From: Occallatibacter riparius
Lineage (GTDB): Bacteria > Acidobacteriota > Terriglobia > Terriglobales > Acidobacteriaceae
Direction: 5' to 3'
NCBI RefSeq assembly: GCF_025264625.1
Contig: NZ_CP093313.1
Coordinates: forward strand, 310,001-374,000
Length of the DNA stretch: 64,000 bases
The notes below the pieces were generated by a model, which saw nothing but the letters and a program-made list of their open reading frames with translations, was not told the origin of the DNA and searched no databases. The translations under genes and the position numbers were made by a program. Every line of letters starts with the position of its first letter. Position 1 is the stretch's first letter. Below are positions 1 to 64,000 of the stretch, piece after piece.

Positions 1-910
1 TCGCACTTTAGGCATGCTGGCTGATCTGCCTGAAAAGGAGCTGATCGCGCGCATGGGTCAACCAGGCATGCGCCTGCGCCGGCTTGCGCGTGGTGAAATG
101 CCGCATCTCTTAGAGCCCGTCGAACCGGAGTTCACGCTTGCCGAACGGATGGAACTCGACTCGCCTATCGAAGCACTGGATGCACTTCTCTTCGTTGCGA
201 ACATGATGCTTGAGCAGTTGATCGTGCGCGCAAACAGCCGCGTTCTCGCACTGGCTTCGGTCACTATCACATTGAAGCTTGAGGGCGGCGCGACACATGC
301 ACGCACTGTCCGCCCCGCACTGCCCACTAATGATCGTGCATTGTGGCTCAAACTTCTTCATCTGGATCTCGAAGCGCATCCACCGCAGGCTGCCATTTTG
401 GCGGCATCCCTCGAGGCCGAACCTGGAAACACAAGCAAGGTGCAGCTGGGCCTGTTCTCTCCGCAATTGCCTGAGGCTTCACGGCTCGACGTCACCCTTG
501 CCCGCATTCGCGCCATCGTCGGCGAGGAAAATGTAGGCCGCGCAGTCCTGAAGGAGACGCATGAAATGGACGCGTATTCCATCGAACCTTTTCAACTTCC
601 TTCTTCAAAACCCGCTACAGTTTCGAATTCCTCATCGCGTTCGGCTGTCCGTCGTCTGCGCCCGGCTGAAGAAATCTTTGTGACATCCAACAGCCAGCAA
701 CCAGCAGCATTCGTCTTTCGCGGCACTCACTATGCGGTGGAGCGCGCCTATGGTCCGTGGTTAAGCAGCGGCGAATGGTGGAAACAATCTTTGTGGGGAT
801 GCGAGCAGTGGGACCTTATCGCTCGCGCGCAAGACGGCGCAATGCTGTGCTGCTGCGTCGTGCGTGACGTCTTGCGCAATCAATGGCAGATGGCTGGTCT
901 TTATGACTGA
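1..910 (+). CDS. imuB: ImuB, C-terminal part (5' end outside window)
   Basis: ImuB is a catalytically inactive Y-family polymerase relative that links the sliding clamp to DnaE2 in SOS-induced mutagenic repair. Only the last roughly 300 residues are present. The reading frame is open to the first base, so the ATG at 14 is probably internal. The identifying part is the C-terminal tail, with a GPW..SGEWW stretch, a tryptophan-rich segment and a final GLYD, as in ImuB proteins that end around SGEWW...GLFD. The polymerase palm lies upstream and cannot be assessed. The stop overlaps the dnaE2 start by 8 bp (ATGACTGA), which implies translational coupling. An imuA gene would be expected just upstream, outside the window. 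Confidence 0.82.
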   Translation, partial: RTLGMLADLPEKELIARMGQPGMRLRRLARGEMPHLLEPVEPEFTLAERMELDSPIEALDALLFVANMMLEQLIVRANSRVLALASVTITLKLEGGATHARTVRPALPTNDRALWLKLLHLDLEAHPPQAAILAASLEAEPGNTSKVQLGLFSPQLPEASRLDVTLARIRAIVGEENVGRAVLKETHEMDAYSIEPFQLPSSKPATVSNSSSRSAVRRLRPAEEIFVTSNSQQPAAFVFRGTHYAVERAYGPWLSSGEWWKQSLWGCEQWDLIARAQDGAMLCCCVVRDVLRNQWQMAGLYD

Positions 911-3900
911 GCAGTACATCGAGATGCATGCCGCCAGCGCATTCAGCTTTCTGCAGGCAGCCTCCGCACCTGAGGATCTGATCGAACGCGCGGTGGCCAT
1001 AGAAATGCCGGCGATGGCGCTGACGGATCACAACGGCGTATATGGCGCGGCGCGTTTTCATACAAACGCGGAACGGAATGACATTCGCGCCCATATCGGC
1101 GCGGAGATTTCCGTATCCAGTTTTGGGCCGCGTCTGACGCCTCCCGCATGGCTGCCGCACCAGCACATCACAGAACCAGCGCGCCTGCCGCTGCTCTGCG
1201 AATCGCGCGAAGGCTACCAGAATCTCTGCCAGCTCATCACGCAATTCAAAATGCGCGAGACGAAAAAGGGCGCTGGAGCAGCGACTTTTGACGACCTGAG
1301 CCAGTACGCATCCGGCCTTGTTTGCCTGACCGGTGGGGATGAGGGCCCGCTGGCCGCTGCTCTTGCACATGGCGGTGAAGATGCCGGGCGAGAAGTGGTC
1401 GAACGACTGATGCGCATCTTCGGACGCGAGAATGTCTACGTCGAATTGCAACGCCACCAGGAGCGCGAAGAAGAGGGTCGCAACCAGGCAGCCCTCCGTA
1501 TCGCAAGTTATCTGAAGCTACCGGTGCTTGCCACCAACGGCGTACGCTATGCAACTGCCTATGATCGTGAAGTTCAGGACCTGTTCACATCCATCAACCA
1601 TCATGTCGAACTCGACCAGGCCGGCCGGCTGCTTGCCCTCAACAGCCGGCGCTATTTGCGCTCCGCGCGTGAAATGGCAACGCTCTTTCGCGACATTCCC
1701 AGAGCGATCGAGAACACCATCGCTCTCTCTTCGCGGCTGAAGTTCCGGTTGAACGATCTTGGCTATGAGTTTCCCCGTTATCCCGTACCCGACGGCGAAA
1801 CCATGGAAAGCTTCCTGCGCAAGCGTGTCGCCGAGGGCGTCGAGCGCCGCTATGGCAGAGCCAGCCGCGATCTGCTCAACCGCGCAAGGAAACAGGTTGA
1901 GCACGAGCTTTCTCTGATCGTGAGGCTCGGCTTCGAAGGCTACTTCCTGATCGTCTGGGACATCATTCGCTTCTGCAAGGAAAACGACATCCTCGTGCAG
2001 GGGCGCGGCAGCGCGGCCAATTCCGCCGTGTGCTATGCGCTGGAGATTACTGCCGTCGATCCTGTGGGAATGGATCTACTCTTCGAACGCTTCCTGAGCG
2101 AGAGCCGCAATGAATGGCCCGACATCGACCTCGATCTTCCCTCGGAAGAAAAACGCGAGCAGGCAATTCAATATGTATACCGCCGCTATGGCGAACTCGG
2201 CGCGGCAATGACAGCCAACGTCATTACTTATCGCAATAAGTCGGCTGCGCGTGAAGTCGGCAAAGCGCTTGGCTTTGACGAGGACACGCTGGGGCGCTTG
2301 TCGAGCCTCGTCGGGCAATGGGAGTGGCGCGGCAAAACCGACACCATGGCGCATTCCTTCCAGCATGCGGGCTTTGACACGCGCCATCCGCGAATCGCCA
2401 AATATCTTGAGCTTTCTATGCGCATCCAGAAGCTGCCGCGCCATCTTGGGCAGCACTCCGGCGGCATGGTCATTTGCCAGGGCCAGTTGAATAAGGTCGT
2501 TCCAATGGAACGATCGTCGATGCCGAACCGCCATGTCGTTCAATGGGACAAAGAAGATTGCGCCGATCTCGGCATCATCAAGGTCGACCTGCTCGGACTC
2601 GGCATGATGGCCGTGCTCAAGGATTGCATCGAGCTGATTCCTCCACACTATGGCGTTCAGGTCGATCTGGCGCATCTGCCGGAAGATGAGGAAGTCTACA
2701 AAACACTGCAAAGGGCAGACACGGTCGGCATGTTCCAGGTGGAGAGCCGGGCACAAATGGCGTCGCTGCCGCGCAACCGGCCTGAAAGATTCTATGACGT
2801 CGTTGTGCAGGTGGCGATTATCCGGCCCGGTCCCATCGTTGGCCAGATGATGCATCCATACATGCGCCGCAGGCAGAAGCGGGAAGAGGTCACGTATCCT
2901 CATCCGTCGCTCATACCGGTTCTGGAACGCACACTGGGCGTGCCGCTCTTTCAGGAGCAGTTGTTGCGTATGGCCATGACGGTTGCCAACTTTACCGGCG
3001 CGGAAGCCGATGAGCTGCGACGCGCTGTGGGGATGCGGCGTTCATGGGAGCGGATGAAAAACCTCGAATCGAAGCTTCGCGCTGGAATGAGTGCCAATGG
3101 CATCGACACAAAGACGCAGGACACGATCGTCCAGAACATCAGTTCGTTTGCTTTGTATGGTTTTCCTGAGAGCCATGCAGCGAGCTTTGCGCTCCTAGCG
3201 TATGCGTCGGCCTATTTCAAGGTGAAATACCTCGCCGCGTTCACTGCGGCGATTCTCAACAATCAGCCGATGGGTTTTTACTCTCCCGCGGTTTTGGTCA
3301 AAGACGCACAGCGTCACGGCCTGCGCATTAAGCCCATCGATGTGCAGATTTCAGACTGGCCCTGCACCATAGAGAACGAGGCCGATGGATCGCTCTCCGT
3401 GCGTCTCGGACTCGGCTATTCGAAGGGGTTGTCCAAGGCAAATGCTCAGGCAATTGTGGCTTCGCGTAATGCCGAAGGACCGTTCTGGTCGGCCGAAGAT
3501 CTCGCGCTGCGCGTTCCTTCGCTCTCCAAAAGAGAGCTCACGCGGCTCGCTCAGATTGGAGCGCTGAACAAGCTCGATGGAATCCATCATCGGCGCGACG
3601 CGCTATGGCAGGTGGTGCGAGCCGGCAAGCCGGAAGGTCCACTGCTGCGGCAGCATAGCGACTTCTTGCGCGATCCCTCTGAGGCGCTTCCATTAGCCCC
3701 GATGAATATCGAAGAGCGTCTCGTGGCGGACTATGCTGGAACCGGCCTTACCGTCGGCAAACATCCTTTGTACTATCGCCGCGCGGAATTGCGCAGGCAG
3801 AACATCTTGTCTGCAGTTGAATTGCGGAATCGCGAGCACGGAGAATATGTGCGCGCCGCCGGCTGCGTCATTGCACGGCAGCGGCCGGGCACAGCCAAAG

Positions 3901-4118
3901 GATTCATCTTCATTTCAATGGAGGACGAGACGGGCATCGCCAATGTAATTGTCACGCCCGACCTTTACGACCGCGACAGGCTTGTTGTCACGCGAAGCAA
4001 GTTTCTGCTCGTTGAAGGTGTACTTCAAAATCAGGATGAAGTTATCCATGTAAAAGCGGATCGTCTGACCCCTCTGGCCGGCACGGCTTTTGAAGTGCGC
4101 TCGCATGACTTCCACTGA
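903..4118 (+). CDS. dnaE2: Error-prone DNA polymerase III alpha subunit DnaE2 (ImuC)
   Basis: This is the polymerase of the ImuA/ImuB/DnaE2 mutasome, which performs translesion synthesis after DNA damage. At 1071 residues it has the usual DnaE2 length. An N-terminal PHP domain (about residues 5-240) begins MHAASAFSFLQ and continues with ALTDHNGVYGA. The C-family palm carries GRGSAANSAVCYALE, the catalytic Asp pair in PDIDLDLPSEE, and VDLLGLGMM. Next come the fingers region with IIRPGPIVGQMMHPY and LFQEQLL, and a C-terminal OB fold with a GFIFISMEDETG strand. The start at 903 is preferred to the in-frame ATG at 864, because MTEQYIEMHAASAFSFLQ matches family N-termini and gives the 8-bp overlap with imuB. 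The first PHP metal motif reads HAA rather than HxH, consistent with a PHP domain lacking exonuclease activity. Confidence 0.95.
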   Translation: MTEQYIEMHAASAFSFLQAASAPEDLIERAVAIEMPAMALTDHNGVYGAARFHTNAERNDIRAHIGAEISVSSFGPRLTPPAWLPHQHITEPARLPLLCESREGYQNLCQLITQFKMRETKKGAGAATFDDLSQYASGLVCLTGGDEGPLAAALAHGGEDAGREVVERLMRIFGRENVYVELQRHQEREEEGRNQAALRIASYLKLPVLATNGVRYATAYDREVQDLFTSINHHVELDQAGRLLALNSRRYLRSAREMATLFRDIPRAIENTIALSSRLKFRLNDLGYEFPRYPVPDGETMESFLRKRVAEGVERRYGRASRDLLNRARKQVEHELSLIVRLGFEGYFLIVWDIIRFCKENDILVQGRGSAANSAVCYALEITAVDPVGMDLLFERFLSESRNEWPDIDLDLPSEEKREQAIQYVYRRYGELGAAMTANVITYRNKSAAREVGKALGFDEDTLGRLSSLVGQWEWRGKTDTMAHSFQHAGFDTRHPRIAKYLELSMRIQKLPRHLGQHSGGMVICQGQLNKVVPMERSSMPNRHVVQWDKEDCADLGIIKVDLLGLGMMAVLKDCIELIPPHYGVQVDLAHLPEDEEVYKTLQRADTVGMFQVESRAQMASLPRNRPERFYDVVVQVAIIRPGPIVGQMMHPYMRRRQKREEVTYPHPSLIPVLERTLGVPLFQEQLLRMAMTVANFTGAEADELRRAVGMRRSWERMKNLESKLRAGMSANGIDTKTQDTIVQNISSFALYGFPESHAASFALLAYASAYFKVKYLAAFTAAILNNQPMGFYSPAVLVKDAQRHGLRIKPIDVQISDWPCTIENEADGSLSVRLGLGYSKGLSKANAQAIVASRNAEGPFWSAEDLALRVPSLSKRELTRLAQIGALNKLDGIHHRRDALWQVVRAGKPEGPLLRQHSDFLRDPSEALPLAPMNIEERLVADYAGTGLTVGKHPLYYRRAELRRQNILSAVELRNREHGEYVRAAGCVIARQRPGTAKGFIFISMEDETGIANVIVTPDLYDRDRLVVTRSKFLLVEGVLQNQDEVIHVKADRLTPLAGTAFEVRSHDFH

Positions 4119-4183
4119 CAGGCGGGTCTTGCAACCAAATGGATCCCGGTTCGTCTGAAATCAGTAGATGGTAGACTCGATAC

Positions 4184-4552
4184 ATGCGAGGTAGGTTTCA
4201 CCTGAGCCGCCGTGGTCTCATAGTTCTTGGGGCCGTGCTGTGCTTCCTCGCTGCCGCGTTCGCCTTCGAGGCGAAGGTCGCCTGGTTCAGCCCTTCGGGA
4301 ACCCCCGTCGCGCAGATTAGCGCCTCGAAGCTCCAGCCGGCTGACGCACCCAGGCTCATGGCGCAGGCTCTGGCCGCGCCCGCGACTACACAGCACTCAC
4401 TGGCTGAAGTCCCTCTTCTGCTTGCATTTGCGTTACTAATATTCCCAATCGCGTGTTTCTACTTCCGCAGATCGATGCTTGACGGAGCAGAGACTCAGGC
4501 TTTCTCGGGCTTCTCTTCGCCACTTTTCCGGCGTCCTCCTCCACAATCCTAG
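4184..4552 (+). CDS. Small hypothetical membrane protein
   Basis: This 122-residue protein has no recognised family. It has a basic N-terminus (MRGRFHLSRRG), a hydrophobic helix at about residues 12-30, a 45-residue polar linker rich in Ala and Pro, and a second helix at about residues 74-92 that ends at FYFRRS. The topology suggests a hairpin in the inner membrane with both ends in the cytoplasm. The ribosome-binding site is weak. It lies 65 bp downstream of dnaE2 on the same strand and about 210 bp upstream of the efflux operon, with no visible link to either. The two clean transmembrane stretches support a real gene, but the call rests on the ORF alone. Confidence 0.5.
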   Translation: MRGRFHLSRRGLIVLGAVLCFLAAAFAFEAKVAWFSPSGTPVAQISASKLQPADAPRLMAQALAAPATTQHSLAEVPLLLAFALLIFPIACFYFRRSMLDGAETQAFSGFSSPLFRRPPPQS

Positions 4553-4764
4553 ATTCGTTCGAGCACTTAGCTCGCGGCAGGGTTCATTCACCCAACCGTT
4601 TCCGGCATTGAACCATGCGCCGGAACGGGCAGCCGACGAGCCGTTTTCGCGGTGTGCACAGTCCGAGCCGGGGCACTTCCCCTATGCGACCAGCGTCCGG
4701 ACCCATTCGCCCCCTCCACACCATGACCTATGAAGCGAAAGCCGAGACAGGAGTAAGCCTCGCA

Positions 4765-6138
4765 ATGCCTACGAACTATGAAAGAACCGCTATCCGGGCT
4801 CTTCGGAACTGCGGAGCGGTCGTCGCGACGGCCTTTGCCGTCATTCATCTCAGCGCCTGCCGCTCTCAGGGTGACGACAGCGCCAACGCACGCGCAGCAT
4901 CTATCCCTGCGGCCCGCGTGGCCATTGCCCAGCGCGGCGACATCAGCCACGTCCTCACCTTGGCCGGTCAGTTCCAGCCTTATCAGGTGGTTGATGTTCA
5001 CCCCAAGGTCTCCGGGTACATGCGCAAGATCAACGTCGACATCGGAGATATCGTCCACGAAGGGCAGTCCCTTGCGACTCTCGAAGTTCCGGAGCTGAAG
5101 GCGCAACTCCAGCAGACCGTCTTCCAGGTCGATCAGAGCAAAGAGGAGATCACGCGCGCACAGCACGAGATCAATCGTGCTGAAGCGCAGCACCAGGCCT
5201 TGCACGAACAGTACGTTCGCTTGCAGCAAGCCGGGCAGGGACATCCCGGCCTGATCGCAGAACAGGAACTCGACAACGCTCGAGCGGCCGATCTGTCGGC
5301 AGAAGCCCAGGCCGACGCAGCCCGCGCCGCCTTGGCCGGCGCCAAACAGCACCTCGGTTCCGCCCAGTCTGAGAACCAGCGCGTGCAGGCGCTGCACGAT
5401 TACACCAACGTGGTCGCCCCAATTTCCGGCGTCGTGGTCTGGCGCTATGCGGACACAGGCGCACTCATCCAGGGTGGAACCAATTCGAATAGCCAGGACC
5501 TGCCGATTGTCCGGCTTTCGCAGAGTTCGCTGCTCCGCCTCCGCCTGCCCGTCCCGGAAGGTGACGTGCGCTATGTTCGCGACGGTGATCAGGTGCAGGT
5601 TCGCGTGGATGCCATCAACCGATCTCTCACGGGTAAGGTCGTCCGCTTCACGCGAGACGTCAATTTCGAGACCCGCACCATGGAGACCGAAGTCGACGTC
5701 GATAACAAGGATCTCTCCATCTCGCCGGGCATGTATGCCAATACGATGCTGCGCCTGGCGCACGTCGATAGAGTGGTCACAATCCCAATCGAGGCGATTG
5801 TTCTTCAGGGCAGGCAGCAGGTTGTCTATGCTCTGGACGATTCCAACCATGTTCACGTCCGGCAGGTGCAGGTTGGCATCGAGGGTTCGAAACTCGCCGA
5901 AATCAAAAGTGGTCTTCAACCAGGTGAGCGCGTCATCCTCGGAGGCCAGGAGAAATATCAGGACGGCGAAGTAGTCAGCCCTGCAGTGGCCGAGAGTCCG
6001 GCCTCTGAAACGCAGCAGGAAACCGGCGGCACGATCGATTTGAAAGCTGATCAGCCTGATGGTCGCACTGACTCCGAATCGCCCGCGCCTCCGCCTGCGA
6101 GCCAACCCGCAAAGCCCTCCAGCGGAGGTGCGCGGTAA
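4765..6138 (+). CDS. RND efflux periplasmic adaptor (HlyD/MFP family), lipoprotein-like
   Basis: This subunit bridges the inner-membrane RND pump and the TolC channel in a tripartite efflux complex. The start is placed at 4765 (MPTNYERTAI), because AGGAG at 4749-4753 precedes it and the protein then opens with a hydrophobic segment ending in HLSACRSQ, which resembles a lipobox. The longer in-frame ATG at 4615 has no such support. Features in order are a biotinyl-lipoyl strand (VVDVHPKVSGYMRKINVDIGD), a coiled-coil hairpin of about 90 residues rich in Gln, Glu and Ala, the second lipoyl half (VVAPISGVVVWRY), a beta-barrel, a membrane-proximal domain, and a Pro/Ser/Glu-rich tail. Its TAA overlaps the next gene's ATG (TAATG). 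The substrate cannot be read from sequence. Confidence 0.9.
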   Translation: MPTNYERTAIRALRNCGAVVATAFAVIHLSACRSQGDDSANARAASIPAARVAIAQRGDISHVLTLAGQFQPYQVVDVHPKVSGYMRKINVDIGDIVHEGQSLATLEVPELKAQLQQTVFQVDQSKEEITRAQHEINRAEAQHQALHEQYVRLQQAGQGHPGLIAEQELDNARAADLSAEAQADAARAALAGAKQHLGSAQSENQRVQALHDYTNVVAPISGVVVWRYADTGALIQGGTNSNSQDLPIVRLSQSSLLRLRLPVPEGDVRYVRDGDQVQVRVDAINRSLTGKVVRFTRDVNFETRTMETEVDVDNKDLSISPGMYANTMLRLAHVDRVVTIPIEAIVLQGRQQVVYALDDSNHVHVRQVQVGIEGSKLAEIKSGLQPGERVILGGQEKYQDGEVVSPAVAESPASETQQETGGTIDLKADQPDGRTDSESPAPPPASQPAKPSSGGAR

Positions 6139-9100
6139 TGCCGAAGTTTGCTCTCAAATATCCATTCTTCATTCTTATGATCTGCCTGGTCGTTGCGCTG
6201 GTGGGCACGTTCAGCGTGCTGCAAATGCCGGTGGACCTGTTTCCGCAAATCGACATGCCTGTCGTAGTGGTTGCCACGTTTTACAATGGCATGCCTCCGC
6301 AACAGATCGAGTCCGACATTACCAACACCTTCGAACGCTTCTTCACGCTGGCTGCCAATGTTGACCACAGCGAGTCGCGTTCGTTGACCGGCGTCAGCTT
6401 GATCAAGATTTACTTCAAGCCTGGCACTGATCCGAACGTCGCGGTGAGCAACATCGCCAACCTCGCGATGGCCGACCTGCGCCGGTTGCCTCCCGGCACG
6501 CTGCCGCCCGTCGTGCTCGGCATGGATGCCTCCACGCAGCCCGTTTGCCTGGTCACCCTCAAAGGCCAGGGCCTCAACGAGACAAGTCTCAAGGATTTGG
6601 CCCAGTTCCAGGTGCGTAACCAGATCTCCAGCGTGCAGGGCGCATCGGTTCCGCAGCCATATGGCGGGACTTATCGACAGATACAAATTTACGTTGACCC
6701 ACTCAAGCTCGAAGCCCACAACCTCTCGCTCAATGATGTCGTGCAGTCGGTCAACTCCTCCAACCTCATCCTGCCCGCCGGCGACGTGCGTATCGGCTCG
6801 AAGGATTTCAATATCTACGCCAACTCGCAATTCCCGGATGCGAAGTCGATGAATGCGATGCCGCTCAAAACGGTCGGCAATTCGTCGGTGCTGGTTGCCG
6901 ATGTCGGCAAGGCTGTGGACTCGGGTGCTCTGCAGTACAACATTGTGCGCATCGACGGCCAGAGATCGGTGTACGTTCCCATCTTCAAGCAGGGCGGCAA
7001 TTCCAACACCATCACCATCGTGAACGGAATCAAGGCCGCCGTGAAGAAGCTGGTCGACATTCCTGAGTCGCTCAAGACCGACGTAGTCTTCGATCAGTCG
7101 GTGTTCGTCAAGCTCGCCATCAGCAACGTGATCCGAGAAGCAGGTATCGGCCTGGTGCTCACGGGCATGATGATCCTGATCTTTCTGGGCAGCCCGCGCG
7201 CCACGGTCGCGGTGCTTCTGGCTGTTCCGCTGTCGATGGTCGTATGCCTGATGATCGACAACTATATGGGTGGCTCGATTAACACGATGGTGCTTGGCGG
7301 CTTGGCTCTAGTGTTTTCGCGGCTTATCGATAACGGCGTGATCGTGCTCGAGAACATCTTCCGCCACATGGAAGAAGGCGAATCCGTCTACGTTGCATCG
7401 GAGAACGGCGGGCAGGAAGTAGCCATGGCTGTGCTGGCCGCGACTTTCACCACGGCTATCGTGTTCTTCCCGGTCACGTTCTTCCACGGAGTCAGCAAGT
7501 ACATCTTCACACCGCTGGCTCTGGGCGTGGTGCTCTCGATCTTTGCCTCGTATTTCTTCGCCATGACTGTGGTGCCACTCTACTGCGCCAAATTCATCAA
7601 CGTCCATGACGAAGAAGGCGACCACAAGAACAAGAAGACTGGCTACTTTGCGCGGTTCGACCGCTGGTTCAACGCCAAGTTCCAGCGCATGCTCGACTGG
7701 TATGAAGGCTTGGCCTATCGGGCGATGAAGCGGCCGGCGTTCACGGCGGGCGTGATTCTGGGCGCTGTCGCACTGCTGCTTGTTGCGAGCTTTCCGTTCC
7801 TCGGCCGTGCCTACTTCCCGCGCACCGATCCGGGGCAGTTCGTAATTAATCTGCGCATGCCTGCGGGCACGCGGCTTGAGGTGAGCAACGATTACGTAGC
7901 CAAGGTCGAGGAGATCATCCGCAAGACCGTAGCTCCCGCGGACATGGACATGATCGTGTCCAACATCGGCGTCTATCCCGATCTATCCGCGATCTACACC
8001 TCCAACGCTTCAATGGATACTGCATTCGTGCAGACAAGCCTGAAGGAAGAGCACCACATCGGCAGCTACGAGTACATGCGCCGGGTGCAGCGCGAGGTCG
8101 AACGGCAGATGCCGGAACTCTCGGCCTACTACCAGGCCGGCGGCCTCGTGGACGCGGTCATCAACCAGGGCTTGCCCGCGCCCATTGACATTCAGATCCG
8201 GTCGCAGAACATGGACAAGTCCTACAATCTGGCAACTCAACTAGCGGCCAAAATCCAGGCCATGCCTAATGTTCGCAATGTGTATATCCCGCAGAGCCTG
8301 GATTATCCGGGGCTGGAGCTCAATATCGATCGCCAGCGCGCCAGCCTTGTGGGGCTGAACGCGAAAGAGGTGGTCGATGACGTGATCACGGCTCTCACTT
8401 CGAGCGGCATGGTCGCGCCAAGTTTCTGGATTGATCCGCACACCGGCAATAACTACCTGGTTACAGTCCAGTACGCCAACCACTGGATCAACCACATGTC
8501 GATGCAGGATCTTGAAAATATCCCGCTGCGTGCGAAACGCAATCCCGGCTTCACACCGGCGCAGCAGGCGCGGCAGGCCGGCGTGGTTCCAGCGGCGCTG
8601 GAGGGCGGCAGTTCCGGCGGCGGAGTCGTGACTCTCGGCTCCGTGGCTGACATTCACCAGATCAACACGCCCACCGAAGTCGACCACAACCAGATCCGCC
8701 GGGTGATCGACGTCTATGTGTCGCCCAAAACCGAAGCTCTTCAGGGCATCGGCAAGCAGATCGACAACTTGGTGGCGCACACGCAGCATGACAAGAACAC
8801 CGTCCTGCAGGTGCGCGGCGCCGTAGTGAGCATGAACGAGTCCTTCAAGGATTTTGGACTTGGCCTCATTATCGCCGTGCTGCTGGTGTATCTGATCCTG
8901 ATGGCGCAGTTCACATCGTTCATCGATCCATTCATCATCCTGATGGCCATTCCGCCGGGGCTGCTCGGTGTAGTCGTGTTCCTGATTCTCACCGGCAGCA
9001 CGCTCAACATCATGTCGCTGATGGGAGTGATCATGATGACCGGAGTCGTGGTGTCGAACAGCATCCTTATCGTGGAGTTCTCCAACGTGCTGCATGAACG

Positions 9101-9371
9101 AGGACTGCCCCTGATGGAGGCTACGGTGCAATCGTGCAAGGTGCGCCTGCGCCCCATCCTGATGACCTCGCTCGCCACGCTGCTGGGCATGATCCCCATG
9201 GCGCTCGGGCTTGAAGCGGGAAGCGAACAATACGCGCCACTGGCCCGCGCCATCATCGGCGGCCTCGGTGTTTCCGTGGTGGTGACAATGTTCCTCGTCC
9301 CCGCCGTCTACCTGGCCATTCACGGCCGCCGCGAAAAGGATCAGCCTGTGGTTGAGGGAGGACTCGCATGA
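6138..9371 (+). CDS. RND efflux permease (AcrB/MexB-like) with altered proton relay
   Basis: This is the inner-membrane pump of the tripartite system, 1077 residues. The N-terminus (MPKFALKYPFFILMICLVVALVGTF, residues 1-25) is TM1, followed by a duplicated porter/docking domain and a TM2-6 block. After a hydrophilic linker (HDEEGDHKNKK), the second half repeats the arrangement. The TM4 motif that reads VDDAIVVVEN in AcrB is IDNGVIVLEN here, keeping one Asp (D398) but replacing the second with Asn (N399). The TM10 Lys position is Ser973 (VVVSNSILIVEF). Proton coupling, if present, must therefore use a different residue set. The gene overlaps both neighbours (TAATG upstream, ATGA downstream), so adaptor, pump and TolC are one translationally coupled unit. 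Confidence 0.93.
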   Translation: MPKFALKYPFFILMICLVVALVGTFSVLQMPVDLFPQIDMPVVVVATFYNGMPPQQIESDITNTFERFFTLAANVDHSESRSLTGVSLIKIYFKPGTDPNVAVSNIANLAMADLRRLPPGTLPPVVLGMDASTQPVCLVTLKGQGLNETSLKDLAQFQVRNQISSVQGASVPQPYGGTYRQIQIYVDPLKLEAHNLSLNDVVQSVNSSNLILPAGDVRIGSKDFNIYANSQFPDAKSMNAMPLKTVGNSSVLVADVGKAVDSGALQYNIVRIDGQRSVYVPIFKQGGNSNTITIVNGIKAAVKKLVDIPESLKTDVVFDQSVFVKLAISNVIREAGIGLVLTGMMILIFLGSPRATVAVLLAVPLSMVVCLMIDNYMGGSINTMVLGGLALVFSRLIDNGVIVLENIFRHMEEGESVYVASENGGQEVAMAVLAATFTTAIVFFPVTFFHGVSKYIFTPLALGVVLSIFASYFFAMTVVPLYCAKFINVHDEEGDHKNKKTGYFARFDRWFNAKFQRMLDWYEGLAYRAMKRPAFTAGVILGAVALLLVASFPFLGRAYFPRTDPGQFVINLRMPAGTRLEVSNDYVAKVEEIIRKTVAPADMDMIVSNIGVYPDLSAIYTSNASMDTAFVQTSLKEEHHIGSYEYMRRVQREVERQMPELSAYYQAGGLVDAVINQGLPAPIDIQIRSQNMDKSYNLATQLAAKIQAMPNVRNVYIPQSLDYPGLELNIDRQRASLVGLNAKEVVDDVITALTSSGMVAPSFWIDPHTGNNYLVTVQYANHWINHMSMQDLENIPLRAKRNPGFTPAQQARQAGVVPAALEGGSSGGGVVTLGSVADIHQINTPTEVDHNQIRRVIDVYVSPKTEALQGIGKQIDNLVAHTQHDKNTVLQVRGAVVSMNESFKDFGLGLIIAVLLVYLILMAQFTSFIDPFIILMAIPPGLLGVVVFLILTGSTLNIMSLMGVIMMTGVVVSNSILIVEFSNVLHERGLPLMEATVQSCKVRLRPILMTSLATLLGMIPMALGLEAGSEQYAPLARAIIGGLGVSVVVTMFLVPAVYLAIHGRREKDQPVVEGGLA

Positions 9372-10777
9372 GAAAGCTCCTTCCCCTCACTCTTCTAGTG
9401 GCAACAACATGCGTTGGGCAACAGCCGGCAAGGCCGTTGCCCGACGCTCCGAAGGTCGCAGATTCCGCTGAGTTACTGGCGCAGGCCACGCCGCCTCCGG
9501 CGGGCTCGCGTCCCAACGGCCAGAACACTCCCCCTGCCGCAACACCATCACCGGCTAGCGCAAGACTTACGCTCGCTGAAGCCGAGAAGATGGCTCTTGC
9601 GCATAATCCGAACATAAGCATCGCGCACTTGCTGCAACTGGCGCAGACACAGGTCACGCGCGAGGTGCGAGCAGGCGAAATGCCCGATGCTGTCGCAAAC
9701 CTTACGGCGGTGGGCGCACACGACAATAGCCGCATCACCGCGGGAGCTCTCAACAACCCCATCGTTTATAACCGCGCGGCTGGCGGGCTCACAGTCCGTC
9801 AACTCATCACAGATTTCGGGCGCACCCGCAACCTCGTCAAGAATGCGCAGTCCACCGCGCAGGCTCAAGTCGATACCGAACGCGCTACGGTTGAAGACAT
9901 TACCCTGGCTGTCGATGAGGCCTTCTACCAGGCTCTCACCGCACAGTCTGTGCTTAAAGTAGCGCAGCAAACGCTCGCCGCGCGTCAGGCGACTGGCGAG
10001 CAAGTGGGCGCACTTACCCAGCAAAAACTCCGTTCGACGCTGGATCTCAGCCTTGCAGATGTGCAGGTCTCGCAAGCGAAGCTTCTGGTGCTGGACGCGC
10101 AGAACTCCTCGCAGGCCGCGATGGCGAGCCTCAATGCTGTCCTTGGCTCGGAGGCTGACCAGACCTACGACCTGGTTGACGAGACGCCGGCAAATCCCCA
10201 GGCGGCTCCAACCAACACTGAAGAACTTGTGCAGCTCGCTTTCCGCCAGCGCCCCGATCTCGCCTCGCTCGATGAGCGCTTCCTTGCGGCGAAACAATTC
10301 GCCTCAGCGGAGCACGATTTGATGCGCCCGACGATCTCTGCGCTTGCAACTGCGGGCGGCACGCCGGTGCGCGCCGACCAGATCCAGTCCTCCTGGTATG
10401 GCGCAGCCGGCGCTAACATCAGCATTCCGGTGTTCAACGGCTTTGAGTACTCTGCGCGTGCGAAAGAGGCTGATTTCCGCGCTCAGGCTGCGTCTGAGCA
10501 GGTTCGCAATCTCCGCGAAACCGTTGCCCGCGACGTACGCAGTGCCGTGCTCAACGCACAGATCGCGTTCCAGCGTATTGGCGTCACGCGTCAGCTACTC
10601 GACCAGGCAAACACTTCGCTCGAGCTCGCGCAAGCTCGCTACAAAGTGGGTCTGAGCGGCATTGTCGATCTCACCCAATCTCAACTCGCGCAAACGGAGG
10701 CCGAGATAGCCTACACCAACGCTCGCTTCGCTTATCAAACCGCGCTGGCTGCGGTTCGCTACCAGACCGGGCAATGA
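9368..10777 (+). CDS. TolC-family outer membrane efflux protein
   Basis: This is the outer-membrane exit duct of the RND system encoded just upstream. It has 469 residues. An N-terminal signal sequence (MRKLLPLTLLVATTCVGQ) is followed by a Pro/Ala-rich linker to about residue 60, then two OEP repeats of long Ala/Gln-rich helices (about 62-260 and 275-465). The second ends with ANTSLELAQARYKVGLSGIVDLTQSQ, the hallmark of the family. The ATG overlaps the permease stop by 4 bp (ATGA). No convincing intrinsic terminator follows the stop. Confidence 0.92.
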   Translation: MRKLLPLTLLVATTCVGQQPARPLPDAPKVADSAELLAQATPPPAGSRPNGQNTPPAATPSPASARLTLAEAEKMALAHNPNISIAHLLQLAQTQVTREVRAGEMPDAVANLTAVGAHDNSRITAGALNNPIVYNRAAGGLTVRQLITDFGRTRNLVKNAQSTAQAQVDTERATVEDITLAVDEAFYQALTAQSVLKVAQQTLAARQATGEQVGALTQQKLRSTLDLSLADVQVSQAKLLVLDAQNSSQAAMASLNAVLGSEADQTYDLVDETPANPQAAPTNTEELVQLAFRQRPDLASLDERFLAAKQFASAEHDLMRPTISALATAGGTPVRADQIQSSWYGAAGANISIPVFNGFEYSARAKEADFRAQAASEQVRNLRETVARDVRSAVLNAQIAFQRIGVTRQLLDQANTSLELAQARYKVGLSGIVDLTQSQLAQTEAEIAYTNARFAYQTALAAVRYQTGQ

Positions 10778-11867
10778 TTTGAGTCGAAAACCGGCTTTTT
10801 TCAGAACAACTGCTCGGGGAGACGCAGCGTCGCAGAAGCCGCGTTCACCCCGAGCGAGGTTCACCACGGCGTGCTGCGCGCGAGTGAGATTGTGAGAAGT
10901 GAGGCGTCTTCACAGGCCCGCATCCTGAAATCTAGTCTATGAACCAGTTTTCATTTTTCGCGGCGTGGTGCGGACGCATCTAAGGTCCACAGGTCGAGTT
11001 GTGGGCAAACCGTGCCGACCTGTCACAGCAGTAGGGCCTGGGGTTTAACGATCATGCGACATCCAGGGTGCTTATCCGCACTCGGGATGCTCGTGTCGGA
11101 AATCAGCAAAATTTGACCCTTTCGCACGGGTGATTAGCCTCAGCGGGCCGGCTAACTCTGTGCCCAGAGCCTTCTTTCACGTGGGTGAACTATGCGTAAT
11201 CCCTTTCGTGTGCACCACCCCATCTCTCTGACCGATGCAATAGCGGCGGTATTTCGGGCGAAGCCGAAGAGATCGCCTTTGGGAAAAATCCCTCTCGGTC
11301 CCGGTCCGGCATTGGACCGGGCGGACACTCCAGCCATGCAAGCGCCGAGGCTGGAGCTGGTCGAGGAATCCTGCTCATCCGAACCGGCCGTTCCTGTGAA
11401 TTCCATGAACTAGCGGCCAGATCAGGCTTCAGCCTCGACTTCGCCTCAGGTGGCGAGCCGCATGCTCTGTCTCCGCCAAGTCCTATGAAGGATTGCGGAG
11501 CGCCGAAGGAGTTTGTCTAAGTGATTGGAATGGTCGGCCCTGGAGGACGATTTCAGAACTTTGCTGCGGGAATTTGAGGCGGCGTAGCAGCAGTTGTGTG
11601 GCGCTCTTGGGCGCCATCCCGCCGAACGGCGATCAAGTACATGTACGAGCACGCCCTTTCGGAGCGGCCATCATGCCGGAGTGGCGGAAGACGAGTATAG
11701 TCCCCGTCTGCACCTGGATTCTGTGTCCTAGGAGTTTTCTGTTCTCCGTCGCCGCTTTCGGGCTATGATGGGACGCGAAGTTCCCCCTTTCTATATATGT
11801 ATGGGCCTGTCCTAAAATGGGTCCCTTCCCCGTTTCATGAGGTCGCAACCCGGTTCCCGAGGACACA
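10778..11867. other. 1.1-kb intergenic region with a perfect hairpin
   Basis: I see no convincing gene in this spacer. A short ORF (11192-11413, 73 codons) lacks a ribosome-binding site and recognisable sequence. The clearest structure is a perfect 8-bp inverted repeat, CCCGGTCC and GGACCGGG with a 6-nt loop, at 11300-11321. It has no T tract, so it is not an intrinsic terminator. A 17-bp sequence at 11717-11733 recurs with one mismatch at 33567-33583, upstream of the sedolisin gene. An AT-rich stretch (11789-11799, CTATATATGTA) may contribute to the promoter of the following gene. Confidence 0.5.
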
Positions 11868-14800
11868 ATGTTCCATCCAAGCTTCCTGGTTCCTGCGTCG
11901 AAATTCAGTAATCGTTCCGCTCATCAAGCCCGGCGCGCAACCTTTGGACGCTTGGGGAGGCTGCTTGCTCTGGCCGCGCTGCTCGCCGTGCCGGCGGCCT
12001 ATGCCGCGACGCCGACTACCACGACGCTGGCCATTACCGCTGGGGGAAGCACAGTGACCTCGGTCGCGCCCGGCACGGTGGTCACACTCACGGCCACGGT
12101 TCTGGCCGGATCCACGCCGGTGAGTCCCGGCCTGGTGAACTTCTGCGACGCCAATGCCGCCCATTGCACTGACGTCCACATCGTCGGCTCGGCGCAACTC
12201 ACCTCCGCGGGCACGGCTGTCGTCCGCTTCCGCCCCGGAGGAGGCAGCCATAGCTACAAGGCGGTCTTTGTGGGTACGGCGACTTATGCGTCAAGCGCGT
12301 CCGACGCCGTATCGTTCAGCATGGACGGCGCTTATCTTTCGGCCACGAGCGTGCAGGCCACCGTGAATACCTCGGGGACCGTTTCAGCCAACATCGCTGT
12401 AGACGGGCTGAGCAATCGCGAGGATGCTCCGGCTTCGATGCCCACCGGAACCGTCAAGCTGGTGGACACCTCAAACGGCAATGCTGTACTCGCCACCCAA
12501 AGCGTAACCCCGGGCAGCAGCGCGTTCGGCCTGTCGCCCGTCGTGTCTGGGCAAATACAGCCCTACGCCGCGATCGCCGTACCGGCAGACCTCAATGGTG
12601 ACGGAACACCAGATCTCGCCGTCGCATCCCAAAACGCGGTGTCTCTGTCGTATTACCTCGGAAATGGCGATGGGACTTTCACGCTTGCGGACTCGGTGCC
12701 CCTCGACCCCGGCGCATCCGGGTTCAGGACCACTATCGTGGCAGTCACGGCAGGCGATTTCAATGGCGATGGCATCGTCGATTTGGCGGTTACGATTCAG
12801 ATGTATAACTACGACCCCAAGAACCCGGGTCCCTACGGCGCATTCGTTACGGTTCTGCTCGGAAGAGCCGACGGCCACTGGAATGGGGCGGGCCCACAGT
12901 GGTTCCTCGCCACCTTCAGTCAACAGGGGGGGGCGGGTGGTGCGACGGTGGCGGGAGATTTCGATGGGGATGGCAACATCGACCTTGCAGTCGCCAACGA
13001 TGGCGGCGAGGTGGCGATCCTGCTGGGAAACGGGGATGGAACTTTCAGGACACCCTCCTACGTCTCCACAGGTGGCTCCGATCTCGCAGCCGGGCTATCG
13101 GTAGCTGACTTCAACCAGGACGGGAACCAGGATCTGGCGGTGATCACGGGAGGCAAGGTCCAGTTGTTGTTCGGCAACGGCTACGGCGCCTTCACACTTG
13201 GGTCTCAGTCTGCACCGTCGATGAACGATCTCGTTGGCATGACAGCGGGCGATGTGAACAACGATGGAGTTCCCGACCTGGTCCTCAACAACGCAAGTTA
13301 TTCTGTTTTCCTTGGAAAGGGCGATGGCACGTTTTCGCCCGGCCAACCGATCGGTACGCCGGGCGTTAATTACGGAACCGGCCCAGCGGTCATTGCAGAT
13401 TTCAATAATGATGGAATTCCGGATCTGGCTACGTCCGGCCAACACCAGGTATTTACCTTCTTTGGCGCAGGCGATGGGACATTCTCCCAGAGTGCTGACA
13501 TCACTGACGCGAACGCCGACTATGTTCTGGGGAACGGGACGACAGATTTCAATGGAGACGGTGTGCCGGATCTCTTCACTACCCAGGCAGAGGTTCTGCT
13601 AGTTTCCTACCTAAAACAGTCGTCCGCATCGGCAACCTTCACAGTCGCGCCCGGAACCCACAATATCGTCGGCCAATATTCCGGCGACGCCACCTACACG
13701 GCGAGCTCATCACCTGTGGCCGCGGTGCAATTCACGATTCAAACGAGCATGTCGCTCACATCGAGCCTGCAAACAGCTTTGTTGACTCAGCCGGTAACCC
13801 TCACCGCCACACTTTCGCCCTATGCGGGGTATGGCGCCACCACCGACGGGCAGACCGTCACATTCGCAATCTCCGGCGGCGCAACGCTGGGCACTGCGAC
13901 TCTCTCCGGCGGAACGGCGAGCCTCACGTTGTCAACCCTGCCTCTCGGCACATCGGCGATAACCGCGAGTTATGCTGGGACGGCTCAGTTTGGGGCCAGT
14001 TCCGCCACTACCTCCGTCACGGTGAACATGGGTAAGCCCACTCTTACATTGACGAGCAGTTCCTCGTCCGTGCTGCTGGGCCAGTCCGTGACGCTGACCG
14101 CTACCCTCAGCGGATACGCCGGAAACCTGGCGGGCGAGTCCGTCAAATTTTCCGATAGCGCCCAAGGAAATATCGGCACGGCCGTACTGTCTTCGTCTGG
14201 AGTTGCCAGTTTGGTCTGGCAGCCCTCTACGGCAGGACTGCACACGGCGGTAGCCGCGTACGCCGGAGACAGCAACAACCTGGCTTCCACCAACCAAATT
14301 CCGGTCAGCGTGCTTAAGCCTGGCCAGACGGCCTCAGCCGTTACGCTCCAGGTGAACGGCAGCAGCAATCCCGGCTCCTTACCGCAAGGCACTCCCGCCG
14401 TTCTCACCGCCACTGTCACATCCAGCGGCGCTCCTGTGGCCCCAGGCACAGTCCGCTTCTGCGACCTGCAGTCTCTGAGCCAGGTCTGCAGTAACCTTGC
14501 CGCGTCGCCCACCGCGCAGTTGAACGCCACCGGCCAGGCGACGGTCACCACCCGGCTTGGACCTGGCCCCCACAACCTCGTCGCCTACTTCACAGGAACC
14601 GCTACGGCAGTGAGCGCAGAATCCACGCCGCTCGCTTTCAGCGGAGGTCCGTATGCCGCACAGTTGATCCAAACATGCGACGACGTTGTATGGCAATGCA
14701 AGCCGTCGCTTCATGCCTTGGCGCCCACCCCGGTGCTGGCTCCCACAGGAAGTGTCGACTTCGTCGACCAGTCCTTCTCAAACAAGGTGCTGGGATCTTC

Positions 14801-17336
14801 GCCGCCGAATTCCTTCTTGGGGTTCCACTTCCAATTCACTCAGAAGTCCTCTTCCGCGGCAGGCACCAATCCCTTCTCCATCGCTGCCGCTGATTTCAAT
14901 CACGATGGCTGGCCCGACGTGGCTGTTACCAACTCCGGCGATAACACCGTAGGCATCCTGCTGGGCAACGGCGACGGTACCTTCCAGCCGCAGGTGACTT
15001 ATGCGGTGGGAGCGGGCCCCTTCGCCGTGGCAACTGGGGACTTCAACAATGACGGCAATCCGGACCTGGCCGTCACCAATTTCTCCGCGAACACGGTCTC
15101 AATCCTCCTTGGTAAAACAGACGGGACATTCCAGCCGCAGCGCACTTACGCCACCGGAGGCGGTCCTGTCGCCGTCGCCGTGGGTGATTTCAACTTCGAC
15201 GGACAGCTCGATCTCGCCATCGTCAACAACCTCGACAACAACGTATCCATCCTCCTCGGCAAGGGCGACGGAACCTTCCAGCCGCAGGTGATCTACGCCA
15301 GCGGGGCGGCGCCCGACGCGATCGTAATTGCCGATTTCAATGGCGACCAGATAGCCGATCTGGCCATTGCCAACAACGGTGATAACACCGTGTCTGTCCT
15401 GCTCGGCATTCGCGACGGCACATTCCAGCCGCAGACGGCGTACTCCAGTGGAGGGACCAATCCAATCTCCCTGGCCGCTGGCCTGATGAGCATGGGCGGC
15501 GTGGTTGACAACAACATGGATCTCATTGTCGGCAACACCGGCGACGGCGCCATCACCATTCTTTTCGGTAAGGGTGATGGAACCCTTCTGGCGCCGCAAA
15601 CCATCTACACGCAGCCTGCGGTCCAGGCCGTCGCGACGGGAACCTTCGGCATCCAGGGCCTGACGGATGTTGCGTTTGCCTCGTCCACCCAGAACGGCGT
15701 CCTCGCGGACAACGGCAACGGCCAATACTTTGCTCACGGTATAACCCAGTCCACGGCGATCGGCATCACCGCCCTCGCCGTGGCCGACTGGGATGGCAAC
15801 GGCGCCAGCGATTTTGCCTTAGTTGGCAATTCCTCGAAAGCGATGATTGCTGTTTTAAATACTTCCTTTACGGAGTGGGATGGATTGTACGTCCCTCTCA
15901 GTTTCAGCCCCCCATCCGGAACCCATAAAGTGGTTGCCGAGTACGCTGCCGATTCCAACTATCCCGCCCTTGCTTCGGCGCCGTTCACATTTAACTTGAA
16001 CCCCACTTCCACCAAGCTGACGCTCAGCGCCAACCGCAACCCATCCAACTATGGCGATGCGGTAACTCTGGCCGCAACGCTGACTCCCTACTCGTTTGGC
16101 AGCGTGACCACGGACGGCGAGACCATCAGGTTCTCCAGCGGCTCAACTGTCCTGGGGACAGGTACCCTCGCCTCCGGTGTGGCCACGCTGACCACGTCGA
16201 GCCTGCCGACCGGGGTTTTGCCCATCACGGCCACCTACACCGCGGATCAATTCTTCGCCGGTTCCACCGGGTCTATGACTCAAACCGTGCGCCCGCCTAC
16301 GCTCACCGTAACGGCTAGCAATGCCACGCGCGTTTACGGCACTGCGAATCCCGCCTTCACGGTAAAGGTCACCGGCGCGTTGAACGGAGATACCTTCACC
16401 ACCGGCGCTGCGACAACGGCCACGCAGACGAGTTCCCCCGGTACCTTCAACATCGTGCCCAGCATCTCCGGCTCAAGCATTTCCAACTACAACGTAGTCA
16501 AGGTGAACGGCACGCTCACCATCACACCGGCCAAGCCAGACATCGCTCTCAAATCAAGCGCCGGCCAGGTCTTCCCATCTACCCCGGTCACCTTCACTGC
16601 CACCGTGTCATCCTCTGCAGGCTCGCCCAGCGGAACAGTATCGTTCTACGACGGCTCCACGCTTCTGAATAAAGCAACGCTCGCTGCAGGCACCGCCACT
16701 TACGAAACCTCTTCGCTGGCTGTAGGTGTCCACACCATCACCGCGGCGTATTCCGGTGATAGCAACTTCACCACCATCGCCAGTCCTGCGGTCACGCAAA
16801 CCATCGAGAGCTTCACCATCACGGTCCCGAGCGGCGGCGACTCGGCCACCGTTTCGGCCGGCGGTACCGCCACTTACAAGTTCAACGTCGCGCCACCCAG
16901 CGGAACCAAGTTCCTCTCCGAAATCAAGTTCTCCGTCACCGGCGCGCCAAGCGGATCCACGTCCAGCTTCAATCCAACGTCCATCGCATCCGGCTCCGGG
17001 GCCACGGACGTGACCCTGACGGTGAAGGTGCCCACCAGCGCCGCGGTCGCGCCCGCGCCCTCTCCTTTCCGAACGCGGGCTCTGCCCATTGCTCTTGGAC
17101 TGCTGGTACTGCCGTGGCTACTACCTGTGCGGCGCCGCGCACGGAACTGGTTGCTCCCGTTGTTGCTCGTCGTGTTCGGCCTCGCAAGCCTGGGCCTGGT
17201 CAATGGCTGCGGTGGTGGCAGTTCAGGCGGTAGCGGTGGAGGCGGTGGCGGACAGCCGCAAACTTATAACCTCACAGTTTCCGCGACCACCGGTTCGCTC
17301 TCTCAAACCACCAAGCTCACCCTCACCGTGAACTAG
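11868..17336 (+). CDS. Giant secreted Ig-like/FG-GAP repeat protein
   Basis: This 1822-residue exported protein has no enzymatic motif and looks like a surface or extracellular adhesin or scaffold. It opens with a signal peptide (hydrophobic core LLALAALLAVPAAYA, cleavage near residue 46). Ig-like beta-sandwich repeats alternate with two FG-GAP/VCBS propeller blocks at about residues 238-578 and 1004-1330, marked by repeated DFNGDG.PDLAV and LLGNGDGTFQPQ motifs that form Ca-binding Asp loops. A bacterial MBG-type domain (VYGTANPAFTV) sits near residue 1480, followed by another Ig repeat. The C-terminus is unusual: a hydrophobic segment, a basic patch (RRRARNW), a second hydrophobic segment, GLVNGCGGG near residue 1779, a glycine-rich linker, and a final strand ending LTLTVN. 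GAGGA precedes the ATG. It is probably monocistronic. Confidence 0.88.
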   Translation: MFHPSFLVPASKFSNRSAHQARRATFGRLGRLLALAALLAVPAAYAATPTTTTLAITAGGSTVTSVAPGTVVTLTATVLAGSTPVSPGLVNFCDANAAHCTDVHIVGSAQLTSAGTAVVRFRPGGGSHSYKAVFVGTATYASSASDAVSFSMDGAYLSATSVQATVNTSGTVSANIAVDGLSNREDAPASMPTGTVKLVDTSNGNAVLATQSVTPGSSAFGLSPVVSGQIQPYAAIAVPADLNGDGTPDLAVASQNAVSLSYYLGNGDGTFTLADSVPLDPGASGFRTTIVAVTAGDFNGDGIVDLAVTIQMYNYDPKNPGPYGAFVTVLLGRADGHWNGAGPQWFLATFSQQGGAGGATVAGDFDGDGNIDLAVANDGGEVAILLGNGDGTFRTPSYVSTGGSDLAAGLSVADFNQDGNQDLAVITGGKVQLLFGNGYGAFTLGSQSAPSMNDLVGMTAGDVNNDGVPDLVLNNASYSVFLGKGDGTFSPGQPIGTPGVNYGTGPAVIADFNNDGIPDLATSGQHQVFTFFGAGDGTFSQSADITDANADYVLGNGTTDFNGDGVPDLFTTQAEVLLVSYLKQSSASATFTVAPGTHNIVGQYSGDATYTASSSPVAAVQFTIQTSMSLTSSLQTALLTQPVTLTATLSPYAGYGATTDGQTVTFAISGGATLGTATLSGGTASLTLSTLPLGTSAITASYAGTAQFGASSATTSVTVNMGKPTLTLTSSSSSVLLGQSVTLTATLSGYAGNLAGESVKFSDSAQGNIGTAVLSSSGVASLVWQPSTAGLHTAVAAYAGDSNNLASTNQIPVSVLKPGQTASAVTLQVNGSSNPGSLPQGTPAVLTATVTSSGAPVAPGTVRFCDLQSLSQVCSNLAASPTAQLNATGQATVTTRLGPGPHNLVAYFTGTATAVSAESTPLAFSGGPYAAQLIQTCDDVVWQCKPSLHALAPTPVLAPTGSVDFVDQSFSNKVLGSSPPNSFLGFHFQFTQKSSSAAGTNPFSIAAADFNHDGWPDVAVTNSGDNTVGILLGNGDGTFQPQVTYAVGAGPFAVATGDFNNDGNPDLAVTNFSANTVSILLGKTDGTFQPQRTYATGGGPVAVAVGDFNFDGQLDLAIVNNLDNNVSILLGKGDGTFQPQVIYASGAAPDAIVIADFNGDQIADLAIANNGDNTVSVLLGIRDGTFQPQTAYSSGGTNPISLAAGLMSMGGVVDNNMDLIVGNTGDGAITILFGKGDGTLLAPQTIYTQPAVQAVATGTFGIQGLTDVAFASSTQNGVLADNGNGQYFAHGITQSTAIGITALAVADWDGNGASDFALVGNSSKAMIAVLNTSFTEWDGLYVPLSFSPPSGTHKVVAEYAADSNYPALASAPFTFNLNPTSTKLTLSANRNPSNYGDAVTLAATLTPYSFGSVTTDGETIRFSSGSTVLGTGTLASGVATLTTSSLPTGVLPITATYTADQFFAGSTGSMTQTVRPPTLTVTASNATRVYGTANPAFTVKVTGALNGDTFTTGAATTATQTSSPGTFNIVPSISGSSISNYNVVKVNGTLTITPAKPDIALKSSAGQVFPSTPVTFTATVSSSAGSPSGTVSFYDGSTLLNKATLAAGTATYETSSLAVGVHTITAAYSGDSNFTTIASPAVTQTIESFTITVPSGGDSATVSAGGTATYKFNVAPPSGTKFLSEIKFSVTGAPSGSTSSFNPTSIASGSGATDVTLTVKVPTSAAVAPAPSPFRTRALPIALGLLVLPWLLPVRRRARNWLLPLLLVVFGLASLGLVNGCGGGSSGGSGGGGGGQPQTYNLTVSATTGSLSQTTKLTLTVN

Positions 17337-17560
17337 CGTCAGGCGACGAATCGGCTATATCGGCGCGCAGATTCGATATTTCAGCGGGAGTCCAGCTGAA
17401 GCGAAGGTCACGCACCACAGCGACGATGTTTCCGGATAGATGAAAGGTGGGACTGAGCCTCAGCAATCAGTAAATGCTGAGGAAACCCGACGGCGTAAGT
17501 CTTTATCCTGCTTACAGAAAGCCGTTCGACCTGATTGTGAAAAGAGCGAAAAATGAAGAA

Positions 17561-17637
<77 letters not shown>

Positions 17638-17982
17638 ACATGGTGGTGAGACGCGATCACAAAGGACTTGCCTGGTGTCTTTCAGTCCACTTGATCGGCT
17701 TGTTCAGTGTAACAGAAAGTGCGGGTTGCACGAGTGCGGCTGCGGTGCGGCCTCCGGCGCGAAGTGGCTGCGGGATTGTGAGTTCTTGCAGCTGGAGCAG
17801 ATCTGAATCTGGATCTGAATCGCGGGCTAGACGGTTCGAGACTTCACGGCATCTGAGGGGGAGTAAAGCCTTTGATTGGGCTTTGCGCCGGAGCGCGCTG
17901 ATGTCGCCGGAAGAACTTTCGAGACCGCAGATTGCGCGTTTGGCGGGACTCTTCAACGAACGAGACGCGAGAAGGATACGAG
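17638..17982. other. Intergenic region upstream of a charged hypothetical gene
   Basis: About 345 bp between the tRNA-Pro 5' end and the next gene. Open frames here run through the tRNA or lack ribosome-binding sites. No repeats or strong hairpins were seen. It must hold the promoters for the tRNA (minus) and probably the 17983 gene (plus), but I cannot place them with confidence. Confidence 0.4.
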
Positions 17983-18483
17983 ATGGCGAAGAGAGCAGAG
18001 AGCAGGAATATCGATTTCACGGACAGCTCGGTGCGGCAGGTGCGCGAAGGTGACGTTGCCAGCGAGGATGCGCTGGATCGGCTGGAGCAGATTACAGGCG
18101 GTGCGGACGAGCCGCTGGCTGTTCGCGGGGACCTGGCGCGGGAGACGGCGAAACTGGATGCCGAGACGGAAGAGGAAGTGGATGCGCTGAAGGTGAACCT
18201 GACGCAGGACGATGACAGCCGCCGGAATACTCGCTACGGGACGGGTGTGATTGCCGATGACGTAGCGCAGGCACGGATTGCGGGCGAGACTGAGGTGGGC
18301 GAGGACCTGGACGATAAAGGTGTGAAACCAGTGGTTCCGGGGCGGGAAGACACGAGCGCGCGCATTCGCCGGCGGCATCCGCAGACAGTGGCGCGGGCGC
18401 AGGATGTGGTGGAAGGGAACGTGGAGGAGACGCGCGAGGAGAGCCGGACCGATCGCAAGGTGGACGAGGGGACGGCGGCGTGA
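17983..18483 (+). CDS. Highly charged hypothetical protein
   Basis: This 166-residue hydrophilic protein begins MAKRAESRNIDF. GAAGGA sits 6 nt before the ATG, so this start is preferred to the in-frame ATG at 17932. There is no signal peptide, no transmembrane segment and no Cys. Composition is dominated by Glu, Asp, Arg, Thr and Val, with acidic runs (AETEEEVDALKVN, GETEVGEDLDDKG) and an Arg/Glu-rich tail (VEGNVEETREESRTDRKVDEG). It looks largely disordered or helical, as in small stress-associated or nucleic-acid-associated proteins, but no family is recognised. Confidence 0.7.
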   Translation: MAKRAESRNIDFTDSSVRQVREGDVASEDALDRLEQITGGADEPLAVRGDLARETAKLDAETEEEVDALKVNLTQDDDSRRNTRYGTGVIADDVAQARIAGETEVGEDLDDKGVKPVVPGREDTSARIRRRHPQTVARAQDVVEGNVEETREESRTDRKVDEGTAA

Positions 18484-18795
18484 AAGGCAGGGATTAGGGA
18501 TTAGGGATTAGTAAGGCAGCGGCAGAGTAATAGAGTGAGTGGCTTCCCGCCCCGCTAAGAGCGGGACGGGAAGCTGGTGTTCGCGATTCTTTAGGGATCG
18601 CGTTTTTGTTGGATTCGGGTGTTTACTGATCAGTATAAACACGTATTCGATGTTGAAACGACTTGTTTTGTAGCTATGGAATTCAGTATGTAGCTATCTA
18701 TTCTGTATTGTGCATGTTGCGCAATTTTTGGCGAAGATAGGGAGAAGTAAAAACAGGGGGGGGGTAGCTAATTTTCTAGTAACCCCCATTACCTT
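18484..18795. other. Intergenic region with GGGATTA repeats and a strong hairpin
   Basis: Three perfect tandem copies of GGGATTA lie at 18490-18510. A long inverted repeat at 18542-18574 has 15-nt arms beginning GCTTCCCG, one mismatch and a 3-nt AAG loop. It has no downstream T run, so it may be a palindromic repeat element rather than a terminator, though it could also end the 17983 transcript. The remainder is AT-richer, with G and C homopolymer runs near 18755-18810. Confidence 0.55.
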
Positions 18796-19158
18796 TCAGT
18801 ACCCCCTTTCGTCCAGGTTGCCGCCGGGGCCTGCACCTCCGGCTTCGGGGGCGGGTTTGGGCAGGGCGTTCATGGCGATCTGGGCGGCATAGAGGAGCTT
18901 GGCGCCCTCGGGTTTGGTGACGATTTCGAGTGCCATGGCGCGGCCGATGCAGGCGATGTAGGCGCAGACCGAGGTGCGGGCGGTGAGGTTGGGCAGGGCA
19001 CGCATGAAGGCTTCCTTCGCCTTGTCGCGGGCTTTCCAGATTTCCAGGCCGCGGGCCTTTTCGGCTGCCAGGGTGTCTTCGTAGGCTGCGTTGCAGAGTT
19101 TGACGATGGAATTGAGGACTGTGGTGTGTGAGGCTACGCCGGTGGTGGTCGTGGTCAT
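18796..19158 (-). CDS. Hypothetical protein, 120 aa
   Basis: A cytoplasmic-looking protein starting MTTTTTGVASHTTV, preceded on its own strand by AAAGGA at good spacing. The body (residues 12-100) is predominantly helical and Ala-rich (KLCNAAYEDTLAAEKARGLEIWKARDKAKEAFMRAL), with three Cys (CNAAY, VCAYIACIG). A Gly/Pro-rich tail follows. No signal peptide and no family recognised. It stands alone, with repeat-rich spacers on both sides. Confidence 0.6.
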   Translation of the reverse strand: MTTTTTGVASHTTVLNSIVKLCNAAYEDTLAAEKARGLEIWKARDKAKEAFMRALPNLTARTSVCAYIACIGRAMALEIVTKPEGAKLLYAAQIAMNALPKPAPEAGGAGPGGNLDERGY

Positions 19159-19176
19159 GTTGGGTTCCTTTTCCGT

Positions 19177-19212
19177 GGCACCTGCGGTGCGGCCACTGCG
19201 GCTTTCGGCGCC
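19177..19212. repeat. Dispersed GGCACCTGC-GGCGCC element (copy 1)
   Basis: One of several intergenic copies of a roughly 36-bp GC-rich unit that starts GGCACCTGC, continues through a TGCGGCCAC-like core and ends in CTTTCGGCGCC. Other copies are at 21301-21331, 21333-21368, three inside the 147-bp tandem array at 22567-23010, and 25016-25050. The 3' part can fold as a small GCGCC/GGCGC hairpin. This copy lies just upstream of the 18796-19158 gene, in its likely promoter region. Confidence 0.75.
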
Positions 19213-19380
19213 AACCGTCCTCAGGTGGATTTCTGCGGGTTTATGTTGAGTATTCCTGGCTGGTGGAGAGCCCCGAGTAGTGGGATGGAGTACGCGGAAA
19301 CAGCGGGTTCTTCTTCGCTGCGCTCCTCAGAATGACAAATTGTGATGGTGGGTTTGGGTGCGCTCCGCTAAGAGCCCGGA

Positions 19381-19418
19381 AAAACAAATGCCCGCCGGTG
19401 CCGGCGGGCATTTGTTTT
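19381..19418. terminator. Bidirectional intrinsic terminator
   Basis: A near-perfect palindrome: the left arm, AAAACAAATGCCCGCCGG, pairs with its exact complement around a TG centre (4-nt effective loop). T runs follow on the plus strand, and the matching A run gives a U tract on the minus strand. This is the strongest terminator-like structure in the window. It lies between two minus-strand genes, about 400 bp past the SDR stop. It is embedded in spacer whose neighbouring segment (19301-19345) belongs to the dispersed GGATGACAAA-type repeat mosaic. Confidence 0.85.
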
Positions 19419-19818
19419 TCTTCCTTATATTTAGTATGGCAGATTTGAAGAGTAATCGGCAATAAGTTTTCCACATTTTCTAGTGATTAGATTCAGCGGG
19501 TTAGATCGTTTTTCCACAGGTGAGGGGGCTTGACAAGATTTTGGGGGGAGGCGGTTTTGGAGCGTGTCCCGGGGTTTTTGGAGGGCCTGTAATCGCGGCC
19601 TGGGACTTCCGCCAAAACTCCAAGTAACCGACAACTGCCTCACACCCTTTTCAGAGGCTCAGAGAAATGGGCACGGCCGTCGCGGGGGAACTCCCAAAAT
19701 GCAAAGGCAACGGCAACCGCGGATCCCTCGGCTGCGCATCGGGATGACAGTTCTGTAGTGGAGCGAGCAGGTAACAGCAGGTCCTTCTGCGCTCAGGATG
19801 ACAAAGTTGTGTTTTCAG

Positions 19819-20580
19819 TTATTGCGCGGTGAAGCCGCCGTCGACGGCGAGGGCGTGGCCGACGACAAAGGCCGCTCCGGGGCTGCACAGCCAAAGAACG
19901 GCCGAGGCTACCTCCTCGGCTGTGCCAAGGCGGCCGATCGGCTGCATCTTCATGATGTCTTTCATGGCATCAGGCTCCTTCGCGAGCATTTCTGCGACCA
20001 TGGGCGTGTTGATGGTGCCGGGACATACCGCGTTGATGGTGATGCCTCGCGACGCATACTCCAGGGCCGCGCTTTTGGTGAGACCGATCACGCCATGCTT
20101 GGCGGCGTGATAGATGGCGCGTCCCGGGAGGCCGATGAGGCCGCCGATGGACGAGTTGTTTACGATGGCGCCGGAGCCTTGGTTGCGCATCTGTCGGAGC
20201 TCATATTTCATGCACATCCACACGCTCTTGAGATTGATGGCCGTCACGCGATCGAATTCCTGACTCTCTGCGTCTGCTGTTTCGATAGCGGGGCTTTGCA
20301 CGCCGGCGTTATTGAACGCGGCATCAAGGCGGCCGAATTCGGCAACGGTCCTTTCGACCATCGCGCGGACCTGCTGCTCATTGGTTACGTCGCAACGAAT
20401 GGCCATGGCTTTGTGTCCCTCTGCTCGCAGATCCTCCGCGGCCTTCTGCACGAGAGCTTCATCGCGATCGGCAAGAGCGACGGCAGCGCCCTCTTCCGCG
20501 AAGGCACGCGCGGCGGCGAGACCCATTCCCTGCCCTGCGCCAGTGACGAGCGCGACTTTGTTCTCGAACCACAGCTTCAT
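19819..20580 (-). CDS. Short-chain dehydrogenase/reductase (SDR family, classical)
   Basis: An NAD(P)-dependent oxidoreductase of 253 residues, the standard size for classical SDRs. The N-terminal Rossmann motif is TGAGQGMG (residues 13-20), with an Asp (ALADRDE) at the end of strand 2 that favours NAD over NADP. NNAG follows, then the catalytic Ser in NNSSIGG (143/144), Tyr157 and Lys161 (YHAAK), PGTINTPM, and a C-terminal VDGGFTAQ. The start MKLWFENKVALVTG is chosen because AAGAGGAG lies just upstream; the longer ORF from 20706 is not supported. It is monocistronic, so the substrate cannot be inferred. Confidence 0.93.
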   Translation of the reverse strand: MKLWFENKVALVTGAGQGMGLAAARAFAEEGAAVALADRDEALVQKAAEDLRAEGHKAMAIRCDVTNEQQVRAMVERTVAEFGRLDAAFNNAGVQSPAIETADAESQEFDRVTAINLKSVWMCMKYELRQMRNQGSGAIVNNSSIGGLIGLPGRAIYHAAKHGVIGLTKSAALEYASRGITINAVCPGTINTPMVAEMLAKEPDAMKDIMKMQPIGRLGTAEEVASAVLWLCSPGAAFVVGHALAVDGGFTAQ

Positions 20581-20807
20581 TGGTGAACTCCTCTTATGTT
20601 CAAATCTCCGGGGACAGTTCCACCTTAAGCCCGATGGCCGTTTTTCCGGTTTCCCGATCGTGCCGATAGCTTGCCTGATCCTGCCGATTGTGAGGGGATG
20701 CGGCAAGCCGCGAGTTATTACTGGGGTGGCATTGTCAGATTCCCTGACGGGAATGACAGAAAGAGAAGCAACGGCAAAAACTCAGGCTGGGTGGGATGCG
20801 TGGTCTC

Positions 20808-20843
20808 CCACCCTTTCGCAAAGGCGCGAAAGGATGGGGCACG
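20808..20843. repeat. CCCAC...ATGGGGCA hairpin repeat (copy a)
   Basis: A palindromic intergenic element with outer arms CCCAC and ATGGGGCA. The inner stem is CCTTTCGC (20813-20820) with GCGAAAGG (20827-20834) around AAAGGC. A GGTGGG at 20791-20796 could instead pair with CCCACC at 20808-20813, so two mutually exclusive folds exist. Just upstream, at 20736-20765, is a mosaic segment (CAGATTCCCT...GGGAATGACAGA) that recurs at 37861. Confidence 0.75.
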
Positions 20844-20936
20844 GGTGGTCGTGGGGACCTCTCAAAGAGCAAAGGCAAGAACGACCGCAGATCCCTCGAC
20901 TGTGTCTTGAGATGGCACTGCTGTCGAGGGACTACA

Positions 20937-21230
20937 TCAGAGGGTCTTGATGTAGTCGGCCAGGGCTTTGGCCTTCTCGGCGGTTGCGCCCGAGAAGTGC
21001 TTGTTGTGGGGAGCCTTCTTCGCGGGGTCACCCTTGGCGAGGAGGCTGGCGATGTCGTCGGCGCTCATGCTGGTTCCCTTGAGGGCCGGCCCCATCTTGC
21101 CTTCGCCGGCGGGGCCGTGACAGCCCGCGCACTTCGATTTGTAGACTGCGGCTGGATCCTTGGCCCAGGCTGAGGTGGAGACGAGCGACAGAGATAGAAC
21201 GACAAGTCCGATGGCTAGTTTTTTGCTCAT
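20937..21230 (-). CDS. Small secreted class I cytochrome c
   Basis: A 97-residue periplasmic electron carrier. The signal peptide (MSKKLAIGLVVLSLSLVSTSAWA) is followed by KDPAAVYKSKCAGCHGPAG with the haem-binding CAGCH motif, then a likely Met ligand in GKMGPALKG, and a C-terminal helix ATAEKAKALADYIKTL typical of the fold. The start is the Met at 21230; the in-frame ATG 90 nt further upstream would put 30 residues before the signal peptide and is rejected. No redox partner gene is adjacent, so its pathway is unknown. Confidence 0.92.
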   Translation of the reverse strand: MSKKLAIGLVVLSLSLVSTSAWAKDPAAVYKSKCAGCHGPAGEGKMGPALKGTSMSADDIASLLAKGDPAKKAPHNKHFSGATAEKAKALADYIKTL

Positions 21231-21300
21231 GGGAAGTTCGACCTCGGCTGTTATTGAAGCGCCGGGGAGGGATGGGAGGGGATTGGCAAAAGTGACAGGC

Positions 21301-21368
21301 GGCACCTGCGGTGCGGCCACTGCGCCTTCGCCGGCACCTGCCGTGCGGGCGACCGCGCCTTCGGCGCC
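21301..21368. repeat. Two adjacent GGCACCTGC elements (copies 2 and 3)
   Basis: Two units back to back: 21301-21331 (GGCACCTGCGGTGCGG...) and 21333-21368 (GGCACCTGCCGTGCGGGCG...TTCGGCGCC). The second continues into a diverged copy of the 147-bp unit found downstream of the next gene, including the CCTCGCGAC/GTCGCGAGG hairpin near 21402-21428. The DUF2971 gene is therefore bracketed by related repeats. Confidence 0.75.
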
Positions 21369-21623
21369 ATTCGAGGCTGGGTGGGGCCTGAGGTCTTCTG
21401 TCCTCGCGACGGAAAGGAGTCGCGAGGGTGTGATGGCGCTCGTGGGGCATGGAGCTCGAACCCGTTAGGATTTTAGGCTTGGCCTCCGGCGGAAACCTTG
21501 TGAGAATGGGCGATGTCAGGGATGGGCGAAACGGACTTGGAATCGATACGCTCATGCTTCGCTTCGGCAGGCAAGCCCGTCGCAATTAGACGCGGGGGGC
21601 CACTCATCTGAACAGGAGAGGGT

Positions 21624-22559
21624 ATGGCGGAGATCACGGAGAATGCCTTCAACCCAACCACCGATCCTGGGAAGCTGAAGGGGTTCCTGGAAAGCATCGG
21701 ATCCTTCAGCGAAGATCTGATCCTTTGGTTCAATGTCGGGCAGAAGCTCTACCACTACACGAATCTCGAGGGCCTGCTCGGTATCCTTTCTAAAAACGAT
21801 TTGTGGCTCACACACGCACAGTATTGCAACGACGAACAGGAGCTGACGCACGGGCTGCAGTTGACGCGCAAGGTCATCGAGGAACAGGCCCAGGGCGCCG
21901 ACCCCAAGCGCAAGAGTTATCTGGAAGAACTACTCAGCCTGCTAACAGAGCCCAAGCTTGATCCCGTCTACGTCTGCTGCTTCTGCGAGCGAGATGATCT
22001 GCTGAGTCAGTGGCGTGCTTACGCCGCAAATGCGACCGGCGTAAGCATTGAGTTCGAACCGGCGAACTTTTCGTATATAACGGGTCCGGACTGTCCTCCG
22101 ACTGTGGGTCTGATGCGGTTTTGGAAAGTGTTCTATTCGCCAGAAACTCAACAAAAGATCATTCGAAGCGCGATCAATTACTATCCGTTTTTCGATCAAG
22201 CGGCGGCGCCCAGCGATTGGGCCAAATGGACCGCGGAGGCAATCCGCTTCTTTATTCCGACGTTCAAGAACAAGGATTTTGTAGGGGAAGAGGAGTGGCG
22301 CCTCATTTTCACTCCGGCGAGCGGAGGCCCTGTTAAACCTTCTTACCGGGTGCGAGGGGGGATGCTGGTGCCCTACTACAGCCTGATCGAGCTCTGTCGT
22401 CAATTGGGACTGCCTGACCAGAAACTTCCGTTGGCATCCGTGCGGATCGGCCCCAGTCCGAACAAGCGTCTGAATGCAGCGAGCGTGCGGATGATGCTGG
22501 ACCGGCACGGCTACGAGTCCGCCCGTGTCGAGCTTTCGGATACTCCGTATCGTGGTTAA
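21624..22559 (+). CDS. DUF2971 domain protein
   Basis: A 311-residue cytoplasmic protein with the DUF2971 signature: LYHYTNLEGLLGILSKNDLWLTHA near residues 42-66, NDEQELTHG, CFCERDDLLSQWRAYA near residues 119-134, GVSIEF, and a C-terminal block with KNKDFVGEEEWRLIF. The function of the family is not established; its members are scattered and often sit in accessory regions. AGGAG precedes the ATG at good spacing. Local sequence (for example 22060-22210) looks less GC-rich than the neighbours, and 147-bp-type repeats lie on both sides, so it may be an acquired gene. No partner gene is adjacent. Confidence 0.85.
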   Translation: MAEITENAFNPTTDPGKLKGFLESIGSFSEDLILWFNVGQKLYHYTNLEGLLGILSKNDLWLTHAQYCNDEQELTHGLQLTRKVIEEQAQGADPKRKSYLEELLSLLTEPKLDPVYVCCFCERDDLLSQWRAYAANATGVSIEFEPANFSYITGPDCPPTVGLMRFWKVFYSPETQQKIIRSAINYYPFFDQAAAPSDWAKWTAEAIRFFIPTFKNKDFVGEEEWRLIFTPASGGPVKPSYRVRGGMLVPYYSLIELCRQLGLPDQKLPLASVRIGPSPNKRLNAASVRMMLDRHGYESARVELSDTPYRG

Positions 22560-22566
22560 AGCACCT

Positions 22567-23010
22567 GGCACCTGCCGTGCGGGCGGCTGCGCCTTCGGCG
22601 CCGTTCGTGCCTGGGTTGGGGTTTGTGGCTCTTTGTCCTCGCGACGGAAAGGAGTCGCGAGGGTGAAGCGGCGCTCGTCGGGGCGTAAAACGCGAACGCG
22701 GACCTTGCGGTCCGGCACCTGCCGTGCGGGCGGCTGCGCCTTCGGCGCCGTTCGTGCCTGGTTGGGGTTTGTGGCTCTTTGTCCTCGCGACGGAAAAAGA
22801 GTCGCGAGGGTGAAGCGACGCTCGTCGGGGCGTAAAACGCGAACGCGGACCTTGCGGTCCGGCACCTGCCGTGCGGGCGGCTGCGCCTTCGGCGCCGTTC
22901 GTGCCTGGTTTGGGGGTTTGTGGCTCTTTGTCCTCGCGACGGAAAAAGGGTCGCGAGGGTGAAGCGGCGCTCGTCGTGGTGTGAAACGCGAACGCGGACC
23001 TTGCGGTCCG
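22567..23010. repeat. Three tandem copies of a 147-bp structured repeat
   Basis: Units begin at 22567, 22714 and 22861, each with GGCACCTGCC, spaced exactly 147 bp apart; the last ends near 23010. Each unit contains a GCGCC-TTC-GGCGC hairpin, a perfect 9-bp stem CCTCGCGAC/GTCGCGAGG around a purine loop, and CGGACC-TTGC-GGTCCG at its 3' end. The copies differ at only a few positions. Long ORFs across the array on both strands are by-products of the repetition and are not called. Confidence 0.95.
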
Positions 23011-23044
23011 CTTTCCACGTTCTCTTTCTATTTGGGTACTTATT

Positions 23045-23076
23045 GGCCTGACTGAAGTCAGGCCCTGATTACAAAG
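23045..23076. repeat. GGCCTGACT hairpin plus CCTGATTACAA tail
   Basis: A perfect 9-bp inverted repeat, GGCCTGACT and AGTCAGGCC with a GA centre (23045-23064), followed by CTGATTACAA. Related hairpin-plus-CCTGATACAA segments occur at 26233-26262 and 26382-26407, so this looks like a third family of small intergenic repeats. It lies downstream of the M28 peptidase gene (minus strand). Confidence 0.6.
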
Positions 23077-23156
23077 CCATCGGTTCGTTGGTGGGAAGTC
23101 CACTCCCCGGTCCCCAGAAGCTAGGGACCAGGGGCACCCGCGTTACGCTCACTCCT

Positions 23157-24962
23157 CTACTGCTTCTTCTCGTCGGGGGGTGGGGGGACGGCGTTGGGGA
23201 AGATGCCTTCGAGGGGTTCGCGGAGTTTCTGCTCCTGTTCGGGGTTGGGGAGGGGCTTGCGCGGGAGCATCTGGTCGCGCTGGGCGGCGTTGTAGAGGAA
23301 GATGGCCTCCACAGTGGCGATCTGCTTGAGATCGGCGGCCTGGAGGCGCTCGTAGGTGTCCATGTTGGAGTGGTGGGTGCGGGTTTCGTAGTCGAGGTCG
23401 TCCTGGATGAACTGGAAGCCGGGGATGCCGACGGCGTCGAAGGAGAGGTGGTCGGTTCCGCCAGTGTTGCGGTTGGTGATGGTGGTGACGCCGAGGTCGC
23501 GGAGAGGGGCGATCCACTGGGCGAAGATGGGCGCGATCCCGCTGTTGCCCTGGGTGTAGACGCCGCGGATTTTGCCGGAGCCGTTGTCGACATTGAAGTA
23601 GCCGGAGATGAGTTTCTGCTCGGGCTTGACTTCAAGCGGACCGGCGGCGCGGCGCATGAATTCGGGCAGGGCTAGCTGGTCAGGCGCGGTGGAGGTTTTG
23701 GCCGAGCCGTAGTGGATGGAGCAGTAGCCCTTGGAGCCGAAGAGGCCTTGTTCTTCGCCGGTCCAGAGGGCGATGCGGATGGTGCGGCGCGGCTTGACAC
23801 CGAGGGCTTTGAGGATGCGGACGGCTTCCATGGCGACGACGGTGCCTGCGCCGTTGTCGGTTGCGCCGGTGCCGGCGATCCAGGAGTCGAGGTGGCCGCC
23901 GACCATGACGACTTGTTCTTTCAGCTTGGGATCGGTGCCGGGGATTTCGGCGACGGTGTCAAAGCCGTGTTCGTGGTCGCCGGTGAATTTGGTTTGGACG
24001 TCGAGCTCGACGCTGGTTGGGACGTGGGCCTGGGTGAGGCGATAGAGGCGGCCGTAGCTCTCGATAGCGGCGACGATGACGGGGATTTCGACTTTCTTGT
24101 CGGCGAGGTAGGGGGTGCGGCCGAGGGTTGCGCCGTTGTCGTCAAAGAAGGTTCCGCCGGAGCCACCGCCGCGGCCACCGTCGCGGCTGGGCTCGATGAC
24201 GGCGGCGACTTTTTCATCGGCGAAGAATTTGGCGATCTTGTCGATGCGGTGGCCGCGCTCGATGTAGGCGCGGATGCGGGCCTGCATCTCAGGCGAGAGG
24301 CCGGCGGCATTGGCGCTGACGGGGAATGCGGCGAGGTCTTCGAGTTCCTTGTCGGTGTAACGCTCGAAGAGGGCTTTATCGAGGGGCGGGACGTCACGCA
24401 TGGCGCCGAAGAGAACGATTTTTCCGGCGAGCTTGCCCTTGTACTGATCGAAGTCTTTGTCATCGTCAATTTTGACGTAGGTGACTTCGGCGGTGATGGG
24501 GCCGCTGGTGGAGGGGGACCAGGGGGTGGCCTGGACGATGAGGACGGCAGTGTCCGGCGAAGTCATGCGGGCCCAGGTGTTGAGCTGCTGCCAGCCGAGG
24601 CCGAACTCGCCCCAGTCTTCGAGATGGGCGTTTTCGAGGCCGATTTTGGTGAGGGTGTCGCGGGTCCACTCGTTGGCTTTTTTGGCGTTGGGCGAGCCGG
24701 TGAGACGGGGGCCGATGCCGTCCATGAGGGCGGAGGCGAACTCCATGACGTGGGAGTGGTTGAGGCCTTCGTCGCGGATGCGCTGGTACATGGCGAGGTC
24801 GAGGGTTTCAGTGGCGGGCTGGACTTCGGCGTAAGGGTCGGTCTGAGCGGGCTCAGGCGCGGCTTTGGTCTTTGACTTGGCCTGACCCGATGCGCTGAGC
24901 GGGGCGTAGAGAGAGACAGCCGCGGAGAGGAGGGCCGCGGCGAAAAGGCGGAAGAGATTCAT
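23157..24962 (-). CDS. Secreted M28-family zinc metallopeptidase with PA domain
   Basis: A 601-residue exported aminopeptidase/carboxypeptidase-type enzyme. After a signal peptide (LFAAALLSAAVSLYAPLSASG), an N-terminal part and a protease-associated insertion lie at about residues 130-330. The M28 catalytic domain has the expected two-zinc site: His357 in GGHLDSW, bridging Asp369 in GATDNGAG, general base Glu403 and Glu404 in WTGEEQG, Asp459 in NVDNGSG, and a C-terminal His in THHSNMD (530/531). It probably trims peptides in the periplasm or outside the cell. It is monocistronic; the C-terminus is Pro/Lys-rich (PPPPDEKKQ). Confidence 0.93.
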   Translation of the reverse strand: MNLFRLFAAALLSAAVSLYAPLSASGQAKSKTKAAPEPAQTDPYAEVQPATETLDLAMYQRIRDEGLNHSHVMEFASALMDGIGPRLTGSPNAKKANEWTRDTLTKIGLENAHLEDWGEFGLGWQQLNTWARMTSPDTAVLIVQATPWSPSTSGPITAEVTYVKIDDDKDFDQYKGKLAGKIVLFGAMRDVPPLDKALFERYTDKELEDLAAFPVSANAAGLSPEMQARIRAYIERGHRIDKIAKFFADEKVAAVIEPSRDGGRGGGSGGTFFDDNGATLGRTPYLADKKVEIPVIVAAIESYGRLYRLTQAHVPTSVELDVQTKFTGDHEHGFDTVAEIPGTDPKLKEQVVMVGGHLDSWIAGTGATDNGAGTVVAMEAVRILKALGVKPRRTIRIALWTGEEQGLFGSKGYCSIHYGSAKTSTAPDQLALPEFMRRAAGPLEVKPEQKLISGYFNVDNGSGKIRGVYTQGNSGIAPIFAQWIAPLRDLGVTTITNRNTGGTDHLSFDAVGIPGFQFIQDDLDYETRTHHSNMDTYERLQAADLKQIATVEAIFLYNAAQRDQMLPRKPLPNPEQEQKLREPLEGIFPNAVPPPPDEKKQ

Positions 24963-25015
24963 GTGTGATTGGCTCCGGAAAAGATGGGGAGATCTAACGC
25001 TGGAATTCTAGGTCA

Positions 25016-25050
25016 GCACCTGCGGTGCGGCCAACTGCGGCTTCGCCGCC
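25016..25050. repeat. Dispersed GGCACCTGC-type element (last copy)
   Basis: GCACCTGCGGTGCGGCC followed by AACTGCGGCTTCGCCGCC, a diverged copy of the unit at 19177 and 21301. It sits 50 bp upstream of the M28 peptidase start, in its probable promoter region. Confidence 0.65.
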
Positions 25051-25159
25051 ATGTGGGCAGGTGTTGTTCTCAGCTTAGCGATTTCTTCGCCCTCGTTTGC
25101 GCTCAGGGTCAGGATGACGGATTTTTGGTGGAGAGGATGGCTCGGTGGGGTCGTGGTCT

Positions 25160-25195
25160 CCCACCCTTTCGCAGAAGACGCGAAAGGATGGGGCA
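25160..25195. repeat. CCCAC...ATGGGGCA hairpin repeat (copy b)
   Basis: Same outer arms and the same inner stem as the copy at 20808 (CCTTTCGC at 25165-25172, GCGAAAGG at 25180-25187) but a different 7-nt loop. GGTGGG at 25144-25149 offers the alternative pairing with CCCACC. Confidence 0.75.
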
Positions 25196-25222
25196 CCCTT
25201 GATCGTGCTGGAACTGACGCCG

Positions 25223-25266
25223 CCCACATCTCCAGACCGAAAAGACTGTCTGGAGATATGGGGCAC
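25223..25266. repeat. CCCAC...ATGGGGCA hairpin repeat (copy c)
   Basis: Same outer arms but a different inner stem: ATCTCCAGAC (25228-25237) and GTCTGGAGAT (25248-25257) around a 10-nt loop. This inner stem recurs at 28417-28445. It lies about 30 bp downstream of copy b, and 44 bp beyond the stop of the lipoprotein gene. Confidence 0.75.
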
Positions 25267-25309
25267 CCGGCACCCGGGTTCGTGCGGGAACTCACGGGGG
25301 CAAGCGGCT

Positions 25310-25927
25310 CTAGTCGGACTTGCCGTCGACGGCGGCGGGGAGGTCCAGGGCTACGAGGGCGAATTTGGTTTTGCCGGTGTCGGCTGACTCAAAGCCTACG
25401 ATGTGCTGGTGGCGGCGGGAGCCGGCCTTCAACTGGTAGCCGGAGTTGTGGCTGTAGTCGTGATCGTTGAATTTGAAGTGCTGGTTCTTGCCGTTGTCTT
25501 CGCAGGTGAGGCCCTCGCGGGTGGTGGTGGGGGTGCCGACGGGGGAGTTGCCGTCGCAGGTGATGACGTCGCCGTAGCGGCCCAGAGCATTTTTATAGAA
25601 CGCGGTGACCTTCTCTTTGGAGTCGGCGGTCTGGTATTTGACGACGCGGACGCGCATCTGCCACTCGCCGAAGCCGAGGTGGACGTCGGCGGATTTGTCG
25701 TTCTTGCCGGGGCCGTTGACCTGGTCGGCGCCCGGGTAGGTGGGCAGGCCGAGGTCGGAGGCGGAGAGCTGGTCAGTATTAACGTGGACACCGCCGAAGG
25801 GGGTGTCGACCTGCACGGTTTTCTCCTGGCCGTTGGCGTCTTTGTCGACGCGGACCCGGCAGCCGGGGAGTGCCGCAACGAGGAGGGCAAGCGCGGCTGC
25901 GAGGGCGAGTTGGGATGCTGATCTCAT
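25310..25927 (-). CDS. Predicted lipoprotein of unknown function
   Basis: A 205-residue exported lipoprotein. The start MRSASQLALAAALALLVAALPGC is chosen because it gives a compact signal peptide with an LPGC lipobox (Cys near residue 23); the ORF from 26008 would add 27 unsupported residues. The mature part begins RVRVDKDANGQEKTVQVDTPFGGVHVNTD, then LGLPTYPGADQ, a region with FGEWQMRVRVVKYQTADSKEKVTAFYKNALGRYG, and a C-terminal beta-rich segment. The YPGA motif plus a helix ending in a K.F...L.RYG pattern resembles proteins that bind a small ligand or monitor envelope state, but I do not recognise a named family. Confidence 0.75.
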   Translation of the reverse strand: MRSASQLALAAALALLVAALPGCRVRVDKDANGQEKTVQVDTPFGGVHVNTDQLSASDLGLPTYPGADQVNGPGKNDKSADVHLGFGEWQMRVRVVKYQTADSKEKVTAFYKNALGRYGDVITCDGNSPVGTPTTTREGLTCEDNGKNQHFKFNDHDYSHNSGYQLKAGSRRHQHIVGFESADTGKTKFALVALDLPAAVDGKSD

Positions 25928-26460
25928 GGGGTCAATGCCTCTGGGAGTGATTACGCCGGTAGGGCCGTAAAGGTTCCTTGGGGATTTATTCAGGAGTCTT
26001 TGTATCACTTTTGGCGGGTGGGGGGCGTCGCGCGGGGGCTTAAAAAGCTGCGGAAAACGCTCTTGTCAGGCGCGAAGGCGCCCGAACGATACCCCTCCAG
26101 GGGTAAAGCTCCAATCATTTTTGGCTTTTGGGCACGGCTAAACAGCTTGCCGAAGAAATCGAAATCAGGCCTTTTCAGCGAGGCAGCTTTGGCAGGGCCT
26201 AAAGGCCCAGGATCAACCAGTGGAGGGCATGCGGGCTGCCTGAAGGCAGCCCCTGATACAAGGCCTGTTCCGAATGTTTTTAAGCAAGCTGTAAAGTCAT
26301 GCCCTTTCGCGTTTCGTGGCCAATTTGAGTTTTTCCGAAGCCCGTAAAGCCCCCGTCGATTTGGGGGAGCGGCGGGAGGGCCGCCTGAAGGCAACGCCTG
26401 ATACGAAGCGCACTGCTGCGCGGGCGGAAGGCGAGGTACTCGTGGGGAACGAGTGAGGAT
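25928..26460. other. 533-bp repeat-rich spacer without a supported gene
   Basis: Overlapping ORFs exist on both strands (26000-26347 plus, 26005-26394 minus), but neither has a ribosome-binding site or a recognisable domain. The DNA is a string of short hairpins: TACCCCT-CC-AGGGGTA near 26090-26107, GGGCCT-AA-AGGCCC at 26195-26208, GGGCTGCC-TGAA-GGCAGCCC at 26233-26252 followed by CCTGATACAA, and a second GCC-TGAA-GGC unit near 26391-26401 followed by GCCTGATACGAA. This pattern fits a compound intergenic repeat element. Confidence 0.55.
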
Positions 26461-26583
26461 TTAGTGGGCGTGGCCGTGTTCGTTGTGGGCGTCGTCAGGG
26501 CGGCTGCTGGTGGCGAAGAGGATCGACGCGAGGAAGGCGACAACGATTGCGGTGACGACGACGTAAGGGGAAGTGATGTCCAT
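26461..26583 (-). CDS. 40-residue single-span membrane protein with His-rich tail
   Basis: A very short gene. The minus strand reads AAGGAG, about 12 nt, then ATG at 26583 and TAA at 26461-26463. The product starts MDITSPYVVV, has one hydrophobic helix (about residues 7-25, VVVTAIVVAFLASILFA), then a polar tail SSRPDDAHNEHGHAH with four His. The topology predicts a short periplasmic N-terminus or N-in orientation and an exposed metal-binding-like tail. It lies about 90 bp downstream of the TetR gene on the same strand and may share its transcript. The function is unknown; the clean helix and ribosome-binding site support a real gene. Confidence 0.6.
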   Translation of the reverse strand: MDITSPYVVVTAIVVAFLASILFATSSRPDDAHNEHGHAH

Positions 26584-26673
26584 CGGGCGACAGGCTCCTT
26601 GATTTTTAGATTAGCAAAGGACGGTCGTCGGATGTCGGCGATGTGGCCACGGGAACGGATTGAGCGGCCTCGA

Positions 26674-27291
26674 TCAGGTCGATTTTCGCGGGCCTCCGGC
26701 TTTGCGTTTGCGCAGCGCGAACCGTACCAGACGCCGGGTTTCGAGCTTGTCCGCGTGACCGAAGAGCAGAGTGGTGAATTGATGGAAGAACGAGGCCGCC
26801 ATCAACAGGTGTGCGGCGGTCTTTGCGTCTACGTCGGGATCGATGCGTCCGAGTTTCTGTTCCCGCTCGATATAGGTGGCCAGCGTGGCGATGCCGCGGT
26901 GGGGTCCTTTTGCGGAATCGCTGAGGGACTGGCGAAACCGGATGAGGAGTTCGGACTCGGACATCAGGGAGCAAAGCATGGGAGTGACACGCACGTGGAA
27001 ACGGCCGAGCGCATCGACCGCGTCCATCAGATTGCGCTCGGGCTCGCCGACGCCGACGTTATTCACCAAGCTGTGCAGTGGAACGAGCATCTCAGGCAGG
27101 CTCTGCTGCAAGACTTCGAGGACCAGCGAGAGCCTGTCTTTGAAGTGGACATAGATTGCGCCTTCCGAGCAGGGGACAGCCTCAGCGATTGCCCGGGTGG
27201 TCATTCCATTAAGGCCACGCTCCCGAAGAAGCTTCTCTGCTGCGATGACAATTTCAGTCCGGCGACTGGGCCGGCCTCGCTTGCTGGTCAC
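26674..27291 (-). CDS. TetR/AcrR-family transcriptional repressor
   Basis: A 205-residue regulator. The N-terminal helix-turn-helix spans about residues 10-55 (IVIAAEKLLRERGLNGMTTRAIAEAVPCSEGAIYVHFKDR), followed by an all-helical ligand-binding and dimerisation domain. The start codon is GTG at 27291, supported by AGGAG 8 nt upstream; translation begins MTSKRGRPSRR, a basic arm typical of the family. It is divergent from the membrane protein at 27401, and a palindrome fitting a TetR operator lies between them. It most likely represses that gene and itself in response to an unknown small molecule. Confidence 0.92.
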   Translation of the reverse strand: MTSKRGRPSRRTEIVIAAEKLLRERGLNGMTTRAIAEAVPCSEGAIYVHFKDRLSLVLEVLQQSLPEMLVPLHSLVNNVGVGEPERNLMDAVDALGRFHVRVTPMLCSLMSESELLIRFRQSLSDSAKGPHRGIATLATYIEREQKLGRIDPDVDAKTAAHLLMAASFFHQFTTLLFGHADKLETRRLVRFALRKRKAGGPRKST

Positions 27292-27359
27292 TTTACCGAC
27301 TCCTGGAGCAGTTTCGTGGTGTCATCTTGTGTCCGATGCAGGAATACTGCTAGTCTCGC

Positions 27360-27383
27360 ATTAGTGAGTGAACGCTCACTAAT
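27360..27383. promoter_or_regulatory. Probable TetR operator
   Basis: A 24-bp inverted repeat: ATTAGTGAG, spacer TGAACG, CTCACTAAT. The 9-bp arms are perfect. It lies in the 109-bp divergent region between the tetR start (27291) and the membrane-protein start (27401), ending 17 bp before the latter, where bound repressor would block transcription. The arm length and spacing fit TetR/AcrR operators; binding by this particular protein is inference. Confidence 0.8.
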
Positions 27384-27400
27384 ACACAATAGGGGGCTGC

Positions 27401-27844
27401 ATGAATAGGGGCGCGCTGGGCAGGTATGTTCTCACGTTCGTTCTGGTGGGCGGAGCGGCGATGTCTTTTCTATTGGATTGGAGCGCCAATCACTTGCTCA
27501 ATCCACTGTGGCATCCGCATGCGCGTTACCACGGCGCGATTTTACTGTTCTTGTTTGCGGGAACGGCAGGGGTGGCGACCTGGCTGCTTTGGCGTCCTTC
27601 AAAGGAACGGCGGGTGGCATTCACCGTGGCGGCCTTGCTGTCGCTTGCATACTGGACGCCGTTTTTTTACGTCCCTTCTCTGCTGCCTCAGTCCTCCTAT
27701 TGGGCGGGAATACCCGGCCATGAGCCACGCATAGGCGGGACGACTGTGTATCCGAATCTGGTGGTGGTGGGTGTCTTTGTCGCGCTCACCGCGCTTGGAT
27801 GGGGTCTGGGATATTTCGCCGCGGAGGAAGGGGCGAAGGTGTGA
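27401..27844 (+). CDS. Four-helix membrane protein, likely TetR target
   Basis: A 147-residue protein with four hydrophobic segments (about residues 8-26, 45-63, 72-90, 116-138). Between TM1 and TM2 is the sequence NPLWHPHARYHGA, a motif seen in small membrane proteins of the DUF6640 type; I make that assignment tentatively from memory of the motif. AGGGGG precedes the ATG. The upstream palindrome and divergent tetR imply inducible expression, as for small exporters or membrane-modifying proteins, but no transport motif is visible. Confidence 0.75.
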   Translation: MNRGALGRYVLTFVLVGGAAMSFLLDWSANHLLNPLWHPHARYHGAILLFLFAGTAGVATWLLWRPSKERRVAFTVAALLSLAYWTPFFYVPSLLPQSSYWAGIPGHEPRIGGTTVYPNLVVVGVFVALTALGWGLGYFAAEEGAKV

Positions 27845-27854
27845 ATAGCTGCCT

Positions 27855-28172
27855 CTAAGTCAGCAGGCCCTTGACGCGTCCCCCTAGCGCTGACTGTGTC
27901 TGCTTGGCGGGGAAGAGTCTTTCGAGCCAGCCCAGGTCTGCATCGACCGTTACGTCCCTGTCGGTGACATCGACGAAGCCCTTGATCGGGTTGCTCATGA
28001 AGCCGACCTTCGCGTCGAAGGAGAAGTCCAGCCTGCTTCCGGTCCATTTGCGTTGCTCATTCACGATCTTGATGGGGATGTTGCCGAGGCCACGAAACAG
28101 GTCGTCGAAAGAGCGGTCGAGGTCCCGTACGATTTCTTCTTTGCGGCGGTTGTGGGATACGGTCACGCGCAT
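27855..28172 (-). CDS. Polyhydroxyalkanoate-system family protein
   Basis: A 105-residue protein that starts MRVTVSHNRRKEEIVRDLDRSFDDLFRG and continues with GNIPIKIVNEQRKWTGSRLDFSFDAKVGFMSNPIKGFVDVTDRDVTVDADLGWLERLFP. The pattern matches the PHA_gran_rgn family, small proteins first associated with polyhydroxyalkanoate granules but widespread in bacteria without clear granule links. The last residues are basic (GGRVKGLLT). No PHA synthase or phasin gene is in the window, so a role in PHA is not supported locally. It converges with the 27401 gene, 10 bp apart. Confidence 0.8.
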   Translation of the reverse strand: MRVTVSHNRRKEEIVRDLDRSFDDLFRGLGNIPIKIVNEQRKWTGSRLDFSFDAKVGFMSNPIKGFVDVTDRDVTVDADLGWLERLFPAKQTQSALGGRVKGLLT

Positions 28173-28335
28173 AGGGGTCTCTTGCTTGGATGCGGAATGA
28201 GCCTTGGCTGGGAGGTTGCGCTCCGTTGGGGGAACAGTGCGGGGCTATCGGGAGAGTTGAAGCAGGTCCTTCACTCCGTTCAGGATGACAAATTTGTGGG
28301 GGAACGGACGGAGGGCCGGGTGGGGTTGGTGGTCT

Positions 28336-28363
28336 CCCACCCAAGCAGAGCTTGGATGGGGCA
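28336..28363. repeat. CCCAC...ATGGGGCA hairpin repeat (copy d)
   Basis: Same outer arms with a third inner stem: CCAAGC (28341-28346) and GCTTGG (28350-28355) around AGA. GGTGGG at 28319-28324 can compete for CCCACC. About 40 bp upstream, 28261-28297 carries a mosaic segment (GCAGGTCCTTC...CAGGATGACAAA) that recurs at 19777-19805. Confidence 0.75.
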
Positions 28364-28411
28364 TCCACTTCCGTGCTGGAACGCTGAGCGGCTGGGTGGG
28401 GTTTGTGGACT

Positions 28412-28454
28412 CCCACATCTCCAGACCGGAAGACTGTCTGGAGATATGGGGCAC
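28412..28454. repeat. CCCAC...ATGGGGCA hairpin repeat (copy e)
   Basis: Outer arms as in the other copies; the inner stem ATCTCCAGAC (28417-28426) and GTCTGGAGAT (28436-28445) is the same as in copy c at 25223, with a 9-nt loop. GGTGGG at 28395-28400 gives the alternative pairing. It ends 15 bp before the GH38 stop codon. Confidence 0.75.
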
Positions 28455-28468
28455 CCAAGTTCGTGCGG

Positions 28469-31400
28469 CTACTTCTGCGCGGCGACGTTGGGGTAGTCGA
28501 CGCGGAGGGTGAGGATTTCATAGGGGTGGATGGGGGCTTTGACTACGTCGCCCTGCACGGGGATCGGTTGGCCCTCGGGGGCTTCCATCATGTTGGTGAT
28601 GGTTGCGCCGGTTGCGCCGGGGGGGACGTGGAACTCTACGTCGCTTCCCTTCCCTGCCCACTCGTAGACGCGGAAGATCAAACCGTTGGTGTCTTCCGCT
28701 TTCTTGAGGGCGGTGAGAACTACGTTAGGCGAGCTGACGCTGGCGAAGGAGTGCTGCGCGGGCAGGGCGCCGGCATGGGCGGTGGTGACGACGGCGGTAA
28801 GCGGGTAGTTGTACTCGTAGCCGCGGCGGACGGTGTTGGCGTCTTTCCAGGTGCCGGCGTGCGGGTAGAGCGCGTAGCGGAAGTGGTGGTGGCCCATGTC
28901 GGCTTCAGGGTCAGGCCACTTGGGCGAACGGAGAAGCGAGAGGCGGAGGACGTTGCCGACGGCGTCGTATCCGTACTTGGTCTGGTTGAGGATGGCAAGG
29001 CCGTGCTTTCCGTCTCCCAGGTCAGCCCAGCGGAGGCCGGTGACTTCGAACTGGGCCTTCTCCCACGAGTTGTTGCGAGTTGTGGGGCGGTCGATGGTGC
29101 CGTAGGGGATTTCGTAGGTGGCGAAGGGGCCGCTGGCCGCGAGCGGGAAGGCGGCTTTGAGGAGGATGTGGGATTCGTGCCAGTCGATCTGGTTGTCGAT
29201 GTCGACGGAGTCGCCTTCGGCTGAGAGGGCGAGATCCTGCACGAACTTGGACTGCTGGAAGTGGCGGGTTACGCGGATGTAGGGCTCGGCGGCTTTGACG
29301 AGCTCGACGGAATCAGCCTGCGCGATGGTCTGGGGGGCTTTGTCGAGGGTGCCGGGATCGATGTTCCAGGCGTCGTAGTCCTTGGGCGTGTCCTTGAAGA
29401 ACTGGAGCTGGTTGCCGCAAGCGCCGGAGGCGAGGGTTTCGAAGCTGGACTTCTTGTCGTAGAGGCTGGTGATGCAGCCGGTGCCCTTGTCGACGGAGAT
29501 GCGGATGGTGTCGTTCTCGAGGGTGATGGCGTTGCCGGCCTCTTTGGCGGTGGCGTCGGCGTGCTCGGGCTGGGACTTGCCGTTGCCGAGCCAGACCACC
29601 TTGTAGCCGAGGGCGGGGACGTGGAGGACGTGGAGTTTCACGTCGGCTGCGTCGGTGGCGGAGTCGGGGGTGACTTCGACGATCTGGGCGCCGTTGGCGG
29701 TGAGGCCGGACTTGCCGGACGCGAGATGGACGGTGACTTCGCCGGAGCGCTCCCAGCTAAGCGGGTTGTAGACGACGACGGGGGTGCCTTTGCCGTCGGT
29801 GTTGATGCGCTCGTCGACGGTGTCGAGGGAGGCGGCGCTGATTTCGTTGGTGGAGTAGCGGACTACGTCGTAGTCCTTCTGCGCGTCTTTGTAGATGACG
29901 CCGATGCCGGAGCCGGCGGCGAGGTCGTGGAACTGGTTGAAGAGGACCTTCTTCCAGTCTTCAGTGAGCTCATTGCCGGGGTAGGCGCGGCCCTCGGACT
30001 TGTCTGATAAGACCCAGGCAAGCGAGGCCCACTTCTCGGCGTTGAGCATCTGTTCTTCCGAGTCGCGCATGTTCTTTTTGTGGTTGGCCTGTGAGGTCAT
30101 GACGCCGCGGTGGTACTCGAAGTAGAGCTCGGATTTCCAGGTGGGGATGGAGATCTTACCTTCGACGGCGGGGGGTGGGGTATAGCCCTTGGCGATGGAC
30201 TGGTAGTTCCATTCGGGGCTCTTGTCGGCAACCTGCTTCTCGACGGAGGAGAAGAAGGGCTGGGCGAGGCCGAACTCGATTTTGGGCATGACCTTGGCGG
30301 GGGTGGAGGGGGTGCCCCAGTGGAAGCCCTGATCGAGGATGGCGCGGGTGGGGCCGCCGCCGTGGTCGCCGATGCCGTAAAGGTCCATCATCTCGCTCAT
30401 GCCGGGGGCGCGATCGCGGGCCTGCACGGTGTCATGCGAGAGGCGGATGGGATCGAGGTTGTTGTTGGCGTAGTCGTGGGGGAAGTAGGTGAGGACCTTG
30501 GAGCCATCGGGGCTCTCCCACCAGAAGAGCTTGAAGGGGAGCTGGTTGGTGTCGTTCCAGGTCATCTTCTGGGTGACGAAGTAGTCGACGCCGGACTTTT
30601 TGTAGATCTGGGGGAGCTGCCAGGTGTAGCCGAAGGAGTCGGGGTTCCAGCCAATGCGGACGTCGACGCCGTAGTTCTGCTTATACCAGCGCTTGCCGAC
30701 GAGGAGTTGGCGGACAAGGGATTCTCCGTCGGGCATGTTGACGTCGGGCTCGACCCACATGCCGCCGACGACCTCCCAGCGGCCTTCCTTGATGCGGGCT
30801 TTGATCTGGTCGTTGAGGTCGGGATACTTGTCGGCCATCCACTCGTTGTAGGCGGCGGCGGACTGGGTGTAGGTGTACTGAGGGTACTCGTACATCAACT
30901 GGAGCGCGGTGCCGAAGGTGCGCTTGACCACGTCGACGGTTTCGGTCCAGGGCCAGAGCCAGGCGGCGTCGATGTGGGAGTTGCCGGAGAGATGCCATGT
31001 AAAGGTTTGCATCAGGGGCAACAGGGTTTCGAGCTTCTGGTGCGAGGCTTTCAGGCTGGCGTCGAAGGCGGCCTGATTTTTGGCGTCGAGGGCCTTGGTG
31101 TCGACGGCGGCGATGGCCTGGTTGAGGGTCGCCATGGGACCTACGTCCGACTTGGCGAGCGACGGGACAAGGAGCGCGCCGGCGAGGAACTCGGTGCGGA
31201 GGTCGTCAGGGTTGGGGCGGTTCTCAGGGAAGTCGATTTTGAGGGTGGCGCCGCGGATGCCCTTGGTGTCGACGGTGTGGAGGACCTTGACGGCTACCGT
31301 AACTTTTTCGCCGGGCTTGGCGGAGTCGAAGAGGACGACGGGCTCGAGGTCATCGCCGAGAGCGACGCGGCGGCCGTTGAAGTAGAGGATCTCGGGCATA

Positions 31401-31810
31401 GGGCCGTTGGCGTTGGCGTGAAATTCGAACCAGATGCGGGCGCCGGTGAGGTCGTAGCCGTTGAGGGTGTTGGGGACTGTGTAGGTCTGGCGGAACCAGA
31501 CGGCGTCATTGGGGGCATGGCCGGGGATCTTCTGCGTCTCCCAGGAGGAGTCGTCGAAGTTGGCGGCTTCCGCGTGCGGGACGTCGCCGGCGTGGGTCTT
31601 CCATGCGCCGTCAGGGAGATGGCCGAGGAGGGTGAGGCGGGTGATGACGGACTGTGATTCTTTGGGAAGCTTGCCGGCGACGCGGGCGACTTCGGCGGCG
31701 ACGCGCTGTTCTTCAACGAGGGTCTGAGCGGGGAGGGTGGGAGGGTTGATTGCGGCGAACAGGCCAAGGGCCATGAGTGCGGCAGAAAAACGCTTGAAGG
31801 AGGATGTCAT
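28469..31810 (-). CDS. Secreted GH38 alpha-mannosidase
   Basis: A 1113-residue retaining alpha-mannosidase acting on exported or extracellular mannosides. A signal peptide (AALMALGLFAAINPPTLPAQ) is followed by an N-terminal beta-sandwich (about residues 60-200), then the GH38 catalytic barrel. The zinc/catalytic motif is GNSHIDAAWLWPW (His279, Asp281), and the nucleophile is Asp391 in GWNPDSFGYTWQLPQ. GGMWVEPDVNMPDGESLVRQ is another family block. The middle and C-terminal mannosidase beta domains follow. It is downstream of the S53 peptidase on the same strand but separated by a terminator, so it probably has its own promoter. The natural glycan substrate is unknown. Confidence 0.94.
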   Translation of the reverse strand: MTSSFKRFSAALMALGLFAAINPPTLPAQTLVEEQRVAAEVARVAGKLPKESQSVITRLTLLGHLPDGAWKTHAGDVPHAEAANFDDSSWETQKIPGHAPNDAVWFRQTYTVPNTLNGYDLTGARIWFEFHANANGPMPEILYFNGRRVALGDDLEPVVLFDSAKPGEKVTVAVKVLHTVDTKGIRGATLKIDFPENRPNPDDLRTEFLAGALLVPSLAKSDVGPMATLNQAIAAVDTKALDAKNQAAFDASLKASHQKLETLLPLMQTFTWHLSGNSHIDAAWLWPWTETVDVVKRTFGTALQLMYEYPQYTYTQSAAAYNEWMADKYPDLNDQIKARIKEGRWEVVGGMWVEPDVNMPDGESLVRQLLVGKRWYKQNYGVDVRIGWNPDSFGYTWQLPQIYKKSGVDYFVTQKMTWNDTNQLPFKLFWWESPDGSKVLTYFPHDYANNNLDPIRLSHDTVQARDRAPGMSEMMDLYGIGDHGGGPTRAILDQGFHWGTPSTPAKVMPKIEFGLAQPFFSSVEKQVADKSPEWNYQSIAKGYTPPPAVEGKISIPTWKSELYFEYHRGVMTSQANHKKNMRDSEEQMLNAEKWASLAWVLSDKSEGRAYPGNELTEDWKKVLFNQFHDLAAGSGIGVIYKDAQKDYDVVRYSTNEISAASLDTVDERINTDGKGTPVVVYNPLSWERSGEVTVHLASGKSGLTANGAQIVEVTPDSATDAADVKLHVLHVPALGYKVVWLGNGKSQPEHADATAKEAGNAITLENDTIRISVDKGTGCITSLYDKKSSFETLASGACGNQLQFFKDTPKDYDAWNIDPGTLDKAPQTIAQADSVELVKAAEPYIRVTRHFQQSKFVQDLALSAEGDSVDIDNQIDWHESHILLKAAFPLAASGPFATYEIPYGTIDRPTTRNNSWEKAQFEVTGLRWADLGDGKHGLAILNQTKYGYDAVGNVLRLSLLRSPKWPDPEADMGHHHFRYALYPHAGTWKDANTVRRGYEYNYPLTAVVTTAHAGALPAQHSFASVSSPNVVLTALKKAEDTNGLIFRVYEWAGKGSDVEFHVPPGATGATITNMMEAPEGQPIPVQGDVVKAPIHPYEILTLRVDYPNVAAQK

Positions 31811-31916
31811 GTGTTTTCGTACCCCGGAAAAATCTTAAATGCCGGGGGGTTAAAAGCAGGGAATGGGAATAGAAAGGCAGCCGTTAGGGGTTGGTAAGGC
31901 AGGGGAGACATGAAAA

Positions 31917-31946
31917 GGCCGGGGGAACTGAGCAGTTCCCCCGGCC
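31917..31946 (-). terminator. Intrinsic terminator of the S53 peptidase gene
   Basis: A perfect 14-bp stem, GGCCGGGGGAACTG and its complement, with a 2-nt AG centre. Read on the minus strand it is followed by TTTTC. It starts 20 bp past the sedolisin stop, which isolates that gene from the downstream GH38 gene. Confidence 0.85.
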
Positions 31947-31966
31947 GGTTGTGAGTGGAAATCGAT

Positions 31967-33367
31967 CTACTTGCCGTTTCTGCCGTTGGGCGAGCCGAGA
32001 CCTGTGCAGAGGTCCCAATTCGCTGTGTCCCGGGTCGACATGTAGTAGTTGCAGAAGCCGTATTGAATGTCCTTGAAGGCAGATCCATAAGTGGTCGCGT
32101 TGGTGGAGGTGTTGTAGAGCCTTGTGAGCTCCACCTGGGTGCTGACCGGCCAGGAGGCATTCGCGTTGTTCGCATAGTTGAGGACGCCCGCCCAGACTGG
32201 CGCCGCTACGCTGGTTCCGCCGACGATGTACCAATCACCGTAGTAGTAGTAATCCTGCGGGAAGGTGTCGTAGACGTAGACGCCGGTATAGGGGTTGGCA
32301 ATTGCGGCCACGTCAGGAGTGGCCCGCACTCCATTAGCAATGGCGTGGACTGCGGGAATGGAGCTCTGGAAGGAGGGCTCGGCTTCGACCGTGCTGCGGC
32401 CGCTGCCGCCGTCATCCCAGCCGATCTCGTACTGCAGGTTGCCGTTTGTGAGGCTGCGGGAGATGGTGGTACCGCCGACGGAAATGACGTAGGGCGAGGT
32501 CGAGGGCCAGATCGGCCCAGGCTCGTCACCGGCTGAGGCAGTGAAGACCACGTTTTTGCTATTGGCGGTGGCGAAGGTTGCGTCGTAGGTGGTCTGGCCG
32601 GAGAACTCGCTGCCGCCCCAGCTCATGGAAACTTCACCGTATCCGGTGGGGCTGGCACCGCAAGCGCCCGCTGTGGTGGTGAAATTGCCGCACTGCACGA
32701 TGTTGATGGCTTCCTGAACGGCCGCCATGAGGTTGGTGTAGTTGTTGTCGTACGACTCTACGAGATAGATGTTGGCGTTGGGCGCCATGGCGTGTGCGTA
32801 TTCGACGTCAAGAGCCGATTCCAATTCCCAGCCGCCGCTGGAGTCAAGCAGCGGGGTGTATCCGCCGGCATAGACGACGTGGAACTTGGAAACGCTGAAG
32901 GGCAGGCCGAACTGGGACGAGAAGTAGGCAAGGTCGGCTGCGGCTTCGGGGTTATCGAAGGCGTCGACGATGGCGATAGTCTTGCTGCCGCCCGTGGAAA
33001 CCGCCAAGGAAGTACTGAGCGGATTGCACCCTGCGGTATAAGCGGCCAATGCATACCAGCAGGCGAGAGACCCAGGAGTCTCATACGGATATCCGCTGTA
33101 GGGCGGAGGGAAGAGCGGGTTGGCAGTGTTGCTGGGGGTGATGAAGCGAACGTTGGTGTGCGCTTTCTTTCCGGTGTCTGTGGGCGCAGGCCTGCTGCTG
33201 GCTGGGACGAGGACTTGTCCGGAGAGGCGGGCTGCGGAGTAGCCAGGGGTGGACGAGGTGACGGTACCGCCGCCGGCTTTGATCTGAGCGGTGGCAGAGG
33301 CAACGATCAAGCTAATGCCGAGGAAGGCGCCAGCGGCGAGGGCGCGGCGCACTGTGGAGAGCTGCAT
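31967..33367 (-). CDS. Secreted sedolisin (S53) serine-carboxyl peptidase
   Basis: A 466-residue secreted acid-type endopeptidase. The signal peptide is LAAGAFLGISLIVASATAQ. The catalytic set is complete: Glu183 and Asp187 in WELESALDVEYAH, the oxyanion Asp281 in SAGDEPG, and Ser386 in GGTSVAAPVWAG. A C-terminal calcium-site segment (FKDIQYG...WDLCTGLGSPNG) is also present. Only about 100 residues precede the catalytic domain, too few for the usual activation prodomain of around 150-200 residues, so maturation may differ. GGAGGA lies just upstream of the ATG. Known sedolisins act at low pH, which would suit an acidic soil habitat; that link is inference. Confidence 0.93.
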   Translation of the reverse strand: MQLSTVRRALAAGAFLGISLIVASATAQIKAGGGTVTSSTPGYSAARLSGQVLVPASSRPAPTDTGKKAHTNVRFITPSNTANPLFPPPYSGYPYETPGSLACWYALAAYTAGCNPLSTSLAVSTGGSKTIAIVDAFDNPEAAADLAYFSSQFGLPFSVSKFHVVYAGGYTPLLDSSGGWELESALDVEYAHAMAPNANIYLVESYDNNYTNLMAAVQEAINIVQCGNFTTTAGACGASPTGYGEVSMSWGGSEFSGQTTYDATFATANSKNVVFTASAGDEPGPIWPSTSPYVISVGGTTISRSLTNGNLQYEIGWDDGGSGRSTVEAEPSFQSSIPAVHAIANGVRATPDVAAIANPYTGVYVYDTFPQDYYYYGDWYIVGGTSVAAPVWAGVLNYANNANASWPVSTQVELTRLYNTSTNATTYGSAFKDIQYGFCNYYMSTRDTANWDLCTGLGSPNGRNGK

Positions 33368-34000
33368 GGTTATTCCTCCGATGTGACTTACGGCCGTTTA
33401 GGTTCAGGGGCTGCGACGAGCAGTTCCCAACGGGGGAGGCTGGACGGTGGCCTAACGGATTCCAGGAAGGGCCACGGCCAATACCTGTCTATCTAACCGG
33501 TGGTGTGAGCAGGCAAAACGTGACACTGCAAGGCGAACGCCCAATTTATCCCTGCTCTATCCAGTTGATTCCGTGTCCTAGGAAAGCCGCTACAAGATGT
33601 ACAGGGGGTAGAGGAGAAGTGTCAAGAGAATTTAGGTACTTATAAGTCCGGATTACGTGGGGATTTCCCGATTTTGAAAACCAGTTGACTTCTAAACGAA
33701 ATGAGGGATGCGCGCGGTGAATTTGCGATTGGTTGGAGGCGGTGCGGAGGGTAGGCGGATCGCCGCCCGGTGCGGGCATGAGCGGGACGTTTGAACTTAG
33801 ATATCGCTCTTTGCCCGCACTGCACAGAAGTGCCGTGGGGAGCCGCGTCTGATCTTTTTGGATCGGATTGATCTGCTTTCAAAGATAACGCGGTTATATG
33901 CGCAGAAGTATGAGAAGACGCTGATTTCTATGTAGGGTGATTAGAAAGGGACATGTAGGAAAAACATTACATTAGTAATTGAAGGTAACCAAACTACAAC
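33368..34000. other. 633-bp intergenic region
   Basis: No supported gene. Short ORFs at 33546-33779 and 33640-33882 have no ribosome-binding site or motif. The 17-bp segment at 33567-33583 matches 11717-11733 with one difference (a TCCTAGGA palindrome at its 3' end), and lies about 200 bp upstream of the sedolisin start. The part next to the response-regulator stop (33880-34000) is AT-rich. Confidence 0.45.
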
Positions 34001-34630
34001 TTATTCGACTAGGTCATTGGTGATGGCATAGCGAATAAGTTGGGCGTTGCTCTTCATCTTCATCTTCTCAAGGATGCGGGTGCGGTAGGTGCTGACGGTT
34101 TTGACAGAGACGTGAAGGCGCGCGGCGATTTCGGTGAGGGGAATTCCGGCGGCGATCATGCGGAGGACCTCGTGCTCGCGGTCAGAGAGCATTTCGTGGG
34201 GAGGGGTTCCGGCAGGTTGATCGATGCTGGCGACGAGCTTTTCAGCGAGTGCGGGGCCGACGTAGCGACCGCCGCCGATGACCTTGCGGGCGGCAAGAGC
34301 GATTTCAGCAGAGGCACTCTCGTTGTCGATGTAGGCGGAGGCGCCGGCGCGCAGGCAGCGGAGGGCGAGTTGTGCGGCGGACTGCATGCTGGTCATGATG
34401 ACGGGCAACCGGGGGTAGAGCCGTTTGACGTCGTGGAGGACGTCGAGGCCGGAGCGGCCGGGCAGGTCGACGTTGAGTACGACGAGCTGGGGTGCGGAAT
34501 GGGCGAGGAGAGCGAGAACCTGGTCGCCGCTGGCTGCCTCAACGAAGACAGGGGAGGGCAACGCTTCAGCGAGGATCTCGCGAAGACCGCGGCGCATGAC
34601 GGCATGATCATCGGCGATCAGGATGTTCAT
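34001..34630 (-). CDS. NarL/FixJ-type response regulator with degenerate receiver
   Basis: A 209-residue DNA-binding regulator. The receiver begins MNILIADDHAVMRRG (acidic pair D7, D8). At the phosphorylation position, the expected Asp four residues before Pro is Asn53 in VVLNVDLPG, and the conserved Lys near residue 103 is also replaced (GASAYIDNESA). Phosphorylation in the usual way is therefore unlikely. The C-terminal LuxR helix-turn-helix is intact (LSDREHEVLRMIAAGIPLTEIAARLHVSVKTVSTYRTRILEKM). The start at 34630 is chosen because the receiver begins there; the longer ORF adds 30 unsupported residues. No histidine kinase is adjacent. It may be constitutively active or controlled by a bound ligand or partner. 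Confidence 0.92.
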   Translation of the reverse strand: MNILIADDHAVMRRGLREILAEALPSPVFVEAASGDQVLALLAHSAPQLVVLNVDLPGRSGLDVLHDVKRLYPRLPVIMTSMQSAAQLALRCLRAGASAYIDNESASAEIALAARKVIGGGRYVGPALAEKLVASIDQPAGTPPHEMLSDREHEVLRMIAAGIPLTEIAARLHVSVKTVSTYRTRILEKMKMKSNAQLIRYAITNDLVE

Positions 34631-34915
34631 GGAAGTGTGCCCGCTGCATTGCCCGAACAGACGGCGGCTTGAGGAACAGCTTAGGGCGTATTCGGAAGTT
34701 CCAATTGTGATGGGCGTCACGTGTGGGGGCTGGTTGGCCGGGTCTTTCGACCGTATTGGCTCATTCGTCAGAGGATGTCCTCAGGCTGTGCTTAGTGCCA
34801 GCAACCAGCCTGAGGACGCGGGTTCCGCGGGATAGGACCGTTGGACCGGAGGGTAGCTGGTAGTTTGGGAGGGCACTGGTTATAGTTGGATGGTTCCAAT
34901 GAGGATGACTCGACC

Positions 34916-36466
34916 ATGATGAAATGTGGCACCTGGCTTGCGTTGGCGGCGGTTTGCTTTGTGTGTGTGGCGAAGGCGGAGGCGGCCGATGCATGCGCCG
35001 GGCTCAGCGATCTGAAGATTGACGGCGTGGAGATTACGAAGACCGCGGCTGTGCCGGCGGGCACGACGATTCCAGGGCCGTATCCGGGCTCTCCGGCGAT
35101 TGGGCCGCTGCCGGCGCATTGCCGTGTGGATGGAGTGATCAATCGGCGCAAGGGCGTTGGCGGCGAGGAGTTCGGGATCGGGTTTGCGGTGGCGCTGCCG
35201 GAGAAGTCTGCGTGGAATGGCGACTTCATGATGCAGGGCGGAGGCGGCGGCAATGGCACCGTCGGGTATCCCACGGGCGCGAACAACGCGGGCGATAAGC
35301 CGGCACTGGTGCGCGGTTTCGCGGTGGCGAGCACCGACACGGGGCACAAGGCGAAAACAGGTGGGTTCGATTTCAACTTCATGCACGATCAGCAGGCGTA
35401 CCTCGACTTTGCCTTCATGGCGAACGCCGAGGTTGCGGGCGTGGCGAAGCAGATCATCGCGCACTACTATGCGAAGCCAGCTGCGTATGCCTATTTTGTC
35501 GGCTGCTCGACGGGCGGGCGCGAAGGAATGATTCTTTCGCAGCGGTATCCGACGGTGTTCAACGGGATTGTGTCGGGTGATCCGGCGATGAGGACGGGAC
35601 GGTCGAACCTGGCGATCGCACAGTGGATTCCGGTGGCGTATAACCAGGCTTCGCCGAAGGACGCGGCGGGCAAGCCGGAGTTGGACAAGTTTCTGACGGA
35701 TGGCGATCGCAAGGTATTTATGGACGCGCTGCTGAAGAAGTGCGACGCGAAGGACGGCGTGGCCGATGGGATGATCTTCGATCCGATGGGCTGCGATTTC
35801 GATCCGGCTGAGGTGGCGTGCAAGGCGGGCGCGAGCGACGGGTGCATTGCGCCGGAGAAGGTGGCCGCGATCAAGAAGGCGTTTGCCGGTCCGAAGAATG
35901 CGTACGGGACGGAGATTTATCCGGGCTTTCTGTACGACACAGGCATCGTAGCGAAGGCGCCGATTTCGGGGCTGCTGAACATGGGCACACGCGGGATCTT
36001 CGGGCCTTATACGACGGCGACCGAGATCGACATGGACAAGGCGGCGCTGAATTCGAATGATCCGCTGGTGGAACCGGCGTCGACGAACATGTCGACGTTC
36101 TCAGGCAATGGCGGGAAGTTGATCTTCTTCCATGGCGACAGCGATCCTTGGTTCTCGCCGCTGGATACGCTGGAGTATTACAAGTCGCTGGCGGAGCCGA
36201 ATGGCGGCGCGGAGAAGGTGGCGACGTGGAGCAGGATGTTCCTGGTGCCGGGCATGGGGCACTGCGGCGGCGGGCCGGCGCTGGATAACTTCGACATGCT
36301 GAGCGCGGTGGTGAACTGGGTGGAAAAGGGCACGGCTCCGGATGCGGTGGTGGCGACGGGGAAGGCGTTTCCGGGACGCAGCAGGCCGTTGTGCGCTTAT
36401 CCGGAGCACGCGCAATACGCGGGTTCGGGGGATACGCAGGACGCGCGGAATTTTCAGTGCAAGTGA
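34916..36466 (+). CDS. Secreted tannase/feruloyl esterase family hydrolase
   Basis: A 516-residue esterase of the tannase/feruloyl esterase family, probably releasing phenolic acids from plant polymers. The signal peptide (MMKCGTWLALAAVCFVCVAKAEA) follows GAGGA at 34901. The catalytic features are the CS-D-HC arrangement of the family: Cys197-Ser198 in VGCSTGGREG, an Asp in HGDSDPWFSP (near 410), and His449-Cys450 in PGMGHCGGG, where the paired cysteines form a disulfide linking Ser and His. Several further Cys (CDAKDG, GCDFD, EVACKAG, DGCIAP) fit the lid domain. It is divergent from the response regulator and convergent with the TPR gene. Confidence 0.93.
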   Translation: MMKCGTWLALAAVCFVCVAKAEAADACAGLSDLKIDGVEITKTAAVPAGTTIPGPYPGSPAIGPLPAHCRVDGVINRRKGVGGEEFGIGFAVALPEKSAWNGDFMMQGGGGGNGTVGYPTGANNAGDKPALVRGFAVASTDTGHKAKTGGFDFNFMHDQQAYLDFAFMANAEVAGVAKQIIAHYYAKPAAYAYFVGCSTGGREGMILSQRYPTVFNGIVSGDPAMRTGRSNLAIAQWIPVAYNQASPKDAAGKPELDKFLTDGDRKVFMDALLKKCDAKDGVADGMIFDPMGCDFDPAEVACKAGASDGCIAPEKVAAIKKAFAGPKNAYGTEIYPGFLYDTGIVAKAPISGLLNMGTRGIFGPYTTATEIDMDKAALNSNDPLVEPASTNMSTFSGNGGKLIFFHGDSDPWFSPLDTLEYYKSLAEPNGGAEKVATWSRMFLVPGMGHCGGGPALDNFDMLSAVVNWVEKGTAPDAVVATGKAFPGRSRPLCAYPEHAQYAGSGDTQDARNFQCK

Positions 36467-36491
36467 GGCGGGCGTGCGCGGGTGAGCGCGT

Positions 36492-38036
36492 TTAGCGAGA
36501 GGGCGGAAGATTTACGACGAAGGTTGTGATCTGCTTGAGGCGGCGGTCGAGGTCTTCTTTTTCGGCGCTGGCGTATTTCTTTTGTAGCTCCATCTGGGTT
36601 TGGCCGTCGGCTTTGCGGCCGGTGCGCCAGTAGGCGAGCGCGAGGTGATAGTGCGCCTGGGCGTGATTCGGCTTGAGAGCCACGGCGCGTTCGAGGTAAG
36701 GGACGCTGCCCGGCCAGTCCGACTGATTCTGTTTGAGGACACCTAACTGATACTGAGCTTCGGAGAGGTCGGGGCGCGCCTTGACTGCTGATTCGAGGAG
36801 CCTGCCTGCGTGATCCGTAGAGGACCCCGCGTCGGGATTTGTCAGCAGGAAAGTTGCGGCGTGCGTGGCGGCGGCGGCGTCTTGACTATGCGCGTCGGCG
36901 TAGGTGACGAGCAGAGCACAGCGGCTGTCAGTCTCCTGCATGACCGCAGTGCAGGAGAGGCCGAGCATCTGCGCATAGCCAGCGTTGTTGGGATCGGACG
37001 ATAGCAGGCCGGCGAACTGCGGGATTGCTTTGGCGTACGCGCCGTTGCCGAAGTAGGCAGCACCGAGCGCGACCTTCATGCGGGTGCTGGAGGGGAAGCG
37101 CTCAGCGCCGGCTTCGAACTCTTTTACTGCGGCTTCGAAGGTCCAGTGGCGGAGAAACTCCATGCCAAGCTGCCAGATGTTGTCTTCGCTGGGCTGGAGC
37201 TCTGCGGCGCTTGTGAAGTGATGAACGGCGCTCTCGTAGTTGCCGTTGTGCTCGTCGATCTCACCGAGCAGCGACTGCGCGAGTGGAGATTGGCTTGCAG
37301 TTGAAGCGGAGGCGAGCGCCTGGGCCGCATCGCTGTATCGATTGGCGGCGACGAGGGTGGCGGCGTAGCTGAACATCAGGTCTTCGTCGCCGGGCTTGAG
37401 GCGGAGGGCGGCGGCGAATGCGGTGCACGCTTTGGCCGCATCGCCCTTGTCGAGATAGAGCTGGCCAAGACTCTGTTGCGCGACTGCGCTTTTGGGATTG
37501 AGACGCGCGGCGAGTTCGAACTCCTTGATAGCTTCGTTGTTGCGCTGGAGATTGTAGAGAGCGGCGCCCAGGTTGGCGTGAGCTATGTCGGAGCCTGGCT
37601 GCAGGCGCGCGGCTTCCTGCAGAAATGGGAGGGCTTCGGCGTATTTCTGCTGAGCGACGTAGATAAGGCCAAGGGACTCCTCGATGGGGAAGGAGTGGGG
37701 GCGCTGCTGTCGCAGTTCGAGCAGGAGAGTGCGCGCCTTGTCGAAATCGCCGGCGTCTTCGGCGGCCATGGCGGTTTGGAATTTTTGATCGAGCGAGGAG
37801 TGGGATGTAGTCTGCGCACGGAGAGGAGCGAGAGAGATGAGGAGCAGGATGAGGGAACAGCAGATTCCCTGCGGGAATGACAGAAAGAAAGGCAAGGGCA
37901 ACTGCAGGTCCCTCCGTCCGCTGACGACCACCCCACGGACGAAGACCTGTCCGCGGGGGCCCCGTGAAACGCGCGGACTGTCGGGATGACACAGCTGTGG
38001 GGGAGCAGACTTGTGTTGCGAGAGCATTGCTTCCAT
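36492..38036 (-). CDS. Tetratricopeptide-repeat protein, exported
   Basis: A 514-residue protein made of at least ten TPR units from about residue 85 to 500 (for example AHANLGAALYNLQRNNEAIKEFELAARLNPKS). A hydrophobic signal-like stretch, ICCSLILLLISLAPLRAQ, sits near residues 58-75. The 57 residues before it, including both ATG candidates, are encoded by an intergenic-type repeat (37861-38000). No ATG lies between that repeat and the hydrophobic segment; the nearest alternative is GTG at 37931, also within the repeat. The native start may therefore have been replaced. It is downstream of the TonB receptor on the same strand but after a terminator. TPR proteins next to such receptors are common in Acidobacteriota and are presumed to bind partners in the periplasm. 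Confidence 0.85.
   Translation of the reverse strand: MEAMLSQHKSAPPQLCHPDSPRVSRGPRGQVFVRGVVVSGRRDLQLPLPFFLSFPQGICCSLILLLISLAPLRAQTTSHSSLDQKFQTAMAAEDAGDFDKARTLLLELRQQRPHSFPIEESLGLIYVAQQKYAEALPFLQEAARLQPGSDIAHANLGAALYNLQRNNEAIKEFELAARLNPKSAVAQQSLGQLYLDKGDAAKACTAFAAALRLKPGDEDLMFSYAATLVAANRYSDAAQALASASTASQSPLAQSLLGEIDEHNGNYESAVHHFTSAAELQPSEDNIWQLGMEFLRHWTFEAAVKEFEAGAERFPSSTRMKVALGAAYFGNGAYAKAIPQFAGLLSSDPNNAGYAQMLGLSCTAVMQETDSRCALLVTYADAHSQDAAAATHAATFLLTNPDAGSSTDHAGRLLESAVKARPDLSEAQYQLGVLKQNQSDWPGSVPYLERAVALKPNHAQAHYHLALAYWRTGRKADGQTQMELQKKYASAEKEDLDRRLKQITTFVVNLPPSR
37861..38000. repeat. Dispersed repeat mosaic overlapping the TPR gene 5' end
   Basis: CAGATTCCCT, then GCGGGAATGACAGAAAGA, matches 20736-20765 in the SDR upstream region almost base for base. 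The following GGCAAGGGCAAC...GCAGGTCC and GGATGACACAGCTGTGGGGG segments resemble pieces at 19740-19805 and 28261-28300. Elsewhere in the window this material is strictly intergenic; here it is in frame with the TPR protein and supplies its first residues. Confidence 0.7.
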
Positions 38037-38061
38037 CGTATGTGAATCGCAGAAAGAAAGA

Positions 38062-38089
38062 GGAGGAGACCCTGGTTGGGGTCTCCTCC
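38062..38089 (-). terminator. Intrinsic terminator of the TonB receptor gene
   Basis: A perfect 11-bp stem, GGAGGAGACCC with GGGTCTCCTCC, around a 6-nt loop. On the minus strand it is followed by a pyrimidine tract (TCTTTCTTT). It begins 34 bp past the receptor stop and 26 bp before the TPR ORF start. Confidence 0.85.
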
Positions 38090-38123
38090 AAAGTTGGGAG
38101 ACAAAACTAACCGGCCGTGCTGG

Positions 38124-41100
38124 TTAGTAGGAGTACCGCAGAGAGAGTTGGAAGAACCGCGAGTCCGGAGCATAGCGCTGGAGGTTGCGGGTTCCGGTGA
38201 TTTGTCCGCCCGTGCTGCCGATGCCGTTGTCGCTGGGCTGGCCCAAGGTCGGAGTGTTGAGGACGTTGAAGATGTCGGTGCGGAACTCGAGCGCCTGCTC
38301 GCGCCATGTCTTGAAGCTCTTGAAGATGGACATGTTCACGCGCTCATAGCCGGGTCCGTAGACTTCGTCGCGCTTGCCGCCGGAGTAGCCGAGGACAGAG
38401 GCGAGGTCAGTTACGTACACGGGGGTGTTGTTTCCATACGTGGAGCTCACGTTGGCCGCATCGGCTGCGTTCTTGGGAATGTAGTGCGGGTTGGCACTGC
38501 CATCGGAGAAAGTGACGTCGCCTGCATCCCAGGGGTTCTGGAAGGAGCAGGGGTTGTACCAGTTTTCGCGGGTGCGAGTCTTGGCCGCGCAGGTCACAGA
38601 GCTGACGAGCGACGGGTTGGGAGAGACAAAGGTGCCGCCGGTTGCGAACGGATCCTTGGTCTTGATGGCGCGGGTTCCGCTGCCGCTGGGCGAACTGACG
38701 CCGCGGGGATAGACGGTGAACGGATTGCCCGTCTGCGCGACCCACATGGCGTTGGCCGACCAGCCGCCCGCGAGGATATCCACGAACCGGTTGGAGTTGA
38801 GGTACTTGCGACCGGCGCCGAAGGGGAGTTCGTAAAGCGCGTTGAAGGTGACCCTGTGACGCGTGTCGAAGCCGGCGTTGGAGTAGTCCATCTTGATGGG
38901 AATCAGATTGCTCTGGCGGAATCCGCCGTCGCCACTGGTGCCCAGCGGTGTGGGAGCGTCGTCAAGCGCGTGCGACCAGGTGTAAGTGGCCAGCAGATTG
39001 TAGCCATGCGACATGCGCTTTTCAATTTTGCTCTGCAGGCTGTTGTAGTTGCTGTTGCCTGAGTAGGAGGTGTAGGAAGAACCGCCGAAGTCGGGCAGAG
39101 GACGCGCATGCTGCGTGCTGTTGTTCGGGTTCTCGTAAGCGAGCGGGTTGTTGGGATCAGGGAACACCTGGAGGTGATGCGAGTTGTTCCCGACGTAGCT
39201 GATGGTCGCCACGAAGTCGTTCGTGATTCCGCGCTCGACGGAGAGGTTGTAGTCCTGCGTATACGGAGTCTTCGCGGACGGATCGGAACCACGCATCGTC
39301 AGGCCGGTGACGTTGGAAGCGAAACCGTTGGCGATGATGGTGGAGAAGCCGTTGGCGATGGTGATGCCGTTGGTGGGGCAGTTGTACTGACCACAGCTCG
39401 CGGCGGGGAACGTACCCGCGTACTGGAACGGATAGTTCTCGCCGAGGTTCGGCCAGTAGCCAGTGCTTTCCAGACCGCCGTAGAAGATGCCGTATCCGAC
39501 GCGCACAGCGGTCCTGGCATCAGGCGCCCAGGCTACACCGACGCGCGGGGCGAAGTTGGTGTGCTGCGCCTTAATGAGACGAGGATCGGCAGACGCGACC
39601 AGAGCAATGTTGTTCTTCTGCAAGATCTGGCCGAAGTTGGGGCTGTAATCCGGGTTGTTGATGATGGTGAGCGCGTACTTGTAGGTTTCCTTGGGAATGA
39701 GGTACTGAGCCGCGCCGCTGCCAAAGCCGGTGGTGGTGTCGAGGGTCGACTTGCCGGTCATGTTATAGGACGCCTGGTAGCCACCTACGTCCTGATAGGG
39801 CTGGAAGTACTCCCAACGCAGGCCAAGGTTCAAGGTGACCTTGGGAGTTATGCGCCAGTCGTCCTGCGCGTAGACGGCGTTGTTCCAGCGCTGATCACCA
39901 TTGGTGACTTCGTTGGAGAGACCGCCGTTGTTCTGCTGGTCGAGGAGGAAGTCAGCAACGCCGTAGCCTGTGTTGGAGGCGTTGAGGTTGCTGGTGTACT
40001 CGCCGTTGTAGCTGTAGCTGCCGCGCGACTGCTGCGGCTGGAGGGTGGAGAAGCGAACGTTGGAGAAGCTGACGCCCGCCTTCAGAGCATGATTGCCGGT
40101 GATCTTGGTGACGTTATCAAGGATTTGATAAACGTTTTCATGTTCATCAGTCGTTGACCACGTAGGGCTGCCGAAACCGCTGATGCCACTGACGCTGACC
40201 GCGGGGAGGCCGCCATTGAGCGGAGCCTTGGGAATTCCGCCGAATCCGACCGAAGCGGCGAAATCAAGGTTGTCGGCATTGGGGTGCTGGAAGCCGGTGT
40301 GCAGATAATTGAAGCCGAAACGCGCTTCGTTGGTTAGCGTGGGCGTGAAGACGTGCGACTCGCTGAACATGAAGTTGGCGCCGTAGTTCTTCTGCTTGCC
40401 GTCGTCGCCGAAGCCGCCGCCGTCGAGGATTGGACCGAGAGGAGGCGTGTTGTAACCGACTTCATTCCAGTAGCTGTAACGGGAGTACGCCGTGTCCTTC
40501 TCGCGGATGTTGTAGTCCATGCGAGCGTCCCACTGGAAGGTGTTGTCGACGATGGGGCGCGAGACGACGTAGTTGTTGTAGAGCTTGTTGCCGTTGGCGT
40601 TGGGCAGAGGATAGTAGTTGAGCATCTGCTGCGCGGTCTGGTTGAGCGCGACGCCGGCGACATTGCTGGTGCAGGAGCCGCTGGTGACGAGGCAGTTGTT
40701 GGCGAATGCCTGCGGCGGAGCGTTCGGGGTCTGGTGATAGAGCTGCACGGGCGAATTGCCGGTCAGCGAGCTGTTCAGCAACTCGGAGAAATCGCCGCTG
40801 CGCTCGAGGACGGTCGGCACGGTGTAGGTGCCGGTCTCGGCGTAGCTGATGCGGTTGGCCTGGACATCAGCGAAGAAGAACAGCTTGTTCTTGAAGAACG
40901 GTCCGCCGATGGTGCCGCCGAACTGGTTCTCGTGATAGGCGGGCACAGGGATGTGCTGCTGCGCCAGCGCGTAGTCGTTCCAGTTGTAGGTGTTGAAGAC
41001 GGTGTTGCGGAGGTACTCCCAGAAGCTGCCGTGGAAGCTGTTGGTGCCGGACTTGATGCTGGCGTTAACGACCGCGCCGGCCGAGTGACCGAATTCCGCG

Positions 41101-41795
41101 GAGTAGTCGCTGGTCTGGACCTTGAACTCAGCGAGGGCGTCCGGCGGCGGCTGCGCTACGAAGCTTGCGCCGTTATAGAAGTCGACAACGTTTACATTGT
41201 TGTCGACGCCGTCGAGGATGAAGTTGTTCTGCTCGGCGCGCTGACCGTTGGCGTTGAAGTCGCCCTTGCCGCCGCCGCGTGAACCCTGAGGCGGAACGGC
41301 ACCGGCAGCGAGCTGCGCAATGTAGACCCAGTTACGGCCATTCAACGGCACGCTGTCGATGGTCTTGGTGTCCATGGTCTGGCCGACGGAGCTCTCCTGC
41401 GTCTGCATGAGGGGAGTGTCGGTAGTCACGGTGATGGTTTCGGTTGTTGCACCAGGCTTGAGCGACACTACGACATTGAGGCGCTGCTGGATGGAGACGT
41501 GCAGGTTGGTCTGAGTGGTGGTCTGGAAGCCCGCGGCGCTGGCCGTGATCTTGTAGTTTCCGATTTTGATGGGGGAAAAGACGTATACGCCGGCACCGTC
41601 GGACTTGGTGCGGAGCACCTGACCTTCGTCGACATTGATTAGGGTTACATCAGCATTGCCGATGACGGCTCCAGAGGGATCCTGGACGACGCCGGTAATG
41701 GTGCCCTGATCAGCCTGCGCATAAAGCCAGCGCATTGGCATGAGTATCAGGGCGAGAGCGAGCAACGATAGCAGATGCGATCGCCTCAATTGCAT
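38124..41795 (-). CDS. TonB-dependent outer-membrane receptor (Oar-like)
   Basis: A 1223-residue outer-membrane transporter, probably for an oligosaccharide given its neighbours. After a signal peptide (LLSLLALALILMPMRWLYAQ), a carboxypeptidase-regulatory-like beta-sandwich covers about residues 30-115 (GTITGVVQDPSGAVIGNADVTL). The plug follows (VPLNGRNWVYIAQLAAGAV, NNFILDGVDNN), then a large 22-strand-type barrel ending in the aromatic C-terminus QLSLRYSY. AGGAGG precedes the ATG with 9-nt spacing. It is divergent from the LacI gene; the shared region holds a LacI-type operator 113 bp upstream of this start. An intrinsic terminator follows at 38062. Confidence 0.93.
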   Translation of the reverse strand: MQLRRSHLLSLLALALILMPMRWLYAQADQGTITGVVQDPSGAVIGNADVTLINVDEGQVLRTKSDGAGVYVFSPIKIGNYKITASAAGFQTTTQTNLHVSIQQRLNVVVSLKPGATTETITVTTDTPLMQTQESSVGQTMDTKTIDSVPLNGRNWVYIAQLAAGAVPPQGSRGGGKGDFNANGQRAEQNNFILDGVDNNVNVVDFYNGASFVAQPPPDALAEFKVQTSDYSAEFGHSAGAVVNASIKSGTNSFHGSFWEYLRNTVFNTYNWNDYALAQQHIPVPAYHENQFGGTIGGPFFKNKLFFFADVQANRISYAETGTYTVPTVLERSGDFSELLNSSLTGNSPVQLYHQTPNAPPQAFANNCLVTSGSCTSNVAGVALNQTAQQMLNYYPLPNANGNKLYNNYVVSRPIVDNTFQWDARMDYNIREKDTAYSRYSYWNEVGYNTPPLGPILDGGGFGDDGKQKNYGANFMFSESHVFTPTLTNEARFGFNYLHTGFQHPNADNLDFAASVGFGGIPKAPLNGGLPAVSVSGISGFGSPTWSTTDEHENVYQILDNVTKITGNHALKAGVSFSNVRFSTLQPQQSRGSYSYNGEYTSNLNASNTGYGVADFLLDQQNNGGLSNEVTNGDQRWNNAVYAQDDWRITPKVTLNLGLRWEYFQPYQDVGGYQASYNMTGKSTLDTTTGFGSGAAQYLIPKETYKYALTIINNPDYSPNFGQILQKNNIALVASADPRLIKAQHTNFAPRVGVAWAPDARTAVRVGYGIFYGGLESTGYWPNLGENYPFQYAGTFPAASCGQYNCPTNGITIANGFSTIIANGFASNVTGLTMRGSDPSAKTPYTQDYNLSVERGITNDFVATISYVGNNSHHLQVFPDPNNPLAYENPNNSTQHARPLPDFGGSSYTSYSGNSNYNSLQSKIEKRMSHGYNLLATYTWSHALDDAPTPLGTSGDGGFRQSNLIPIKMDYSNAGFDTRHRVTFNALYELPFGAGRKYLNSNRFVDILAGGWSANAMWVAQTGNPFTVYPRGVSSPSGSGTRAIKTKDPFATGGTFVSPNPSLVSSVTCAAKTRTRENWYNPCSFQNPWDAGDVTFSDGSANPHYIPKNAADAANVSSTYGNNTPVYVTDLASVLGYSGGKRDEVYGPGYERVNMSIFKSFKTWREQALEFRTDIFNVLNTPTLGQPSDNGIGSTGGQITGTRNLQRYAPDSRFFQLSLRYSY

Positions 41796-41907
41796 GAGAA
41801 CAGCCTCCTGACAAAGACAGGTCTTGTCGGTGAGATTTTGACTTCGAATTGCGTGGACACCGATGGAGAGAATTCTGGCCGGTTTTTTACGTCTGGGAGC
41901 AGCCGTG

Positions 41908-41925
41908 AATGTATACGATTACATT
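41908..41925. promoter_or_regulatory. LacI-type operator O1
   Basis: AATGTATACGATTACATT, a quasi-palindrome with a central CG, as LacI-family operators usually have. It lies between the divergent TonB receptor and lacI genes. The reverse complement of its 14-bp core is identical to the site at 46451-46464 upstream of the GH35 gene. Confidence 0.75.
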
Positions 41926-41969
41926 CCTGGGGAAATTCATCTCCGGAACGGAAATTATCCCAGTGTTTA

Positions 41970-41986
41970 CGCGCTTGTCAAGCGCG
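41970..41986. promoter_or_regulatory. Perfect palindrome in the lacI promoter region
   Basis: CGCGCTTG, T, CAAGCGCG: 8-bp arms with a single central base. It lies 45 bp downstream of O1 and about 90 bp upstream of the lacI start. It could be a second regulator site, or a small hairpin in the lacI leader. Confidence 0.4.
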
Positions 41987-42075
41987 GGTTTCACAGAGGG
42001 AGAGAAGAATGTGAAAGAATCCGGTTACAATCCTATGCAACTGGACCATTTAACAGCCGGTTGACAGGGGCAATT

Positions 42076-43125
42076 ATGTCGATCAGTATGCGCGAGATCG
42101 CGAAGCTGGCAGGCGTCTCCAGTGCGACCGTGTCACGCGTGATCAACGGCTCTGAGCTGGTGACCGAAGAGACGGCCAGCCGGATTCGCAAGATCATAGC
42201 GGATGTGAACTTCGTTCCCAACACCAGCGCGATCCATCTGAAGCACGGCAAGAGCCAGATTTACGGAATCATCATTCCGGATTTGACGAACCCGTTCTTC
42301 ACGGAGCTGGTGAAGATGTTCGAAGAGCTGCTGGTGGAAAACGAGCAGGAACTGCTGGTAGCGAATACGGATTTTGCGTCGACGCGGCTGCAGCGCTCGC
42401 TGCGGCGCATGCTGTTGCGGCGGGTGGATGGCGTGGCGATTCTGACATCAGAACATGAAGCTGCCGCGCTCGAGTCGCTAGTTCAGAACCGGATTCCGGT
42501 GGTGACTACGGATCATTACAAGTCCGCGTGCGGCATCAGCGACATCATTATCGATTTTCCCGGCGGCATAGCGCAGATGGTCGCTCACCTGAAGAAGCTT
42601 GGACATCGCAAGCTGGGCTTTATTGGAGGAACGGAAGGGCTAGAGACGTCTCGGGTGCGCCGAGAGTCGTTCATGGACGCGATCGTGAACCAGGGCCTGA
42701 CATCGCGGTCGGAATGGATGGTGACCGGCAACTACAGGATCGATGGCGGATCGGTTGCGATGAAAGGCATTCTGTCTCAGAAGGAAAAGCCGACAGCGAT
42801 TATCACGGCAAATGATCTGACGGCGATTGGCGCGATGCGTGCAGCGTATGACAAGGGGCTGCGGATTCCTGACGATATTTCGATTGCGGGTTGCGACGAC
42901 ATTGAGATGAGCGACATTGTGTATCCGCCGCTCACTACTCTGCGTATCTCGCGGAGAGAGTACGCAGGCATGCTGTTCGAGGCACTGCGCGAGACCGCGA
43001 AGGACCTGAGCAAGCCAGGGCCGCAGTTCCGACTGCCGATGAGCCTGGTGGTGCGGCGGTCGACCGGGAAGGCTCCGAGCGACAGGAAGCCAGCGCGCAA
43101 GAGTGCTACCAGACGAGGCCGTTGA
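42076..43125 (+). CDS. LacI-family transcriptional regulator
   Basis: A 349-residue sugar-responsive regulator. The start is placed at 42076 (MSISMREIAKLAGVSSATVSRVINGSELVTEETASRI), which puts the LacI helix-turn-helix and hinge at residues 4-60; the ORF from 41863 would add 71 residues ahead of the DNA-binding domain. The effector-binding core resembles periplasmic sugar-binding proteins (IYGIIIPDLTNPFFTELV, GHRKLGFIGG, ITANDLTAIGAMRAA, ISIAGCDDIEMS). A basic tail (RKPARKSATRRGR) follows. The last 20 bp overlap the end of the convergent symporter gene. Operators O1 and O2 make control of the receptor and GH35 genes likely. Confidence 0.94.
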   Translation: MSISMREIAKLAGVSSATVSRVINGSELVTEETASRIRKIIADVNFVPNTSAIHLKHGKSQIYGIIIPDLTNPFFTELVKMFEELLVENEQELLVANTDFASTRLQRSLRRMLLRRVDGVAILTSEHEAAALESLVQNRIPVVTTDHYKSACGISDIIIDFPGGIAQMVAHLKKLGHRKLGFIGGTEGLETSRVRRESFMDAIVNQGLTSRSEWMVTGNYRIDGGSVAMKGILSQKEKPTAIITANDLTAIGAMRAAYDKGLRIPDDISIAGCDDIEMSDIVYPPLTTLRISRREYAGMLFEALRETAKDLSKPGPQFRLPMSLVVRRSTGKAPSDRKPARKSATRRGR

Positions 43126-44674
43126 GAAAAGCACAGACGCCGAAGACGACGATGGCCCACAAGACGGTGGCACGGGAGAGATGGAGCCGCACGCGCACCC
43201 TGGAGTGGTGCTCAGTGTGCTCCGTCTTCCTCAAGGCAGCGATCGACCACACGCCCAGGACGCTCAACGAAAAGCTCGCGATGGCGCAATAGAAGTTGGC
43301 GCTCATCTGGCTGCCGTAGTGAAGCACGCCTGTGCGCACGAGCGCCTGGTGCAGGAGCGCAGCCGCCACTCCGATGAGGAAGCCGCCGAATGAGCCTGCT
43401 GCGGCGAGTTCCGGTGCGAGCGCGGCGATTGCGACGAGGGCGAACAACGGTGCGTTGAATGTGGAGAGAATGAGCTGGATGTACTCCATGAGGCTGAGGT
43501 AATGGAGCGCCAGATAAGCTGAGCCGATGGAGAGCGCGATGGCCGCGAGATTACAGAGCCGGCTTGCCGCGACGTAGTGTGCATCAGGCAGCGAGGGGCG
43601 AATCCAGTGTTGATAGATTCCCTGCACGCACGCAGAGGTGAAGCCGGCGACATTGTTAGCGAAGGTGGAGACGAGGCTGGCGGTGAGGCCGAGGAATCCG
43701 AGAGCGAGCCACGCGGGACTGTAATAGTGCTGCATGAGAAGGGGCAGCGTTGCGTTGTAGTTTGCGTTTGCGCGCTGCGCGAGAACGAGAGGAGCGGCTA
43801 CGCCCGGAAGCACGATGAAGAATGCGAAGACCGTTTTGGCAGCGGCGACGGTGAGCGGGATCCGGGCCACGCGATCCTTATCGCGCACCGCGAGCGCGCG
43901 CTGCATCTGGACGAAGTCGGTGCTCCAGTAGCCGAAGCTCAATACGAAGCCGAGACCGACGATGAGACCGAGGCGATCCATGACCGCGTGCGGCGAGACG
44001 ATGGGGAGGGACTGCCATGCATGCATCCTGTTAGCCGGGACGCTGGCGAGGAACTTTCCGAAGCCGCCGAAGTCGCGCATGACGAAGAACAGAAGCGGAA
44101 CTACGGCTGCAAGGACGACGGCAAAGTGAATCAACTCTCCGTAGATGGTTGCGCGAAAGCCGCCCAGCGCCGTGTAGAAAGAGACGACCACGATTGTGAG
44201 CAAGACGGCCTTCAGGAAGCTCCAGCCGAGCCACGTGGCGATGGCCTGCGCTGCCGCGCAGAGACAGACGCCGGACAGCAGCAACATCATCAGCGCCATG
44301 GATACGGTGACCACGAGGCGCGTGCGTGCGCCGCAGTAGCTGCCGATGAAGTCGAGCACGGTGGGGTAGTGGCCGCGAGCGTAAGCAGGAATGAGCCAGA
44401 AGCCGAGCACGATGAGCGCGGGAACCGCGCCGATCCAATAGAAGTGGCACGCCAGCATGCCATATTGCGCGCCAAGCGCCATCATCGCGATCACGTCAAG
44501 CGAACCGCAGTTGGATGCGATGCAGGCAGTGGCGCAGAGCCAGAATGGGAGGGATCCTGTGGCGTTGAGGAATTGGTTCGAGTCGTGCTTCTTGCGGCCG
44601 GCGAGGATGCCCACGACAAGAAGGCCGACGATGTAAAGCACTGCCAGAACAGCTTGAAGAGGATACCAGTGCAT
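43106..44674 (-). CDS. Sodium:solute symporter (SSS family)
   Basis: A 522-residue inner-membrane symporter with about 13-14 transmembrane helices. It starts MHWYPLQAVLAVLYIVGLLVVGILAGRKKHDSNQFLNATGSLPFW; the RKK...F.......PFW pattern and the later GLGFVLSFGYWSTDFVQMQRALAVRDK block are SSS hallmarks, as is GLTASLVSTFANNVAGFTS. The substrate is probably a sugar, given the GH35 gene 142 bp upstream on the same strand and the LacI gene downstream. It is likely co-transcribed with the GH35 gene. The C-terminus overlaps lacI by 20 bp in convergent orientation. Confidence 0.92.
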   Translation of the reverse strand: MHWYPLQAVLAVLYIVGLLVVGILAGRKKHDSNQFLNATGSLPFWLCATACIASNCGSLDVIAMMALGAQYGMLACHFYWIGAVPALIVLGFWLIPAYARGHYPTVLDFIGSYCGARTRLVVTVSMALMMLLLSGVCLCAAAQAIATWLGWSFLKAVLLTIVVVSFYTALGGFRATIYGELIHFAVVLAAVVPLLFFVMRDFGGFGKFLASVPANRMHAWQSLPIVSPHAVMDRLGLIVGLGFVLSFGYWSTDFVQMQRALAVRDKDRVARIPLTVAAAKTVFAFFIVLPGVAAPLVLAQRANANYNATLPLLMQHYYSPAWLALGFLGLTASLVSTFANNVAGFTSACVQGIYQHWIRPSLPDAHYVAASRLCNLAAIALSIGSAYLALHYLSLMEYIQLILSTFNAPLFALVAIAALAPELAAAGSFGGFLIGVAAALLHQALVRTGVLHYGSQMSANFYCAIASFSLSVLGVWSIAALRKTEHTEHHSRVRVRLHLSRATVLWAIVVFGVCAFLNGLVW

Positions 44675-44816
44675 AGGAGAAGATGGCGGTCCTCAGGCAG
44701 CTGCGTGAACACAGGCGCAGGGAAGCGTGTGCTCATTATAGTGAGGCGCGGGTGGTGCGGTCTGCGAGACGACGGTGTTCATGCCGCCGCCTCTGTATGG
44801 GGCTTTGCCATGCGGA

Positions 44817-46430
44817 TCAGAACTTGCCCATCTTGACACGCACCACTTCGGGCGCGCTGTGGAAGCACAGGCCGCGATCGGTTTCGTCGCCGTTCCAGCG
44901 GCGGAGAGGTTTCCAGACGCCGTTCTCGTATGTGCCCTGCTCGGCAGAGATGATCTGGCTGCGAATCCACGGCTGCTTGCCGGGAATATGGAAGCTGACG
45001 CTTGCGTCGATGCCTGTAACGAGGAATTCGTCGGGGCCGATCTGCGCGACGAGTGCGGCTGCGTGCGCGTCTTTCGTGCCGGGAGCTCTGCGGCCGTCGG
45101 GCTGGGGAAAGCCGAATGCTACGGTGGCCTGCCAATCGCCGAGGTTGATCTCAGAGGAGGTTTGTCCGGGCTCTTCGACAGCGGTCTTGAGCTTGCCTTC
45201 GAATTCCGCCTGGGCAATTTCGCGGTCCATGGGCCCGATGAGCGCGAAGTTCATTGCATGCGCTTTCCAGGGCTCGTCGCCGAGGATGTTCCATCCGCTC
45301 TCGTCGACGCCGAAGGGCGCGAAGCCTAATGCGCCTTCTCCGAGTGCGTAGAAGAAGTATTTTCCAAAGCTGTCACCGCGGCCTGTTTCCGGTATCCACA
45401 AAGGATTGTCGGGGCGATGGTAGGCGTTCATCGTGTCGCGATAGAACTGCGAATCGTCTGAGTAGATGTCGGGGCCAATCATGTCGATGGCGGGTGCGAG
45501 AGCGCGCCACATTCCGACCAGCTTTTGCACGGCGCCGCCGCTTGGGTAGCCGATGCCGGGCGTGTCGATCTGTCTTTGCGGCAATTCCGCCGCAGGATAC
45601 GTGAGCCACACGTTGATGTAACAGGGGATTGCGAATTCAGCCTTGCCGGCGGCGACGATCTCGTTGATGTACTTGGCCTGGTGATAGGCCTGGAAGGTTT
45701 CGTCGGCCTCGCCGGCGAAGACCTGGCGCCAGGTTCCAGGGCTCTTGCGAACGATCGCAAGGAGATCCTGGGGCACAGGGCCGTCGAATTCACGATGGGC
45801 GACGGGGGAGTTGTCGCGGATGCTGCCGACGTTGCCCGATTCGTTTTCCACCTGAACAACGATGATGGTGTGCCGATCGCCGTCGACTTGCTTGAGGTGA
45901 CGCATGAGGGCGACGAATGCTTTCTTGTCGGCCTCGAGCGTGTTCCGCGAAAGAGGCGAGAGGACATCGATGGGCTCGCCGTCAGGGCGAATGACGCGCG
46001 GGAAGCGCGTGGTGTCAGTCTTCACCCAGTCGGGAACGTAGTGCATGTTGCCGTTCTTCCACGTGCCGAACCAGAGCAGCACCATACGCAGGTTGTGAGC
46101 GCGGGCTCCGTCGATGAGCTGATCGACGTTCGAGTAATCGAAGTGGCCCTCCTGGGCTTCGAACTGCTCCCAGTAGACAGGCGCCTCGACGGTGTTGGCG
46201 TGGAGAGCGGCTATGGCTTTCCAGACTTGCGGCAGTTCGGAGGGCCAGGCGCTGGAGTTGTGGATCTGGCCTCCCAATGCCAGGTAGGGGCGGCCATCGA
46301 CGAGCAGGGCGTAGCGGCCGTCCTTCTGGACGACCTTGGGGGCATCTTCCGCGAACAGCGGCAAGGACAAGACAAACAGAGCAAGGAGGAGCAGGGTTGC
46401 CCGCAAGGGGTTGCGAGAGGTGGTGTTCAT
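44817..46430 (-). CDS. Secreted GH35-like beta-galactosidase with DUF5597-type C-terminus
   Basis: A 537-residue exported retaining glycosidase. The start at 46430 (MNTTSRNPLRATLLLLALFVLSLPLFA) is backed by GGGAGGA and a signal peptide; the ORF from 46742 is not. The (beta/alpha)8 domain has GGQIHNSSAWPSELPQVW, the acid/base Glu197 in VQVENESGN, and the nucleophile Glu348 in WIPETGRG, the clan GH-A pairing. The C-terminal part (about 390-537) fits the DUF5597 domain of GH35 enzymes, some of which act on xyloglucan; the substrate here is inference. Operator O2 lies 20 bp upstream of the ATG. The symporter gene follows on the same strand. Confidence 0.92.
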   Translation of the reverse strand: MNTTSRNPLRATLLLLALFVLSLPLFAEDAPKVVQKDGRYALLVDGRPYLALGGQIHNSSAWPSELPQVWKAIAALHANTVEAPVYWEQFEAQEGHFDYSNVDQLIDGARAHNLRMVLLWFGTWKNGNMHYVPDWVKTDTTRFPRVIRPDGEPIDVLSPLSRNTLEADKKAFVALMRHLKQVDGDRHTIIVVQVENESGNVGSIRDNSPVAHREFDGPVPQDLLAIVRKSPGTWRQVFAGEADETFQAYHQAKYINEIVAAGKAEFAIPCYINVWLTYPAAELPQRQIDTPGIGYPSGGAVQKLVGMWRALAPAIDMIGPDIYSDDSQFYRDTMNAYHRPDNPLWIPETGRGDSFGKYFFYALGEGALGFAPFGVDESGWNILGDEPWKAHAMNFALIGPMDREIAQAEFEGKLKTAVEEPGQTSSEINLGDWQATVAFGFPQPDGRRAPGTKDAHAAALVAQIGPDEFLVTGIDASVSFHIPGKQPWIRSQIISAEQGTYENGVWKPLRRWNGDETDRGLCFHSAPEVVRVKMGKF

Positions 46431-46450
46431 GAATGGATCCTCCCGAAAAA

Positions 46451-46464
46451 TGTAATCGTATACA
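46451..46464. promoter_or_regulatory. LacI-type operator O2
   Basis: TGTAATCGTATACA, identical (in reverse complement) to the core of O1 at 41910-41923. It lies 20 bp upstream of the GH35 start codon, where bound repressor would block transcription. Confidence 0.75.
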
Positions 46465-46732
46465 TCAAAAATCCGCAAGAGGTGACTTCCCTTCCCCTGC
46501 TTTTTGAGAGGCATCCGGTTCAGCGCAGGTGCTGATTGCAACCATGCCACTGGGCGAGTGGTGCGGCAGAGGACCCAGGCTCCGCCCGGCCGATTGAAGC
46601 GCATGGCGCCAGTCCGAGACTCCCGGTCTGATTTCCCTTCTTCGCAATGGCGCATCGGAACAGAGTGAGTTCGCCGCTTTTGAAAGACGGAAAACAGCGC
46701 CTCGATAGAAGCGAACCTGAAGGAGGCTAGCC

Positions 46733-47695
46733 ATTTCCCCATCGGCGCGATCCAGTGGCAGCAAGAAGGTCGTATACGCAGGGATTTTTGCGAATACGGC
46801 TATCGCATGCGTCAAGTACCTGGCTGCTCTCAGCACCGGCAGTTCCGCGATGATGGCGGAGGCGATCCACTCGAGTGTGGATATTGGGAACGAGATTCTG
46901 CTGCTGATTGGGATGCGGCGAAGCGGCAAGCCAGCTGATCCACTTCACCCTTACGGATATGGGAAGACGCTCTATTTCTACTCGCTCCTGGTGGCCATTT
47001 ACATTTTCGCCCTCGGAAGCGGACTGACCATTTACAGAGGTATTTCGCGGATCCTCAACCCGTCGATTCCGGAGAATGTTGGATGGAGTTACGGCGTTCT
47101 GGTAGCTTCTGCCGCGTTCGAGTTCTACTCATGGCGGATTTCTTATCGAGAATTGAAAAAGCGCAAAGACCCTGATGAAGGCGTGTTTGACGAGGTGATT
47201 GGCAGCAAGGATCCTACGGTGTTCACGGTTTTCCTGGAAGACTCAGCGGGGATGATCGGCACCGTGATTGCGTTTCTGGGAATACTTTTGGGTGCGATCT
47301 TCCGGAATCCGTATCTCGATCCTGCGGCGTCGATACTGATTGGGCTGCTGCTGGCCGGTGTTGCGCTTCTGCTGGCGAGAGAGACCGGGGCGTTGCTGAT
47401 TGGAGAACGTACCAATCGCGCTCGCATACGGACGATTGAGAGCATCATCTCTGATGATTCGGCGGTCGAGCAGATTGGAGAGCTGCTCACGATGCAACTG
47501 GGACCGGGGCAGGCGTTGCTTACGGCGCGCGTCACGTTCAAGCGCTCGTTAAGCGTGCAGCAAGTGGAAGGCAGCATCGCGCGATTGAAGAACCAGATAC
47601 GCAAAGAGGAGCCGGCCATGGAGAGAATCTACATCGAGCCGGATTCGTTAGGTAGCCAAGAAAACGAGCATCCTCACTCCGGCACGGACGGCTAG
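46733..47695 (+). CDS. Cation diffusion facilitator with probable ATT start
   Basis: A 320-residue inner-membrane divalent metal exporter. The reading frame has an in-frame TGA at 46718, then AAGGAGG (46720-46726), 6 nt, then ATT at 46733, and no ATG, GTG or TTG until ATG at 46850. Starting at 46850 would delete TM1 (KKVVYAGIFANTAIACVKYLAALSTGSSAM) and leave no ribosome-binding site. Starting at ATT gives a full CDF. The metal site of TM2 is visible (AEAIHSSVDIGN, HxxxD), as is the paired site in TM5 (FLEDSAGMIGTVIAF). The cytoplasmic C-terminal domain ends with a His-containing tail (ENEHPHSGTDG). Metal specificity is unknown. It is convergent with the amine oxidase. Confidence 0.85.
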   Translation: MSPSARSSGSKKVVYAGIFANTAIACVKYLAALSTGSSAMMAEAIHSSVDIGNEILLLIGMRRSGKPADPLHPYGYGKTLYFYSLLVAIYIFALGSGLTIYRGISRILNPSIPENVGWSYGVLVASAAFEFYSWRISYRELKKRKDPDEGVFDEVIGSKDPTVFTVFLEDSAGMIGTVIAFLGILLGAIFRNPYLDPAASILIGLLLAGVALLLARETGALLIGERTNRARIRTIESIISDDSAVEQIGELLTMQLGPGQALLTARVTFKRSLSVQQVEGSIARLKNQIRKEEPAMERIYIEPDSLGSQENEHPHSGTDG

Positions 47696-47706
47696 CAGAA
47701 TCTGAG

Positions 47707-49005
47707 TTACGCGTTCAGAATCTGGGAGGCCGCGCGGAGTCCGCTGCGAAGCGCTCCATGAACGGTTCCCCAATTTCCGCTGGTGTCTGTATGTTCGCCG
47801 GCGAAATAGAGGGTGTGATCAACGGGCTCCGTCATCATCTTTGAAGCATCCGCGGCGTCCACCGGGGCATAGCTATAAGCGCCCATAGTGAATGGATCGC
47901 GCTGCCAGTCATGCATCCAGGAGCGCACAAACAGTTGCTGAAGGTCTTGCTCTCTGCGGGCAAAGATGCGGGATAACTGGCTTAGCAGATGCTGCTCGAG
48001 CTCATGTTGGGTCTGCGGCAGTGACCGAACGCGAGGACCACCGGTCCAGGCAGTCAACCGGGGATGCTGATCTGGAAATGGCGTCCACCACGCGTTGGGC
48101 GCGTTGCCGGTGCTGAAGAGGAAGCTCAATTGACTCAGTTGACCTTGCAGATCGCCTCTGCTGCTGATCCAGAACGGCTCGCGGAATTCGAGTATGGTGC
48201 GTTCAACAATTCCCATTCTCATTTGCGCGGCAGCCTCCAGGGTTTTGTGAGGACGCGGTGTGAAGACTACCGCTCCAGCCAGCAGGACTCCGAGGGGGAG
48301 AGTGATGACCGCGCGTGAGGCGCGGATCTCCTGGCGACGGCCGTCGTTTTCGAAGCTAATCAGCACTGATCCCGGCTGCCACTCGATGGAGGTCGCGCGG
48401 GCGTTGAGGATGAGTTCGCCTCCATCGCGGATCATCGCCTGCGATACAAACTGAGGAACCTGGTGATATCCGCCGACGACGTGGAAGAGACGATCGGCTT
48501 CCATTGCGTCTTCAGCCGCTTGCTGGGCGCCGAGAGACTTCACGCCGATGTCTCGATGATCGGCAGCGTTGAAGCCTTCTACATAGTCGATGAGCCTGCG
48601 TCTGGCTGGTTCAGGTACGGAGGCGCGATCGAGATATTCCTTGAAGGAGCAATCGTCACCTTTCCAGTTTTTCAGCGCTTCTATCCAATCAAATTCGCGT
48701 TCGAGCGATTCTTCACAAGGAGCCAGCGTTTGATTGTTCCAGCAGAGCTGAGAGCCGTGCAGTTCCTCCGTGCGGAGGCCGGCGTCTCGCAGAAGGCCAC
48801 GTAACTCGGGCGGATTGCCATGGACGAATTCGGCACCTAACTCGACGGCCTCAGGTCCGGGATTGACGGTGAAGACGCGGCCGCCTATCCTGCCGCGCGC
48901 TTCGATGACGGTGACACGGCGTCCCGCTTGGGCGAGGACGCCGGCGGCGGCGAGGCCTGCGACACCGGCGCCGATCATCACGATGTCCGTTTCGATCCGA
49001 GCCAT
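47707..49005 (-). CDS. Flavin-containing amine oxidase family protein
   Basis: A 432-residue FAD-dependent oxidase or dehydrogenase. The N-terminal dinucleotide fold is complete (IVMIGAGVAGLAAAGVLAQAGRRVTVIEARGRIGGRVFT), followed by ELGAEFVHG, and the C-terminal FAD-contacting motif is LYFAGEHTDTSGNWGTVHGALRSGLRAA. This is the layout of the monoamine oxidase/polyamine oxidase superfamily. There is no signal peptide. The substrate (an amine or another reduced compound) cannot be deduced. It lies 148 bp downstream of fdhD on the same strand; any link to the formate dehydrogenase operon is weak. Confidence 0.9.
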   Translation of the reverse strand: MARIETDIVMIGAGVAGLAAAGVLAQAGRRVTVIEARGRIGGRVFTVNPGPEAVELGAEFVHGNPPELRGLLRDAGLRTEELHGSQLCWNNQTLAPCEESLEREFDWIEALKNWKGDDCSFKEYLDRASVPEPARRRLIDYVEGFNAADHRDIGVKSLGAQQAAEDAMEADRLFHVVGGYHQVPQFVSQAMIRDGGELILNARATSIEWQPGSVLISFENDGRRQEIRASRAVITLPLGVLLAGAVVFTPRPHKTLEAAAQMRMGIVERTILEFREPFWISSRGDLQGQLSQLSFLFSTGNAPNAWWTPFPDQHPRLTAWTGGPRVRSLPQTQHELEQHLLSQLSRIFARREQDLQQLFVRSWMHDWQRDPFTMGAYSYAPVDAADASKMMTEPVDHTLYFAGEHTDTSGNWGTVHGALRSGLRAASQILNA

Positions 49006-49153
49006 ATGAGGATCAGATGCGCGCTACTTAGCCTTTGGTTCGGTGATGCGGCTATGCGATCCCCACGATAGCAGCCGCGTTGCTCACGTTTGAGCGGGAC
49101 AACGAAGAAGCGCGAATGTAACGAAGGAGAATTTACGAGGCCGTAGTTTCGCG

Positions 49154-49999
49154 TTAGGAGGCTTTTGCGTAGTCCCCGGACTGAGGCAGACAACGGTGGC
49201 TTGCCGAATAGATCACGAATCGCTCACCGCGGAGAAATCCGATCAGCGTCAGTCCGAACTCACGGGCAAGTTTGACTGCGAGACTGGAAGGCGCGGACAC
49301 GGAGGCAATCACTGGAATGCCGACGGCGAGCGCCTTCTGGATAATTTCAAAGCCACCTCTGCCGCTCACGAGCAGGACATTATCACTGAGTGGCACGCGG
49401 TTTTGCAGGAGCGCCCAACCGGCGATCTTGTCCACCGCATTGTGTCGACCGACGTCTTCTCGCAGGACGACGAGGTCGCCTTGCTTGTCGAAGAGTGCGG
49501 CAGCGTGAAGGCCGCCGGTCCGATCGAACAGGGCTTGTTGTGCGCGCAATGCCTCAGGCATTTTGCATAACACTTCAGGGGAGATGCGGAAACTTTGATT
49601 GGGGGAGCGCAGCCCTCTGCGGCGGACGGTTTCGATGGTGGCTTTGCCACAGATGCCGCAACTCGAGGTTGCGAAGAAGTTGCGCTGGAGTGTGGTCGAG
49701 TCGAAATCAGCGTTCGCCAAGCGAACTTCCACGATATTCCGCTTTGTTGTTGTCTTGGTAGTAAGGTGGTCCACTTGCTCGATCTGTTCGCATGAATCGA
49801 TGATGCCCTCGGTGAAAAGGAAGCCCAGAGCTAATTCGCGATCGTGCCCGGGGGTGCGCATGGTTACGCTCACGGGAACGCCGTTGACGCGGATTTCGAG
49901 CGGTTCTTCGGCGACCAAAGAATCCTGGACGGAACTGACTGCGCCGCTGCTCCATTCGGTGACCTGTGTCAATTCGAGGCTCTGCGGGGGTGGTCGCAT
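49154..49999 (-). CDS. fdhD: FdhD, formate dehydrogenase sulfurtransferase
   Basis: A 281-residue protein that transfers sulfur from a cysteine desulfurase to the bis-MGD cofactor of formate dehydrogenase; without it the enzyme is inactive. Family motifs are NGVPVSVTMRTPGHDRELALGFLFTEGII, the catalytic SSCGICGKATIE with the Cys pair that carries sulfur, REDVGRHNAVDK, SGRGGFEIIQKALAVGIPVIASVSAPSSLAV, and the C-terminal LIGFLRGERFVIYS. It is the last gene of the formate dehydrogenase operon, 15 bp after the NrfD subunit, on the same strand. Confidence 0.95.
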   Translation of the reverse strand: MRPPPQSLELTQVTEWSSGAVSSVQDSLVAEEPLEIRVNGVPVSVTMRTPGHDRELALGFLFTEGIIDSCEQIEQVDHLTTKTTTKRNIVEVRLANADFDSTTLQRNFFATSSCGICGKATIETVRRRGLRSPNQSFRISPEVLCKMPEALRAQQALFDRTGGLHAAALFDKQGDLVVLREDVGRHNAVDKIAGWALLQNRVPLSDNVLLVSGRGGFEIIQKALAVGIPVIASVSAPSSLAVKLAREFGLTLIGFLRGERFVIYSASHRCLPQSGDYAKAS

Positions 50000-50014
50000 A
50001 ACAGTGGCGCTATT

Positions 50015-51136
50015 TTACGCGGATTCTCCTGAAATGAGCGTTGTGGGCGCGCTAGAGATAAATGAATCGCTGGATTGCTGCTCGCCTGCGTCTGAGCGCG
50101 GTCCCCAGAACGGTCTTCCGGTTGACGATGGTGCGTTTCGATTGGCGAGTTCGGCATCCATTGCTGACTCCTGGCCCGCGTTTGTGATCGCCCATTTGAG
50201 AGCCAGACCGCCGGCGATGGTCATCAACGGTGCGAAGACGGAGCGGAGGACGGAGGAGCGGCTTCTGCGCAGAACTGCGGGTGCTACGATGCCGAGACCG
50301 ATGGCGCCCAGCACGAACAGAGCAGACTGACTGCCGGTTGTAAAGGGGCGAGTTGCCGGACCAGCGCTGGCGGCGTAGGCGATGAGGGAGGCAGCTTCGG
50401 CTGCGGCCGAAATGTCCTCGAACCGCGCGAGTTGCCGATCCAGTTCGTGGTCATTTGAATTGCCGCTCGCCAGAGCGAGTGCCGCGGCGCCAGTGCTCAT
50501 AGAGCTTGCGGCGAAGAGTGGGCCGAGGAAGTTGGTGTGCGACCAAACTGGATTAGCGGTAGTTTCCAGCAACACTCCGGGATAGCTGATCATGGTGAGC
50601 GCAAAGGGAAGGCCGAGTGCGGAGACGACGCGTGCGGGAAGTAGACGCTGCAGCAGATGCAGGAGAACCCGGCCGAACGGCAGGCGTGCCGCAGGAATCA
50701 TGAACACCGCGAGCAGCGTTGCGAATAAACCATCGCCGGAGAGCGCCCATGCCCCATGATTCATGGGCGAGGTTTTCTTGAAAATGCGAAGCATGTGGTG
50801 GAAGCGCTCAGGGCGACCGAGATCGGCGATGAGCAGAGGAGGGCAAGCCAGCATGGTGGCGAAGGCGATGAGGCGTCCGCGGCGAACGAGTTTGGCATAG
50901 CGTTCGTTGCCGGTGAGATCGGCAATCGCCGATAGGGTGTAGGCGCCGGCACTGATGCCTTCGAAGAAGAAGTAGAGCGCGATCTCCCAGCGCCAGAAAG
51001 GGCGTTTAAGAATCGGAAGGCCGTAGTAACCGGGTTCGCCGACGCGCTCTGGAGTGGCGCTGCGCTGGATGTCGTAAGCGGGCGTGAGCTGGCTGAAGAC
51101 GTCGCGCGGATCGTTAATTTCCTGGAGCTCAGCCAC
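50015..51136 (-). CDS. NrfD/PsrC-type membrane subunit of formate dehydrogenase
   Basis: The membrane anchor and quinone-reactive subunit, 373 residues. The start is set at GTG (51136), because GGAGG sits just before it and the codon overlaps the Fe/S gene's TGA (GTGGCTGA); the ATG at 51193 would overlap the upstream gene by 65 bp. After a cytoplasmic lead (EINDPRDVFSQLTPAYDIQRS), eight or more helices begin at PFWRWEIALYFFFEGISAGAYTLSAIADL, a family hallmark, and include LIADLGRPERFHHMLR, also typical. The C-terminal 50 residues are polar. It presumably passes electrons from the Fe/S subunit to the quinone pool. Confidence 0.9.
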   Translation of the reverse strand: MAELQEINDPRDVFSQLTPAYDIQRSATPERVGEPGYYGLPILKRPFWRWEIALYFFFEGISAGAYTLSAIADLTGNERYAKLVRRGRLIAFATMLACPPLLIADLGRPERFHHMLRIFKKTSPMNHGAWALSGDGLFATLLAVFMIPAARLPFGRVLLHLLQRLLPARVVSALGLPFALTMISYPGVLLETTANPVWSHTNFLGPLFAASSMSTGAAALALASGNSNDHELDRQLARFEDISAAAEAASLIAYAASAGPATRPFTTGSQSALFVLGAIGLGIVAPAVLRRSRSSVLRSVFAPLMTIAGGLALKWAITNAGQESAMDAELANRNAPSSTGRPFWGPRSDAGEQQSSDSFISSAPTTLISGESA

Positions 51137-51968
51137 GACTTCCTCCAGCGAAGAGCAACGCGGAAACTGCCGTGAGGGCGATGGCTGCGGCAAAGCTGAA
51201 GATGTAGTTCTTCTTGAGATGAGCCGCCGGTCGGCGCGGGCGCTCAGGGAGGTTGTAGACGAAGGAATTGTCTTTCAGCAGGAAGAATGAGTTCAGCGCG
51301 CTGTATTCACCGGATGCTTCAGCACCGTAGAGGTACGCATCGGTCTCGCCGCGCGCGTGGAGTTCCTCAACACGCTTGCGAGCGATTTCGCGGAGGTCTT
51401 TGACCTTGCCGAACTTGATGGATTCGGTAGGACACGACTTTGCACAGGCCGGTGTGAGGCCGTCCTTCTGGCGGTCATAGCAGAGGGTGCACTTGTGGGC
51501 TCGGCCATCGGATTTGTTGCGCGCGATCACGCCGAAGGGGCACGCAACGACGCAATTCGCGCAGCCGTTGCAGACATCCTGCTGGACGTAGACGTTGGCG
51601 AATTCGTTGTAGAGAAGCGCGCCTGTGGGGCAGGCTTCAACGCACGGAGCCGCCTGGCAGTGCTTGCAGACGTCGCTCATCATTAGCCAACGATTGATTT
51701 GTTCGATGGGATCATATTGCTCGACGAACGCCACGTGGCGCCAGGTTGTATCGGACAGCGCCACTGTGTTGTCGTAGCTGTTGCCGGTCCAGTTGAAGCC
51801 GTCGGCGGGAAGCTGGTTCCACTGTTTACAAGCGACCTCGCAGGCCTTGCAACCGATGCAGAGCGTCGTGTCGGTAAAGAATCCCGTCTCTTCTTCATCG
51901 GCAGGCGGCTCGGGGCGAATCCAGGTGTCGCGCAGGTCGGCGGCGATTTGTGCCAGCGACTCGTTCAT
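51129..51968 (-). CDS. Formate dehydrogenase iron-sulfur subunit
   Basis: A 279-residue electron-transfer subunit with four [4Fe-4S] clusters. The Cys groups are CIGCKACEVACKQWN, CKHCQAAPCVEACP, CNGCANCVVACPFG, and CTLCYDR with CAKSCP. A C-terminal hydrophobic helix (YIFSFAAAIALTAVSALLFAGG) anchors it in the membrane, as in FdnH. ATG overlaps the catalytic-subunit stop by 4 bp (ATGA). It carries electrons from the molybdenum or tungsten centre to the NrfD-type subunit. Confidence 0.95.
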   Translation of the reverse strand: MNESLAQIAADLRDTWIRPEPPADEEETGFFTDTTLCIGCKACEVACKQWNQLPADGFNWTGNSYDNTVALSDTTWRHVAFVEQYDPIEQINRWLMMSDVCKHCQAAPCVEACPTGALLYNEFANVYVQQDVCNGCANCVVACPFGVIARNKSDGRAHKCTLCYDRQKDGLTPACAKSCPTESIKFGKVKDLREIARKRVEELHARGETDAYLYGAEASGEYSALNSFFLLKDNSFVYNLPERPRRPAAHLKKNYIFSFAAAIALTAVSALLFAGGSRG

Positions 51969-54900
51969 ATGGCTTGTCCTTCCGGCTGAGCGGATTTAGA
52001 GGTGTCTGGCGATTCTTCACGGGTGGGCCACGGAGCAGCGGGCAAAGGCTTGATGTCCTCATGGTGTTCAAGGCGGCCGGCACGTACATCCACGGTGAAT
52101 GCTTTGGCTTCGTGCATGCTCACGTTGGGATCGGCGCTGATGGAGGTGAGGTCGTTTGCGATTGCGCCGACTGTCTCGCCGGCAAACCCCCAGTGGAAAG
52201 GCATGCCGATCTGGTGCACAGTCCTGCCGTTCACGATGGGGGGCTGCACGCGGCGAGTGACCATGGCACGCGCTTCAATGGCGCAGCGCGAGTTCCATGC
52301 CACCATCCATCCACCGTGGTCGATTCCCTTCTCTTCCGCCAGTTCCGCACTGATCTCGATGAACATGCCGGGCTGCAGCTCGTTGAGCCAACTGTCAAAG
52401 CGGCTCATGGGGCCGCTGAGATAGTGCTCGGTGAGGCGATAGTTGGTGGCGACGATCGGGTACTCCGCGGTAGGGCGGTTGTAGGTGTTGAGCGGGACGT
52501 GATAGAGCTCGATGGTGGGGTTGACGCGCTGCTCGGGATAGAGGAGGTTGGGAATGGGCGACTCGATCGGCTCGTAGTGCGTGGGCAGAGGGCCGTCTTT
52601 CACGCCCATCGGCGCGAATAGCCAGCCGCGCCCGTCGGGCTTCATGATGAAGGGCGCGTCGCCTGAAATGGCCTGCATGCCTGTGGAGTCGGAGTTGGGG
52701 CGATAGTCGGGTGGTTTCGTCGGTTCGAAGTCGGGGACGTCGGGGCCGGTCCAGCGCTTGTTCTCCTCATCCCACCACATGTACTTTTTGCGTTCGGACC
52801 AGGGACGGCCGTCGGGATCAGCGGACGCGCGGTTGTACATCATGCGGCGGTTCAACGGCCACGAGAAGCCCCAGTCGGGACTGGTGTATACGCCGGGAGT
52901 GAGTTTGCGCGAGCGCGATCGATTGTTGCCTTCTTCCGGGAATACGCCGCTATAGATCCAGCAGCCGCAGGCGGTGCTGCCGTCATCGCGAAGGCTGTTA
53001 AAGTCGCGCACCTGCTTGCGGTCCGCAACGGTGTAGCCATTGATTTCCATCAGGATCTTCTGGGCATCCGGTTCGCCTTCGATTCGGCTTGCCGAACCGT
53101 CGGGCAACACCTCGGCACGATCGAATTCATAATCCCAGGTGAGATTCAGCAGGCCCTGATCGCGCTCGCGCGTTGAGCCCGCGTAAAGCTTCTTCAAGCG
53201 CTTGCCGAGTTCGTAGACGAACCATGTATCGGAGCGGCAGTCTTCGGGTGGATCGATGGCTTTGTCGTGCCATTGCAGCAGACGCTGCGTGTTGGTGAAG
53301 GTGCCCTCTTTCTCGGCGCTCGACGCAGCAGGGATGAAGAAGACTTCGGTGCCGATGGTGGCGGGATCGGGATTCTCGGGTCCCTTGTACCAGAACGCAG
53401 CCGTGTCGATTTCGAACCAGTCGCGGACTACCAGCCAATCAAGCTTCTTGAGGGCTTCGCGGTTCAGTTTGCCATTAGGAGCGCCCGCCGCAGGGTTCTG
53501 GCCAAAGAGGAACATGCCTTTGATCTTGCCTTCGAGCATGCGGATCATGCAGGCGAGATGCGAGTAGTTGTCGTCCACGCGCGGAATCCACTTGAAGCCG
53601 TACTCGTTTTCTTTCGTGGCGGCATCGCCGTACCAGGCCTTGAGCAGGCTGACCATGAATTTCGGCAGATTGGCCATGAAGCCAGTCTTGGGCGTTTCCT
53701 GCTTGAGATAGCATTCGAGTGTGCCGTGATCGCGCAGAGCAGATGGCTGCATGATGTAGCCGGGGAGCAATTCGTACAGAGTCGGCACATCGGTGGAACC
53801 TTGAATGCTGGCGTGGCCGCGCATGGCCATGATGCCGCCGCCGGGACGTCCCATGTTGCCGAGCAGAAGCTGCACTATGGTTGCGGAACGGATGATCTGT
53901 ACTCCGGTTGAATGCTGCGTCCAACCAACGGCGTAGACGATGCAGCATGTTCGTTCGCGACCTGAGTTGGAGCAGATCGTTTCCGCAACGCGCACGAAAT
54001 CCTGTTCGCTGCAGCCGCAGATGTCGGCCACCATCTCAGGGGTGTAGCGGCGATAGTGGCGTTTGAGAATGTTCAGCACGCAGTTGGGATTCTGCAACGT
54101 CGGATCGCTTGGTGGTAGTGGATTCTCAAGGTGGCCGGTGCGCTCGGTGAACGACTCGGCTTTCATGTGATGGCCGGCCTGCGTGCGCTCGCCTTCGCCT
54201 TCGCCCTCGTAGTGCCACGTCTTTTGCGCGTCGTAGGTGCGCTTCTCCTGGTCGAAGCCGGAGAAGATGCCGCCAAGGTCCTCAGCGTCCTTGTATTCGT
54301 CATTCACGATAGTGGCGGCGTTGGTGTAGGCCAGCACGTAATCCTTGAACCACTTGTCGTGCAGCAGGATGTAATGAATGAGTCCGCCGAGAAAGGCGAT
54401 ATCCGTGCCGGTGCGGATCTTCACGTATTGTTGACACATGGCCGAAGTGCGCGAGAAGTGCGGGTCAACATGGATCAGCTTCGCGCCGCGTTCTCGCGCC
54501 ATCATGGGAAAACGGAAACCGACTGGATGCGCCTCCGCCATGTTGGAGCCCATGATCAGAATGCAGTCAGAGTTCTGCAGGTCTTCCTGAAAGCTTGTGG
54601 CCGCTCCGCGACCGAACGAGGCGCCCAGACCGGGCACCGAAGCGCTGTGTCATATTCGCGCCTGGTTTTCGATGGGAATAATGCCAAGGCCGCCGTTGAG
54701 CAGCTTTTTGATGAGGTAATTCTCTTCGTTGTCCATGGTGGCGCCGCCCAGCGACATCATGTTCGTCACGTGGTTCAGCATTTGGCCGTCGCGGTTTTCG
54801 ACGAATCCCTGCTCCCGCGTTTCCACGGTCAGGTGCGCGATGCGATCCATCGCCCAGTCGAGCGGCCTGGGCTCCCAACGATCGGAATAGGGAGCGCGAT

Positions 54901-55192
54901 ACATTACGTGCTTGATGCGATGGGGGTTCACGTTCAGCTGAAATGTGTTCGCACCCTTGGGACAGAGAGTGCCGCCGTTGATGGGGCTGGCGGGATTGCC
55001 CTCGATGTCAATGATCTTGCCGCCCTTGACATACACAAGCTGGCTGCAGCCCACCGCGCAATAGGGGCAGACGCTGTTCACCTCTGTGGCGCCGTTAATG
55101 CGTGAGTGCTTGTTGACTGAATTCGGGCTGAACGGCTGGTTTGCGCTGGCGCGTTCCGGATTTCGGGCAGGAATTCCTGAATGGTTCGGCAT
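51965..55192 (-). CDS. Selenocysteine-containing formate dehydrogenase catalytic subunit
   Basis: A 1075-residue molybdopterin enzyme that oxidises formate to CO2. Two ORFs in the same frame are separated only by an in-frame TGA at 54650-54652, at the position where E. coli FdnG carries selenocysteine: the flanking sequence reads ENQARI-U-HSASVPGLGASFGRGAATSF. This is Sec181 here. A SECIS-like hairpin follows immediately. The N-terminal cluster ligands are CPYCAVGC and CPKG (residues 42-80). The start at 55192 is preferred because GGAG lies 8 nt upstream. No twin-Arg signal is visible, unlike FdnG, suggesting a cytoplasm-facing site. Genes for the Fe/S, NrfD and FdhD proteins follow in an overlapping operon. 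Confidence 0.93.
54620..54652 (-). promoter_or_regulatory. Bacterial SECIS element
   Basis: Starting at the UGA, 14 nt downstream the mRNA forms a stem GGUGCCC (54638-54632) paired with GGGCGCC (54626-54620), closing a loop GGUCU. The E. coli fdhF SECIS has a GGUCU loop in the same position. SelB would bind here to deliver Sec-tRNA. selA, selB and selC are not in the window. Confidence 0.88.
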
Positions 55193-55865
55193 CAGCATCT
55201 CTCCACAACGCACACGGGGCCTATGGCTGGCACAGCCACCGTGGGTAGTCGGATGTCAGGAACGGCGGAGATGTTGCCATGACCTCGGGCAGCCAGATCG
55301 CGCCTGCCATCCGATAGAGTCACAGAGCCTGAGAGGCGACATCACGTAAGTGATATTCACGAGTGACCTGTGCACGTGGCAGAACGGTACGTTAGTTCTG
55401 ACTGTCGTTACCCGCAGGCCCAATCCCTCGCGGCTCGATCCTCTACTTCGACGTGCACCTCAGGGCGTCCCCTGCGGTGGCTAGAAAACATTGCTGCCGC
55501 AGGATTTAAGGCTCTTGGACCGCCGGAAGAGAAGCCCGAGGACCCCCGGCCAAGGTTCGGCGCGCATAACAGCGGGAGAGCTATGTCGATCTCAGAGCGG
55601 GAGGACGAGGCACTCAAAGGCGCACCCTCCTTCAGGAGAATGGGAGTAAACAGATCCATTATCCGTGCGTGATGAATCATTGCCGTTGACCGAGAGTGCA
55701 ACGGGCAGTATTATCCGGTCCACTCCCTCCAAGTGCCGCTATTCGGCGCCTGCATCAGCTCCTGTAAGCACTCGGCCCCCCGACCCCCTAACGGTGAGTG
55801 AACTATCTAGAAACCGCTAATGCTGTGCGGGTTTCTCAAGGCAACCTGCGCCTTCGGAGGAGCAC
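55193..55865. other. 673-bp divergent intergenic region
   Basis: This spacer separates the fdh operon (minus) from the giant secreted protein (plus) and must hold both promoters. ORFs at 55370-55672 (plus) and 55408-55701 (minus) overlap, lack convincing start signals and match no family; I do not call them. An inverted repeat TGGCTG-GCA-CAGCCA lies at 55225-55239, about 35 bp upstream of the fdh start. No tRNA-Sec gene was found. AT content rises near 55780-55830. Confidence 0.5.
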
Positions 55866-58800
55866 ATGTTCGTGTTTGAAATTTCCCCTCGAGTTGAATC
55901 ACCGCAAATCGCGCTTCGGCTACCGCGGCGGATTCATGGCTTTGCTCTGCGCGTCATCGTGATGTGTTTTACCGCACTCATCGGTGCTATCTCTCTCCAT
56001 GCCACGAATCGTGTCCAGCAAGAGAACAGCCTACCCGGCACGCCGGGATGGAATGACTTCTCCACGGTGGCGACGCAGGATCTGATCTCAGGATTTGGGT
56101 CTACGATCAGTGTCAATGCGGGTGGTTCGATTGATTTCTACGTCACCACCACGGACCCGAGCTTTACCATCAATGTCTTTCGCACCGGCTACTATCAGGG
56201 CATCGGCGCACGTCTGGTTCAATCGCTGGGCAGCTTCCCCGGCTTACATCAGGCTATTCCGACGCCAGATCCGGTAACGGGCATGGTCGCGTGTACAAAC
56301 TGGACGAAGACCACGACATTGCAAGTGCCGTCAACATGGGTTTCGGGGGTCTATCTGGCCAAACTTACCACCTCCGCCAACCATTCCAGCTTCATCTTCT
56401 TCGTCGTACGCGATGACGGCGGCCATGAAGACATTCTTTTCCAGACCAGCGTGACAACGTATCAGGCTTACAACACGTGGGGTGGCACGAGCCTGTACGA
56501 CAATCAAACCAGTAAGAGCGTCTACTCCTACCCGCATGCAACTAAGGTCAGTTTCGACCGACCATTTAATCCTCTGGACAGCAACGGTGCGGGGCACTAT
56601 CTGTTGTACGAACAGTACTTCGTGTTCTGGCTGGAACAGCAGGGATACGATGTGGCGTACACGACGAATGTGGATCTCGACCTGGGCAGCAGCCCTCTAG
56701 TGAACCACAGGGCCTTCCTTTCGGTTGGACACGACGAATACTGGTCGCGTCCTATGCGCACGAACGTGGAGAACGCGGTTGCGTCGGGGCTCAATGTCGG
56801 TTTCTTCTCGGCGAACTCGATCTATTGGCAGATTCGATTGGAGCCTAACCCGAATGGCGTTGCCGGCCGCGTGCAGGTTGGCTATAAGGACTTCGCCCAG
56901 TCTCCGACGCCGCCGGGACCGGACCCGCAGTGGCAAGTAAATAACTCGATTCTCACCGCGAACTGGCGCGATCCGGCTATCAACGATCCCGAGAATGCCC
57001 TAATCGGCGTCATGTTCGAGAGCGCCGCAAGCGGAAACTACATCGTTCAGAATTCCTCGAATTGGATTTACGCCGGCTCCGGCTTTGTTGATGGAACGTC
57101 GATTCCCAACATCGTGGGATACGAGTACGACAAGGTCTGGAACAACGGCTTTACCCCGGCAGGGCTGACAATACTTTCGCAATCGCCGGTAGTCGATGGA
57201 TCGGGGCTTCATTCGAATGCCAATTCGACAATATATACCGCTCCCAGCGGGGCCACTGTGTTCGCGTCGGGAACGATCCAGTGGAGTTGGGGGTTGGCAA
57301 ACCTGAACTCGAATAACTTTGCGAACGCTGGAATTCAGCGAACGACCGCCAACATTCTGAACAACTTTATCCTCGGCGTTGCCGAGGTGAGTTTCAGCCC
57401 AAGCACGGTGAATTTCAATGGCGTTCAGGTCGGCAGCACAAGCGCCTCGCAGACCATCACGCTCACGAACTCGGGCACGGGCACGCTGAACATCGCCAGC
57501 ATCGGCCTGACGGGCCCGGATCCGGGAGATTTCGCCCAGACCAACAACTGCCCAGCCGCGCTGACCTCCGGCTTATCGTGCACCATCAACGCGACATTCA
57601 CGCCAACGGCGGCCGGAACCAGAGGCGCAACCATCACGGTCACGGATAACGCTGCGAACAACCCGCAGGGTGTGCCCCTCAGCGGCACTGGCCAGGCGGT
57701 GACCGCACCCATTGTGAGCCTGAGTCCCACGAGTCTCACATTCGCAAGCCAGAACGTAGGCACATCCAGCGCACCGCAGACCATAACACTCTCAAATGTC
57801 GGCACGGGTCCGCTGTACATCAGCAGCATCGCCATCGCAGGCACCAACCCTGGCGACTTCAGTTCCACGAATACGTGCCCGAGCGGTACCAACTCGCTGG
57901 ACGTGAATGCTTCGTGCACCATCAGCGTGACCTATTCGCCGCTTGCAGGCGGTTCGCGCACTGCGAGTCTAACGGTGACCGATAACGCGGCAGATAGTCC
58001 CCAGAACGCCTCACTGATTGGGTCAGCGATTGTGCCTACCATCTACTTCAAAGATGGTTTTGAATCGGGGAACTTCAACCTTTGGAATCTGCCCAGCGGG
58101 GACAGCACCGGCACGCGGACGGTCCAGACACAGGTGGTCAACAACGGCACCTATGCTGCGTCTTTCGTAAATGCCACCAGCAAGTACAGCTATATCTATA
58201 CCGCGATGTCCGCTGCGCACAGCCAGACGTTTACGCGGTTCTACTTCCGGCTGGCGAGTCTGCCACAAACGACCCCTCTCGCGATAGGTTCGGCTGCCAG
58301 TGGGTCCAGTAGTTGGGAGATAGACTACGACAGCACTTTCCAGGGCCTGGACTTCTACTTCTGGGACAGTACGGGGAACGTGCAGAGCGTGTTCTCGGCT
58401 AAGAGTTCCATCGTTGCCAACCAATGGTACTGCGTGGAATTAGGTGTTAATCAGACGACTGCCGGAGTAGGCCAGGCGTGGCTCAATGGAGCTCTGATCG
58501 GCACTGTCAATGCCAATCTTCTCACTGCCAATCCGTTCGTCAATCTGATGCTGTATACCACGTCTGCCGGCACGTTCTACTTCGATGACGTGGTAGTGTC
58601 CAATCTCTACAACGGCCCGCTGAATGCTGGGCCATCAGCGAACGTGAGCCCGGCGAGCGTGGTGTTTGCCAATCAACTGGTGAATTCAACCAGCAGCTCG
58701 CAGGCGGTTACGCTGAGCAATCAGGGAACGGCTGCCCTGAGCATCAGCAACATCGCGCTGGGTGGAACGAATCCTGGAGACTTCGCTCAAACGAACAACT

Positions 58801-60581
58801 GCCCCAGCGGGACCAATACGCTTGCCGTCGGCGCTTCCTGCACGATCAATGTCACGTTCACTCCAAGCACTACCGGAACGCGCGGCGCCACACTTGCAAT
58901 CACCGATAACGATCCGACGGGCGGCCAGAACGTGCCGTTGAGCGGAACAGGGGCCCCGCCAACTCCGGGGGCTACGGTCACACCAACCAGTCTGACTTAC
59001 GCCAGTCAGGCAGTGGGTATGACCAGTACCGCGCAGGTCATCACGATCAAGAGCAGCGGAACATCGGCGCTGAGCATCAGCAGTATCGGGCTAGGGGGAA
59101 CCAACCCCGACGACTTTGCGCAAGCCAGTAACTGCCCCACCGGAGCCAATACGCTGGCGGTCGGCGCCTCGTGCACAATCAGCGTCACCTTCACTCCGAC
59201 TGCAACGGGCACTCGCAGCGCCATCGTCACCATCACAGATAACGACCCGAGCGGCGTACAGAATGTATCGCTGAGCGGAACGGGGACTACACCGACGCCG
59301 GGCGCGACAGTGACCCCAACCAGCCTCAGCTATGCCGGGCAGGTTGTAGGTACAACCAGCGCGGCGAAGACCGTTACGATCAAGAGCAGCGGAACGGCTC
59401 CGCTGAGCATTAGCAGCATCGGGCTGGGTGGGACGAACGCCGGTGACTTTGCTCAGACCAACAACTGTCCCAGCGGTACCAATACGCTGGCGATCGGCGC
59501 CTCCTGCACGGTAAATGTCACCTTCACGCCAACTGCTACCGGTGCTCGCAGCGCAACGCTGGTCATTACCGATAACGACCCGTCGGGCACCCAGAACGTG
59601 GCGCTGAGCGGATCAGGCGCTTCCCAATCCGCAGGGGTGACGGTCACTCCCACCACGCTCGCCTTCAGCAGCCAGATTGTGGGTACAAGCAGTGCCGCGC
59701 AGATCATCACAGTGAAGAGTAGCGGAACGGCCGCACTGAGCATAAGCAGTATTACGCTGAGTGGGACCGCTGCCGGGGACTACGCTCTTGGCAACAACTG
59801 CCCCAGCGGAACTAATACACTGGCGGCCGGCGCTACCTGCACCGTCGGCGTCACGTTTACTCCAACCGCTCGTGGCACCCGCACTGCCACCGTAACGGTG
59901 AGCACTAATGCGCAAGGTACAGCACCTACCGTCGCGCTCTCGGGCACGGGAATCGGACCAGTCGCGTCGCTCTCGACCACCGCGCTCACGTTCGCTACTC
60001 TGAGGCTGACGACAACCAGCGCCGCGAAGAGCGTCACTCTCAGCAACAAGGGCAATTCCACACTGAACATCGCCAGCATTGCTGTCACAGGCGATTTCGC
60101 GAAAACAACCACGTGCACGTCTACCCTGGCGGCGGGCACCAGTTGCACAGTGAGCATTACGTTCTCGCCCACCGCGACGGGGACCCGCACCGGGACGCTA
60201 GCGGTGACCGATGATTCGGTTAGCGGTAGCACTCAAACTGCGTCTCTGACCGGTACCGGAGCGGACTTTACAATCTCGGCTTCGCCCACAAGCGCAGCCG
60301 TAGCGGCGGGAGGCAAAGCGAGTTACACGGTTACCGTAACTGCGCTGGGAGGCAATTTCACGTGGTCCGCCGCCTTCTCGTGCTCGGGACTGCCCAAGGG
60401 TGCCAAATGTACCTTCTCGCCAACATCTGCGTCACCGGGGACGACATCGGCAAGCTCCGCCCTGACACTTTCCACCACGAGCGGATCTACAGGCACGCCC
60501 CCTGGAACGTACACCATCAACATCAAAGGAACCTCCTCGACCTTGGTGCATACGATCCCAGTCACGCTGCAGGTGAACTAG
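55866..60581 (+). CDS. Giant secreted protein: dimethylformamidase-like domain plus choice-of-anchor D repeats
   Basis: A 1571-residue exported protein. After an N-terminal hydrophobic segment (ALRVIVMCFTALIGAISLHA), residues about 50-505 resemble the N,N-dimethylformamidase beta-subunit-like domain (FYVTTTDPSFTINVFRTGYYQGIGARLV, HRAFLSVGHDEYWS, NVGFFSANSIYWQIRLE). Two choice-of-anchor D repeats follow, then an inserted LamG-like domain (about 723-915), then five more repeats (923-1465), and a final 105-residue Ig-like domain ending PVTLQVN. Each repeat has the pattern ...PTSL.FA.Q.VG..S..QTITLSN.GT..L.I..I and an NNCP...SCTI..TFTPT core. GGAGGAGCAC precedes the ATG. It is unlinked to its neighbours. 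The role is probably adhesion or binding; an amidase activity is untested. Confidence 0.85.
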   Translation: MFVFEISPRVESPQIALRLPRRIHGFALRVIVMCFTALIGAISLHATNRVQQENSLPGTPGWNDFSTVATQDLISGFGSTISVNAGGSIDFYVTTTDPSFTINVFRTGYYQGIGARLVQSLGSFPGLHQAIPTPDPVTGMVACTNWTKTTTLQVPSTWVSGVYLAKLTTSANHSSFIFFVVRDDGGHEDILFQTSVTTYQAYNTWGGTSLYDNQTSKSVYSYPHATKVSFDRPFNPLDSNGAGHYLLYEQYFVFWLEQQGYDVAYTTNVDLDLGSSPLVNHRAFLSVGHDEYWSRPMRTNVENAVASGLNVGFFSANSIYWQIRLEPNPNGVAGRVQVGYKDFAQSPTPPGPDPQWQVNNSILTANWRDPAINDPENALIGVMFESAASGNYIVQNSSNWIYAGSGFVDGTSIPNIVGYEYDKVWNNGFTPAGLTILSQSPVVDGSGLHSNANSTIYTAPSGATVFASGTIQWSWGLANLNSNNFANAGIQRTTANILNNFILGVAEVSFSPSTVNFNGVQVGSTSASQTITLTNSGTGTLNIASIGLTGPDPGDFAQTNNCPAALTSGLSCTINATFTPTAAGTRGATITVTDNAANNPQGVPLSGTGQAVTAPIVSLSPTSLTFASQNVGTSSAPQTITLSNVGTGPLYISSIAIAGTNPGDFSSTNTCPSGTNSLDVNASCTISVTYSPLAGGSRTASLTVTDNAADSPQNASLIGSAIVPTIYFKDGFESGNFNLWNLPSGDSTGTRTVQTQVVNNGTYAASFVNATSKYSYIYTAMSAAHSQTFTRFYFRLASLPQTTPLAIGSAASGSSSWEIDYDSTFQGLDFYFWDSTGNVQSVFSAKSSIVANQWYCVELGVNQTTAGVGQAWLNGALIGTVNANLLTANPFVNLMLYTTSAGTFYFDDVVVSNLYNGPLNAGPSANVSPASVVFANQLVNSTSSSQAVTLSNQGTAALSISNIALGGTNPGDFAQTNNCPSGTNTLAVGASCTINVTFTPSTTGTRGATLAITDNDPTGGQNVPLSGTGAPPTPGATVTPTSLTYASQAVGMTSTAQVITIKSSGTSALSISSIGLGGTNPDDFAQASNCPTGANTLAVGASCTISVTFTPTATGTRSAIVTITDNDPSGVQNVSLSGTGTTPTPGATVTPTSLSYAGQVVGTTSAAKTVTIKSSGTAPLSISSIGLGGTNAGDFAQTNNCPSGTNTLAIGASCTVNVTFTPTATGARSATLVITDNDPSGTQNVALSGSGASQSAGVTVTPTTLAFSSQIVGTSSAAQIITVKSSGTAALSISSITLSGTAAGDYALGNNCPSGTNTLAAGATCTVGVTFTPTARGTRTATVTVSTNAQGTAPTVALSGTGIGPVASLSTTALTFATLRLTTTSAAKSVTLSNKGNSTLNIASIAVTGDFAKTTTCTSTLAAGTSCTVSITFSPTATGTRTGTLAVTDDSVSGSTQTASLTGTGADFTISASPTSAAVAAGGKASYTVTVTALGGNFTWSAAFSCSGLPKGAKCTFSPTSASPGTTSASSALTLSTTSGSTGTPPGTYTINIKGTSSTLVHTIPVTLQVN
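58635..60260. repeat. Internal DNA repeats of about 324 bp in the 55866 gene
   Basis: Five in-frame units encode the choice-of-anchor D modules after the LamG-like insert. Units 3-6 share long runs at the DNA level (for example around AACAACTGCCCCAGCGG and CACCTTCACTCC), so they are recent duplications, while unit 7 is diverged. Such arrays are prone to copy-number change and to collapse in short-read assembly. Confidence 0.75.
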
Positions 60582-60938
60582 GTACGGCGTCGCGGCCGAC
60601 GGGCGGAGTCGCTGACCTCTGTTTCCAGAGACGAGCACTTGCATGCGGGTGAGGACGAACTTCATCCTCACCCGCGCTCGAAGACTCACTGGCGGTCCAG
60701 CACTTATCGATGATTTCAACCGGGCGCTTGCGATAAGCCCGTTTGCGAAGAACCATTTGAGCGGCGTGCTATTCGAATGACGCGCAGACCTCTTCGGTTC
60801 CGATGCTCCGCTTTGGCGAGTCGCGTGGACTGATGGCCATTCCGAAGGATGGGCATTGCATTGACATGCAGCGTCCTGTAGTGCAAGCATCGAACTTCGA
60901 TGGTAGTTCACCCTTAACTACCTCCGAAGGATTCCTAC
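60582..60938. terminator. Intergenic region with an 11-bp stem hairpin (60645-60675)
   Basis: The arms GCGGGTGAGGA (60645-60655) and TCCTCACCCGC (60665-60675) flank a 9-nt loop. There is no T run after it, so it may act as a Rho-dependent pause or RNA-stability element at the end of the giant gene's transcript rather than a classical terminator. The rest of the spacer shows no gene; the last 30 bp contain the tolC ribosome-binding site. Confidence 0.5.
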
Positions 60939-62363
60939 GTGAAAACTGCGGTACGAAGGACGCAAATCGCACTTGCGCTTTCCATCGTGTCTTTGCCGCT
61001 GGCGGTCAGCGCCCAGGACGCCACACCGAGCCAGCAGACAATTCATGAGCCATTAACACTGCAGGCCGCAGTGCAGCAGGCAGCGGACAGGTACCCGGCG
61101 ATACGCGCAGCGGAGGCGCAAAAGGAAGCGGCGAGGAACGCCATCGGTGTCGCGCAGGCCGCTTATCTTCCGCGTGCCGACATGCTCTGGCAGCTAAACC
61201 GCGCGACCACGAACAAAGCGAATCTCACACCGCTTGGCCAGGGCATTGTGCCGATCCCGACGGAGCCTGCGCGCGCAACCACGGATCAAAGCCAGTGGAA
61301 TACGCTCACCGGCGTTCTCTTTTCCTGGCAGCCCTTCGACTTCGGTGTGCGGCACGCACAAGTTGGTGTGGCGCGTTTCGGCTACGAGTCGGCCAGGCAT
61401 GCGGCGGATCTGACGAAACTCGATGTTGAGTCCGCGGCCGCGGGTGCTTTCTTTGACCTCGTTGCCGCGCGACAGCTCGACAAGGTGCAGCAGGCAAACG
61501 TGCAGCGCATGGAGGCCTTCTCCCGTTCAATTCACGTACTTGTCGACAACACTCTCCGTCCCGGCGCAGATGCATCGCAGGCCGATGCTCAACTGGCACA
61601 AGCGCGGACACTGCTCATTCAAGCGCAGACGCAGGAGAAGGTCCGGCTGGAGACTCTGGCAAACCTCTTGCAGATTTCGTCCGATCAGATACAAATCGAC
61701 GACGCGGCTGTAATGGGAGATGTGCCTGCCTCATCCGATCAAAGCGGTTCAGTCGAGGCTAACCCGCTGGTTGAGCAACAGACCGCAATTCGCGATCAGG
61801 CGAAAGAGCAGCTTCATCTGTTGAATCGCTCGTGGGTGCCCTCGTTCTCACTGTATGGATCCGTTTCCGGACTTGGCGCCGGCCTGACAAGCGCGCCTGT
61901 TCCAGTGTTTCAAGGCGGAACGGCTGGGCTCGCGCCGCAGACGTACAACTGGCTCGCTGCCGCACAGGTAACGTTCCCCGCATTCCAGATCTTCACGCTG
62001 CATCCGCAGCAGAAAGCACAACAAGCTCAGCTCAGCGCAGCCGAAGCGAATCGAACGCGCGTGATGAGCGACGTTTCGGCGCAGCTGAAGGAAGCTCGCG
62101 CATTGCTCGCGGGAGCGAGAGCGGTAGCACAGAATACTCCCGTAGAACTTGATGCGGCACGCCAGAGCGAGCGGCAACAGCAGGCGCGCTATCAGGCCGG
62201 GCTGGCAACGGTGATAGAGGTCTCAGCCGCCGAGTCGGCGCTCGCGCAGGCCGAAGGCGACGATGCTGTTGCCAGGTTGAATGTCTGGCGCGGATTGGCC
62301 GGGGTCGCAGAGGAGGAGGGAGATCTCAACCCTTTCCTGCAACTGCTGCAGAGGAAACCGTGA
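60939..62363 (+). CDS. TolC-family outer membrane protein (second system)
   Basis: A 474-residue outer-membrane efflux duct. The start is GTG (60939), preceded by GAAGGA with 7-nt spacing; the signal peptide is [19 protein letters not shown]. Two OEP repeats follow: [23 protein letters not shown] (about 40-240) and the second from about 270. The second ends [45 protein letters not shown], the usual OEP ending. It is followed 25 bp later by an RND permease on the same strand, so the pair should work together; the adaptor gene is probably downstream of the window. It shares little sequence with the TolC protein at 9368. Confidence 0.92.
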
Positions 62364-62388
62364 ACTCGCAGATGAGGAGCAAAGTCGA

Positions 62389-64000
62389 ATGGGTCTGATT
62401 CGCGCAGCACTTCGCAGGCCGATCACGGTTCTCGTTCTGGTTGTTGCGCTCGCGTTGTCTTCGATCGTCGCGCTGATGCGCACGCGGATCGATATCCTGC
62501 CGTCACTCGATCTGCCAACGATTTATGTGGCGCAACCCTACGGAGGAATGAGCCCGCAGCAGATGGAGGGCTTCATCTCCTACTACTACGAGTACCACTT
62601 CCTCTACATCAATGGAATCGAGAGTGTTGAAGCGAAATCGATTCAAGGGACGGCGCTGCTGCGGCTGAATTTTCATCCAGGCACAGACATGAGTGAAGCG
62701 TTGGCGCAGACGATTTCTTACGTGAACCGCGCCCATGCATTCATGCCGCCTGGGACAGTCTCGCCCTTCGTCATTCGATTCGACGCCGGCACGCTTCCTG
62801 TCGGATATCTTGTCTTCTCCAGTCCATCGCGCACGCTCTCTGAGATTCAGGACCTCGCGCTGAATCGCGTGCGGCCGGTCTTCGCCACGCTACCAGGTGT
62901 CTCTTCGCCGCCGCCATTCGGTGCAAATCAGCGCACGATCATCCTCAACGTCAAACCTGACAAACTCCACGCCTACGGACTCTCGCCGCAGTCGCTGGTG
63001 CAAGCTCTTACCGCGGGCAACAGCATTCAGCCCGCGGGCAATGCGGATATCGGCACAACGAACACCCTTGTTTCAACGGATTCGACAGTCGTCGATTATC
63101 AGGACCTGTTGAACATTCCGCTCAAGACAGGCGCCGGCGCTGGCGTCTATATGCGGGACGTTGCCAGCGTCTCTGATACATCAGACATTCTGGCCGGTTA
63201 CGCTCTCCTGAACGGGAAGCGCACCATCTACATTCCAGTTACAAAGCGACCCGATGCCTCGACCATCTCGGTGGTCAACGAAGTGCGGCAGAGTCTCAGC
63301 CGGTTCCAGTCGCTGCTGCCTAGCGACATCAATGTCAACTACGAGTTCGATCAATCGCAATATGTACGCTCCGCGCTGAACGCTGTTCTCCGGGAGGGAT
63401 TGATCGGCGCGGCATTGACGGGGCTGATGGTCCTGCTGTTCCTACGCGATTGGCGTTCGTCGCTGATAGTGGTCATCACGATTCCATTCGCGCTGCTGGG
63501 CGCCGTGGTGGCGCTCAGACTCACCGGTCAGACCATCAACATCATGACACTGGGCGGACTCGCTCTAGCGGTCGGCGTGCTGGTTGATGAAGCGACCGTC
63601 CTGCTTGAGAACATTCACGTGCACGTTGAACAGGGAGAGACGACTGCACGCGCCGTCTTTTTGGCGAGCCGCGAAGTTGCCACTCCTCGTCTGCTCGCGA
63701 TGTTGAGCGTGATGGCCGTCTTTCTCCCGTCTTTCTTCATGACTGGACCGGCGCACTCTCTGTTTCTGCCGCTGTCGCTGGCGGTCGGCTTCGCCATGGG
63801 CGCTTCTTACCTTTTATCGAGCACTCTCGTTCCGGTGATGGCGAACTGGCTCCTGCCCGACAAGGAACAACGGCAGGAACATGCGCAACAAGAAGGCCGA
63901 TTCGCGCGCTTCCGCCGCCGCTACCATGGAGCTCTCGAGCGCGCGATGCGGTATCCGGCCTTGCTGCTCACCGGATACGCGGTTGTTGCCGCCATCGTGT
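62389..64000 (+). CDS. RND efflux permease, N-terminal half (3' end outside window)
   Basis: The inner-membrane pump partner of the preceding TolC. 537 codons are present and the frame is open to the window end. GAGGAG lies 8 nt before the ATG. TM1 ([20 protein letters not shown]) is followed by [32 protein letters not shown], the standard RND entry. TM2-4 follow ([37 protein letters not shown]), with the relay motif [15 protein letters not shown] in TM4: the first Asp is kept and the second is Glu. The sequence continues through TM6 and the linker into TM7. The second porter half is missing because of the window edge. The VDEATV form groups it with pumps distinct from the 6138 permease. Confidence 0.92.

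What the first reader, a model, noticed from the sequence alone, without database searches (positions are those of the whole stretch)
51965..55192. Formate dehydrogenase alpha is a selenoprotein split by an in-frame UGA
Two ORFs in one frame meet at a TGA exactly where FdnG-type enzymes carry selenocysteine (ARI-U-HSASVPGLGASFGRG). Fourteen nt after the UGA is a stem GGUGCCC/GGGCGCC closing a GGUCU loop, the loop sequence of the E. coli fdhF SECIS. Ordinary gene callers would split or truncate this gene. The organism must therefore encode SelA, SelB, SelD and tRNA-Sec elsewhere. I know of few characterised selenoproteins from this phylum.
Basis: partly seen in the sequence, partly recalled or inferred. 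Interest (0 to 1): 0.7.

Follow-up and report, generated by a model that had tools for sequence, protein, structure and literature searches.

The report
Selenocysteine formate dehydrogenase, ordinary and listed
A soil bacterium's formate dehydrogenase gene contains a UGA codon that is almost certainly read as selenocysteine rather than stop; the reading is right, but this enzyme is one of the most widespread bacterial selenoproteins and the genome's selenoprotein count is already in print.

Summary
On the minus strand, 55192-51965 is one frame of 1,075 codons interrupted only by TGA (54652-54650, codon 181), where E. coli FdnG and FdhF also have UGA. A hairpin with loop GGUCU starts 14 bases from the U, the same spacing as E. 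coli fdhF. The genome (one contig, 6,794,547 bp) carries a selD-selA-selB cluster with a divergent tRNA-Sec(UCA). In genomes of the same order the site is TGA in 72 of 72 readable loci (74 fetched). One hairpin pair joining two synonymous codon positions covaries (57 of 62 paired; shuffles at most 47). The gene heads an fdhA-fdhB-nrfD-fdhD operon and lacks a twin-arginine motif.

It is not new. A 2025 paper lists Occallatibacter riparius DSM 25168 (same length, 6,794,547 nt) with three known selenoprotein genes. I found two beside this one (an AhpD/CMD-like CxxU protein and a deiodinase-like protein, adjacent at 1.73 Mb), which makes three. A 2006 survey already counted four acidobacterial selenoproteins. 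Sec insertion itself is inferred, not shown. Verdict: correct, ordinary.

The parts
51965..55192 (-). fdhA: FdnG-type formate dehydrogenase alpha subunit, 1,075 codons, Sec at codon 181, no twin-arginine motif at its N-terminus
   Evidence: (NF041513 1451.2 bits against cut-off 1400; TIGR01553 1001.5 against 814.2)
54650..54652 (-). in-frame TGA read as selenocysteine (inferred)
54620..54638 (-). SECIS upper stem-loop GGUGCCC-GGUCU-GGGCGCC, 11 nt after the UGA
   Evidence: (RF01989 32.8 bits, E 1.9e-5, below gathering score 63)
51129..51968 (-). fdhB: 4Fe-4S ferredoxin-type subunit with a hydrophobic C-terminal stretch (by eye); start overlaps the fdhA stop (ATGA)
   Evidence: best NCBIfam model FDH-beta TIGR01582, 174.3 bits, below its cut-off 334.7
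50015..51193 (-). NrfD-type membrane subunit (quinone-binding anchor, inferred); ORF as listed, true start may be downstream
   Evidence: PF03916 110.7 bits, cut-off 25.8; NrfD equivalog TIGR03148 49.6 bits, below cut-off 347.6
49154..49999 (-). fdhD: sulfurtransferase needed for FDH activation
   Evidence: PF02634 255.9 bits; TIGR00129 185.2 bits, cut-off 140.9

Best explanation
It is an ordinary bacterial selenoprotein gene. SelD makes selenophosphate, SelA converts Ser-tRNA-Sec to Sec-tRNA-Sec, and SelB carries it to the ribosome while its C-terminal winged helices hold the hairpin that follows the UGA, so UGA 181 is read as Sec. The product is the catalytic subunit of a molybdenum (or tungsten) bis-PGD formate dehydrogenase. 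Sec181 would coordinate the metal, FdhD would sulfurate it, FdhB would pass electrons through Fe-S clusters, and the NrfD-type protein would feed them to the quinone pool. Lack of a twin-arginine motif suggests that the active site faces the cytoplasm. Shown here: the frame, the UGA, its conservation, the conserved hairpin and the machinery genes. Inferred from known families: Sec insertion itself, metal ligation, electron path and orientation.
For: Family membership above curated cut-offs and alignment of the UGA to the Sec of E. coli FdnG (PDB 1kqf; DNA). selD-selA-selB cluster over curated cut-offs (TIGR00476 387.1 of 125, TIGR00474 534.6 of 267.9, TIGR00475 345.2 of 242.25) plus divergent tRNA-Sec UCA in the same genome. 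In 200 genomes of the order, own included, 61 have the FDH; of 74 loci fetched, 72 hold the site and 72 of 72 are TGA, the window's own among them. SelB above cut-off in 59 of 61 FDH genomes against 27 of 139 others, Fisher p about 6e-27, not corrected for kinship; the two exceptions, G117 and G125, have SelA and a tRNA-Sec match. The pair of two synonymous positions (17/29 from the U) is paired in 57 of 62 distinct sequences, as GC 36, CG 9, GU 7, AU 3, UA 2; 10,000 shuffles reach at most 47. The loop codon is GGT (41) or AGT (21) in 62 of 62 distinct TGA sequences, but GGT in only 3 of 10 Cys homologues (the latter counted by eye).
Against: No protein evidence. Folding energy of this hairpin does not exceed shuffles. 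Rfam SECIS_3 score is half its gathering score; SECIS_1 does not match, though that search rang in no control either. The outermost pair (14/32) is paired in only 41 of 62, and sliding it by -3 gives 44, so that pair is not supported; pair 20/26 is reached by 180 of 10,000 shuffles. A second FDH clade (HGPT type, E. coli-like) does not fit this hairpin register (17/29 paired in 26% of 35 distinct sequences). All counts share ancestry.
Confidence: 0.97

Rival explanations
1. Nonsense mutation or sequencing error: a pseudogene or Cys (TGC/TGT) gene misread as TGA.
For: Cys homologues exist: 10 of the 43 named loci that hold the site have TGC or TGT, all in Actinobacteria by record title.
Against: TGA is at the same codon in 72 of 72 readable loci of the order and in 32 of 43 named loci (10 Cys, one TGN); 894 codons stay open after it; GC3 is unchanged; fdhB overlaps the end.
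Confidence: 0.01
2. UGA is read as another amino acid (Trp or Cys by a suppressor or selC*-like tRNA) rather than Sec.
For: tRNA-Sec-like tRNAs with other identities are known, including allo-tRNAs from Acidobacteria (PMC7609411, passages read).
Against: One tRNA-Sec(UCA) stands beside selDAB; the next Rfam match is an ordinary tRNA-Ser(UGA) by ARAGORN. FDHs of this family have Sec or Cys here.
Confidence: 0.015
3. Two separate proteins: the 180-residue N-terminal piece and a C-terminal piece starting at GTG 54637.
For: A GTG-started ORF is listed whose start lies 12 nt past the UGA.
Against: The cut would fall beside the catalytic residue; the two solved homologues shown residue by residue are single chains across it; the GTG is the Val codon of the conserved HSASVPGLG stretch and lies inside the hairpin stem.
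Confidence: 0.01

Closest known systems
E. coli FdnG (formate dehydrogenase N alpha, PDB 1kqf)
   Same: Aligned over residues 37-1044 of 1,083 (numbered from GTG 55213), 739 bits, Sec at the same place; UGA followed by a SECIS
   Different: FdnG has a Tat signal and a cytochrome b partner FdnI (both recalled; fdnI is listed); here no twin arginine and an NrfD-type partner; the E. coli fdnG hairpin has loop AGUCU and another stem
E. coli fdhF SECIS
   Same: Stem at +14 and GGUCU at +21 from the U
   Different: The predicted fdhF stem has an unpaired U and a 3-bp upper part; here a 7-bp stem with a U-G wobble
NCBIfam NF041513 'formate_DH_Act'
   Same: 1451.2 bits against cut-off 1400 over residues 29-1051
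   Different: Ten actinobacterial homologues carry Cys; I did not test these against this model
Selenoprotein set of Occallatibacter riparius DSM 25168 (GCA_025264625.1) in PMC12013277 Table 2
   Same: Same genome length, 6,794,547 nt; three known selenoprotein genes, the number found here

Membership tests
Sec-containing formate dehydrogenase alpha (FdnG type) | Match to the FDH-N alpha family over its length | tested here: met
   TIGR01553 1001.5 bits against 814.2; NF041513 1451.2 against 1400
Sec-containing formate dehydrogenase alpha (FdnG type) | In-frame UGA aligned with the catalytic Sec/Cys | tested here: met
Sec-containing formate dehydrogenase alpha (FdnG type) | Twin-arginine signal, as in periplasmic FdnG | tested here: not met
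   No RR before the first CxxC in this gene's open frame; the claim is therefore an FdnG-type subunit, not periplasmic FDH-N
Sec-containing formate dehydrogenase alpha (FdnG type) | Selenium in the protein, formate oxidation | not testable with these tools
   needs protein
Bacterial SECIS element | Hairpin just 3' of the UGA with a conserved GU-containing loop and correct spacing | tested here: met
   +14 stem and +21 GGUCU as in fdhF; loop codon fixed in 62 of 62 distinct sequences, covariation at 17/29
Bacterial SECIS element | Rfam SECIS gathering score | tested here: not met
   RF01989 32.8 of 63 bits; RF00031 none, control silent
Bacterial SECIS element | SelB binding | not testable with these tools
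   needs binding or reporter assay
Sec-decoding trait | selA, selB, selD and tRNA-Sec(UCA) in the genome | tested here: met

The most novel reading that the evidence does not exclude
The Tat-less, NrfD-anchored Sec FDH forms a cytoplasm-facing, quinone-linked formate oxidase shared by Acidobacteriota, Chloroflexi, Alphaproteobacteria and Actinobacteria, spread between phyla together with the Sec trait, and distinct in topology from FDH-N. Partner genes were annotated only in the window, so this is a proposal.
Probability: 0.3. Interest if true: 0.35.

Novelty: already known. Interest (0 to 1): 0.12.

Why it matters
Chiefly for annotation: read by the standard code, the gene is cut after 180 codons. 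PMC12013277 reports that only 195 of 298 selenoprotein genes in its 20 test genomes were correctly annotated at NCBI. Naming three likely selenoproteins of a cultured acidobacterium makes formate use and selenium need directly testable in that strain.

Tried and rejected
SECIS_1 (RF00031) in the own genome found nothing, but it rang in no control genome either, so it says nothing. Folding energies of the 48- and 61-nt stretches around the UGA gave no signal; the same holds for the two other UGA genes, and Rfam found no SECIS there. The second tRNA-Sec-family match at 3.79 Mb (47.2 bits, just over gathering) was checked as a possible extra or allo-tRNA and is an ordinary tRNA-Ser(UGA) by ARAGORN. 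I aligned 61 hairpins meaning to build a covariance model, but did not build it once a Pfam search had led to the other two UGA genes. My first script for the AhpD-like motif used a wrong spacing and found only noise; corrected, where I dropped five out-of-frame matches by eye. The deiodinase-like gene was found by reading the ORF list next to the AhpD-like gene, not by a genome-wide search, so a fourth selenoprotein is not excluded by my calls, only by the published count of three. A pattern missed seven loci; four were read later, three do not hold the site.

Full report
What is there. The minus-strand frame from ATG 55192 to TGA 51965 is 1,075 codons plus stop, with one internal TGA at 54652-54650, codon 181. 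The translation with U is an FdnG-type FDH alpha: TIGR01553 1001.5 bits (cut-off 814.2) and NF041513 1451.2 bits (cut-off 1400). It aligns over residues 37-1044 with E. coli FDH-N (PDB 1kqf, 739 bits) and over 42-1044 with PDB 1h0h, the Sec being the X of those chains. The fdhA stop overlaps the fdhB start as ATGA, and third-position GC is the same on both sides of the UGA.

The hairpin. GGUGCCC-GGUCU-GGGCGCC begins 14 bases from the U of UGA; the same offset (+14) and the same loop position (+21) are found in E. coli fdhF read from NC_000913.3. Rfam SECIS_3 matches at 32.8 bits, E 1.9e-5, below its gathering score of 63. The energy is no better than shuffles. The comparative test is stronger. 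I took 62 distinct TGA sequences of this FDH type (HSS, HSA or HSPT after the UGA). Positions 17 and 29 from the U are both third codon positions (Val and Gly); they pair in 57 of 62 with five pair types, against a mean of 37.2 and a maximum of 47 in 10,000 shuffles, and 15 and 36 when the 3' side is slid by one codon either way. Pair 20/26 is too constant to tell, and pair 14/32 fails its slide control (44 against 41). The loop codon is GGT for every Gly (41) and AGT for every Ser (21), while three other nearby Gly codons use all four spellings, and Cys homologues use GGT in 3 of 10, counted by eye. Shuffles ignore kinship, so these numbers are not probabilities. The E. coli-like HGPT clade (35 distinct sequences) does not fit this register.

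Conservation of the UGA. In 200 genomes of the order, the own genome included, 61 had a match at E 1e-50 or better. I fetched 74 loci, among them the window's own gene and several genomes with two or more; 69 were read by the first script and 69 are TGA; L032, L036 and L117 were missed by its pattern and are TGA too; L134 and L135 do not hold the site. So 72 of 72 readable. Two further listed pieces (in G195 and G005) start past the site and were not fetched. Of 44 named loci from other species, 32 are TGA, 10 Cys (Streptomyces, Streptacidiphilus, Actinomyces, Actinocrinis, and Solirubrobacterales and Frankiales MAGs), one TGN, and L087 does not hold the site.

Machinery. SelD TIGR00476 387.1 bits (cut-off 125), SelA TIGR00474 534.6 (267.9), SelB TIGR00475 345.2 (242.25), SelB with PF25461, PF09107 and PF09106 over their cut-offs, and a tRNA-Sec(UCA) found by both Infernal (70.4 bits, gathering 47) and ARAGORN, all within G000:C1 6.043-6.048 Mb. 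By eye the tRNA has an 8-bp acceptor and a 5-bp T stem (sequence), and SelD appears to be a Cys form (translation). SelB over the curated cut-off occurs in 59 of 61 FDH genomes and 27 of 139 others; the two FDH genomes without it have SelA and a tRNA-Sec match of 69 and 76 bits, so their SelB is probably split or unassembled, which I did not check.

The other selenoproteins. A Pfam search for CMD in the own genome gave 13 places, one with an internal TGA. It is an AhpD/CMD-like protein with CPYULDSH at G000:C1:1733358-1733939. Of the 58 places listed for its relatives in the order, 30 were fetched (own included): 19 have TGA and 11 a Cys codon there. The next gene, 1734026-1734778, is a deiodinase-like protein (PF00837 104.2 bits, cut-off 27) with GSYTUPPF; of 36 places listed 30 were fetched (own included) and 30 of 30 have TGA, followed by an almost frozen GGCGGGAGGUUCCCGCC hairpin. 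In G110 and G115 both genes lie next to selB (coordinates). Both kinds are in the list of known prokaryotic selenoproteins, with motifs CxxU and UxxC (PMC9312934 Table 1, passages read); the deiodinase-like gene here reads UPPF rather than UxxC.

What is known. PMC12013277 (passages, and the section with Table 2) lists Occallatibacter riparius DSM 25168, GCA_025264625.1, 6,794,547 nt, with three known and no new selenoprotein genes. G000 is 6,794,547 bp in one contig. The table gives no family names; that FDH is one of the three is my inference. PMC1794560 (passages read) counted 3 families and 4 selenoproteins in Acidobacteria in 2006. [quoted passage not shown] The listings of my searches (selenocysteine + Acidobacteria + formate dehydrogenase; selC/Acidobacteria/allo-tRNA; selenoprotein/Acidobacteria/SelB/Sec trait; selenocysteine + Acidobacteriota; Occallatibacter + selenocysteine; Occallatibacter + formate) showed no biochemical study of an acidobacterial selenoprotein; most subscription papers are not held.

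Mechanism. The fdhA-fdhB-nrfD-fdhD order points to a quinone-linked formate oxidase with an FdhD-dependent cofactor. The beta and NrfD-type proteins fall below the curated cut-offs of the FDH-N beta and NrfD equivalog models, so this is not a plain FDH-N complex. No twin arginine precedes the first cluster motif in this gene; 'RR' appears upstream in 7 of the 28 open frames looked at, but those stretches may lie before the true start. Cytoplasmic location is therefore an inference.

Verdict. The thing is one of the most widespread bacterial selenoproteins, in a phylum and a genome where selenoproteins had already been counted.

Noticed in passing
L143:1363-1944 (G000:C1:1733358-1733939, +): AhpD/CMD-like selenoprotein gene, CPYULDSH; TGA in 19 and Cys in 11 of 30 loci fetched, own included (58 places listed).
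   Followed up: yes
L143:2031-2783 (G000:C1:1734026-1734778, +): Deiodinase-like selenoprotein gene, GSYTUPPF, with a nearly invariant GGCGGG-AGGUU-CCCGCC hairpin after the UGA; TGA in 30 of 30 loci fetched, own included (36 places listed).
   Followed up: yes
G075 (L153, L177): AhpD-like and deiodinase-like genes both keep a TGA beside a partial selB match below cut-off, and no SelA match was found in this 98% complete genome: possibly a Sec trait being lost, or an assembly gap.
   Followed up: partly
L093-L131 (HGPT-type FDH loci): A second, E. coli-like Sec FDH clade in the same family whose hairpin does not fit the register of the window's clade; some genomes, such as G102, G108 and G150, carry both.
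   Followed up: partly
window 55866-60581 (+): ORF of 1,571 residues with repeated GDFAQTNNCP-type modules, probably a secreted repeat protein.
   Followed up: no
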